Virus record (IMG/VR): IMGVR_UViG_3300036792_000213
Coordinates: 1 to 39,210 of that record
Source of the DNA: a virus
Length of the DNA: 39,210 bases
Direction: 5' to 3' (one strand)
This document shows, one piece after another, positions 1 to 39,210 of this stretch. Numbering within the stretch: position 1 is the stretch's first letter; every line of letters begins with the position of its first letter. The notes under the pieces were generated by a model, which was given only the letters and a program-made list of their open reading frames with translations, was not told the DNA's origin and did no database searches. A program made the translations under genes and the position numbers.

Positions 1-106
1 ATCGCGAATACGAACAGTGCAGGCAATCTAGGTTCTCCTGTTCCGAGGTGCTGGTACGCCCGTGTAACACTGAACGCTCCCAGATTATTCCCGGTTATGC
101 GGTAGG
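1..106. other. Left-edge sequence, not assigned
   Basis: No gene can be named here. One plus frame (codons from position 3) is open until a TGA at 117-119, which would overlap a GTG at 116 as GTGA, a junction used repeatedly in this genome. Another frame (from position 1) is open until a TAG at 103-105. Neither translation shows a recognisable motif, and the first is unusually rich in Cys and Arg. The stretch could be the 3' end of an upstream gene, or a spacer carrying the promoter of the first glycosyltransferase. No tRNA cloverleaf was recognised. Confidence 0.3.
65..98 (+). promoter_or_regulatory. Candidate promoter of the sugar cassette
   Basis: GATTATTC at 83-90 matches the -10 region of the element found upstream of the structural genes at 7078 and 9999. 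The 13 bases TTATTCCCGGTTA are identical to those at 7046-7058. A start near 98 would leave a very short leader containing GGTAGG at 101-106. The -35 side is poorly matched, so this is only a candidate. Confidence 0.3.
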
Positions 107-1135
107 ATGTCTCCTGTGAAGATCCTCGCATCGCATGACGGCGTTGGCTGCGGACATGTCCGTATGATCCAGCCTCTTCGTGAGCTGGCGAAGCACGGGC
201 ATGATGTCACGTTTTCAGATCACAGAGGTACGGCAGCCGTAGAAAGCATGCGGAAGGCCCGCGAATTCGATGTAGTTGTCGGTCAGCGCTTTGCCGGATA
301 CGAGGGCATGGCAATATGGAGAAAAGCACGAACTCCCCAGAACCGTCTTGTTTACGAAACCGACGACGATTTGTTCAGCATTGATAAGGCTAACTGGGCA
401 GCTTATGTACAGTTCAACAGATATGACGTACGGGAAGCGATCACCGGCTATTGCATGACTGCGGATCTAATTACCGTGACTACTAAGACTCTAGCTGAAG
501 TACACCGAAACGAATTGAACTGCGATAATATAGCTATACTTCCAAATTGTATTCCTGAGTACATGCTGGAACTTCCGCGCATTAAGCGCGACCGGCCGCG
601 TATCGGCTGGATTGGCGGAGCTAGTCACGGTATAGATATCCATGAAGCCAGTCAGGCTGTACGCAGGTTTCTGAACAGAAACGACGGATGGGACCTGTAT
701 CTAGGAGGCACTGACTACCGGCCGTCATTCAAGGTGCGTAACTGGGACCAGATGATTCACGGTGACTGGAACCAGATAAACGAAGACGAACGTGGCTACT
801 ACGAGTCTATCGACTTCGACATCGGTCTTGCGCCTGTGAAAAATACCTTGTTCTCGCGCTCGAAGTCGGCGCTGAAGGCACTTGAGTACAACGCTCGCGG
901 TATTCCAGTGATAGCCTCTGACGTTCAGCCTTACCGGGAATACGTCGTCCACGGTGAGAACGGCTTCCTGGCAAAGAACGAGTACGACTGGACGAAGTAC
1001 ATCAGGCTGCTTGCTGAAGATCCTGACCTGCGGCACGAGATGGGGCTCAAGGGAAAACAGCACGCTAGCCAGCTAACTCACGAGGGCAACTGGAAGCTCT
1101 GGGAAAACGCATATACAAGTCTGTTTAAGAGGTAG
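107..1135 (+). CDS. Glycosyltransferase, GT4/GT-B type
   Basis: A 342-residue predicted GT-B glycosyltransferase that would move a sugar from a nucleotide sugar to an unknown acceptor in the host cytoplasm. The N-terminal half carries an acidic YETDDDLF segment (about residues 83-90). The C-terminal half has a typical donor-binding region: IGLAPVKNT, then KALEYNARGIPVIASD, then a tail of the GENGFLAKNE type that closes many GT4 domains. The start is ambiguous: ATG at 107 has no well-spaced ribosome site, whereas GTG at 116 (339 residues) sits 9 nt after GGTAGG. It is the first of a run of sugar genes, which favours a role in virion or surface glycosylation. The acceptor cannot be read from the sequence. 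Confidence 0.8.
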   Translation: MSPVKILASHDGVGCGHVRMIQPLRELAKHGHDVTFSDHRGTAAVESMRKAREFDVVVGQRFAGYEGMAIWRKARTPQNRLVYETDDDLFSIDKANWAAYVQFNRYDVREAITGYCMTADLITVTTKTLAEVHRNELNCDNIAILPNCIPEYMLELPRIKRDRPRIGWIGGASHGIDIHEASQAVRRFLNRNDGWDLYLGGTDYRPSFKVRNWDQMIHGDWNQINEDERGYYESIDFDIGLAPVKNTLFSRSKSALKALEYNARGIPVIASDVQPYREYVVHGENGFLAKNEYDWTKYIRLLAEDPDLRHEMGLKGKQHASQLTHEGNWKLWENAYTSLFKR

Positions 1136-1145
1136 GCTGACCTGC

Positions 1146-2354
1146 ATGAAGATTAAGTGCTCCGGGTGTGCCAGCACTCGTCTGTACCCGTTCCTGGACC
1201 TGGGGGAAACCCCGCTGGCAGACAGGTTCCCGGCAACGGCTGATGAAGACGAGCGTTACTACGAGCTAGGTGCTGTTGTCTGCGAGGAATGCTGGCTCAC
1301 TCAGAACAGCGAGGTAGTTCCTGACGCTGAGCTTTACGGTTCGGATTACGGGTTCATGACCGGAGCTTCGCCGTCTTCTGTCGAGTACTTCCGCCGCTGG
1401 TCTGCGTGGGCACTCGCTCACTTCGGTAATCAGGCCCGTATGCTGACTGTGGAGATTGCCTCCAACGACGGAACCCTGCTCCATAACTTCAAGGACGCGG
1501 GCTGCCGTGTCGTCGGAATAGACCCGGCAGGCCCGGCTTCAGCAGAAGCTAATGCTAACGGTATCCCGACGTACGACGAACCCTTCAACTGGGAGTCGGC
1601 AGGACAGATCCTTGAAGATCACGGCCCGGCAGGACTGATTATCGCCTGCAATGTGGCAGCTCATGTATCGGACTTGTTCGGGTTCCTGTCCGGAATCAGG
1701 CGTCTGCTTTCTCCGAACGGTACCGCCGTCATCGAGTTCCAGTACCTGCCGCGCCTTATCGCCGGTAACCAGTTCGACCACGTGTACCACGAGCACAGGT
1801 GCTTCTTTACCTTGGACGCTTTCTCTCGTGCGTGCGAGCAGGCCGGAGGGCTTAAGGTACTGAATGCGGAGCATACCAGCGCTCAGGGCGGCAGCCTCAG
1901 GGTAATGGTAGCGAGGAGCGGAATCGAGCAGTTCACTGTGCCCGTTATCCGCGAGAGTGAAAAGTGGCTGAGGTCCAGGGCAGCGTACAGTGGAATGCAG
2001 GGCCGGGCAGAGTTTGTCCGCGACGAGCTGCTGTCTATCCTTGCCAGCTTCAAGAGCCAGGGGAAGAGCGTAGCTGGTTATGCGGCCTCAGCTAAATCTT
2101 CTACTCTGCTGAACTTCTGCGGTATCGGGCCGGATCTGCTGGACTACGTAGTGGACACGACTCCCGACAAGATCGGGAAGTTCACCCCCGGTACCAAGAT
2201 CCCTATCATCAGCCCTGAGCAGGAGGAATGCTTTCCCGATGCCTACCTGGTGCTAGCTTGGAACTACCTGCCGGGGATCATCCGCAGGGAAAAGACATTC
2301 TTGGACTGCGGCGGCCAGCTTATCGTTCCTATCCCGGTGCCGGTGATCCTGTGA
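1146..2354 (+). CDS. Sugar C-methyltransferase, SAM-dependent
   Basis: A 402-residue protein with the layout of deoxysugar C-3 methyltransferases (TcaB9/NovU-like). An N-terminal zinc site has Cys5, Cys8, Cys46 and Cys49. A Rossmann SAM-binding core follows (VEIASNDGTLLHNF, about residues 101-114), then the family's YHEHRCFFT segment, whose Glu-His pair is catalytic in characterised members. GGSLRV and a C-terminal half-Rossmann domain (GYAASAKSSTLLNF) follow. Length is normal for the family (about 410). Known members methylate C-3 of a 4-keto-6-deoxy NDP-sugar, which fits the two 4,6-dehydratase genes just downstream. GAGGTAGG lies upstream of the ATG. The next gene overlaps its stop. Confidence 0.85.
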   Translation: MKIKCSGCASTRLYPFLDLGETPLADRFPATADEDERYYELGAVVCEECWLTQNSEVVPDAELYGSDYGFMTGASPSSVEYFRRWSAWALAHFGNQARMLTVEIASNDGTLLHNFKDAGCRVVGIDPAGPASAEANANGIPTYDEPFNWESAGQILEDHGPAGLIIACNVAAHVSDLFGFLSGIRRLLSPNGTAVIEFQYLPRLIAGNQFDHVYHEHRCFFTLDAFSRACEQAGGLKVLNAEHTSAQGGSLRVMVARSGIEQFTVPVIRESEKWLRSRAAYSGMQGRAEFVRDELLSILASFKSQGKSVAGYAASAKSSTLLNFCGIGPDLLDYVVDTTPDKIGKFTPGTKIPIISPEQEECFPDAYLVLAWNYLPGIIRREKTFLDCGGQLIVPIPVPVIL

Positions 2355-3109
2355 AAGTACTATTTCCCGCAGTTACCTGCGTCCTTACCTCTCACCTGAA
2401 GCCGTCGCTGGGAGAAGCGGTAGACAGCGTTCTGTCGCAGACTCGCAAAGACTTCCAGCTGATCATCCTGGATTCTGGGCAGTGGATAGGGAAGACCAGT
2501 AAAATTGCCAGGCAGATGAAGGGCTTCTACGAAGAGTACTCGTTTCATCCTCTCATCGACTGGATTACTACAGGAGAAAGTGCCTCTCTTTACGAGCAGG
2601 CGTGCCCGATCTCGTACGTAACTAACCAGGCGATCCGGGCCGGGATAATTCGTGGCAGGTACATGTGCACGTTCTACGACGACGACATTTACGAGCCGCA
2701 GTTCTTCGAAAAGATGGCCGGGTACCTGGACACGCATCCCAAGATCGGTGCCGTCTACTGTGCCGAGAATATCTACGCGGTTAACGAGGACGGAACGTAC
2801 TGGCAGACAGGGATACTTCCCGCAGATGCTCCCCGGTCAGGAGCAGGGAACTTCGATTGCAGGATGGACGGAGCCTCAGTAATGTGGCACACCTCTGCCC
2901 TGGAAGAGATGGAGCAGCCCTGGCTTCCTGAAGATCCTGACTACAATGCCTGCCGTCATTCTGACGGTGTGTTCCTGGAAAAGCTGGCAGCTGTCGTTGG
3001 TACTGTCGGGAATGTTCCCGATACGCTAGTGAAGAACCGTGCTACACCATGGTCCACTTTCACTGCAACTGCTGGTGCCCTGCCTGAATACGACATCAGG
3101 AAGGCTTAA
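2351..3109 (+). CDS. Glycosyltransferase family 2-like (GT-A)
   Basis: A 252-residue predicted GT-A glycosyltransferase. The N-terminus PAVTCVLTSHLK leads to SLGEAVDSVLSQTRKDFQL, the usual GT2 opening. A YDDDIYEPQFFEKM segment supplies the metal- and nucleotide-binding acidic motif, followed by a short acceptor-side domain containing GASVMWHTSALEEM. The start is placed at GTG 2351 because it overlaps the upstream stop as GTGA. A longer open frame exists upstream, but it runs antisense to the methyltransferase reading and lacks the family start. Donor and acceptor are unknown. It is probably translationally coupled to the C-methyltransferase. Confidence 0.78.
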   Translation: MKVLFPAVTCVLTSHLKPSLGEAVDSVLSQTRKDFQLIILDSGQWIGKTSKIARQMKGFYEEYSFHPLIDWITTGESASLYEQACPISYVTNQAIRAGIIRGRYMCTFYDDDIYEPQFFEKMAGYLDTHPKIGAVYCAENIYAVNEDGTYWQTGILPADAPRSGAGNFDCRMDGASVMWHTSALEEMEQPWLPEDPDYNACRHSDGVFLEKLAAVVGTVGNVPDTLVKNRATPWSTFTATAGALPEYDIRKA

Positions 3110-4098
3110 TGACTACGGCCCTTATCACCGGCATCACCGGACAGGACGGCAGCTACCTGGCTGAATACCTGCTGAAGCGCGGCTACGAAGTTTACGGACT
3201 GGTACGCGGCCAGGCTAATCCCCGTGAAGCGGCGGCTAGGGCACTGCTCGGAGACAAATACGTCATCCACGGCGACCTGCTGGACCAGTCGAGTCTGCTG
3301 GCGGCGCTGATCAAGGCTCAGCCTGACGAGGTGTACAACCTGGGGGCGGTTACCTACGTGCCGATCTCGTGGGAACAGTCTGAGCTAACCGGCGAGGTTA
3401 CCGGGCTGGGTGTACTGCGGCTGCTCGAAGCGATCAGGGTGTTCAGCGGTCTTACGGCTTCGAGAACAGCAGGTCGCGGGCAGGTGAAGCTTTACCAGGC
3501 GTCTTCGTCGGAGATGTTCGGCAAGGTACGAGAGTCCCCGCAGACTGAACTGACGCCGTTTCATCCTCGCAGTCCGTACGGTGCGGCCAAGTCTTACGGT
3601 CACTACCTGGTACAGAACTACCGAGAGTCTTACGGTATGTTCGCCGTATCGGGAATTCTCTTCAATCACGAGTCTCCGCGCCGCCCGCCTGAGTTCGTAG
3701 TGCGCAAAGTGACGAAGAGGGTTGCCGAGATAAGGCACGGGAAAGCTAACGAGCTGCACCTCGGAAACCTCAACGCCAAGCGCGACTGGGGATATGCGGT
3801 TGACTACGTAAAAGCCATGTACCTGATGATGCAGAACTCTGAAGCGGTTGACTACGTGGTCGGCACAGGTATCACCTACTCCGTGGAGGAGATGGTTGAC
3901 GCAGCATTCAGGATCTGCGGTCTTGAGTGGCGTGACTACGTAGTCACGGACGCCGCCTTCATCCGTCCGGCTGAGGTTGACTACCTGTGCGCTGACCCTG
4001 CTAAGATCAGCAGCGATCTGAACTGGAAGCCGGAGACAAGCTTCCACGACTTGCTGTCTCTGATGCTGGAGGCTGACTTGGAGGCTGTAAGTGACTAG
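3109..4098 (+). CDS. gmd: GDP-mannose 4,6-dehydratase-like
   Basis: A 329-residue extended SDR enzyme, predicted to convert GDP-mannose to GDP-4-keto-6-deoxymannose with bound NADP. The N-terminus ALITGITGQDGSYLAEYLL is diagnostic of GDP-mannose 4,6-dehydratases. The active site is visible as SSSEMFG (132-138) and Tyr157-x3-Lys161 in SPYGAAKSY. The family segment LFNHESPRRPPEFVVRK follows at about 184-200. Length is at the short end for the family (325-370). ATG overlaps the previous TAA as TAATG. In context it would make the keto-sugar substrate for the C-methyltransferase. A shift to another NDP-hexose cannot be excluded. Confidence 0.85.
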   Translation: MTTALITGITGQDGSYLAEYLLKRGYEVYGLVRGQANPREAAARALLGDKYVIHGDLLDQSSLLAALIKAQPDEVYNLGAVTYVPISWEQSELTGEVTGLGVLRLLEAIRVFSGLTASRTAGRGQVKLYQASSSEMFGKVRESPQTELTPFHPRSPYGAAKSYGHYLVQNYRESYGMFAVSGILFNHESPRRPPEFVVRKVTKRVAEIRHGKANELHLGNLNAKRDWGYAVDYVKAMYLMMQNSEAVDYVVGTGITYSVEEMVDAAFRICGLEWRDYVVTDAAFIRPAEVDYLCADPAKISSDLNWKPETSFHDLLSLMLEADLEAVSD

Positions 4099-5185
4099 AC
4101 GAGTACTGGTAACTGGGGCCGGTGGTTTTGCCGGGCATCATTTCCTTGAGCACATCCTTGTCCACACGGACTGGGAGATCGTCGCTACGGACTCGTTCCG
4201 GCACAAGGGCAAGACTGACCGTATCGCAGAAATACTGGATCGCGACGGCCGGGAAAGTTCCTATGCCACGGCGGCCAGCATAATTGCCCGGAACCGTACG
4301 ACCGTAATTACCCACGACCTGACAGCTCCGTTTAGCAACCAGGCCGTAGAGCAGATGGGCGAAATCGACTTCATAGTCGCGTACGCCTCGGAGAGCCACG
4401 TAGACAGGTCTATCACCGACCCGGTACCGTTTGTCCAGAATAACGTCAGCGTCGCTCTGAACACCCTGGAGCTGGCCCGGAAGCTGCATCCCAGGGCTGT
4501 CATCTGGGTAAGCACCGACGAAGTGTACGGCCCGGTAGACGCCGACGATCTCAGGGGGCATTCTGAGTGGGCTCCGATCCTGCCGTCAAACCCGTACGCC
4601 GCGTCCAAGGCCGCTCAGGAAGCTCTCGCTATCTCCTACTGGCGTACGTTCGGCGTCCCGCTCCAGATCGTGAACTGCATGAACATGATCGGTGAGCGCC
4701 AGGACCCGGAGAAGTTCGTGCCGCTGGTGATCAAGAAAGTCCTGGCCGGAGAGACGGTTAAGATCCACGGCACGGAAGAGCACATCGGTACCCGCCACTA
4801 CCTGCACGCGCGGAACCTGGCTGACGGCATCGTGTTCCTGCTGAACCGTACGTACCCGCATGCGTTCGGCAGCATCTTTACCGACCATGACCCCTCGAAT
4901 CCCACTGGCATATACACGATCAACCGCCCAGACCGCTACAACATCGCCACGCCGGACAGGATCGACAACCTGCACCTGGCCTGGATGATCGCTGCCTACG
5001 CGGGCAAGTCTCTCTACTACGAGCTGGAGGACTTCCACAGCACGCGTCCAGGACATGACCCGCATTACGGGCTGGACTCCGCTAAGATGGCCGGACTGGG
5101 CTGGACAGCGCCGGTTCCGCTCGAAGAATCCCTGCGGCGCACAGTGGAGTGGACGATGAAGCACCCTGAATGGTTGAGAGATTGA
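4091..5185 (+). CDS. NDP-sugar 4,6-dehydratase, RmlB-like SDR
   Basis: A 364-residue extended SDR protein resembling dTDP-glucose 4,6-dehydratase. The dinucleotide motif is GAGGFAG (9-15). ASESHVDRSI (about 100-108) and STDEVYG (141-147) are RmlB hallmarks, giving Thr142-Asp143-Glu144. Tyr169-x3-Lys173 completes the active site in NPYAASKAA. EKFVPLVIKKVLAG and the TRHYLHARNLADG region correspond to the family's substrate domain. The GTG start follows GGAGG and overlaps the previous stop by 8 nt. Two dehydratases of different subfamilies suggest either two activated sugars or a pathway in which this enzyme has diverged. The exact nucleotide donor is not determinable. Confidence 0.8.
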   Translation: MTRRVLVTGAGGFAGHHFLEHILVHTDWEIVATDSFRHKGKTDRIAEILDRDGRESSYATAASIIARNRTTVITHDLTAPFSNQAVEQMGEIDFIVAYASESHVDRSITDPVPFVQNNVSVALNTLELARKLHPRAVIWVSTDEVYGPVDADDLRGHSEWAPILPSNPYAASKAAQEALAISYWRTFGVPLQIVNCMNMIGERQDPEKFVPLVIKKVLAGETVKIHGTEEHIGTRHYLHARNLADGIVFLLNRTYPHAFGSIFTDHDPSNPTGIYTINRPDRYNIATPDRIDNLHLAWMIAAYAGKSLYYELEDFHSTRPGHDPHYGLDSAKMAGLGWTAPVPLEESLRRTVEWTMKHPEWLRD

Positions 5186-5409
5186 TGATCCCGGTCGAAG
5201 ATCACCTGTGGCTTCCGCTGCACTACAACGAGACTGCTCTTTTCCTTCCCGAGGGCCACCGTATCGAGTACGCCTTTACCGGAGAAGACGAGATCACCGT
5301 CCGGATAACCGGGCCGAACGCTCATGTCTACGGCAAAGACGGAACCATGGACGCAGCGGTAGAAAAAGTAGTGGAATGGTTTGCACAAATAGGTAAAAAC
5401 CTAGGATAG
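5185..5409 (+). CDS. Small unknown protein in the sugar cassette
   Basis: A 74-residue acidic protein with no family I recognise. The ATG at 5185 overlaps the stop of the dehydratase as TGATG, with GAGAG as a weak ribosome site. An in-frame ATG at 5170 would add five residues. The sequence alternates hydrophobic and charged residues (EYAFTGEDEITVRITG), suggesting a small beta sheet followed by a C-terminal helix (MDAAVEKVVEWFAQIG). No transmembrane segment or signal peptide is visible. Position in a tightly coupled run implies co-expression with the sugar genes, but no function is assigned. Confidence 0.65.
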   Translation: MIPVEDHLWLPLHYNETALFLPEGHRIEYAFTGEDEITVRITGPNAHVYGKDGTMDAAVEKVVEWFAQIGKNLG

Positions 5410-5418
5410 GGTGCAATC

Positions 5419-5979
5419 ATGATTCCTGTTAATTCATCCGCGAAATACGGCGTGGCCGGTCAGGTTCAGCGCATGCTCCGAGAGGCATTCGATGACGAGT
5501 ACGATTACCTGCTCCAAGGGGCAGACGACAAGCGCCTAGGCTGGATGCCTTTTCAGATTGCCGACTTCACAGCCATCATGACTGAGGTAATGCGCGAGAC
5601 AGACGGAGTGCATTTCCTGGAAGTCGGCTCCGGTGTCGGTACTAAGTCCGCTATTGCCAGGCACCTGTTCGGACTTACCACGTTCGGAATCGAGTACTCC
5701 AGGGAGCTGGCCGAGGTAGCTCTGGACAGGCAGCGAGGGCCGCTGTGGATCGGTGACGCGCTTGACTTCCCTTACAGCTACGGTGAATTCGACATCATCT
5801 GGATGTACCGGCCGTTCCGTAACGTAGAACTCCAGGACAGACTTGAGGAGCATATTTACGACAAAATGCGGCCGGGGGCTATCCTCGCTGGTGCGGCACT
5901 TCAGAATGCCCCTTCAGGCTGGACGACAATCGTAGACGACTGGGATATGGGCAATAGAGGTGCCTGGAAAAAACCGTGA
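5419..5979 (+). CDS. Class I SAM-dependent methyltransferase
   Basis: A 186-residue predicted methyltransferase. Motif I is FLEVGSGVGTKSAIA (about 67-81), followed by a motif II-like acidic end in TFGIEYSRELAEVA. WIGDALDFPY and FDIIWMYRPF correspond to motifs III and IV, and MRPGAILAGAAL to the post-IV strand. It is short for a sugar or protein methyltransferase, essentially only the catalytic core. The substrate is unknown; given the neighbours it may O-methylate a sugar, but a DNA, protein or small-molecule substrate is possible. GGATAGGG precedes the ATG, partly within a small inverted repeat (TAGGT/ACCTA, 5390-5403). The next gene overlaps its end as GTGA. Confidence 0.7.
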   Translation: MIPVNSSAKYGVAGQVQRMLREAFDDEYDYLLQGADDKRLGWMPFQIADFTAIMTEVMRETDGVHFLEVGSGVGTKSAIARHLFGLTTFGIEYSRELAEVALDRQRGPLWIGDALDFPYSYGEFDIIWMYRPFRNVELQDRLEEHIYDKMRPGAILAGAALQNAPSGWTTIVDDWDMGNRGAWKKP

Positions 5980-6470
5980 AAAGGCCGAGCTGGATAACTT
6001 ACTACCTCGGAATTGCTGACGCTGTAGCAGTGCGCGCTGACTGTACCCGGCGGAAAGTAGGAGCGGTCGTAGTCAGCCGTAACTCTATAGTCGCTACCGG
6101 CTATAACGGGTCTCCTCCCGGCGAGCCAGGCTGTCTGTCTGACGGCGCGTGCCCCCGTGGGCAGCATTACCCCCTGGAACCTGCGCTGTGTGCCTGCCTT
6201 GGCGCTTGGCCCTGCGGACTGGCCGTCCAGCCTAATTCCAGCTACGACACCGGCAAGGGCTCGTGCATTGCTTTGCATGCGGAACAGAATGCGCTTATCC
6301 GGGCTGGGGACCGTGCTCAGTGGGCGACTCTGTACTGCACCGACGAGCCCTGTGACGGCTGCTGGAAGCTGATCAAGGGCGCGGGAATTGCACGAGTATT
6401 CTGGTACGGCGGCGAATGGGAAAGATACCCGGAACGCAAGGGGTGGCTGCGGAGATTGTTCCGGCTGTAA
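5976..6470 (+). CDS. dcd: Deoxycytidylate (dCMP) deaminase
   Basis: A 164-residue zinc-dependent CDA-fold enzyme, predicted to deaminate dCMP to dUMP. Zinc ligands and the catalytic Glu are visible: His101-Ala-Glu103 in HAEQNALIRAG and Cys126/Cys129 in EPCDGCWKLI. The N-terminal CTRRKVGAVVV and TGYNGSPPGEPGC segments are typical of phage and bacterial dCMP deaminases. The loop between GYNG and HAE is Cys-rich (Cys53, Cys59, Cys72, Cys74, Cys80), which may hold an extra metal site. The GTG start overlaps the upstream TGA. Its product is the substrate of ThyX, encoded at the right end of the window, so the two genes together favour phage dTMP synthesis. The symbol dcd is used loosely for dCMP deaminase. 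Confidence 0.88.
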   Translation: MKRPSWITYYLGIADAVAVRADCTRRKVGAVVVSRNSIVATGYNGSPPGEPGCLSDGACPRGQHYPLEPALCACLGAWPCGLAVQPNSSYDTGKGSCIALHAEQNALIRAGDRAQWATLYCTDEPCDGCWKLIKGAGIARVFWYGGEWERYPERKGWLRRLFRL

Positions 6471-6479
6471 CCTGAAGAC

Positions 6480-6686
6480 ATGAAGACAGGTGTCGGGCCG
6501 CCACGTGAGCAGGTAGATCTGCCTGCCTGGGAGAGAGACGCCTTCATCATGATCACCGAAGTTAATACTTACCCGCCTGAGCGCACCCAGGTATCGCACG
6601 CACTGAAAGCAGTAGGACGGTCCCAAAGTGTTTCCGTACAGGACGCGTTTCAGCGCAATGCCCGGAAGATGTGGCGGCCTAGCTAG
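6480..6686 (+). CDS. Small unknown protein, convergent with next gene
   Basis: A 68-residue protein with no recognised family, rich in Arg, Val and Gln, with a possible C-terminal helix (VQDAFQRNARKMW). The ATG at 6480 lacks a clear ribosome site. An alternative ATG at 6549 (45 residues, MITEVNTYPPERTQ) follows GGGAGAGA at a slightly long spacing. The stop TAG overlaps the stop of the minus-strand neighbour within the four bases CTAG at 6683-6686. It is the last plus-strand gene of the sugar and nucleotide cassette. Confidence 0.5.
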   Translation: MKTGVGPPREQVDLPAWERDAFIMITEVNTYPPERTQVSHALKAVGRSQSVSVQDAFQRNARKMWRPS

Positions 6687-6898
6687 AACTTCTCCAGGTC
6701 GTCTACGGTTACGTTTTCTTCCGTACCGAGTACGACCACTTCGACAATGGCTATGACATCCTGGCCGGTCAGCTTCTGCACACCGTCAGCGTACATCTCG
6801 CCCAGGATACGCATGATCTCGTCCCACTGGCTCTGGCTGGTGCGCTGCCGGATCGCGCTGAAGAACTCCCTGTGCTCTTTTGCGTTGGCGTCTTCCAC
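6683..6898 (-). CDS. Small unknown protein, minus strand
   Basis: A 71-residue acidic, probably helical protein with no recognised family. The GTG start at 6898 is chosen because CAGGAGAG lies just upstream at good spacing; an upstream TTG at 6943 would add 15 residues without a ribosome site. The sequence has an amphipathic stretch around WDEIMRILGEMYADGVQKL and ends in VTVDDLEKF. It is one of the few minus-strand genes and sits at the border between the sugar cassette and the adhesin genes, so it may be separately regulated. Its promoter would lie in 6899-7077. Confidence 0.6.
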   Translation of the reverse strand: MEDANAKEHREFFSAIRQRTSQSQWDEIMRILGEMYADGVQKLTGQDVIAIVEVVVLGTEENVTVDDLEKF

Positions 6899-7044
6899 GT
6901 CTCTCCTGACTGAAGGGTGCCCGGTCCCCGCAGCGCCTAGCAACGGACCTGTTGGTTAGGGGCTCGTGACTGTGTGTTGGCAGAGGCACGCGAGGCGGGG
7001 CCGGGCGATTCAGTTGTACTCGTTCCAACACTACAGGGTCCTGT
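6899..7044. promoter_or_regulatory. Divergent intergenic region
   Basis: This noncoding stretch separates the minus-strand gene ending at 6683 from the tailspike gene at 7078. It should hold the minus-strand promoter and any control sites for the tailspike transcript. Apart from the minus-strand ribosome site (6901-6908) and the plus-strand element described at 7045, I see no strong repeat or hairpin. Confidence 0.4.
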
Positions 7045-7072
7045 CTTATTCCCGGTTACCGAATTATTCTTA
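7045..7072 (+). promoter_or_regulatory. Conserved promoter-like element, copy 1
   Basis: A 28-base element that starts CTTATT and ends ATTATTCTTA. It matches 21 of 28 positions in the element at 9940-9967. TATTCT at 7065-7070 fits an actinobacterial -10 hexamer (TAnnnT) and lies 7 nt before the ATG at 7078. With no clear ribosome site, this is consistent with a leaderless mRNA for the tailspike. Confidence 0.5.
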
Positions 7073-7077
7073 CAGGT

Positions 7078-9933
7078 ATGACGGTATTTGCCAACAACAC
7101 CTCAGCTACGGTTACCAGTGGTGGTACTACCACGTCGGATACCAGCTGGACTGTAGGCAGCATTACCGGCTTTCCCACGTCGCTGGCTTCAGGCCAGACA
7201 TTCCATGTAGCTGATACTGCACCCGGCTACACCGGAGAAAAGATCCTGGTTACCGCGATCAGCGGAAGCGGCCCTTACACCTGGACGGTAGTCCGGGGTG
7301 ACGAAGGAACTACTGCGGTAGCGCACGTAGCCAGCTTCAATATCCAGCAGGTAGTAACCGCCGGAGAATTTACCTCTCTTTCCCTGGGTATTTACAATGT
7401 TAAAACTTACGGTGCTAAAGGCGACGGGTCCACCGACGACACCACCGCTATTACTAACGCACTAAATGCTGCTGGGAATGCTGCCAGCGACGGCATGGTG
7501 TACTTCCCGCCCGGCGTCTACATTTCTGGCGCTCAGTTCATCCCGCAGAATGTGCACGTGCAGGGCTCTGGGATAGTAAACACTACGGTTAAGCTGAAGA
7601 CGACCGCCGCGAAGTTCGACAACCTGTTCACTAACGCTCAGTTGATCGGCACTACTTTTGACGCGAACTGCTGCCAGGTAAGTGACATGACCCTGGACGG
7701 GCAGGCAGGCGCACAGACCGCTACAAGCCCCTGGCAGGCAGGACTCGTGTTCAATACGCGTCCCCCGTCCGGCGGCTTCGAGTACAACGACGGGCGTCAT
7801 GTAGCGCGCAACTTGCTGATCCAGAACTTTACCGGCGACGGACTGGTGCAGTACCAGCAGGGCGTGTGCCAGTTCAGCAATATCCAGGTCTGGCTGTGCA
7901 ACGGGTTCGGCTTTAACTGCAACCAGGACTCTGAATATGTTAACTGCGACGCGGGCGCTTGCGGACTGGACGGATTTGTTATCCAGGGTGGTTCTAACCG
8001 TTTCAGCTCTTGCAAGGCGTGGTTCTGCGGGGCATCGATGACCAGCTCTCGCGGAACGGGCGCGACCGCACTGACTGTGAACGGCCCGACCGGCACGGGT
8101 GCTCCAGCTTGGGACGGTACTGCCGTAACCAGCCTGGTTTTCTCCCTGGCTAACGGCTGGGGGAACGGCTGGGTGCTGGCGGACATCACATCCGGGCCAG
8201 GCGTGAACGGCAACTACGCTGGTAACGACTTCTCTGCCTGCGGCGCGCAGGACAATGCCAGGGCAGGGTGGAGGCTAAGTGGCGGCCGGTTCACTCTGGG
8301 CGGGTGCTCGGCAGATTCCAACTCCAACTGCGGTTGCACGTCCGGCACCACGCCGCTGGCGTCCTTCCCCGGCTTCGAGTTTCCCAACGGCAACTCGTCC
8401 ACGGGTGTAGTAACTGGTTATTCCTTCGACCGGGGCGCGAACACCAACCACCAGCAGGCCGGAATGTACCTGGGCTCGTCTCTCGGCAGCCTGGACATCC
8501 ACCTCGTTATCGACGGAAAATTGAACAACGGTACCACCAAGATGCCCGCGCTGTTGTCGGGCAGCAGTACCACCTCGCTGGGCGGGGTGAATGCTTTCAT
8601 CGGCGGGCACTCGCTGTTCTCCCCGTTCGACGTGATGGCGTGGGGCGCGCAGGGCGACGGGTCCACCGACGATACCACCGCTATCAATGCCGCGATAAGC
8701 GCTGCGATCAGCGCGGGTGGCGGTAAGGTATATATCCCGGCAGGCACTTACAAGTTCACTAACCTCACCTGCACTACATCGTCTTCCACTGTCGCAATCC
8801 CGGTATATATAGAGGGCGATGGCACAGAAGCGACTATCTTGAAGTGTTATGCCACTTCCGGTGTCGGCCTGGATTATTACGGCAGCAGTACTACTGCAAG
8901 CGTGGATGGCGGCGGCGTATCGAATCTGACCATCGACGGCACAAATGCCAGCGCCGGAGTCGCCGGGCTGAAGATGCACGACCTGTTCCAGCTACGGGTA
9001 TATGACGTATTCGTTCGTAACTTCAGCGGTACCGGGTCCAAAGGCGCGTGGTTCTGCAACACCTATACCTGGACTGAAGCACTGCACGGCCGGATCTACC
9101 TGGCCAATAACACTGCTAACTGCGTATTCGACGTGGCTTCGTCCGGTACCACTGCTACCTCCAGCTTCGCGCGCCTGGACCTAGATATCTTCATTACTCA
9201 GGGAACGGCAAGCTTCGACGGTGTAGTGCTCCAGAACGGCGCGGTGCTCTACGACGGCCGGTTCTCGATCCGGGGAAACTTCACCTCCAGCGCATCAGCG
9301 CTGACTTCCGCTGTGCTCCGCCTGACGGGCAGCGTACCCACCGGCCACCCCGGCGCGGGCACTGTCTTCTCCTCTATCACCTTCGGGCGAGTTGAAATCG
9401 GCGTGGAGGTGGACAACGCACAAACCAACAAGCCTATTACCATCGTGTCTAATGCGGGCGGCAACCTGTTCCAGAACTGCTACGGCATTATGGACTTCAG
9501 CAACGGCGGCGGCGCGTTCACTGCGGCTGCGGGCAACTCGTTTATCTATCCGTTCAATGGTGTTATCAAGGGTGACGCTACCCTACAGGGTATATCCGGC
9601 ACAACGCAGATAGCCGCTTACAACATGCCCGGCGGTGTTGCTATCGGCAACTTCTCAAGCCCGGCGACTATCGCAGCCTCGGGAACAATCAGTACGGCTG
9701 CTACCAGCTTTGCCAAAGTCACCAGCACGGGCGCGGTAGGCGGTGTTATTCTCCAGGCAGGTACTTACAGTGGCCAGGTCTGTGTGGTAGTAAACTCGGG
9801 CAGCAACACAATCACGTTCGCTATCTCGGGTACGTCGCATGTTGCGGACGGTACTTCGGACGCTATCAGCGGCGGTACAGGACGGATGTTTGTGTGGGAC
9901 GAGAATAACAGCCTCTGGTATCACATGACCTAA
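7078..9933 (+). CDS. Tailspike / minor tail protein, pectate-lyase fold
   Basis: A 951-residue virion adhesin, possibly a depolymerase. Residues 1-105 form an attachment-type N-domain (Thr/Ser/Gly-rich, GFPTSLASGQTFHVAD). A Pectate_lyase_3-type opening follows (YNVKTYGAKGDGSTDDTTAI, about 106-125), leading into a right-handed beta-helix. A second opening is at about 518 (FDVMAWGAQGDGSTDDTTAI), so the protein appears to carry two beta-helix domains in tandem. The C-terminal 110 residues resemble a small beta-sandwich tip. Catalytic residues are not assignable by eye. ATG 7078 lacks a ribosome site but follows a TATTCT box by 7 nt, suggesting leaderless expression. It likely binds or cleaves a host surface polysaccharide. 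Confidence 0.82.
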   Translation: MTVFANNTSATVTSGGTTTSDTSWTVGSITGFPTSLASGQTFHVADTAPGYTGEKILVTAISGSGPYTWTVVRGDEGTTAVAHVASFNIQQVVTAGEFTSLSLGIYNVKTYGAKGDGSTDDTTAITNALNAAGNAASDGMVYFPPGVYISGAQFIPQNVHVQGSGIVNTTVKLKTTAAKFDNLFTNAQLIGTTFDANCCQVSDMTLDGQAGAQTATSPWQAGLVFNTRPPSGGFEYNDGRHVARNLLIQNFTGDGLVQYQQGVCQFSNIQVWLCNGFGFNCNQDSEYVNCDAGACGLDGFVIQGGSNRFSSCKAWFCGASMTSSRGTGATALTVNGPTGTGAPAWDGTAVTSLVFSLANGWGNGWVLADITSGPGVNGNYAGNDFSACGAQDNARAGWRLSGGRFTLGGCSADSNSNCGCTSGTTPLASFPGFEFPNGNSSTGVVTGYSFDRGANTNHQQAGMYLGSSLGSLDIHLVIDGKLNNGTTKMPALLSGSSTTSLGGVNAFIGGHSLFSPFDVMAWGAQGDGSTDDTTAINAAISAAISAGGGKVYIPAGTYKFTNLTCTTSSSTVAIPVYIEGDGTEATILKCYATSGVGLDYYGSSTTASVDGGGVSNLTIDGTNASAGVAGLKMHDLFQLRVYDVFVRNFSGTGSKGAWFCNTYTWTEALHGRIYLANNTANCVFDVASSGTTATSSFARLDLDIFITQGTASFDGVVLQNGAVLYDGRFSIRGNFTSSASALTSAVLRLTGSVPTGHPGAGTVFSSITFGRVEIGVEVDNAQTNKPITIVSNAGGNLFQNCYGIMDFSNGGGAFTAAAGNSFIYPFNGVIKGDATLQGISGTTQIAAYNMPGGVAIGNFSSPATIAASGTISTAATSFAKVTSTGAVGGVILQAGTYSGQVCVVVNSGSNTITFAISGTSHVADGTSDAISGGTGRMFVWDENNSLWYHMT

Positions 9934-9939
9934 CCCTGG

Positions 9940-9967
9940 CTTATTACTGTTAATCGGATTATTCTTA
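9940..9967 (+). promoter_or_regulatory. Conserved promoter-like element, copy 2
   Basis: The second copy of the 28-base element (CTTATT at the start, ATTATTCTTA at the end). TATTCT at 9960-9965 would start transcription near 9972, giving a short leader with the strong GGAGG site at 9991-9995. It lies between two structural genes, so the genes from 9999 onward may form their own transcript. Confidence 0.5.
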
Positions 9968-9998
9968 AGTCGAATACCGAAAAGGCTTCAGGAGGAAC

Positions 9999-10586
9999 AT
10001 GTCCGGTTACACGATGTCGCAGGGGGAAGTGCTCTGGGCTAGTTCTCAGGCTGGTACCAACGACACTTATGCTGCGGGTACCGAGCAGTCCCTGATGGGC
10101 GGACTTACTCCGTGCGTTATCCCCGCCTTTTACTTTCTCAACAACACCAGCACAGGCCGTACCCTTAAACTGCGTGCTTCCGGACTTATCACCTGCGTCT
10201 CTGCTGTTACGTGGACCTGGAACGTCCGTCTGTTCAACGGCACGAACACGTTCACTGCTGGCGGCGGCATCGGACTGGGACCGACACCTGCTCTTACCGC
10301 TCCGTCTTCGGCTACCCTCGCACCCTGGTTCCTGGACCTGGACATCGTGATGCGCAACGTAAACCCTGGTGCTACGTCGGTTATCTGTGCACAGGGAGAA
10401 GTTCGCTCTTCACTCGGCCTTGCGTCCCCGTTCATGGGTCCGATGCCCGGTGCTAACACTACTCCGCAGAACTCCGTCTTCGACAACTCTGCGACCTGGT
10501 ACCTGCACGTCACGCTGCTGTCCAGCTCTGCGTCGGCTTCTAACCTGGCGAACCTTCAGATGGCAAAGCTCTACGGAGAGAACTAA
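9999..10586 (+). CDS. Putative virion (minor tail) protein
   Basis: A 195-residue protein, rich in Thr, Ser, Ala and Gly with aromatic beta-strand patterns (VTWTWNVRLFNGTNTF; TWYLHVTLLSSS), consistent with a jelly-roll or beta-sandwich virion protein. It has no signal peptide or membrane segment. A strong GGAGG lies 3 nt before the ATG. It sits between a tailspike and two modular adhesins, so a role as a fibre, decoration or spike-associated protein is likely. I do not recognise a specific family; assignment as structural rests on composition and neighbours. Confidence 0.6.
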   Translation: MSGYTMSQGEVLWASSQAGTNDTYAAGTEQSLMGGLTPCVIPAFYFLNNTSTGRTLKLRASGLITCVSAVTWTWNVRLFNGTNTFTAGGGIGLGPTPALTAPSSATLAPWFLDLDIVMRNVNPGATSVICAQGEVRSSLGLASPFMGPMPGANTTPQNSVFDNSATWYLHVTLLSSSASASNLANLQMAKLYGEN

Positions 10587-10638
10587 TAACCGAGCACACG
10601 GCTTAAGCGGGAGGTTAGCTAAGGGCAGGAGGTGACCT

Positions 10639-12387
10639 ATGGCCATTGCCGAAGACGCTTCCTCTCCAGCCGTTGTACATGTCTTCGGCGCTACCTCTCC
10701 TTTCTCAGGGCTGTCAACCGCGTCGTTCAGTCCTCCAGCGAACTCTCTCGTCGTTGCGATAGTCAACTTCGGCTATTCGGCGTTTGGTAAGCCGAGCCCG
10801 TCAATAACTGTCGCGGACTCCGGTTCTGTTTCGTACACAGCTGGCCCGGCTGTATTCGATACCGATGCTGACTACTCGGGGATATTCACTAATTACTACT
10901 CGTCTGCTCCCGGTTCGATTACGGTTACTGCTTCGGACCCGACCACCTGGTCAGGCGGCACCACGGGTATGCAGCTAACCGTAAAGGTACTCACCGGAGC
11001 GAATTCAAGTCAGTCGGGAGCCGGGTCAGCGTTTAACCATGACTCTGCTGGAGCTGGATCGGCAGCCAATTCTCTGATCACTACCACGACCGCCGGGTCG
11101 TTTGTGTACGTGGCCGCAACTTTCGGGGCGAACACCACCTTGACCCCGTTCGACTCCAATACAACGTCGATTAATGCGCTTACTGACGCCACCGAAATAA
11201 ACGTCTACGGATCTGGCGAGCAGACAGCGGCAACGGTCACTCCCGCTTCGACTAGGCTCGGCTGGACAGCAGGAACAACCGGCCCGTGGTCGTGGGCGGC
11301 ACTGGAAATCCTCCCCGCAGGCGGCGGAAGCCCTGCAATACCTCCTCAGCCTCAGCCTGGCAGTAAGTTCCGGCGCAAAAGGTTCCACCGTAATCAGCCA
11401 CTTATATCGTCGTTCAGCACACCGATTCGCACTAGCATGCCCGCAGTACCCGGAAACATGGTTCCAGGCAACACCTCTCCGGGTTCTCCCGGCTCTGCCG
11501 CCACCAGTCAGACTTACAACGGCGCGCTGACTGCCGGTGTTACTGCGCAGGATTCGTTTGGCGGCACTAAGACCGGGTTCGCAGCACTGACTACGACTGC
11601 TACTGCTCAGGCTGCATTCAACGGCACGAAAACAGGCAACACAGCGATTACCGCTTCAGTCACAGCTTCGATGCTGCTGGCGGGCGGGGATATACCACCG
11701 GGTACTCCTCTTTCACAGGCGGGCAGCCGGGTATGGCGCAATAAGTTCCGGCGTGACCAGCGGCTGATCCTGCCTCCTGCTGCTCCCGTAACTAGCCGGT
11801 CTCCTATGACTCTCGGCGGCGCTCTCGCGGCTTACACAGTAGACGGAAGTGACACCGAAATAGCTAATAACCTAGGTGCTACTCTCTCTGTATTTACTGA
11901 TGACGGCACTATTGCAACTGCCGCTAACCTGGGTGGAACAGCCGCTCTCGTAGTCAACCAGCTGGGCGGTACTATCTCTGCATATACCAATGACGGTAGT
12001 ATTGCAACGACAGCTTTCGGTGGCAGTGCGACAGGATGGACCATGCAGAATATCAATTTGAACTTCGCGGAGTTCAATGACATCACGCTGACTGGCACCA
12101 TTACTAACAGCGGATCTGCTCTTAACCTCACGGGTTACACCGTTAACATGTACCTTAAGCCGTCTGCCGGAGTCGTAGACACTGACGGCCGGGTAATCAA
12201 GCTGTCCAGCGGCGGCGGCAGCCCTGCAATTACTATCACCAACGCTGCTTCTGGTGCAATATCCATTCTCGTAGCTAACGCTGACGTGCAGAATCAGAAC
12301 CTGCTCTTCTACCGGATTGACGCGGTAGACGCCAGCAGCCACATCAACACGGCCATCTACGGCAACATTACATACACGGCCCTCTAA
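10639..12387 (+). CDS. Modular virion adhesin with 20-residue repeats
   Basis: A 582-residue modular protein. Residues 1-230 form a Ser/Thr-rich beta-sandwich. A basic linker QPGSKFRRKRFHRNQ is at about 239-253, three 20-residue repeats run from 295 to 354 (consensus G-x-L-T-A-x-V-T-A-Q-A-A-F-x-G-T-K-T-x-F), and a second basic linker QAGSRVWRNKFRRDQ is at 360-374. A Gly/Thr-rich segment with repeated LGGT follows, then a C-terminal domain from about 469 (NLNFAEFNDITLTGTI; ALNLTGYTVNMYLKP) that resembles baseplate BppU-type N-domains. The same linker, repeats and C-terminal domain recur in the next gene, so the two are paralogous mosaics. GCAGGAGGTG precedes the ATG. Likely a receptor-binding or fibre component. 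Confidence 0.65.
   Translation: MAIAEDASSPAVVHVFGATSPFSGLSTASFSPPANSLVVAIVNFGYSAFGKPSPSITVADSGSVSYTAGPAVFDTDADYSGIFTNYYSSAPGSITVTASDPTTWSGGTTGMQLTVKVLTGANSSQSGAGSAFNHDSAGAGSAANSLITTTTAGSFVYVAATFGANTTLTPFDSNTTSINALTDATEINVYGSGEQTAATVTPASTRLGWTAGTTGPWSWAALEILPAGGGSPAIPPQPQPGSKFRRKRFHRNQPLISSFSTPIRTSMPAVPGNMVPGNTSPGSPGSAATSQTYNGALTAGVTAQDSFGGTKTGFAALTTTATAQAAFNGTKTGNTAITASVTASMLLAGGDIPPGTPLSQAGSRVWRNKFRRDQRLILPPAAPVTSRSPMTLGGALAAYTVDGSDTEIANNLGATLSVFTDDGTIATAANLGGTAALVVNQLGGTISAYTNDGSIATTAFGGSATGWTMQNINLNFAEFNDITLTGTITNSGSALNLTGYTVNMYLKPSAGVVDTDGRVIKLSSGGGSPAITITNAASGAISILVANADVQNQNLLFYRIDAVDASSHINTAIYGNITYTAL
11353..11397 (+). repeat. Basic Trp/Arg linker motif, copy 1
   Basis: Encodes QPGSKFRRKRFHRNQ, the first of four copies of a 15-residue motif with pattern Q-[PA]-G-[SG]-[KR]-x-[WR]-R-x-[KR]-[FHY]-[RH]-[RK]-x-Q in two adjacent adhesin genes. 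Confidence 0.7.
11521..11700 (+). repeat. Three 20-residue (60-bp) repeats
   Basis: Three imperfect units beginning GALTAGVTAQDSFGGTKTGF. They are the same unit that occurs many times in the following gene and once at the N-terminus of the protein at 30169. Confidence 0.75.
11716..11760 (+). repeat. Basic Trp/Arg linker motif, copy 2
   Basis: Encodes QAGSRVWRNKFRRDQ. It immediately follows the 20-residue repeats in this gene. Confidence 0.7.
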
Positions 12388-12405
12388 TGTAGGGAGGCTG
12401 TGCCT

Positions 12406-15400
12406 GTGAGCCCGACTCTTGTAGCAACCGTCTCGCCCGCGTTTCAGTCAGGCGCAATTACAACGGCGACGTTCTCTATCACAGCTACCACCGCTGGCAG
12501 CTGCCTGGTCGCATACGTTTCCGCGTTCGGAGACACTGCCTCGCCTACTACGGTAACTATTACCAGTAGCACGGGCGGTACGGGCGGCACGTTTACCTCT
12601 GATAACTGGTTTACTCCGACAAACGGAAACTCCCTAGCGACCGCCGCGATGGACGCGGGTATCTGGCTGGACCCGTCGTGCGCCACTGGCACCAATGCGA
12701 TCAAGGTTACGACTAACGGTTCCGGCACAATCACGATCGGGCTTATCTCCGAGGAATGGGCCGGGCTGGCGGCTACTGCCGGTGCGCTCGTTGACCAGAG
12801 CGCGACTCCGTTGCGGCAGACCACTGCGAACACTACGTGGAGCGTCGGCGCGACCGGCACAACCAGTCAGGCGGGCGAACTGGTAGTTGCCGTCGCCGCA
12901 GGTTTCAATAACTCCTCGACTTCGTGGACGATAGGCACTCCGGGTGCACCGTGGACCGAAGCAACACCCGTTGTCGGAATCGGGTCTAGTGCTTTCTACC
13001 AGAACCTTGCCGCCGGGCATCAGGTAACTGGTTCAACAGGCACGTTTACCTATAACGGCACAAACGTTTACAAAGTAACAGCATGTATTTTGACTCTGAA
13101 CCCTGGTGCAGCCGCTGCTCCTTTGCCCGCAGTCCCGCAGCCTGGCGGTAAGTGGTGGCGTAAGAAGCACCGTAAGAATCAGCAGCAGCTTACTCCGGTG
13201 GCTAATCCGCTGATGCAGACACTGACGGACGCGTTCCCCGGCTCATCGGTGGACAGCACGAAGTGGAATAGCAGCCCAGGTGCGGGCACCATCACGGTCA
13301 GCGGCGGAATACTAAGCCTGAGCGTGCCGACTAATGCCGGGACTAACACTCATATTAACTCACTGGGCCTTTACAGCCTCCGGAATTCTTATGCGTACGC
13401 GGAGCTGAACAGCGCTGGCGTCGCTGAGCCGAACACGCAGGTAATGCTCAACGTGCTCGACCAGTCGTTTACCAACGGCTTCTTCCTGTATGTCCTCAAC
13501 GGAAACCTGCACGGCTCTTACACCAATAACGGCATTACCTTTACAGACGCCTTCACCGCCTTCACGTACAGTGCGACTAGCCATAAGTGGCTGCGTATCC
13601 GTGAAACCGCCGGGACAGTTTTCTGGGAAACTGCACCTGACGGTCTGACCTGGACGGTTCAGGGGTCCCTGGCATCCAGCACGTTTACTTTCAATCTCGG
13701 TGCAATGCAAGTCCTGCTTGTGCAGCAGCAGAATACTAGCACTGACCCAGGGACTACTAGCCAGTGGTCGAACTTCAACACTACTCCTTCCTTTTCTACC
13801 TGGAACGGAGCTTTCACTACTGCTGTCACTGCCCAGGATTCTTTTGCCGGTACGAAGACCGCGTTCGGAGTTCTTACCTATACGGTTACTGCTCAGGACT
13901 CCTTCGCCGGTAAGAAGACCGGATTCGCCGCGCTGGTAGCTACTATTACTGCGGCGATGACCGCTGCCGGTAAGAAGACCGGGTTCGGAAACCTTGCTGC
14001 GGCTGTTACCGCTCTGATGTCGGCGGCCGGAACTAAGACAGCTAAGGGCGTGCTGACTGCGACCGTTACTGCCCAGGCAGCATTCACCGGCACGAAGACT
14101 GCATTCGGTCACCTGACAGCTACGGTAACGGCAGCGATGTCTGCGGCTGGTACTAAGACGGCAAAGGGTGCCCTGACTACGAACGCTACTGCTCAGGCTG
14201 CTTTCGCCGGGACTCGTGTTAAGTTCGGTCAGCTGACTGCTGCTGTCACTGCTGCTCTGACTGCGGCCGGAACTAAGACAGCGTTCGGCGCTATGTCGGC
14301 TGCTGCTACGGCACAGGCTGCTTTCGCGGGAACCAAAACTGCATTCGGCCAGCTTGTCGCTGCTGTTACAGCATTCTTGTTCCCCGCTGCCACTCCTCCG
14401 CCTGCTGCTCCTTTCACCCCTCTTCAGCCGGGTAGCAGGCAGTGGCGTACAAGGTACCGTCGCAAGCAGAGGATCGCACCGCCTCCTCCCTACACATACA
14501 GCGGGGCATTCTCGGCTAGTGCTACAGCTCAGGCTACGTTTGCAACTAACCGGACTCAGAACGGCACTCTTACAGCTGCGATCACGGCTGTTATGTCAGC
14601 AGCGGGTACCAAGTCGGCGTTCGGTACCCTGGTCGCTGCGGTCACTGCGGCTATGTCGGCGGCTGGTAAGAAGACTGGGTTCGGAAACCTGACAGCAACG
14701 GTCACTGCGGCTATGACAGCGGCAGGTAAGAAGACCGGGTTCGGTAACCTTACCGCTGCGATCACTGCTGCTATGTCTGTGGCCGGTACCAAGACGGCCA
14801 AGGGCGTTCTTACTGCGACCGTTACCGCTCAGGCTGCTTTCGCTGGTACTAAGACGGCGTTCGGGCACCTGACTGCTACGGTAACGGCAACGCTGACGGC
14901 GGCAGGCAAGAAGACCGGGTTCGGCGTACTCTCGGCTGCGGCTACTGCACAGGCTACGTTCAACGGGATCAGGACAGCTAAGGCTTTCGCTACATTCTCG
15001 GCTACTGCCAGGGCTCTGTTCAACGCGATCAATAACTCGATCCGCAACCCGATGAACTACGGCGGAAACATCATCCGCACGGTATTCGGAACTACTGCTT
15101 CTGAGGTAGCCAACCTCTACGGCGGAACTCTTGCAGAGGGTAACTACGGTGGCGGACTGGTTAGTGCGAATACCGGAGGAACGGCAACCCTTTCGGCCAA
15201 CACACTAGGCGGCACTATCTCTCCCCCTGCTCTTGGCGGTACTCTTACATCGACAGCTTTCGGTGGCGGCGCAGTTGGGTGGACTATGCAGGAGGTAGAC
15301 CAGAACTTCCCCGAGTTCAACGACCTTACGCTGAACGTTGCCCTGACTAGTAACGGATCGGCACTTAACCTCACGGGTTACACCGTCAAGATGCTGATGA

Positions 15401-15630
15401 AGCCTAATGCAGGCGTACTGGATTCTGATGGCAGGAACATTATCCTGTCCAGCGGAGGCGGAAGCCCGGCGATTACGATCACTAATGCTGCTGGCGGCCT
15501 GTGCAACATCGCTATCGCCAACGCTGACGTGCAGGACCAGACTCACACGTTCTACCGAATCGATGCAGTGGACGGCAGCGGGCATATCAACACGTGCATT
15601 TTCGGTACTATTACGTATACGCCTCTATAA
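12406..15630 (+). CDS. Large modular virion adhesin, about 18 repeats
   Basis: A 1074-residue modular protein (1076 from the alternative GTG 12400). GTG 12406 is preferred because AGGGAGG ends 8 nt before it. In order it has: a beta-sandwich N-domain; basic linker QPGGKWWRKKHRKNQ (13138-13182); a concanavalin/LamG-like domain starting TDAFPGSSVDSTKWN (about 13225-13790); nine to ten 20-residue repeats; basic linker QPGSRQWRTRYRRKQ (14425-14469); eight to nine more repeats; an LGGT-rich segment; and a C-terminal domain from about 15286 (NFPEFNDLTLNVAL; ALNLTGYTVKMLMKP) shared with the upstream gene. The repeats alternate an AQAAFAG form with an AAMSAAG form. Composition (Ala, Thr, Gly) would suit a fibrous stalk or O-glycan acceptor; that is inference. 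Confidence 0.65.
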   Translation: MSPTLVATVSPAFQSGAITTATFSITATTAGSCLVAYVSAFGDTASPTTVTITSSTGGTGGTFTSDNWFTPTNGNSLATAAMDAGIWLDPSCATGTNAIKVTTNGSGTITIGLISEEWAGLAATAGALVDQSATPLRQTTANTTWSVGATGTTSQAGELVVAVAAGFNNSSTSWTIGTPGAPWTEATPVVGIGSSAFYQNLAAGHQVTGSTGTFTYNGTNVYKVTACILTLNPGAAAAPLPAVPQPGGKWWRKKHRKNQQQLTPVANPLMQTLTDAFPGSSVDSTKWNSSPGAGTITVSGGILSLSVPTNAGTNTHINSLGLYSLRNSYAYAELNSAGVAEPNTQVMLNVLDQSFTNGFFLYVLNGNLHGSYTNNGITFTDAFTAFTYSATSHKWLRIRETAGTVFWETAPDGLTWTVQGSLASSTFTFNLGAMQVLLVQQQNTSTDPGTTSQWSNFNTTPSFSTWNGAFTTAVTAQDSFAGTKTAFGVLTYTVTAQDSFAGKKTGFAALVATITAAMTAAGKKTGFGNLAAAVTALMSAAGTKTAKGVLTATVTAQAAFTGTKTAFGHLTATVTAAMSAAGTKTAKGALTTNATAQAAFAGTRVKFGQLTAAVTAALTAAGTKTAFGAMSAAATAQAAFAGTKTAFGQLVAAVTAFLFPAATPPPAAPFTPLQPGSRQWRTRYRRKQRIAPPPPYTYSGAFSASATAQATFATNRTQNGTLTAAITAVMSAAGTKSAFGTLVAAVTAAMSAAGKKTGFGNLTATVTAAMTAAGKKTGFGNLTAAITAAMSVAGTKTAKGVLTATVTAQAAFAGTKTAFGHLTATVTATLTAAGKKTGFGVLSAAATAQATFNGIRTAKAFATFSATARALFNAINNSIRNPMNYGGNIIRTVFGTTASEVANLYGGTLAEGNYGGGLVSANTGGTATLSANTLGGTISPPALGGTLTSTAFGGGAVGWTMQEVDQNFPEFNDLTLNVALTSNGSALNLTGYTVKMLMKPNAGVLDSDGRNIILSSGGGSPAITITNAAGGLCNIAIANADVQDQTHTFYRIDAVDGSGHINTCIFGTITYTPL
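13138..13182 (+). repeat. Basic Trp/Arg linker motif, copy 3
   Basis: Encodes QPGGKWWRKKHRKNQ. It precedes the concanavalin/LamG-like domain. Confidence 0.7.
13807..14387 (+). repeat. 20-residue (60-bp) repeat block 1
   Basis: Nine full units and a degenerate tenth in perfect 60-bp register, for example GVLTATVTAQAAFTGTKTAF and GHLTATVTAAMSAAGTKTAK. DNA identity between units is high enough to invite recombination or copy-number change. Confidence 0.85.
14425..14469 (+). repeat. Basic Trp/Arg linker motif, copy 4
   Basis: Encodes QPGSRQWRTRYRRKQ. It interrupts the two repeat blocks and is followed by a Pro-rich segment. Confidence 0.7.
14503..15030 (+). repeat. 20-residue (60-bp) repeat block 2
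   Basis: About eight units plus a degenerate end, in the same register and consensus as block 1. GNLTATVTAAMTAAGKKTGF and its neighbour GNLTAAITAAMSVAGTKTAK show near-duplicate units. Confidence 0.85.
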
Positions 15631-15643
15631 GTAGGATGGAAAC

Positions 15644-15907
15644 ATGAGCGAGACCGAAACCCGAAACCCGATGTGGTGTGACGTGTGCCGTCAGGGAGAT
15701 ACTGACCCGCGCCACCACGTTCTGATGGCTGACGGTTCTGTTCAGACGCGCCACATGGACTGCTGCCGGGACAACGGATGCCACGACAGCTCCTGCGGCA
15801 AGATCCTGGAAATGAGCGGCGACAAGCGCAAGACTGAACTGCTCCAGTTCCTGCACGAAAACGGAGCGGCAGTTCACGCAGAGGTATCCACCAAGGAGGG
15901 CGAGTAA
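15644..15907 (+). CDS. Small Cys/His-rich, probably zinc-binding protein
   Basis: An 87-residue protein with many potential metal ligands: Cys12, Cys15, His24, His25, His37, Cys40, Cys41, Cys46, His47 and Cys51. The arrangement starts with a CDVC knuckle and ends CHDSSCGK, suggesting one or two small zinc sites. The C-terminal 35 residues are charged and helical (KTELLQFLHENGAAV). GTAGGATGG precedes the ATG. It lies between the large adhesin and two small virion-like genes. I cannot assign a family; a structural or regulatory role is possible. Confidence 0.6.
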   Translation: MSETETRNPMWCDVCRQGDTDPRHHVLMADGSVQTRHMDCCRDNGCHDSSCGKILEMSGDKRKTELLQFLHENGAAVHAEVSTKEGE

Positions 15908-16233
15908 TGAGCATTAACATAACTACCCTGACTTGGGCTGATGATCTACAGCCGGGAAGTACTCCCTGGGATCTGCTCACTAGTACAGACGGATGGGTTC
16001 GCGTTGTAAACCACGGTCCTTGCCCTGTCTGCGTTAGCCAGGTTCCTGTTTCCGTTTATCATCCCCCTACTGAACTGGCTGTCTTCGCTGGGGTTACTCT
16101 TCGGCAGGGAGAATCCGTCCTAGTTCCTTCCGACGATGGAACTAGCGGCACCCGAGTTAGCATACGGGTAGTCACGGACACATTTCTAACCAGTAGTGCT
16201 CAGGCAGTAGATGTAATTGCGAACGGAGGATAA
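15907..16233 (+). CDS. Small beta-rich protein of unknown function
   Basis: A 108-residue protein, Val/Thr/Ser-rich with strong beta propensity (GWVRVVNHGPCPVCVSQV; ESVLVPSDDGTSGTRVSIRV). It contains a CPVC pair that could form a disulfide or metal site. No membrane segment is seen. ATG overlaps the previous stop as TAATG. The location beside adhesin genes suggests a small virion-associated beta-sandwich, but no family is recognised. Confidence 0.55.
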   Translation: MSINITTLTWADDLQPGSTPWDLLTSTDGWVRVVNHGPCPVCVSQVPVSVYHPPTELAVFAGVTLRQGESVLVPSDDGTSGTRVSIRVVTDTFLTSSAQAVDVIANGG

Positions 16234-16236
16234 CTA

Positions 16237-16668
16237 ATGCCTACCAGCGGCCTTGATTCTACCCAGGCACCTCATATCCTGGATGCAATGACCGGCAAGA
16301 CTGCCCTTACCGCCTGGAGTGGTACTACCGGCAAGCTCAAGCTTCAGAACAGCACAGGCTCGGAAACAGCTGACGGCACGGAAATTTCCGGTGGTTCTTA
16401 CCCCGCTGGCGGTATCGTGTACACCGTATCGACCACGTTCGGCGCTGCTTCGTACTCCACCAACGTAACCTCGGCCACTAACTCGGTAAACCCTATTACC
16501 CAGGCTTCCATGCCGACTGTGGGTTCGCCGGGAGTTACTTACGCCACTATTTACGACGCAGGAGCTGTTCGCTGGTGGTGGGGTGCTCTTACGACACCTG
16601 TTCTCACCAACTCTGGTGACACGCTTACCTTCGCTACGTCCTCCATAGTTGTTCAGCTGAACATGTAA
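16237..16668 (+). CDS. Putative virion protein, decoration/fibre-like
   Basis: A 143-residue Thr/Ser/Gly/Ala-rich protein. Its layout resembles small phage structural proteins with a GTE-x-SGGSY-type segment (here DGTEISGGSYPAGG) and a C-terminal WWWGALTTPVLTNSGDTLTF strand pair that I associate with tail-fibre or decoration proteins of diverse phages. That family link is from memory of the motif pattern only. GGAGGATAA precedes the ATG at short spacing. It ends the adhesin block, directly before an AT-rich spacer and the connector gene. Confidence 0.55.
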   Translation: MPTSGLDSTQAPHILDAMTGKTALTAWSGTTGKLKLQNSTGSETADGTEISGGSYPAGGIVYTVSTTFGAASYSTNVTSATNSVNPITQASMPTVGSPGVTYATIYDAGAVRWWWGALTTPVLTNSGDTLTFATSSIVVQLNM

Positions 16669-16771
16669 TCTCGCGCTTTTTCAAAAATTTAATAAAAATG
16701 CCCTATGGAGGGTGGGCGGTAGCCTGCCCAAAAGTAGTTTTCAGCGGTACTCTGAATTTGAGGAGGCTGCC
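16669..16771 (+). promoter_or_regulatory. AT-rich spacer with hairpin before the connector gene
   Basis: The spacer begins with an unusually AT-rich island (16677-16699, including TTTAATAAAAAT) in an otherwise GC-rich genome, a plausible promoter. A hairpin at 16713-16730 (TGGGCGG / CCTGCCCA, loop TAGC) is followed by short A and T runs and could be a weak terminator or leader structure. AGGAGG just before ATG 16772 is a strong ribosome site. It separates adhesin genes from head-tail joining genes. Confidence 0.4.
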
Positions 16772-17761
16772 ATGTCGGGTGATGTACATCTGCCGGTTTA
16801 CTACGCCAATGCGGCTGAGGCAATTCCCGTTACTCCGGTACTGTTCGTTAATGCTGCCGGTACTGCTACCGATCCTACGCTAGTACAGTGCGTAGTCACT
16901 GATCCTACGGGCACCTCCACCACGTACAACTACAACGGCTCGCCGCCTAACAACATCGTCACCCGCTCTGGTACCGGCGCTTACGCGCTGAAGCTCACCG
17001 GACTCACCCTCGGCGGCCTTTACACATTCGTCTGGATCGGTACCGGAGCCACCGTCAACCAGGTAACTCCCGGCACGTTCCGCCTGATCCCGATCTCTGA
17101 TATCGGCTCGGCTGGAATGCAGTTCTGGTACGCGTCGATGGAAGAGCTGAAGTCCCGCCTCCAGATCACCGACACCAACGACGATCACGAGATCCAGCTC
17201 GTTCTTCACACGGTGACTGACTGGATCAACACTTACTGCGGCCGACATTTCTACCAGATCACCGAAGCCCGTACTTACCGGCCTGACAATGTGTGGACCC
17301 TGCACATCGATGATCTGGTTACTGCCACAAGCGTTGACCTGGACTACGACGGTGACGGTGTTTACGAAGTCCACTGGGTACAGGACGTTAACTACCAGCT
17401 CCTGCGTTACGACGGCAACTACAACAAGAACGACATGGGCATTCAGCGGCCGAACAACTACCTCCAGGTGACTTCGGGTAACGGGACTTCCAATCCTGCG
17501 GGCGGACAGTGGCTGCCGTGGCTGTGGCCGTTCACCCGTCAGAACCGTGTCCAGATAACAGGTACGTGGGGCTGGCCGCAGATCCCGCCGAACGTTTCCC
17601 AGGCTGCCCTGATTATGGCTGCTGACATGTTCAAGGCTAAGGACGCACCGTGGGGAATTGCCGGATTTGGAGAACTCGGGCTCGTTAAAACTCAGGCCAG
17701 CCCGATGATCGTGGAACTCCTGCGCGGGTACGTCAACGTAAACAACAAAGTCGGCGTATAG
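16772..17761 (+). CDS. Head-tail connector, gp6-like, with Ig-like N-domain
   Basis: A 329-residue protein. Residues from about 117 match the HK97 gp6-like/adaptor connector family: ASMEELKSRLQITDTNDD leading to LVLHTVTDWINTYCGRHFYQ, then a beta-rich middle and a C-terminal helix (NVSQAALIMAADMFKAKD). These form the ring below the portal. Residues 1-106 add an Ig-like or beta-sandwich domain (PVTPVLFVNAAGTATDPTLV; GAYALKLTGLTLGGLYTFVW) not usual in short connectors. The start ATG 16772 follows AGGAGG; an upstream ATG at 16712 has no such site. It anchors the head-tail joining block. Confidence 0.72.
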   Translation: MSGDVHLPVYYANAAEAIPVTPVLFVNAAGTATDPTLVQCVVTDPTGTSTTYNYNGSPPNNIVTRSGTGAYALKLTGLTLGGLYTFVWIGTGATVNQVTPGTFRLIPISDIGSAGMQFWYASMEELKSRLQITDTNDDHEIQLVLHTVTDWINTYCGRHFYQITEARTYRPDNVWTLHIDDLVTATSVDLDYDGDGVYEVHWVQDVNYQLLRYDGNYNKNDMGIQRPNNYLQVTSGNGTSNPAGGQWLPWLWPFTRQNRVQITGTWGWPQIPPNVSQAALIMAADMFKAKDAPWGIAGFGELGLVKTQASPMIVELLRGYVNVNNKVGV

Positions 17762-17768
17762 TTCAGTT

Positions 17769-18011
17769 ATGCGATTCATCTTCGGAGTAGGCAGCCGTCT
17801 GTTCATCTGGGACACCAGCATTTCCAAAGTCGCGATGCGCGTAACGAGCAGTCACGAGGAAGAGGACGACGGGGAAGAGTTCAAGGAAGCACCGCCGATG
17901 GACCCGCACAGCACGAACGGTGCTCACATGGAGATCTCTCCTTCAGTTATGTTCGACACGGGGAAGGCACGAAGGATGGGGTTCCATGGCAGCGAAGGCA
18001 TCAGCAGCTAA
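17769..18011 (+). CDS. Small acidic protein in the joining region
   Basis: An 80-residue protein with no recognised family. The N-terminal 25 residues are hydrophobic and beta-like (MRFIFGVGSRLFIWDTSISK). The middle is strongly acidic (EEEDDGEEFKE) and the end is basic. It overlaps the start of the next gene by 26 nt. No good ribosome site precedes the ATG, only 7 nt after the connector stop, so coupling by re-initiation is likely. By position it might be a head-closure component, but it is shorter than known stoppers. Confidence 0.5.
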   Translation: MRFIFGVGSRLFIWDTSISKVAMRVTSSHEEEDDGEEFKEAPPMDPHSTNGAHMEISPSVMFDTGKARRMGFHGSEGISS

Positions 18012-18966
18012 GAAGACCGCCAAGGGCGTCAAGAACTCGAAGACTACCAAAGCCAACAGCGGCTTTACGTCTGCACAGAACCAGGCGTACCGGGCTGCTT
18101 ACACCGCTGCTGTCAAGAACGCTAACCTCCGGGCCAAGGCGAACACTCTCGCAAAGCGCAGGCTCCAGTCGTCGGCAGCGCTGGCAGCGAAACGAATTCA
18201 GGCGGTAGCCAACCGGACAAAACCTTCCGGTATACGCGCGACTTACCTACAGGCCAAGTACGGGGCACAGTACCTGGGGCCTATCGGGTACCCTGTCCGC
18301 CGCCGTCTGTTTTCTCAGAAATCTACGACAGCCTACCTCCAGAGCCGGTACGGGAAGCAGACCTTCAGGTTCACCGCGCAGACCAGCAGGATTACCCGGT
18401 ACCCCAAGCGTAAAAAAGGAAGAGTCGTAGCCGCAGCCAAGCCTGCCGTACGCAAGTCTGTAACCGGGAGGACTGCGTACGCAACTTCGGTAGGAAGAAT
18501 CGCCGCCCGTCGTGTCCCCGCGAAGCAGAAAGTTGTGTCCAAGACCCGGACAGCTTCCGGGCTAACCCCTGCGGTTAACGCTGAGTGGATCACGGCAGGC
18601 AACGACCTGGGGATCGACAACTGCGTAGCAGTAGCTATAGCCAACCACCGGCTGCTTCACACAGGCCACAGGCTCACCGACGACGTGATACGGGACATGG
18701 ACCATTTTGCCGGGCGCAGACTGGACTTTGCTATCTACTGTCTCTACTGGGACCGCCTGCTGTTCGATGAATTCCGGATAGAAGACTACGACTCCGTAGA
18801 CCCGATCAAAGCCTGTCCTGGACTGATCGTAGGATTTGATACTCCCAGGGGTCCTCACTGCGGCGTGCTATTGCCGGATAATAAGGTGATAAGCTGGGGC
18901 GAAGTTATTCCCCTTGACGCCGAGATAGAGGAGGCGTGGTTCGTAAAGTGGACAGTAACCCGATAG
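17986..18966 (+). CDS. Basic histone-like N-domain fused to cysteine-peptidase-like domain
   Basis: A 326-residue protein. Residues 1-190 are extremely Lys/Arg/Ala-rich, like histone H1 tails (MAAKASAAKKTAKG at the start), with two YLQ-x2-YG-type repeats (TYLQAKYGAQYL near 87 and AYLQSRYGKQTF near 117). Residues 200-326 form a separate domain with DNCVAVAIANH (Cys213), PHCGVLLPD (His291), ISWGE (Glu306) and a closing EEAWFVKW. That order suggests a papain/NlpC-like cysteine hydrolase fold and recalls actinobacterial proteins ending SWGE then EEAW. Catalysis is inferred, not proven. GAAGGATGG precedes ATG 17986. It sits between connector and tail terminator genes. DNA binding by the basic part is a guess. 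Confidence 0.6.
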   Translation: MAAKASAAKKTAKGVKNSKTTKANSGFTSAQNQAYRAAYTAAVKNANLRAKANTLAKRRLQSSAALAAKRIQAVANRTKPSGIRATYLQAKYGAQYLGPIGYPVRRRLFSQKSTTAYLQSRYGKQTFRFTAQTSRITRYPKRKKGRVVAAAKPAVRKSVTGRTAYATSVGRIAARRVPAKQKVVSKTRTASGLTPAVNAEWITAGNDLGIDNCVAVAIANHRLLHTGHRLTDDVIRDMDHFAGRRLDFAIYCLYWDRLLFDEFRIEDYDSVDPIKACPGLIVGFDTPRGPHCGVLLPDNKVISWGEVIPLDAEIEEAWFVKWTVTR

Positions 18967-19157
18967 ATCCTGAGACTGAGCAGGAGATCAAAGCCGCTAT
19001 GGACCAGGCTGTAAGAGACGCCAGCGATGACGGTATCAAAGACGTTGCCGGTTACATGCGCCGCTCTTACAAGGCATTCAAGTCAGAGGGCTTTTCCCGC
19101 AGGCAGGCGTTTATCTTTACGCTCGCTCTCTTCCACAACCTCCTCGACCGTGGCTAG
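18936..19157 (+). CDS. Small helical protein in the joining region
   Basis: A 73-residue, mainly helical protein (ETEQEIKAAMDQAVRDAS; YMRRSYKAFKSEGFSRRQAF) with a hydrophobic end (FIFTLALFHNLLD). No family is recognised. Two GTG starts are possible, 18936 and 18948; GAGGAGG lies too close to the first and rather far from the second. It overlaps the end of the previous gene by about 30 nt and the next start by 8 nt. Helical small proteins here may aid joining or tail initiation; that is inference. Confidence 0.55.
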   Translation: MVRKVDSNPIDPETEQEIKAAMDQAVRDASDDGIKDVAGYMRRSYKAFKSEGFSRRQAFIFTLALFHNLLDRG

Positions 19158-19608
19158 CGTATCCGCTGTCAGGCAGGCCCTGGCTACCCAGATTCAGACG
19201 CTCACCGGGCTTAGCATGAACCCGAGAATGCCTGACCAGATCAATCCTCCGCAGGGCGTTATCCTGCCCGGCACTCCTTATGCCAAGTACGGCATCACCC
19301 TGGGCGAGTCTGTAATGGGCCTTCCGCACGCGGTACCTGTGCCTGCCGAACTCCAGCTGGTAATCGCTGTGTTCGTGTCTCGTGCACCGTCTCTGGAGCG
19401 CGCACAGCAGACTGTGGATTCCTACCTGGGATTCGAGCCGTCTGAAACCCTGTCTATCCCGATGGCTCTTCTCCACGACCCTACTCTCGGCGGCATTGTC
19501 GAGTACTGCGAGCCTTTGCTGGTACAGGGATACGGTGACATTGAGATCGCCGGTCAGACATACTTCCAGGGGCGAATCCTGACCACCGTATCTGTCACTC
19601 AGAGTTAA
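19150..19608 (+). CDS. Putative tail terminator protein
   Basis: A 152-residue protein with the layout of siphophage tail terminator (gpU/gp37-like) proteins. An N-terminal helix (VSAVRQALATQIQTL) is followed by a GLSMNPRMPDQINPPQGVI loop and a beta sheet (ELQLVIAVFVSRAPS). Then come a second helix (ERAQQTVDSYLGF) and final strands ending in GRILTTVSVTQS. Such proteins form a ring that caps the tail tube. The GTG start at 19150 overlaps the previous stop by 8 nt; a longer open frame upstream reads through the previous gene and has no support. Position before the major tail protein agrees. Confidence 0.7.
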   Translation: MASVSAVRQALATQIQTLTGLSMNPRMPDQINPPQGVILPGTPYAKYGITLGESVMGLPHAVPVPAELQLVIAVFVSRAPSLERAQQTVDSYLGFEPSETLSIPMALLHDPTLGGIVEYCEPLLVQGYGDIEIAGQTYFQGRILTTVSVTQS

Positions 19609-19616
19609 GGAGCGTA

Positions 19617-19895
19617 ATGGGCTGGGCTAGCGGCGGAGGGATCTTCGACCCGGTGTGCGAGGTAATGCAGACATCGCATCTCTGGCCGATAACTAAGAAA
19701 AAGATCCTGGTCGCCTTGATCACGGCTCTTCAGGACGGCGACTGGGACACCGAAGGCGAGAGCCTGGACGCTTTTGCTGACGACCCGGTTGTCGTAGAGG
19801 CGTTCAAGGAGTGCGGAGTCTACCTGTGGGGCACGCCTGAATACGACGAAGCTTACGGTGAGAACTCGGTTGAAGAGAAGATGCGGGAGAAGTAA
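19617..19895 (+). CDS. Conserved small acidic protein
   Basis: A 92-residue acidic protein. It has an N-terminal MGWASGGGIFDPV opening, a helix (TKKKILVALITALQDGD), a WDTEGESLDAFADDPVVVEAF segment and an acidic tail. The pattern resembles small proteins I recall from many actinobacterial genomes and phages, of unknown function. TTAAGGAGCG provides a good ribosome site. It overlaps the next glycosyltransferase start as TAATG, so the two are probably co-translated. Confidence 0.65.
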   Translation: MGWASGGGIFDPVCEVMQTSHLWPITKKKILVALITALQDGDWDTEGESLDAFADDPVVVEAFKECGVYLWGTPEYDEAYGENSVEEKMREK

Positions 19896-20983
19896 TGCGT
19901 ATCCTGATGGTCCACCCTGGCCCGGAGTTCTCCGTAGCCGACGTATTCAACGGCTGGAAAAGAGCGTTCGAAAAGCAGGGTCACGAGGTAGCTGTATTCA
20001 ATACGAACGACCGTTTGAGCTTTTACGACCAGGTTTCCATCCCTGACTTCGGAGCTGAGGCTGATCCGGCTACCGGCCTTATCCCGATGCGCAAGGCGAT
20101 GACTAAGGAAGATGCTGTAACCGCGTCGATGCAGGGGCTGACACACGACCTGTACCAGTTCTGGCCGCACATGGTGTTCTTCGTATCGGCGTTCTTCACC
20201 CCCGCGTGGGTTATGGACTTGATCAGGCAGCGCCGTCACAGACTAGTCATCCTGCATACCGAGTCCCCTTACCAGGATGACGAGCAGCTGATGCGTGCCC
20301 AGTACGCGCACCTTAACCTGCTGAACGACCCGGTGAACCTGGACGAGTACGCTTACCTGGCCCCGGCTATGTACATGCCTCACTCTTACGACCCGGAGAT
20401 TCACTACCCGACCGTAGACAAGTTCAAAAGCATAGACTTCACGTTCATCGGCACTATGTTCGACTCGCGGCGGAAGTTCTTCGAGGATCTGGTAGCCCAC
20501 TGGAAGATATCCGGCGAGCTGAAAGACATGGACTTCGCTTTCGGCGGTGCTGCCATGGACGGTACGCACATGGACGGCTCTCCGCTGCTTGATTACCTTT
20601 GCCACCCGCGCGGAGAAGCCGTAGACAACGAAGTAACCGCCGACACGTACCGCAAGTCCAAGGTGGGCATCAACTTCTACCGCCGGGAAGCTGAAGACGG
20701 CCACGAAGGCGAAGGCTGGGCTATCGGGCCGCGCGAGGTGGAGTTGGCTGCCTGCGGTATTCCGTGGATCAGGGACGCCCGTGGAGAGTCCGACGAGCTG
20801 TTTCCGTTCCTGCCCACGTTCAGCGACCCCGGTGAAGCTTTCGACCTGCTGCGCTGGTACCTGGAGCATGACACTCAGCGGTACGAGCTGGGCCAGAAAG
20901 CGCGGGCAGCTATCGCAGACCGTACATTCGACAACCACGCTGCTTTTCTCATGAAGGAAATGGAGAAGTTCGGACTGCTATGA
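19895..20983 (+). CDS. Glycosyltransferase, CgeB/GT4-like, among tail genes
   Basis: A 362-residue predicted GT-B enzyme. The N-domain opens MRILMVHPGPEFSVADVF and continues to a FVSAFFTPAWVMDLI strand region and LVILHTESPYQDDEQL. The C-domain has KVGINFYRREAED, then GPREVELAACGIPWIRDARG and LFPFLPTFSDPGEAFDLL, matching the Glyco_trans_1_2 (CgeB-like) end. It probably transfers a sugar to a protein or other cytoplasmic acceptor. ATG overlaps the previous TAA, and its TGA overlaps the next ATG. Its position between the tail terminator and major tail protein genes, far from the sugar cassette, suggests a virion protein acceptor expressed at the same time; this is inference. Confidence 0.8.
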   Translation: MRILMVHPGPEFSVADVFNGWKRAFEKQGHEVAVFNTNDRLSFYDQVSIPDFGAEADPATGLIPMRKAMTKEDAVTASMQGLTHDLYQFWPHMVFFVSAFFTPAWVMDLIRQRRHRLVILHTESPYQDDEQLMRAQYAHLNLLNDPVNLDEYAYLAPAMYMPHSYDPEIHYPTVDKFKSIDFTFIGTMFDSRRKFFEDLVAHWKISGELKDMDFAFGGAAMDGTHMDGSPLLDYLCHPRGEAVDNEVTADTYRKSKVGINFYRREAEDGHEGEGWAIGPREVELAACGIPWIRDARGESDELFPFLPTFSDPGEAFDLLRWYLEHDTQRYELGQKARAAIADRTFDNHAAFLMKEMEKFGLL

Positions 20984-21249
20984 CCCGGTACTATGTAGAC
21001 ATTTCCCCCAGTCTTGTCGAAGCTGTACAGGAAGGGATACAAGGAGGCGAACCCATCTGCCCTGACGGCTGGCGGCTGGTAAAACGGTTCGGTCCCCGAA
21101 GCAAACTGACGGAACGCTGGATCGTAGAAGACGACGAAGCCGGAGACGAGTACGAGGACATGCTTGTCATGCCTATCTTCACGATGACACTGATCGGTGA
21201 AGGCCCCGAGTACGTGACTACTGTCAGTGACCGGGAAATCGTCCAGTAA
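20980..21249 (+). CDS. Small unknown protein downstream of glycosyltransferase
   Basis: An 89-residue protein of unrecognised family. Basic and hydrophobic residues fill the first half (GWRLVKRFGPRSKLTERW), an acidic loop the middle (EDDEAGDEYEDM), and two likely beta strands the end (LVMPIFTMTLIG; EYVTTVSDREIVQ). ATG overlaps the glycosyltransferase stop as ATGA, so translation is coupled. It ends the transcript-like run before a structured spacer. No function assigned. Confidence 0.6.
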   Translation: MTRYYVDISPSLVEAVQEGIQGGEPICPDGWRLVKRFGPRSKLTERWIVEDDEAGDEYEDMLVMPIFTMTLIGEGPEYVTTVSDREIVQ

Positions 21250-21313
21250 ATCTTTGCTTTCTCTGCACAGCTTCTCAATGAGAAGTGAAGATTCAAATAG
21301 CTAATGTTCATAT
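21250..21313 (+). promoter_or_regulatory. Hairpin leader and leaderless promoter candidate
   Basis: A 6-bp hairpin CTTCTC-AAT-GAGAAG is at 21271-21285. An outer pair AATCTT (21249-21254) and AAGATT (21288-21293) can enclose it. TAATGT at 21302-21307 fits a -10 hexamer and lies 6 nt before GTG 21314, as in the other leaderless candidates here. The hairpin may be a weak terminator of the upstream run or an operator. Confidence 0.4.
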
Positions 21314-21556
21314 GTGCGAGAACTTCTGCTTACTCCTGAGCTGGCTAAATCCCTGCTTCTCCGGTCGGCTCAGGAGATAGTGAGGTGCAAGCGGCTTGTC
21401 TGGCTGCTGGAGCATTATCCTGAACTAAACGGCACTACAATTCATTTCGGAGATGACGGCACTCTGCTGGACGGGCATCACAGGTGCACAGTGGTAATGC
21501 TGACAGGAATATCCCTGAAAGTTTTCGCTGAAGACCAGCCTTATCACATGGAATAA
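21314..21556 (+). CDS. Small ParB-like (DGHHR) protein
   Basis: An 80-residue protein. The first half is helical (TPELAKSLLLRSAQEIVRC). The second half has TTIHFGDDGTLLDGHHRCTV, which resembles the ParB/Srx-type DGHHR-containing core used by ParB-like nucleotide-binding domains. It is much shorter than chromosome-partition ParB and lacks a DNA-binding part, so partition is unlikely. The GTG start has no ribosome site but a TAnnnT box 6 nt upstream. It sits alone between the tail-assembly run and the major tail protein. Function unknown. Confidence 0.55.
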   Translation: MRELLLTPELAKSLLLRSAQEIVRCKRLVWLLEHYPELNGTTIHFGDDGTLLDGHHRCTVVMLTGISLKVFAEDQPYHME

Positions 21557-21570
21557 GGCTCTAGCACACT

Positions 21571-21620
21571 GCATATATACGAGCTAACCTAGGAATGGAC
21601 ACACAGACCTATTCTAGGAG
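21571..21620 (+). promoter_or_regulatory. Candidate promoter and SD-occluding repeat before major tail gene
   Basis: TATATA (21574-21579) is a candidate -10 with no clear -35. CTAGGAAT (21589-21596) can pair with ATTCTAG (21611-21617) with one bulge, which would cover the first bases of the TAGGAG ribosome site (21615-21620) of the TTG-started major tail gene. This could tune its translation. Confidence 0.35.
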
Positions 21621-21626
21621 CCTACA

Positions 21627-22061
21627 TTGTCGAGGATTCACGGCAGGAACGGTATCGTTTACCTTGGCGTAAACCCTTCCGACCTTGCGACCCCTATGGC
21701 CTTTCTTTCCGACTGGTCGATTAACTTCACCGTTGCGAAGGTTGACGTTACCTGCATGGGTGACCAGAACCTTATCTGGGTAGCCGGTCTGCCTGACGCT
21801 TCCGGTGACTTCTCCGGCTTCTTCGACACTGCCACCGCGCAGACTTACGTCGCTGCCCAGGACGGACTCCCGCGTAACTTCTATCTCTACCCGTCCACTC
21901 TGGGAACTCAGGGCGCGAACCCCGGCCAGTATTTCTTTGGCCAGATCCTGCCTGATTATTCCCTCGCTGGTGGAGTTTCCGCTGCCGTGTCGCTCAAGTC
22001 CACCTGGAACGCGGCTTCGCGTATCTCCAGGTACCCTGTCAGCGGTATTACCGGCTCCTAG
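21627..22061 (+). CDS. Major tail (tube) protein
   Basis: A 144-residue protein that fits a tail-tube subunit. It opens with RNGIVYLGVNPSDLATPM and continues DWSINFTVAKVDVTCMGDQN, the pattern of actinophage tube proteins that contain FxVDxxxVTxxGDxN-like strands. It ends in strand pairs (QILPDYSLAGGVSAAVSLKS). Position immediately before the chaperone pair and tape measure agrees. The TTG start is set by TAGGAG 6 nt upstream. It is the only gene in the region bracketed by its own candidate promoter and by a strong terminator, as expected for a protein needed in hundreds of copies. Confidence 0.8.
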   Translation: MSRIHGRNGIVYLGVNPSDLATPMAFLSDWSINFTVAKVDVTCMGDQNLIWVAGLPDASGDFSGFFDTATAQTYVAAQDGLPRNFYLYPSTLGTQGANPGQYFFGQILPDYSLAGGVSAAVSLKSTWNAASRISRYPVSGITGS

Positions 22062-22067
22062 CCTTCC

Positions 22068-22107
22068 TAGCAAAAGACCATCTTCGGCCGAAGATGGTCT
22101 TTTGCTA
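22068..22107 (+). terminator. Strong palindromic terminator after major tail gene
   Basis: A perfect 38-base inverted repeat at 22069-22106 (19 bases per arm) that extends to 40 bases with an outer T-A pair. The left arm begins AGCAAAAGACC and the right arm ends GGTCTTTTGCT, so the stem base carries an A run on one side and a T run on the other. It would act as a rho-independent terminator in both directions. It lies 7 nt after the major tail stop. Confidence 0.85.
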
Positions 22108-22159
22108 TTCCCAAATAGTGATAGGCTACAAATGCTTACCACTACCGGAGGATTAATCA

Positions 22160-22600
22160 GTGACTACGACCGCTCGTAAGGACCGCGAACTCGCAGCTGT
22201 CCAGCTTGACAAGGCTGACCCTGAAGCGGTCATCGGAAAGGCTGTTATCGGCAAGGTCGTAGTTGACGACGATGCTCCTGTGGACGGCAAGGTAGTAGAG
22301 GGAGACGGCAAGAAATACGACACCGTAGAGCTGACCGGAGAGAAGTTCCGTCTGCGTGAGAAGATCGGCGCTATCGCAATGCTCAAGTGGGGCGCTGCCT
22401 CCGAGATGGATACCGACGACCCGCGTGCCCTGGGTGCTATCTACGCCATGCTCAAGAGCGTCATCCTCAAGGAAGACTGGCACAAGTTCGAGGATCACGC
22501 CCTGGACTCCGACGCTGACGCTGAGGCCCTGCTGGACGTAGTTACCGGCGCTCTGGAGACCATCTCCGGACGCCCTACCGCGCCGTCCTCAGCCTCCTAG
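22160..22600 (+). CDS. Tail assembly chaperone, short form
   Basis: A 146-residue protein in the position of the lambda gpG-type tail chaperone, between tube and tape-measure genes. It is acidic, with an N-terminal Lys/Asp-rich part and a central RLREKIGAIAMLKWGAASEM helix. It ends in a helical DADAEALLDVVTGALETISG, typical of actinophage chaperones. GTG 22160 follows GGAGG at 8 nt. The downstream frame (-1) is open from 22525 to 23016 and encodes the extension, so most ribosomes stop at 22600 and a minority should shift. It is expected to bind the tape measure during tail assembly and to be absent from the virion. Confidence 0.78.
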   Translation: MTTTARKDRELAAVQLDKADPEAVIGKAVIGKVVVDDDAPVDGKVVEGDGKKYDTVELTGEKFRLREKIGAIAMLKWGAASEMDTDDPRALGAIYAMLKSVILKEDWHKFEDHALDSDADAEALLDVVTGALETISGRPTAPSSAS

Positions 22601-22605
22601 GCTGG
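22573..22605 (+). promoter_or_regulatory. Candidate -1 ribosomal frameshift site and stem
   Basis: At CGC CCT ACC (22571-22579) the P-site codon CCT can re-pair as CCC one base back, after which TAC is read in the -1 frame. No classical X-XXY-YYZ heptamer is present between 22525 and 22600. A small hairpin (CAGCC / GGCTG, 22590-22604, loop TCCTA) lies 13 nt downstream and contains the zero-frame stop. Confidence 0.5.
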
Positions 22606-23016
22606 CTTCACCGCTACCAGGAGATATTCGAGGGCAAACTCCTCTGGTCAGGGCAGCATATAGAAGACTTCACGCTGCGCGAGATCTGCAACATGGTCTT
22701 CTACCACCACGTCAGTAATTTTCCTGTTCCGCAGAGCGAGGACGATCCCACGTTCGAGGAGCAGCTGGAGCTGTTTGAAGAGAACATAGGCCAGCGCGTG
22801 TCGGCTGAGGTTAAGGCTGAGAAGAAGATGCGTGCCCAGCTTATTGCCATGGGTATGGACCCGGACGCCAAGCCCGAGCTTTCTCCTGAACTGGCGGCTA
22901 AACTGGCAGAAGATGCTCTTAAGTCTGACCAGGACTACTTCTTCTCCGGTGCACTGGACTCCGGTAAGGAGATCAGGGGCAAACGTATTAAGCCAGGGGA
23001 CAACGACTTTGAATGA
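22576..23016 (+). CDS. Tail assembly chaperone extension, via -1 frameshift
   Basis: The second chaperone part, 146 residues after the shift, giving a predicted 285-residue fusion. The reading begins YRAVLSLLGWLHRYQEIF and continues FTLREICNMVFYHHVSNF. It then becomes strongly charged and helical (FEEQLELFEENIGQRV) and ends in KRIKPGDNDFE. This layout matches gpGT-type extensions in actinophages. An internal ATG at 22693 could give a shorter independent product, but the conserved-looking residues upstream argue for the fusion. Its end overlaps the following gene by 8 nt. The exact shift point is inferred. Confidence 0.72.
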   Translation, partial: YRAVLSLLGWLHRYQEIFEGKLLWSGQHIEDFTLREICNMVFYHHVSNFPVPQSEDDPTFEEQLELFEENIGQRVSAEVKAEKKMRAQLIAMGMDPDAKPELSPELAAKLAEDALKSDQDYFFSGALDSGKEIRGKRIKPGDNDFE

Positions 23017-23389
23017 CGTGTATATCCGCCAGCAGGCCGTAGACGAAATGTTTCGGGACATCGACGGCCCTATTGGTGACCTTATGCGCGACATAGCACA
23101 CCAGATTCAGAGAGTAGCTGTCGAAAAGGCACCTGTTCTGAATGCCCGTAACGTACGCAGCCTCAGGTCTACTGCTCTTCGCACCGCTGACGGCACTGTA
23201 AAGATCCCTGGTTACACCAAGAGGAACATCACGACCACAGTCGGCCATTCCAAGCTGCACAACGATTACGTATTCGGTGGTGCGAACGCTCCCGGTGACC
23301 CTGCTATCTTCCTTGAAGTTCCCGCTGAGCAGCTGCACCATAAGCACCCGTTCCTTACGACGGGCCTCTGGTCTGTACATGTCGAGTAA
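23009..23389 (+). CDS. HK97 gp10-like neck/tail-joining protein
   Basis: A 126-residue protein. A helical start (VYIRQQAVDEMFRDID; MRDIAHQIQRVAVEKAPV) is followed by an Arg/Ser/Thr-rich loop and beta strands ending in LTTGLWSVHVE. The VEKAPVLNARNVRSLRS pattern and the helical N-terminus resemble HK97 gp10-type proteins that help join tail and head. Such genes usually precede the tail terminator, so a position after the chaperones is unusual. The TTG start at 23009 is preferred since AGGGGA ends 8 nt upstream; GTG 23018 is the alternative. A tail-assembly role is likely; the exact role is uncertain. Confidence 0.5.
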   Translation: MNDVYIRQQAVDEMFRDIDGPIGDLMRDIAHQIQRVAVEKAPVLNARNVRSLRSTALRTADGTVKIPGYTKRNITTTVGHSKLHNDYVFGGANAPGDPAIFLEVPAEQLHHKHPFLTTGLWSVHVE

Positions 23390-23434
23390 TCCCGAATAGG
23401 CTGACCCTGACAGCAGCTCCTGAAGGAGAAATAC

Positions 23435-26400
23435 ATGGCGCGTTACCTTGGTGAAGCCCGTGTATCCGTGGTGCCCGATGCCGCCCGGTTCAAGCCTCAG
23501 GCTGAAGCTGCTGTAAAGAAAGCAACCGCCGGTCTTTCCGGAATGGTAAAACTGAATGTTGACCCTGGTCTCCGGGCTAAGCTGGATGCTCTTGTCAAGA
23601 AAGACAGTGCCGGGCTGTCGGCTGACGTAAAAGTAAAGCTTGATTCTAAGGGCTTCGATGCCGAACTGCTGGCACTGAAGGCAAAGACCGACGCACTTTC
23701 TAAGTCGCTGGGAAACCTTAAGCTCGGCGGTAACGCTGGTCCGGCCGGGGACTTCCTCAAGGCCACTCTAAAGCAGGCTAGCGAGCTGAGAACCGCGCTT
23801 GACAACGTGGGCGACTCGCAGGGGATTACCAGGGCTACGAGCCAGCTTGACAAGATGATCGCATCTTCTGACAAGATACGAACTGCTCTCAGCCAGACCA
23901 CTTTCGCTGAAGAAGAGGTAGGCAGGGCTGCTGCGAAGGCAGCTCAGGATGCTCAGGCAGCTTCAAGCAAAATAGTAGCCAGCACGAATAAGGTAGCAAC
24001 AGCAGAAGACAAGCTGGCAACTGCACAGAGCAAGGCATGGGCTACGTACGGCAAGAACCTCCTGGCTACCGAAAAACTGGAAGCAGAAAGGGCAAGGCAG
24101 GCCAACCTTGCCGCCGCTGCTACAAATAAGGTAGCAGTCAGTGCTAACCAGGCAGTAACAGCCACCGACAAGGCAGCAGAAGCACAGAGCAAGGCATGGG
24201 CTACTTACGGTAAGAACCTGCTGGCTACGGAGAAGCTGGAAGCGGACAGGGCAAGGGCTGCCAAAGCTGCCGATGCTGCTCAGACAGCTTCTATTAACAA
24301 GGCGGCGGCTGCCGCTAAGCAGTTTTCGAGTGAAGTCCGCAAGATCGGAATCAACGACAACGTTAAGATCAGGACATCACTCGACACCACCCTTGCCGAC
24401 TTCCAGCTTGCTAACCTGCGTATCAAGCTGGATACTCTCCGTACTAACGCGAAGGTAGGGCTGGACACCAAGGGCGCTGACGCTCAGGCTGTAGGTTTCC
24501 GCGAGAAGCTTAAGGCTCTGCTGGGCAGTGTTTCGGTCAAGGTAAAGGCGGTCAAGGACAACGCCAGCTTCAGCAGTATCCTGAGCTATATCCGGGGCAA
24601 GTTCGGAAGCGATGCGGGTAAGGCGGCAGCCGATGCAGGCGATAAGGCAGGGAAAAGCTTTGTCACTAAGCTGGCTGAATCAGCTGCGTTCCAGAATCCC
24701 GGTATAACTGCTGCGGTTGTCGCGGGCCTTGCAGCTCTTCCTGCTGCCGTGGGTGCGGTAGGCGTACTCAGCGGCATCGCCCTAGGTGCGAGCATCATAG
24801 GCAGTGCCCAGAAACTGATTACGTCGCAGCTCCAGAACAATCTCACTATCGGCCAGAAGCAGCTTACGGTAAGCACTGACCAGGCTACTATTGCACGGCT
24901 GAGCAATGTCAAGAAGCCGACGCCTCTTCAGCAGCAGCAGCTCGCCACCGCTCAGCAGAAGCTTCCCCTTGATCAGCAGGCCCTATTCCAGGCACAGAAC
25001 GCCAGCGCAGGTATCAGCCAGAAGCAGCTGCTGGCGTACCAGGCATCGTTCAACAGTCTTAACAACGCTATCGGCAGGCTGAAGGGCTCTTACCTCCAGT
25101 TTGCGGTTATAGCCAGCAAGCCTCTGCTCCAGCCCTTCATAAACGCAGCGGACTACCTGGGCAAGCAGCTCAGAGGACCGCTTGCCGTCGCGTTCCGCGA
25201 CCTGTTCACTGCCGTAGCCCCGCTGGTTAAGCCCGTAGAGATAGCTCTTCTAGAGATCGTAAAGGGCATTCTTCCCGGTATGACTTCGCTGCTGAACGCC
25301 GCCCGTGGGCCGCTGAGCGCCCTGTTCATCGGGTTCGGCAAGATCGTCGGCGTGAAGATAGGTGACTGGTTCAGGGCTGCTACCCCGTACATCAAGGCAT
25401 CCAGCAATTACTTCCTCGCCCTTGTCGGTGCTCTGGGTAACGTAGTTACCTGGCTGATCAAATTCGGCGGTGAGTCGGCTAAGGCATTCGGTGACCCGGC
25501 TCTTAAGGGATTCGGCCCGATCATCAAGGCGATTGCCAATGACATTCTTAAGCTGATCGTGCCTGCTTTCCAGGGCTGGATCGAAGTAATAGCTCCTATT
25601 TCCAAGATTCTCGGCTATATCCTGGTACCTCTTCTTAATTTCCTGGCTAACAATCCGGCTCTGGTCAAGGGTATTACCGAATTCGCAGCTGCCTGGTACC
25701 TGGCGGCTAAGGCTATCGCAATAGTAAACGTAGCTTTGAAACTGCTGTGGATTAATCCCCTGGGTGCTCCGTGGGTTGCCTTGGCTGCCGCTATCATCAT
25801 CGCCGCTGTACTTATCATCAAATACTGGGGTCCCATTTCCAGGTTCTTTATCAAGGTCTGGAAGGACATCTATTCCGGCTTTATTACTCCGTTCGTCAAC
25901 TTCTTCGCCAAGACGATTCCGACTACATTCAAAAATGCTGTTAACTGGGTGCAGAAGAACTTTATCGTCCCGTTCACCAACTTTTTCACCAAGACGATAC
26001 CGAATGCATTCAATGTCACGCTTAACTGGCTGAAGAAGAACTGGCCGCTGCTGCTGGGAATAATCGGCGGCCCGTTCGGTGCTGCTGTCGGCCTGGTTAT
26101 CAAGTACCACGCTCAGATCCTGAATGCTATTAAGGCAGCATGGGGCCGCATCGAGAATGTAATAACTGGTGTAGCCAAGCCTATAGGCTCAGTAATAGCA
26201 GGAGTATGGAACCAGGTATACAGAATAACTAAATCCGTATGGGGTGTAATTGTCAATGTAATTAAGGTTCCTGTACTTATCATCCTCGGCTTGATCGGTG
26301 AGCTGACAATCGGCGTACGCAATGCGTTCAACGCTGTATGGCCGTGGCTCGTCAATACCACCAGAACCGCCTGGGGTCACATCGAGAATGCGATAACCGG

Positions 26401-29400
26401 AGCTGTTAAGCCTATCGCCTCGATAGTAACAGGAGCATGGCACACTATTCAGGCTGCTACCGCTGCTGCCTGGAACTGGATTTTCAATACCAGCAAGACC
26501 ATCTGGGGTCACATCGAAAATGCGATAACCGGAATTGTTAAGCCCCTGGTTAGCTGGATCGAAGGTGCCTGGAATACCCTGAAGAATGCTACTGCCGCCG
26601 CCTGGAACTGGATCTATACCGCTACCAAGACTATCTGGGGTCACATCGAAAATGTGATAACCGGAATTGTTAAGCCTATGGTTAGCTGGATCATCGGTGC
26701 CTGGAACACACTGAAAAATGCTACTGCCGCCGCCTGGAACTGGATCTCTACTACCAGCAAAAATATCTGGACCGGCATAAAGAATATTGTCATCGGTATT
26801 GTCAAGGCGCTCTGGTCGGCAATTAACGGTCAGTGGAATAGTCTCAAGACTATTACTCAGAATGCCTTCAACATTGTTCATGACTACATTGTCAACCCGC
26901 TTACAAAGGCATGGAACTGGATTAAGAATACTTTCGTTTCCGGCGTGAAATCTGCATTCAGCGGGCTGGTAAGCGGGGTAAAGTCGATCTGGGCAGGGCT
27001 GAAAGGTGTCGTTGCCGGGCCTGTGATCGCCGTGGACAAGATCTGGAACTCCTTTGCCGGGTTCGTTAACAAGGGCCTTTCCATCTTCGGCATCCATAAG
27101 GGCCTGCCTACTAACGCTCCCACCAACTTCGCCCGAGGCGGTAAGGTGCCCGGATTTGCTCCTGGCTCCGACACTGTTAACGCCCGGCTGTCCCCTGGCG
27201 AGTACGTCCTTAACCCCACGGCAGCCCGTGCTATCGGGCACAGAACACTGGACAGGCTTAACGCTTCCGCACGCCCTGGCCTCAGCCTCCGCACGCACCC
27301 GGCGAAGTTTGCCAGCGGCGGATCGGTCACAGCAGGATACGTCAACCCCATTCCGGCAGGAGCCACCCCGGAGCGTATCGACCAGGGTGTTGACTTCGCA
27401 GGCAACGGGCCGATCAAGGCAATCGGCGCTGGCACGATCCTTGAAACCAGTGGTGCTGGCTGGCCTGGCGGCCCTTACATGTCCTACCGCCTGAACAACG
27501 GTGCTCTCGCCGGTCTGGACGTGTACGTCGCAGAGAACATCCGTCCTACAGTCAGAGCCGGACAGGCAGTCAAGGCCGGTGAAACGATCGCCAACATGTT
27601 CAACGGCGGTACCGGAATTGAAACGGGCTTCGCTGCCCCCGGCGGCTCTATCCCGCTTTCCCAGACTGCTGCTGCTGGCTCTATCTCCGGAGGAAACCTG
27701 CCGGGAAACGGGGCGACGAAGGTCGGTATCCTGTTCGATGAACTTTTGCAGGCACTGGGTGCCCCTCGCGCTCCCAACTACCCGGCAGCAGGCGTAGCCG
27801 GAGGAGGCGGAAAGCTCCCCGGTAACCTCAACAACGTCGGCAGCGGCAGCGGCGGCAATGCCCTGCTTAACCTGGTAAAGGCTATCGGCAGCGGCGCACT
27901 TGGAGTTATAGGATCTGTCCTTACAAGCCTCGCTCAGGCAGCACTGAGCGGAATTGAAGGTCTTCTCACAACTGGACTGAGCCACATTCCCGGCCAGGGG
28001 CCGTTCCACGACCTCCCGATTGAGGTAGTAACGGAGATCATCAATGCGGCCAAGGGCAAGCTAACCGGCAATCAGAATAACTACACGCAGGTTTCTGGTG
28101 GAACTGGCCCGCCGGGAGGAGCTACCGGATCTAGGCTCGCTAACGCTCAGCAGGGTTATCAGTACCTGCTGAAGAACCTGTTCGGAGGTAATAAGACAGC
28201 GGCAGCCGGAGCAGTAGCCTCTATTGACGGAGAGTCCCTGTGGAACCCGTTCGCTCAGGGTACTGGTGGCCGTGGTCTTATCGGCTGGACACCACCGGGC
28301 ACTATTTCTAATGCAGACTTCAGCGGCGGCATGAAGACCCAGCTCCCGGCTGTCCTGAGATTCGTTACCAACAGCGGAGACTCCGGGGTTATTGCCCAGA
28401 TGTTCCGGGCTACCACTATTAACCAGGCTGCCCAGGAGTGGGACCACGGTGTTGAGCGTGCAGGTATTAACGACGTTCACCCGGCAGGTCTGGCTCTGGC
28501 TAAGCAGGTATCTGGACTCGCTAATGCAAGAGGTGGTATGATCCCCGGCCGGGGAGCAGCACATTATGCGTCCGGCGGCCTGGTCAGCGCTTCCGCCCTG
28601 GCTAAGGACCAGTCTTCTGAGGTAGGAGCCTTCGGTACTCTGTCCGGAGCCACCAGGGCGCTTCTCGCTCATCCGAATTCCTACGCCAAGAGCCACAAGG
28701 CATCTCTCACCAGCGAACTGGCTACGATTACCAAGCGTCAGCAGGCCGAAGCTGCCGCCTACAAGGCGCTGTCCGGTAAGGGTTTCACTAAGAGCAACTT
28801 GTCGAAGTTCGGGTCGGCTGCTAAGTCCGAGCTGACCACCAGCGGCGACAAGATCCTGTCCACAGCTGAAGTGAAGCAGACCGGAGCACTCGGCAGCGTG
28901 CTAAAGGCAATTATCGGTGAATCAGCACTTTCTCTCCCAGTATCAGGAGGCGGAAACACAGGAATTCCCAGTGCCGCTACCCTGGCTAAGGAACAGGCCG
29001 CAGAAAAAGCTGCCTACAACAGCCTGGTAGCCGCCACCCGCTCCGCTCTCGCCCATCCGACTGCCTTCGTGAAGGCGCACAAGGCGACCCTGACCGGAGA
29101 ACTGGCTACGCTCGAAAAGAGGCAGGCCACCGAACAGGCCGCTTATGCACTGCTGTCGGGCAAGGGCCTGACCAAGAGCAACTTCTCTAAGTTCGTGTCG
29201 GGAGTAAAGTCTGAGCTTACTACGGACAAGGACCAGGCTCTTACCGGCGCGGAAGCTGTCCTGACCGCTAAAATGGCCGACACACTGGACGCGATACTCG
29301 GCGTCGCCGGTCCAGCAGTTCCTGGTACTAGCGGCAGCACTGGCAGCACGAAGAAGATCGTAGTTCCCCGTACCAACGTGATCGGACTGGCCCGGAACCA

Positions 29401-30169
29401 GGCGGCCGAAAATGTCTCCTACGATAACTTGCTTGCCGCCGCCGCAGCGAAGAACATTCCGCCCGGCGGAAATCTGGGTCTGCTGAAGACCAGGGAGAAA
29501 ATAGAGCAGGCATCCTATTTCCCGTTGACGGGTACGAACGGGCTGAGTAAGGCAAATCTGGCGAAGTACACCAATAATCTTAAGTCGGTACTGTCGGTTG
29601 CTAAGAACAAGTCTTTCTCCCAGTCCCTCCCGGCAGAGACCACAGCGCTTGCGAAGACGCTGAACATGCTGCTGGCAGTCATTGCCGGAGGAACGGCTAC
29701 CATCGGAGGAAAGGGGGTTTCTGTCAATGCACTGAAGAAAGTAAGCTCCTCCGTAAATCCCGTTGCGAACCTGGTCAGCGGCCTGACATCGGCGCAGTAC
29801 GGCTCGGATCTGAAGTCGGTTCACGGTATTTCCCTGGCAACTATCCGGAAGAACCCGGCACTAAGCCATATCTGGCATCTGCTGCACTTGCAGCATGAGG
29901 CCGACATCGGAAAGAAGCTGGCCCACGGCGGCCCGGTATTCGACAACGGCGGAATTCTCAAGCCGGGTGCTAACCTTGTTTACAACCACACCGGCAAGCC
30001 GGAGCACGTGGTACCGAAGAATAAGGTAAGCAGCCAGACTGTAACCCTGGAATTTGCCAGCGGCGGCGGCAGTGAATTTGATCAGTTTATGATGACAATG
30101 CTGCGCCGGTACGTTAGGGTAAAGGGCGGCGGGAACGTTCAGAAAGCGTTCGGGAAGCAGGGAGCTTAG
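23435..30169 (+). CDS. Tape measure protein with M23-like and lysozyme domains
   Basis: A 2244-residue tape measure. The N-terminus is coiled-coil and Ala/Lys-rich, with a tandem copy of AQSKAWATYGKNLLATEKLE (near residues 200 and 250). Hydrophobic segments lie near 421-456 and 753-799. Trp-rich 44-residue repeats (IWGHIENVITGIVKP type) span about 889-1139. At 1298-1409 is an M23-like domain (DQGVDFAG; GIETGFA) that lacks the usual HxxxD and HLH zinc ligands. At 1559-1696 is a phage lysozyme2-like domain with Glu in DGESLWNPFAQG. Three repeats of about 115 residues follow (1720-2089). At the usual 1.5 angstrom per residue, the tail would be roughly 340 nm. TGAAGGAG precedes the ATG. Confidence 0.9.
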   Translation: MARYLGEARVSVVPDAARFKPQAEAAVKKATAGLSGMVKLNVDPGLRAKLDALVKKDSAGLSADVKVKLDSKGFDAELLALKAKTDALSKSLGNLKLGGNAGPAGDFLKATLKQASELRTALDNVGDSQGITRATSQLDKMIASSDKIRTALSQTTFAEEEVGRAAAKAAQDAQAASSKIVASTNKVATAEDKLATAQSKAWATYGKNLLATEKLEAERARQANLAAAATNKVAVSANQAVTATDKAAEAQSKAWATYGKNLLATEKLEADRARAAKAADAAQTASINKAAAAAKQFSSEVRKIGINDNVKIRTSLDTTLADFQLANLRIKLDTLRTNAKVGLDTKGADAQAVGFREKLKALLGSVSVKVKAVKDNASFSSILSYIRGKFGSDAGKAAADAGDKAGKSFVTKLAESAAFQNPGITAAVVAGLAALPAAVGAVGVLSGIALGASIIGSAQKLITSQLQNNLTIGQKQLTVSTDQATIARLSNVKKPTPLQQQQLATAQQKLPLDQQALFQAQNASAGISQKQLLAYQASFNSLNNAIGRLKGSYLQFAVIASKPLLQPFINAADYLGKQLRGPLAVAFRDLFTAVAPLVKPVEIALLEIVKGILPGMTSLLNAARGPLSALFIGFGKIVGVKIGDWFRAATPYIKASSNYFLALVGALGNVVTWLIKFGGESAKAFGDPALKGFGPIIKAIANDILKLIVPAFQGWIEVIAPISKILGYILVPLLNFLANNPALVKGITEFAAAWYLAAKAIAIVNVALKLLWINPLGAPWVALAAAIIIAAVLIIKYWGPISRFFIKVWKDIYSGFITPFVNFFAKTIPTTFKNAVNWVQKNFIVPFTNFFTKTIPNAFNVTLNWLKKNWPLLLGIIGGPFGAAVGLVIKYHAQILNAIKAAWGRIENVITGVAKPIGSVIAGVWNQVYRITKSVWGVIVNVIKVPVLIILGLIGELTIGVRNAFNAVWPWLVNTTRTAWGHIENAITGAVKPIASIVTGAWHTIQAATAAAWNWIFNTSKTIWGHIENAITGIVKPLVSWIEGAWNTLKNATAAAWNWIYTATKTIWGHIENVITGIVKPMVSWIIGAWNTLKNATAAAWNWISTTSKNIWTGIKNIVIGIVKALWSAINGQWNSLKTITQNAFNIVHDYIVNPLTKAWNWIKNTFVSGVKSAFSGLVSGVKSIWAGLKGVVAGPVIAVDKIWNSFAGFVNKGLSIFGIHKGLPTNAPTNFARGGKVPGFAPGSDTVNARLSPGEYVLNPTAARAIGHRTLDRLNASARPGLSLRTHPAKFASGGSVTAGYVNPIPAGATPERIDQGVDFAGNGPIKAIGAGTILETSGAGWPGGPYMSYRLNNGALAGLDVYVAENIRPTVRAGQAVKAGETIANMFNGGTGIETGFAAPGGSIPLSQTAAAGSISGGNLPGNGATKVGILFDELLQALGAPRAPNYPAAGVAGGGGKLPGNLNNVGSGSGGNALLNLVKAIGSGALGVIGSVLTSLAQAALSGIEGLLTTGLSHIPGQGPFHDLPIEVVTEIINAAKGKLTGNQNNYTQVSGGTGPPGGATGSRLANAQQGYQYLLKNLFGGNKTAAAGAVASIDGESLWNPFAQGTGGRGLIGWTPPGTISNADFSGGMKTQLPAVLRFVTNSGDSGVIAQMFRATTINQAAQEWDHGVERAGINDVHPAGLALAKQVSGLANARGGMIPGRGAAHYASGGLVSASALAKDQSSEVGAFGTLSGATRALLAHPNSYAKSHKASLTSELATITKRQQAEAAAYKALSGKGFTKSNLSKFGSAAKSELTTSGDKILSTAEVKQTGALGSVLKAIIGESALSLPVSGGGNTGIPSAATLAKEQAAEKAAYNSLVAATRSALAHPTAFVKAHKATLTGELATLEKRQATEQAAYALLSGKGLTKSNFSKFVSGVKSELTTDKDQALTGAEAVLTAKMADTLDAILGVAGPAVPGTSGSTGSTKKIVVPRTNVIGLARNQAAENVSYDNLLAAAAAKNIPPGGNLGLLKTREKIEQASYFPLTGTNGLSKANLAKYTNNLKSVLSVAKNKSFSQSLPAETTALAKTLNMLLAVIAGGTATIGGKGVSVNALKKVSSSVNPVANLVSGLTSAQYGSDLKSVHGISLATIRKNPALSHIWHLLHLQHEADIGKKLAHGGPVFDNGGILKPGANLVYNHTGKPEHVVPKNKVSSQTVTLEFASGGGSEFDQFMMTMLRRYVRVKGGGNVQKAFGKQGA
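26501..26764 (+). repeat. 132-bp Trp-rich tandem repeat in tape measure
   Basis: Two copies in 132-bp register (26501 and 26633), with an earlier degenerate copy, encode 44-residue units beginning IWGHIENxITGIVKP and ending AAAWNWI. They are nearly identical at DNA level. Confidence 0.85.
28591..29700 (+). repeat. Three diverged 115-residue repeats in tape measure
   Basis: Units start near 28591, 28970 and 29377. Each has an LAKDQ/LAKEQ/LARNQ opening, a middle KRQQAEAAAYKALSGKG-like segment and a K-S-x-L-S-x-F/T ending. The third is the most diverged. Confidence 0.75.
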
Positions 30170-33100
30170 TGGCAACTGTTAACGGTGCGTTTACCGCCGC
30201 AGTAACCGCCCAGGCTGCTTTCGCTGGCCAGAAGATAATAACCAGTGGCTTCCCGCATCACCAGCTGAATGCAAAAGTAGAGCTGCTGGTAAACACGACG
30301 TGGACCGACATTACTCACTACGTCCTGGTCCGTGACGACCTTACTATGGTGATAGGCCGCCCTGACGAAGCGTCTTCTATGAACGCGTCAACGCTGACGG
30401 TCACCCTGAAGAACACAGACGGCCGGTTCACCCCTGACAATTCCTCCGGAGCTTACTACCCGTACGTCCAGCTCAATACCCAGATTCGGGTAAGCGTCAC
30501 CGACAACTCCGTAACAGGAGTGGCGTACACCGGCTACCGTTTCTGGGGTGAGGTAAGCGAATGGCCGCCGCAGTGGGACCCGACCGGCAAAGATGTCTAC
30601 GCTACCATCAGCGCTTCCGGTATCTGGCGCAGGCTTAGCCAGTCCACCACTACCATCGGCTCGCCGTACACGCGGTACACCAAGAGCCTGGCTAACGTAG
30701 CCGCGTACTGGCCGATGGAAGACGGTCAGGGTGCTACGACTTTCGCTACGCTGGTCCCGGCTACGTCGAATGCGATGACGATGGTCACCACCAACGGGTC
30801 GCCTAGCCTTGCATCCTGTTCTGCGTTTCCCGGCTCTGACGCTATTCCCCAGCTGAGTGGTGCTGAGTTCAACGGGCAGATTACGTCGTCCAGTCACCCC
30901 AGTCATATCTTCTTCCGGCACGCTATGTTCGTCCAGGGCGGCGGGGACTCGGGAGTAACAGCTGGCCAGGTAGTTTCCAAGCTGCACACCGCAGGCACGG
31001 TAGCGACTATAGAAGTAGGTCTTGCCTCGGCTGCTGGCGGCGGCCCGATAACTATCACCGGGTACAACGGGTCCAACTCGGTACTGTTCACCGGCTCGAT
31101 CACGGCAAATATCTGGGGTATTCCGTACCTGGTGCAGGTCAGCCTCGACCAGGTAAGCAGCAATGTGCAGTGGGAAATGCGCCTGATTATCCCCAACACG
31201 AATGTTGACGCCGGTACAGTCCGGGGCCTGGTTCCCGGTACCGTCGATGACGCAACCGTAGTTATCTTCAACAACAACGCTGCGTTCCAGGGAGTTTCAG
31301 TAGGGCAGGCGTCCGTGATCTACGGTGACCCGTCAATTGCTACCGCTGCATACGCACTGGGCGGCTGGAACGGCGAGAACGCACTGACCCGTTTCCAGAG
31401 AATCTGCACCGAACAGGGAATACCCACGGCGGCCATTGGTTCCACTAGCACCACCATGGGACCGCAGCTCGATGACACTCTGGTTAACGTACTACAGACT
31501 GTAGAAGATACTGACGGCGGCCTGATCTACGAAACTCAGAACATGTTCGGCCTGGGTTACCGCACAATGTCCAGTCTTCAGAACCAGACTTCAGCGCTGA
31601 CTCTGAACTACGCATCGCAGCAGGTAGGACAGCCGCTAGCCCCGGTAAACGACGATGCGCTGGTCCGTAACGACATCACGCTGACTAACTACGACGGCTA
31701 CGCGGTAAGAGTATTCCTGCAAAACGGTGCCCGGTCCCTGAACCCTCCGCCTAACGGTGTCGGCAGCGGCTATTCGTACAGCCGGAATACTAACAGCACC
31801 AGCCATACCCAGGTAAACGCTCTCGGCAGCCAGATCCTGAATACAGGCACGGTCGCGCAAAACAGGTACCCCAATGTCACCGTCAACCTGGCCCGCGTGA
31901 CAACCGCGCCTTTGTTCAACTCTGCTCCCGCCATGCGGGAAGGCGACTACCTCCAGATCACCAACATGCCCTCGTTCGGCGGCCTTGCTACGCAGAAGCA
32001 GCTCGTGTGGGGCTGGACCGAGACAATTAACGACTACACCTGGAACCTCGTCTACAACACCATTCCCGAAGCCCCCTGGGAATCCAGCTTCAACCCTGGT
32101 ACGTCCGCTACAGGTCAGGTTCCAGGTGCTCCGATAACAGCCGGGCAGTCGAATACCGTCACCGGAGCACAGATAGCCGAAGGCGCTATCATCGGCAGCA
32201 ACATCGCCACCGGAGGCGTAACAGGCAGCAACATTGCCACTGCGGCAATCACTGCTGTTAACATTGCAGACGCTACTATCACGGGTACGCAGATTGCCGC
32301 TGGTGGTATCGGTGCTACGAACATTGCCAACGCGTCTATCACTGCTGCGCAGATCGCCAACGCTACTATTACCAGCACGCAGATCAGCGGCTCGGCTAAC
32401 ATCACCGGCTCCCAGATAGCCAGCGCGACAATCACCGGCAGCAACATGGTCAACGCCACCATCACTGCCACGCAGATAGCCAATGCTACTATCACGGGTG
32501 CGAAGCTGGTCAGCGGCACTATTACTGCCACGCAGATAGCCAACGCCACGATCACAGGCTCGAACCTGGTAAACGGCACGATCACCGCCACGCAGATAGC
32601 TTCCGCAACTATCACCAGCTCGCAGATCAGCTCCAGCGCAGGTATCACCGGATCTCAGATTGCCTCCGGTACGATCGCCGCCGGTAACATCACCAACGCT
32701 ACGATTACGAACACGCAGATCGCGAGCGGTACGATCACCGGGTCGAATATTGGGGCTTCGACTATTACCGGCTCGAACATGGCTAATGCCACGATCACCA
32801 ACGTCCAGATTTCCAACGGCACGATCACCACCACGCAGATCAGCAACTCAGCTAACATCACCGGAACGCAGATAGCTACAGGAACAGTAGCAGGAAGCAA
32901 CATCGCCGCCGGAACTATCACCGCGTCCAACATCGCCGCCGGAACTATCACCGCTACGCAAATTGCCGCAAACACGATCACAGCAGGCAAACTGGTAGGC
33001 GGAATCGTAGTAGCCGGTATCGTAGACGCGACTACTATTACCGGCGCTAGCATCGTCACGGACGGAGCTACCGGGCAGTTCCTGATTTACTCCGGCACTC

Positions 33101-35043
33101 CTGCTGGCGGCAACTTGATCGGCTCGTGGTCCGGAGCCAGCGGATCTGACAGTTTCGGCAATACCTATCCCGCTGGTCTCAGCGTGCAGCAGGGCGTAAT
33201 CACAGGTATCGACATTGACTCGGTTACCATTACCAACGCCACGCTTCAGGGTGACATCCTACAGGGCTCTACAATCACCAACCCGACCATAAACGGCGGC
33301 ACGATTGACGAAGCCGCCATTACGTTCGATTCGGGCGGCGGCAGTCAGCTGGTATATACCAGCAGCACCACAACCGTTACCCAGACTGCCAACGGTGCGT
33401 ACACGTTCACTGTTCCGGCCGGGGTAACCAGTCTTATGGTGGAATGCTGGGGTGCCGGTGCCGGTGGTAACGGCGGTACGACTTCTCTCGGCGGCAGCGG
33501 CGGCGGTGCCGGACAGTACAGCGCGCACCTGAATTACCCCTGTATCCCCGGCCAGGTGTTCTCGTACACGGTCGGTAACGGCGGCGGAGGCGGTACTACA
33601 GGCAGCGGTAACGGCGGCGACGGCGGCGACACGTTCTTCGACGGCAGCGGAGGCGTGTACGCGAACGGCGGCCAGGGCAACGGCAACGGCGGAACGGGAG
33701 TCCAGGGAGCGGGCACTGTCTTCCACACGGGCGGTAACGGCGGCGGGGTAGGTTCTACGGGTGGCGCTTCCGGCGGTAACTCGGCTAACGCTTCACCGAC
33801 CAGCGGTACGGGTAACAGCGGCGCGGCTTCTACCACCTCTACCGGGCATGCGTCTCCCTCAGCTCAGACAGGCTCAGGAACCGGCGGGGCGGGCGGTAAC
33901 AGCGGAGCTAACGGCTCTAACGGAGGTGCGCCTGGCGCTGGCGGCGGCGGTGCGGGCAAGGGCTCTACCACCAGCACACTGACCAAGACGTACGCGCCGC
34001 TGTGGTCAGGATCGTACCTCGGACCTGATGCAACCAGCGGAGCTAACACCCTGCGGTCAGCGTTCACGATGTACCAGGGCGGTGAAACGGCTTCCGGCGG
34101 TGCGGCGAACGGCAACCAGTACAGCATCTTTGCGTTTGACCGGGCGACGATCGCGGCCGATTTCAGCGGATTTACGGTCACTGCAACCAAGCTCCAGCTG
34201 GCTAACCTGCACTCCTGGTACGGCAGCGGAATGACGATCGCGTTTGACGAGTACGCGGGCCTGCCGGGTTCGGTGCCGAGTACGGGACCGCGCGGCAACT
34301 ACTTTGTCTCCCCGGCCAGTGCTACCACCGCTGAAGGAGCAACGAATAACTTCAGCCTCCCTGCCTCGGTGGGGCAGCGGTTCGTTACCGGGTCTGACAA
34401 CGGTATGGGAATCGGGTATACGACGTACACGAACCACCCGTACAACCTCGGGTACTACGGTTATTTCGACGGCTCTCAGACGCGGCTGACAATCACCGGA
34501 ACAGGCGGCAGTGCAGGATCGTTCAGTGCGGGTAACGGTGCTGACGGCCAGGTAAAAATTACCTATATCTCCAGCACCACACTGGGCGCAGCAGTTGCCC
34601 CGGTCAGCGGAACTGATTCCAGCAGCAATGCCTACGCAGCAGGCTTTACCGGCCACGTTGCGGCATTCCAGCCCGGCAGTTCGCCTACGGCAGTAGAAAC
34701 TTGGCACACCCTGTCTATATCGCTGACCGGCTGGGCCACTACAACCGGCGGCCAGATTCCGCTCCAGTACTGCTACGTGCCTATCGGTCCTAACGGGTCC
34801 ATATGGATAGTCGGAGACATCACGGGAACTGCTATTAGCGCCAGCACTGCAATCGCTACACTTCCTACAGGCTACCGCCCGACCGGCGGTAATCCCTTGT
34901 CTCTCCCCGTGTGCCGTTTCGGCGGAACGCTCTCGTCTGCCGACGACGGTATCTGTCAGATATCCACCTCTGGTGCTCTTCAGCCGTTTAACTGCAACGG
35001 AGCTACGCGCTTGATCTTTAATGCAGTAATCCCCATCCTATAG
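30169..35043 (+). CDS. Giant tail-tip / fibre protein
   Basis: A 1624-residue virion protein. Residues 1-23 carry one 20-residue repeat (GAFTAAVTAQAAFAGQKI) shared with the upstream adhesins. Residues 24-650 form a distal-tail-like beta domain with MNASTLTVTLKNTDGRFTPD. Residues 664-964 hold about 30 ten-residue repeats (ITATQIANAT; ITGSNMANAT), a beta-helical stalk. Residues 1078-1268 are a glycine-rich domain, preceded by YTFTVPAGVTSLMVECWGAG and reminiscent of phage adhesin tips. A C-terminal beta domain ends at NAVIPIL. GTG 30169 overlaps the tape-measure stop as TAGTG. It likely forms the distal tail and host-binding fibre in one chain. Confidence 0.8.
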   Translation: MATVNGAFTAAVTAQAAFAGQKIITSGFPHHQLNAKVELLVNTTWTDITHYVLVRDDLTMVIGRPDEASSMNASTLTVTLKNTDGRFTPDNSSGAYYPYVQLNTQIRVSVTDNSVTGVAYTGYRFWGEVSEWPPQWDPTGKDVYATISASGIWRRLSQSTTTIGSPYTRYTKSLANVAAYWPMEDGQGATTFATLVPATSNAMTMVTTNGSPSLASCSAFPGSDAIPQLSGAEFNGQITSSSHPSHIFFRHAMFVQGGGDSGVTAGQVVSKLHTAGTVATIEVGLASAAGGGPITITGYNGSNSVLFTGSITANIWGIPYLVQVSLDQVSSNVQWEMRLIIPNTNVDAGTVRGLVPGTVDDATVVIFNNNAAFQGVSVGQASVIYGDPSIATAAYALGGWNGENALTRFQRICTEQGIPTAAIGSTSTTMGPQLDDTLVNVLQTVEDTDGGLIYETQNMFGLGYRTMSSLQNQTSALTLNYASQQVGQPLAPVNDDALVRNDITLTNYDGYAVRVFLQNGARSLNPPPNGVGSGYSYSRNTNSTSHTQVNALGSQILNTGTVAQNRYPNVTVNLARVTTAPLFNSAPAMREGDYLQITNMPSFGGLATQKQLVWGWTETINDYTWNLVYNTIPEAPWESSFNPGTSATGQVPGAPITAGQSNTVTGAQIAEGAIIGSNIATGGVTGSNIATAAITAVNIADATITGTQIAAGGIGATNIANASITAAQIANATITSTQISGSANITGSQIASATITGSNMVNATITATQIANATITGAKLVSGTITATQIANATITGSNLVNGTITATQIASATITSSQISSSAGITGSQIASGTIAAGNITNATITNTQIASGTITGSNIGASTITGSNMANATITNVQISNGTITTTQISNSANITGTQIATGTVAGSNIAAGTITASNIAAGTITATQIAANTITAGKLVGGIVVAGIVDATTITGASIVTDGATGQFLIYSGTPAGGNLIGSWSGASGSDSFGNTYPAGLSVQQGVITGIDIDSVTITNATLQGDILQGSTITNPTINGGTIDEAAITFDSGGGSQLVYTSSTTTVTQTANGAYTFTVPAGVTSLMVECWGAGAGGNGGTTSLGGSGGGAGQYSAHLNYPCIPGQVFSYTVGNGGGGGTTGSGNGGDGGDTFFDGSGGVYANGGQGNGNGGTGVQGAGTVFHTGGNGGGVGSTGGASGGNSANASPTSGTGNSGAASTTSTGHASPSAQTGSGTGGAGGNSGANGSNGGAPGAGGGGAGKGSTTSTLTKTYAPLWSGSYLGPDATSGANTLRSAFTMYQGGETASGGAANGNQYSIFAFDRATIAADFSGFTVTATKLQLANLHSWYGSGMTIAFDEYAGLPGSVPSTGPRGNYFVSPASATTAEGATNNFSLPASVGQRFVTGSDNGMGIGYTTYTNHPYNLGYYGYFDGSQTRLTITGTGGSAGSFSAGNGADGQVKITYISSTTLGAAVAPVSGTDSSSNAYAAGFTGHVAAFQPGSSPTAVETWHTLSISLTGWATTTGGQIPLQYCYVPIGPNGSIWIVGDITGTAISASTAIATLPTGYRPTGGNPLSLPVCRFGGTLSSADDGICQISTSGALQPFNCNGATRLIFNAVIPIL
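30184..30237 (+). repeat. Single 20-residue repeat at tip protein N-terminus
   Basis: Encodes GAFTAAVTAQAAFAGQKI, the unit otherwise found in the adhesins at 10639 and 12406. It suggests sequence exchange between structural genes. Confidence 0.7.
32160..33060 (+). repeat. 30-bp (10-residue) beta-helix stalk repeats
   Basis: About 30 units of consensus A-T-I-T-[GA]-[ST]-[QN]-I-A-N, in near-perfect 30-bp register. They are of the type seen in trimeric phage fibre stalks. Confidence 0.85.
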
Positions 35044-35053
35044 GAGAATAACC

Positions 35054-35344
35054 ATGGCAGTTAACGCACCTAACCTCGGTTTGATCAGCCAGCAGGCAGG
35101 GCAGATCGTAATCGACGCCCGTAACATCATTCAGCGTGTTATCTTCTTCAACCAGTACATTCAGACCCTGGGTATTGATGGTCTGGTTGCTCTCGGTTTT
35201 GTTCAGGCAGACGCTGAGCTGATGATCGCTGTCTACGCGAATCTGAGCACAGTGGCAGACGTGTGCCTGGGTGAAGCGTATACCGGGCCTCCTCTTCCAT
35301 TTAACTTCCTGGGCCAGACTGTTCCTTTGTGGGGCGGGCAGTAG
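35054..35344 (+). CDS. Small helical protein after tip protein
   Basis: A 96-residue, mostly helical protein (SQQAGQIVIDARNIIQRVIF; ADAELMIAVYANLSTVADV) with a Pro/Gly-rich end. AGGAGAATAACC precedes the ATG at good spacing. It lacks a clear transmembrane segment. I recall similar small genes beside minor tail genes in Streptomyces phages, but no function is established. It is probably virion-associated or an assembly factor. Confidence 0.65.
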   Translation: MAVNAPNLGLISQQAGQIVIDARNIIQRVIFFNQYIQTLGIDGLVALGFVQADAELMIAVYANLSTVADVCLGEAYTGPPLPFNFLGQTVPLWGGQ

Positions 35345-35354
35345 AATAAGCGGC

Positions 35355-35693
35355 ATGATAACGATTGCCGCCAAGACATGCCCCGAGTGCAGTGATAAGT
35401 TCGTGCCGAAGTCAGTGAAGCACAAGTACTGTAGCAAGGAGTGCAGGGAAAGAACTAAAATGACTCCTCAGTACACGGTAACTGACCCGTCGAACCACTT
35501 GCTGAGCCTGGGCACGCCCTCTGCCATGAGCTGCGGTGTGATGGAGACAGAGGACGGCCCGTTCCTTATCCTGACGGTGCGTACTACGTCGGCAACTGTG
35601 ACTGTTTCACTGGCGGAAAAGGAAGCGCTCGGCTGGCTCATTGAGATCGGGAAGAAGATCAGCGCTATGCAGAAGAGTAACCCGGAGAGTTAA
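35355..35693 (+). CDS. Zinc-ribbon small protein
   Basis: A 112-residue protein. The N-terminal 32 residues form a zinc ribbon (Cys9, Cys12, Cys26, Cys30: CPEC then YCSKEC). The rest is a small alpha/beta domain (DGPFLILTVRTTSATVTVSL; EALGWLIEIGKKISAM). The ATG 35355 has a weak ribosome site. An internal ATG at 35460 follows AGGGAAAG and could give a form without the zinc ribbon. Its stop overlaps the stop of a minus-strand small gene in TTAA (35690-35693). Likely a nucleic-acid-binding protein; no specific role. Confidence 0.6.
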   Translation: MITIAAKTCPECSDKFVPKSVKHKYCSKECRERTKMTPQYTVTDPSNHLLSLGTPSAMSCGVMETEDGPFLILTVRTTSATVTVSLAEKEALGWLIEIGKKISAMQKSNPES

Positions 35694-35803
35694 CCGTCGC
35701 CGTCGTAGTAGTTCAGTGCGAGCAGGACACAGGCGGCTACAGCCTCCAGGAACACGATAGCCATCGCTATTTCTGCCCAGTACTGCCTTATCCATCTACG
35801 CAT
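35690..35803 (-). CDS. Tiny single-span membrane protein
   Basis: A 37-residue protein. The start is basic (MRRWIRQYW), followed by one hydrophobic span (IAMAIVFLEAVAACVLLALN) and an acidic end (YYDGDG), so it should cross the membrane once with the N-terminus inside. Its ATG overlaps the stop of the upstream minus gene by 8 nt (ATGCGTAG), the same junction geometry as at the next gene pair. It is the last gene of the minus operon. A holin or anti-receptor function is conceivable but unsupported. Confidence 0.6.
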   Translation of the reverse strand: MRRWIRQYWAEIAMAIVFLEAVAACVLLALNYYDGDG

Positions 35804-36770
35804 AGTTCTTGTCCGGCGGGAAGTACCTGGTCAGTGCGCTCTGGTCGGACAGAATCCGGGCACTAGGGTACTCATGGCTTAGCCAGGCTTCGACGGTAGC
35901 GATCCGGGCCATCAGCTGAGACCTCTCTACCGGGCGGTAATCGCAGCCGTTGTCAGAGGTGTAATTGCCCGCGCCGGGCGTACCCCATACGCTAGCTCCT
36001 GCGCTGCCTCCGAGGGCATTCCACACTGAACCGCTGGCATAGCCCTCTTCGTAACGGTTGCCGTAAGAGCCGTATCCCCGGCCCATGTCAACGTTCCAGG
36101 ACAAAAGCTTGACCGCTTTCGGGGGAACGCACAAGCCGATGATCTCGGCATACTGCGACCTGAATCCTTTTTCCCCGATGATGACGCGGCCGGTTCCCCT
36201 GACGACTCCGAAGATGGGAAGATCTATGTATATGCCGTTGAACCTCGGAGTATCGTGGTAAAACCCGCTCATAATCTCCTGCACGTCCAGCTGCTTGTCG
36301 AAGTAAGCCCAGAATCCGCAGCCGCACGGCTCTCTGTACTCCGGAGGCTCGTGCGTAAGGCCGAGGTGAACAGGAGTAGTTGAAAAGGAAAAGCTGTAGC
36401 TAGTAGCAGTACACCGGGCTGTCTGCTTTCCGTCAGTCCAGGTGCAGTTGTTGGCCCCGGTCAGCAGCCCCCTGTAAGTGCTGGCAAAGTACTGGTCGTA
36501 ACCCCGGACTTTGAATCCGGCGAGAGTTGCAGGCACGGGCAGTTTCCACCAGCGGTAGCCGTGCACTTCCCCGATCGCCATGTCCCACTCGTCGGGAGCG
36601 CCTTTTTCGGAGAAGCCGTCGATGCCCGTGGACGTAATAGGAGGCTTGTCGTTACTCACCGGGTCTCCTGTGTGAATACGCAGCTTGTTTGCGGTATTAA
36701 TCCGGCCGGTAGGTCCACCGAAGGCAGCATATATCTGCTGGAGTGCACGACGGTTGATGAAGCTAGCCAT
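35796..36770 (-). CDS. CGFWAY-family protein, longer paralog
   Basis: A 324-residue protein of unknown function. The N-terminal helix (FINRRALQQIYAAFGG) is unique to this copy. Shared with the upstream paralog are DGFSEKGAPDEWDMAIG then GYRWWKLPVP, a Cys/Gly motif CGCGFWAY (149-156), GRVIIGEKGFRSQ (194-206) and the closing PPDKNYA. A GYRxW, CxCGxxA, E-x-GFR-x-Q series resembles a domain in many actinobacterial proteins of unknown role. A Gly/Tyr/Ser-rich insert lies near 250-290 (GRGYGSYGNRYEEGYASG). The ATG at 36770 overlaps the upstream stop by 8 nt (ATGGCTAG); the longer upstream frame is rejected. Confidence 0.7.
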   Translation of the reverse strand: MASFINRRALQQIYAAFGGPTGRINTANKLRIHTGDPVSNDKPPITSTGIDGFSEKGAPDEWDMAIGEVHGYRWWKLPVPATLAGFKVRGYDQYFASTYRGLLTGANNCTWTDGKQTARCTATSYSFSFSTTPVHLGLTHEPPEYREPCGCGFWAYFDKQLDVQEIMSGFYHDTPRFNGIYIDLPIFGVVRGTGRVIIGEKGFRSQYAEIIGLCVPPKAVKLLSWNVDMGRGYGSYGNRYEEGYASGSVWNALGGSAGASVWGTPGAGNYTSDNGCDYRPVERSQLMARIATVEAWLSHEYPSARILSDQSALTRYFPPDKNYA

Positions 36771-37566
36771 AATTCTCGTCCGGCGGGCAGGCGTAGTAGA
36801 GATTGCCCATACTGGCATGCACACGGACATCAGCGCCGAGAACTTCCGTGACCGCACTGTCGAATGCGTTCCGTACTACCTCGCTGCTGACCATAAACGT
36901 CTGAGCGAGGAAGGAAATTATCTCCATTTGCATCTGCTGAGGACCGCTGAATGCAATGGAAACCGGATCGGTTATACTATTCAGGTTTATGAACTCCCCG
37001 ACACTATGATCCTGGTCTTCGTAGTAGCAGGGCAGTTCTGTGCCTGCGACCGTTATGTCGGTGACCTTGGCCCGCTGGGTCCTGAAGCCCTTTTCACCGA
37101 TGATGGTCCGGCCGCTGCCCTCTATCACTCCGAAGAGCGGAATGCTGGCTATGTACCCGTGTGCCCGCTGGAAAGTTACGCACGGATGCGTTCTGTAATC
37201 GCCCTGGTCACTCCAGTACGCCCAGAAACCGCAGCCGCAGCTAGGCTCAGGAGCAGGGTGACAGGATTGAGGCAGGAGGCTCGTAGTAAAACCGTAGCGC
37301 TCGCAGACAGCCTTGTGCCAGCCGTCCGGCTTCCTGCTGTACTGACTCCAGCAGCCTCCGTGCATTCCCGCGACCGCAATATTGGTGAACGAAGGCGTCC
37401 ATTCCGACATAGGCCAGGGGATATCCCTTGTCGTAGTCGTGTACCTGCCCAGGAGACTGGAGGACCTGACGAAGGGAAGGCGCAGCTGCCACCATCGGTA
37501 GCCACGTACCGTACCCACTGCCATGTCCCACGCCTCAGGCTCGCCCTTTTCGTGGAATCCGTCCAT
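36763..37566 (-). CDS. CGFWAY-family protein, shorter paralog
   Basis: A 267-residue protein (269 from GTG 37572). It begins with DGFHEKGEPEAWDMAVG and GYRWWQLRLP; near residue 68 is GMHGGCWSQY. The conserved CGCGFWAYWSDQ is at 110-121, followed by IPLFGVIEGSGR and TIIGEKGFRTQ (154-164). A C-terminal helix (SEVVRNAFDSAVTEVL) precedes the shared end PPDENYG. Cys, Trp and Gly are strongly over-represented, suggesting a small metal or ligand site. No ribosome site is clear; re-initiation after the 43-residue gene just upstream is likely. Function unknown. Confidence 0.7.
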   Translation of the reverse strand: MDGFHEKGEPEAWDMAVGTVRGYRWWQLRLPFVRSSSLLGRYTTTTRDIPWPMSEWTPSFTNIAVAGMHGGCWSQYSRKPDGWHKAVCERYGFTTSLLPQSCHPAPEPSCGCGFWAYWSDQGDYRTHPCVTFQRAHGYIASIPLFGVIEGSGRTIIGEKGFRTQRAKVTDITVAGTELPCYYEDQDHSVGEFINLNSITDPVSIAFSGPQQMQMEIISFLAQTFMVSSEVVRNAFDSAVTEVLGADVRVHASMGNLYYACPPDENYG

Positions 37567-37575
37567 GTGCACGGG

Positions 37576-37707
37576 TCAGGCAGGAACCGGCTCGGCTACG
37601 GGCACGATCTCAGGAGACGGCTCCTCGACCGGGACAGTAGTAGGCATCGGTACCAGGATGATGCGCTCCTTGTCCTTACCGATGTCACCCGCGTTGATCG
37701 TCCTCAT
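37576..37707 (-). CDS. Tiny Pro/Glu/Val-rich protein
   Basis: A 43-residue protein that starts MRTINAGDIGKDKERIILVP and ends in a Pro/Val/Glu-rich tail (VPVEEPSPEIVPVAEPVPA). GGAGGA lies 3 nt before the ATG on the minus strand, and the ATG overlaps the regulator stop as ATGA. The tail should be extended; the N-terminal part has the look of a short binding peptide. It sits between the regulator and the paralog pair, possibly as an adaptor or antagonist. No function assigned. Confidence 0.65.
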   Translation of the reverse strand: MRTINAGDIGKDKERIILVPMPTTVPVEEPSPEIVPVAEPVPA

Positions 37708-37955
37708 GGTTCCTCCGTTTTGTCAGGTTTGCGTGCGTACCTCTCCTGCAACAGCACGTCTTCCGGACTTATTCCGAGTGCGGTGACCAGTCTCCGGAAG
37801 GCGCTGACCAGGGGCATCTTGCGGCCCTGCTCGTACGAGGCAACAGAGTCGCAGGACATCCTGGCAGCCTCGGCTAGCTCGTGCTGCGTCATGTACCGCA
37901 GGTGCCGGTAGTACTTGAGCAGTCCAGGATCGATGCGTACCCGGTCTCTCGCCAC
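37704..37955 (-). CDS. Xre-family HTH regulator
   Basis: An 83-residue Cro/CI-type regulator. The helix-turn-helix is LKYYRHLRYMTQHELAEA followed by MSCDSVASYEQGRKMP (about residues 13-48), a standard HTH_3 layout with recognition helix near 35-42. The remainder is helical (SAFRRLVTALGISPEDVL) with a charged tail (KPDKTEEP). GTG 37955 is the start; it has no ribosome site but a TACAGT box 6 nt upstream, consistent with a leaderless mRNA. It heads a five-gene minus operon and faces the RF-1-domain gene across 18 nt, so it probably controls both. Confidence 0.8.
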   Translation of the reverse strand: MARDRVRIDPGLLKYYRHLRYMTQHELAEAARMSCDSVASYEQGRKMPLVSAFRRLVTALGISPEDVLLQERYARKPDKTEEP

Positions 37956-37973
37956 GATGATACTGTACCGCTT
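37956..37973. promoter_or_regulatory. Shared divergent -10 region
   Basis: Only 18 nt separate GTG 37955 (minus) and ATG 37974 (plus). The palindromic heptad TACTGTA (37961-37967) offers TACTGT on the plus strand, 7 nt before the ATG, and TACAGT on the minus strand, 6 nt before the GTG. Both match TAnnnT and would give leaderless transcripts from overlapping promoters. Confidence 0.5.
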
Positions 37974-38321
37974 ATGGGCAAGGAAAAGCTGTTCTCCGTG
38001 ACGCTGGACGACTGCGAGATACAGACGTTCCAGGCAGGAGGACCGGGAGGTCAGCACCAGAACCACAGCAACACCGCCGTACGCATCGTCCACCGGGCCA
38101 GCGGAGCCTCAGGGGTATCGCGGCAGGAGCGCTCTCAGCTACAGAACAAGAAGCAGGCGTTCCGCCGGATGACTGAGGACCCGAAGTTCAAGGTGTGGCT
38201 GAACCGGGAGATCTTCCGGCTGGACGGCAAGCCGTCGCCCGAGGAGCTGGTCAAGAAAGACATGGCCCCGGACAACCTGCGCGTAGAGGTGAAACAGAAT
38301 GGCAGATGGGCGGTAGACTAG
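37974..38321 (+). CDS. RF-1-domain (GGQ) peptidyl-tRNA hydrolase-like protein
   Basis: A 115-residue protein consisting of the RF-1 catalytic domain. AGGPGGQHQNHSNTAVRIVH (21-40) contains the Gly-Gly-Gln at 25-27 that releases peptides from tRNA on the ribosome. The rest is a basic tail with SRQERSQLQNKKQAFRRM and KFKVWLNREIF. It lacks the codon-recognition domains of RF1/RF2, like ArfB/ICT1 rescue factors and the short RF-1-domain proteins seen in several actinophages. ATG 37974 keeps the family N-terminus (KEKLFSVT); GTG 37998 is a shorter alternative. Likely role: ribosome rescue or translational control during infection. Confidence 0.8.
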   Translation: MGKEKLFSVTLDDCEIQTFQAGGPGGQHQNHSNTAVRIVHRASGASGVSRQERSQLQNKKQAFRRMTEDPKFKVWLNREIFRLDGKPSPEELVKKDMAPDNLRVEVKQNGRWAVD

Positions 38322-38326
38322 CCGGT

Positions 38327-38503
38327 ATGGCCGTATATTTCCGTGTGCACCCGGACAAGTCCAACCGCGACATCTTCGACCCAGACTCCCTCCTCTACGA
38401 CGCCGAGTTCAACGAGGCTGAGCCTGAGGACGTTCACTCGAACGACGTGCTGGTCACCGCCACGCCCGAAGAGTGGGAGTCGATCGTCTCCAGCCGCAAG
38501 TAG
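38327..38503 (+). CDS. Small acidic protein
   Basis: A 58-residue acidic protein that begins MAVYFRVHPDKSNRDIFDPD and ends TPEEWESIVSSRK, with no recognised family. The ATG at 38327 is 6 nt after the RF-1-domain stop; an in-frame ATG at 38306 would add seven residues and overlap the upstream gene. No strong ribosome site is visible, so re-initiation is likely. Confidence 0.5.
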   Translation: MAVYFRVHPDKSNRDIFDPDSLLYDAEFNEAEPEDVHSNDVLVTATPEEWESIVSSRK

Positions 38504-38532
38504 GAATAAGCTCAGCCAGTTAGGTGTTCAGC

Positions 38533-38712
38533 ATGACGACAGCAGCGAAGCGTGCGAAAAAGAAATCTAACCTCAAGGCGAAGAGGGACGCGGCAGAGGA
38601 GATAACCCCGCAGGTTAACGAGCCGGTGACTACGGAATCGGAGCACGCAGCAGCCATGTCGGCTCTCGCCGCAGCCCGGAAGTTCAAAAGGAAAAGGATT
38701 AAGGAAGAATGA
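38533..38712 (+). CDS. Small Lys/Ala-rich basic protein
   Basis: A 59-residue protein, Lys/Ala-rich at both ends (TTAAKRAKKKSNLKAKRDAA; ALAAARKFKRKRIKEE) around an acidic centre. The composition suits nucleic-acid binding, but no family is recognised. TTAGGTG precedes the ATG. Its TGA overlaps the next ATG, so it is coupled to a tiny membrane protein. Confidence 0.55.
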   Translation: MTTAAKRAKKKSNLKAKRDAAEEITPQVNEPVTTESEHAAAMSALAAARKFKRKRIKEE

Positions 38713-38807
38713 TTCGCATACTGCTGGCGACAGGGATTGTATTCGGTGCTTCAGCTTTCGCCGTACTCGTGTACTACATACTTATTAAATACGGTGACTT
38801 CGAGTGA
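38709..38807 (+). CDS. Tiny single-span membrane protein
   Basis: A 32-residue protein that is almost entirely one hydrophobic span (LLATGIVFGASAFAVLVYYI) with short charged ends (KYGDFE). GGAAGA precedes the ATG, which overlaps the upstream stop as ATGA; its TGA overlaps the thyX GTG. It is too short for a classical holin but could be a membrane peptide. Function unknown. Confidence 0.55.
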   Translation: MIRILLATGIVFGASAFAVLVYYILIKYGDFE

Positions 38808-39210
38808 CAGAGATAACGTTCAGGACAGACAGCAGTGTAGAGCTAGTTGACTCCATGGCCCGTGACCGCATGGTTGTCAGGGCGGCGAGAGTTTCCACGG
38901 GGACTACGACCCTGGACGTTCCGCTTGTTCTTTCCGACACCGGCCTGATCGGCTTCCTGATGAAGAACAGGCACGGCACGCCGTTCGAGCACAACGCATT
39001 CACTTTCCGTGTCGAGTGCCCGATCTTCGTCGCCCGTGAGTTCATGAGGCACAGGATAGCCAGCTTCAACGAGGAGTCAGCCAGGTACAAGAAACTGGAC
39101 GGCGTATTCTGGGTACCAGCGCCAGCGCGTCCGCTTGTACAGGAAGGAAAGCCCGGCCGTTACACCATGAAGCTAGGGACAATAGAACAGTACAATTTCG
39201 CGGTCGAAGA
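38804..39210 (+). CDS. thyX: Flavin-dependent thymidylate synthase ThyX (partial)
   Basis: The first 135 residues of ThyX, cut by the window edge. The diagnostic motif RHRIASFNEESARY (82-95; family pattern RHRxxSxNExSxRY) binds FAD and dUMP. The upstream GTPFEHNAFTFRVECPIFV region is also typical. ThyX makes dTMP from dUMP using methylene-tetrahydrofolate and NADPH. The GTG start overlaps the preceding stop as GTGA. It pairs with dCMP deaminase at 5976-6470, which supplies dUMP. Confidence 0.95.
   Translation, partial: MTEITFRTDSSVELVDSMARDRMVVRAARVSTGTTTLDVPLVLSDTGLIGFLMKNRHGTPFEHNAFTFRVECPIFVAREFMRHRIASFNEESARYKKLDGVFWVPAPARPLVQEGKPGRYTMKLGTIEQYNFAVE

Follow-up and report, generated by a model that had tools for sequence, protein, structure and literature searches.

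XRE-DUF397 pairs of Streptomyces, namely Scr1/Scr2 and their relatives, were proposed to be toxin-antitoxin systems and were found to be regulators (PMC10364602, PMC6262351). DUF7666 (PF24703) is a domain of phages and giant viruses to which no function has been assigned. Symmetric bidirectional promoters are also known in bacteria, and the start sites that they generate most often lie 18 bp apart (Warman et al.; PMC12825309). Here we compare with these systems a group of minus-strand genes from the IMG/VR virus record IMGVR_UViG_3300036792_000213 (positions 1 to 39,210; this whole 39,210-base stretch is referred to as the window), which comes from a virus of soil actinobacteria, that is, an actinophage. 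Like the XRE-DUF397 pairs, the cassette comes from an actinobacterial setting and has a small gene after its Xre regulator. Unlike them, its small protein is not a DUF397 protein, its Xre has 83 aa against about 280, lacks DUF5753 and matches only HTH families (HTH_31, E=4.7e-10; HTH_3, E=8.3e-8), and the conserved unit consists of the microprotein and a protein of the family that we call CGFWAY, the Xre being optional.

A first-pass annotation had described five genes packed head to tail on the minus strand, with overlaps at every junction except that between the 43-residue gene and the short paralog. All of them are present with coordinates that agree (Table 1): the Xre stop and the microprotein start overlap by 4 nt (ATGA), the short and long paralog genes by 8 nt, and the long paralog and 37-aa membrane genes also by 8 nt, while a 3-nt gap separates the microprotein stop from the short paralog start. 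Their position between the tip-protein genes and the RF-1 gene was likewise confirmed. On one side, a tail-tip gene ends at 35043 and small plus-strand genes follow up to 35693, where the last one stops after overlapping the 3' end of the membrane gene tail to tail; on the other side the RF-1 gene begins at 37974. The plus strand of the window encodes, among others, a glycosyltransferase, an epimerase, a tail spike and the tail-tip genes. The RF-1 gene (PF00472, E=1.6e-16; phrog_3122, E=6.7e-38) lies outside the cassette, since it is missing beside the cassette of a related contig, L001. The paralogs are 38% identical over their matched stretch, and the 37-aa protein contains one hydrophobic 19-mer with a mean Kyte-Doolittle value of 2.7.

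Table 1. Features of the minus-strand cassette and its divergent neighbour in the window.
Feature	Positions	Strand	Remarks
Single-span membrane protein, accessory	35690..35803	-	37 aa; hydrophobic stretch
Long CGFWAY paralog	35796..36770	-	324 aa
Short CGFWAY paralog	36763..37572	-	269 aa; GTG start; family profile; predicted zinc-binding
Microprotein, GDIG...EPVPA family	37576..37707	-	43 aa; profile A6; amino-acid-level selection
Xre-family HTH-only regulator	37704..37955	-	83 aa; GTG start; probably leaderless
Divergent intergenic region, candidate shared symmetric -10	37956..37973		18 nt
RF-1-domain (GGQ) gene, divergent neighbour outside the cassette	37974..38321	+	PF00472, phrog_3122

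In the window, a GDIG...LEP-type microprotein gene lies directly upstream of the CGFWAY genes on the same strand, and both paralogs hold the CGFWAY core (C...H...CxCG, GxGR...GFR). This order, with the microprotein gene directly upstream of a CGFWAY gene on the same strand, was found in phages and in many bacterial chromosomes. Our first microprotein profile, built from only four sequences of the window phage group, was searched against the 14,303 reading frames of the loci fetched to that point, and 29 of its 30 matches adjoin a CGFWAY gene, training sequences and duplicate loci being counted. A broader profile (A6, consensus MGDIGxxxRxIELEPxPxExPVxEPAPxPxPEPVPA) and the CGFWAY profile were searched independently against one set of 395 genomes, all from a single actinobacterial class. 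CGFWAY was detected in 38 of these genomes, the microprotein in 33 and both in 32 (hypergeometric p 7e-40), co-occurrences that are not independent events because the genomes are related. In 31 genomes the two matches shared a strand and were separated by 0-507 nt; in one further genome the members were on different contigs, near the contig ends, and the 33rd microprotein genome, G306, carried a frameshifted CGFWAY gene directly downstream. A partner was present in 33/33 microprotein genomes and was a same-strand neighbour in 32/33.

Pairing was also seen across unrelated phages, and 24 of the 27 whole records with the large gene contained the microprotein (6 of 7 bacterial genomes, 18 of 20 viral records), its stop often overlapping the CGFWAY start as ATGA or GTGA. 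No microprotein was detected in the CGFWAY-bearing Streptomyces phages pSt2308, GiJojo and BRock or in two other viral records, in a search run without a positive control; with these CGFWAY-only records, the pairing is not absolute. As to whether the genes occur separately in related phages, a question that the first-pass annotation had raised, the outcome was divided: the cassette can do without the membrane gene and the short paralog, and the Streptomyces phages have CGFWAY with no microprotein found, but the Xre-microprotein-CGFWAY core stays joined in several lineages. Beyond the reach of the first-pass annotation was the finding that the 43-aa gene makes up a deeply conserved pair with the CGFWAY gene.

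Next to this linkage stand the properties of the two proteins. The median pN/pS was 0.23 for the microprotein head vs 0.27 for its CGFWAY partner; these values show that the microprotein is a real protein selected at the amino-acid level, and that the CGFWAY protein is under the same kind of selection. The most conserved part of the microprotein is its N-terminal GDIG...LEP. Among 71 CGFWAY family members, C90, H105, C112 and C114 are conserved in 71, 64, 71 and 69, respectively, position 114 being C or H in all 71; a zinc site has this pattern, and the protein probably binds zinc. AlphaFold2 modelled the window short paralog with a confident, beta-rich core (pLDDT 78, pTM 0.77) and a compact relative, L039, with a pLDDT of 86 and a pTM of 0.82. 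Foldseek searches of the CGFWAY models against solved structures gave nothing with E below 0.4, the compact L039 model included, so the fold may be new or a match may have been missed; in the viral library they returned only two relatives, both of unknown function.

Searches of CGFWAY against Pfam, PHROGs and NCBIfam gave no match above chance level, and comparison by sequence with solved structures gave none. The microprotein had no match in Pfam or PHROGs. In PADLOC there was no match to CGFWAY, and the only cassette protein matched was the Xre (generic HTH), which is also the sole cassette protein matching a known family. We found no close relative of the long paralog in isolated phages and none of the short paralog in plasmids; the relatives of the short paralog in isolated phages are distant Streptomyces phage proteins only, and the Enemella CGFWAY protein had no plasmid relative. 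Literature searches for conserved pairs and for DUF7666 turned up nothing relevant. A regulator-led phage accessory cassette is of a known kind, and its cargo here is undescribed in the family databases searched.

The likeness to DUF7666 is limited to the placement by hhalign of C..GFH.C against CxCGFWAY, with the next V..xG strand in register, and to three DUF7666 proteins among the weak Foldseek viral matches. We rejected CGFWAY as a DUF7666 member, the hhalign probability being 4.5% (E 0.009) and the Foldseek E 0.3 or worse. Pfam, DUF7666 included, gave no match in ten A1 members or in most of the chromosomal members tried, and one chromosomal protein, L101, matched other domains only. The C[TS]CGIYA proteins of the Streptomyces phages GiJojo, LuckySocke, BRock and pSt2308 do belong to the CGFWAY family (tblastn E 8e-6 to 3e-3; aligned in A1). 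Unlike those of the window, they occur as a single copy and with no cassette, and the microprotein was not found in three of the four phages by the search without positive control.

We compared the cassette with those of three related viral contigs, L001, L002 and L003. Xre, microprotein and long paralog occur in the same order and at the same site in all three, a recurrence that makes the arrangement more than chance, and tail-tip genes flank the cassette in each. L002 and L003 contain RF-1, Xre, microprotein and both paralogs, so that the short paralog has a counterpart in 2/3 related contigs, and L001 contains only Xre, microprotein and long paralog, with no RF-1. For the 37-aa membrane gene we found no counterpart in any of L001-L003, and on this comparison it is accessory and unconserved. 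The long paralog is 51% identical to that of L001 and 43% to that of L002 (tblastn). When 71 family members were placed in a tree, the long copies grouped in a clade with a support of 99 and the short copies in a separate clade with a support of 98, indicating that the duplication happened before these phages split. From one relative to another the cassette CGFWAY proteins share 39-55% identity vs 80-83% for the adjacent RF-1 protein; such a divergence is expected of a host-facing gene, and weaker constraint fits it too. Two rearrangements were also seen in these contigs. In L003 (8348-8827) an opposite-strand HNH-type gene is inserted at the xre 3' end, with ~30 bp of the xre end on both sides, and in L001 (8509-9469) an HNH gene and another frame stand in place of RF-1 between its usual neighbours.

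In temperate actinophages, exclusion or defence is a frequent role of cassettes led by a regulator. A module for superinfection exclusion or prophage defence, whose effector would be the 37-aa membrane protein, would suit the small membrane protein encoded at the operon end, but we consider it unlikely, given that no counterpart of the membrane gene was found in L001-L003, that PADLOC gives a generic HTH match only and that the core pair is also found in ordinary chromosomes. Moreover, we detected no integrase of the tyrosine or serine type (PF00589, PF00239) in the possibly incomplete records of the window, L001 and L003, and this result makes lysogen-type exclusion a less favoured reading. 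Three other pair-bearing phages carry a tyrosine integrase.

Orthologues of the Xre are present in L001-L003, and relatives of it adjoin CGFWAY genes in five further loci. In L021/L023 and L022, which represent other phage lineages, an Xre of the same broad kind is followed by microprotein and CGFWAY genes in that order, and in L015 and L026 it precedes the CGFWAY gene alone. No such Xre accompanies the chromosomal pairs examined, with the exception of an HTH gene of weak similarity that lies near L051 on the opposite strand. The regulator thus appears to have been added by phages; as it is absent from many phage pairs too, it is also optional. These results bear on a toxin-antitoxin-like or XRE-DUF397-like unit, in which an Xre acting as antidote or activator would be partnered by the microprotein or by the CGFWAY protein. 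The overlapping genes and the order of Xre and then small gene, which is the XRE-DUF397 layout (PMC10364602, PMC6262351), would agree with such a unit. Nevertheless it seems improbable to us, because Pfam gave no DUF397 match for the microprotein and no DUF5753 match for the Xre, and because the examined chromosomal pairs, in which no Xre is adjacent, indicate that it is not an obligate partner.

If the small gene were a mere translation-coupling leader for the CGFWAY start, its EPVPA end would owe its conservation to a Shine-Dalgarno-like sequence in the codons, and in most loci GAG-rich codons do stand right before the ATGA/GTGA overlap. We give this very little credence, since the strongest conservation is at the N-terminal GDIG...LEP, far from the junction, the pN/pS of the microprotein is low at 0.23, and the window junction has its 3-nt gap and no clear Shine-Dalgarno. 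Two phages of 160-180 kb, with five CGFWAY matches, also retain one stand-alone microprotein copy at least 7 kb from any of them, which argues for action as a protein over a leader peptide.

Neighbours of the pair in other phages include Bro-N/ANT or pRha antirepressors and PD-(D/E)XK-type, RecT-like or deaminase genes, and the CGFWAY relatives of the Streptomyces phages GiJojo and BRock are within 3 kb of the genome end; these regulatory and recombination neighbours and genome-end sites, together with the chromosomal copies, argue against a virion role. A virion-associated accessory set encoded on the other strand beside tail genes, which would suit the adjoining tail-tip genes of the window and its close relatives and the ~4 kb between CGFWAY and a tail gene in L015 and L026, is a very improbable explanation, as the cassette is also on the opposite strand in all close relatives and has no similarity to PHROG structural families.

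We also studied the 18 nt that separate the RF-1 ATG (37974) from the Xre GTG (37955). On the minus strand TACAGT (37967-37962) is placed 6 nt before the Xre GTG, and on the plus strand TACTGT (37961-37966) is placed 7 nt before the RF-1 ATG, nearly the same bases serving in both directions. Both genes lack a Shine-Dalgarno, whereas most window genes have one. TANNNT at such a spacing occurs at 4% of positions, and GGTACAGTA with a 17-nt spacing is retained in L002 and L003. When the site was scanned for generic sigma-70 promoters, no -35/-10 pair emerged. This region is a candidate symmetric promoter, by its likeness to consensus only, from which two divergent leaderless messages are predicted. 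It would resemble the symmetric bidirectional promoters in its candidate shared -10 and in the 18 nt between its start codons, near their commonest 18-bp distance, and differs from them in that the start codons of the window would coincide with the transcription starts. In L001, xre has a longer N-terminus and a Shine-Dalgarno in place of the symmetric promoter.

Three further observations concern these elements. A wider regulon marked by GTACAGTA was considered and rejected, the sequence being found once in the window, no more often than expected by chance. In L041 copies of the GGTACAGTA word closely flank the microprotein-CGFWAY pair on both sides (9594-9602 and 10426-10434). The tail spike gene that starts at window position 7078 lacks a Shine-Dalgarno and is preceded, at 7 nt, by TATTCT; it is another candidate leaderless gene.

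The first-pass annotation took the set for a cassette with its own purpose, such as superinfection exclusion, host takeover or anti-defence. The general part of this proposal gained support: the set faces away from the virion genes, its order is kept in relatives, it has a candidate promoter of its own, and its core genes have relatives in early or regulatory phage regions and in bacterial chromosomes, features that speak against a part in virion assembly. The three particular functions are candidates only: PADLOC matched just the generic Xre, and the failure to find an integrase in the window and its two long close relatives weakens lysogen-type exclusion. On balance we favour, with moderate confidence, a non-virion accessory actinophage module built on a pair shared with actinobacterial chromosomes, whose proteins would form a complex, be regulated by the Xre and act against the host; host takeover or anti-defence are plausible roles. 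In such a module the microprotein would bind the CGFWAY protein, its GDIG...LEP head docking on the zinc-binding beta domain. The Xre would control its own operon at the symmetric promoter, which would also drive the RF-1 gene. The phage carries two copies of the large partner and has put the unit behind the small Xre gene. Orientation and neighbours suggest that the module is produced separately from the late virion genes. In the host cell it may replace, compete with or inhibit the host pair or the target of that pair.

A further-reaching proposal, which we put forward only tentatively, is that the pair represents two halves of an undescribed actinobacterial system with a new fold, which large actinophages have repeatedly acquired, multiplied and placed under Xre control to hijack or block the host version. 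The pair occurs in many actinophages and, within one actinobacterial class, in about 1 in 10 of the genomes sampled; its small member, of only ~40 residues, is easily missed in annotation. The phage cassette offers a compact, testable version of it with duplicated partners. If phages turn the pair against the host's own copy, this would point to an unrecognised actinobacterial target. The shared promoter, in turn, is a clean candidate for a symmetric promoter yielding two leaderless messages.

Finally, we observed CGFWAY-type domains in unusual settings. In L101 (6160-7799) a chromosomal CGFWAY-type protein is fused to an SCP2 stretch and a GcvH-like one, and the gene immediately upstream encodes 50 aa rich in proline. 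In L114 (773-1999) the domain is followed by a C-terminal stretch that looks like a glyoxalase on visual reading, and a MDIGRERRTIYIEPEPLP microprotein is encoded immediately upstream; these fusion partners were too mixed to name one function from them. The 181 and 163 kb contigs L016 and L020 carry three CGFWAY genes in ~6 kb and another beside an Xre elsewhere, an expansion of the family in large phages.
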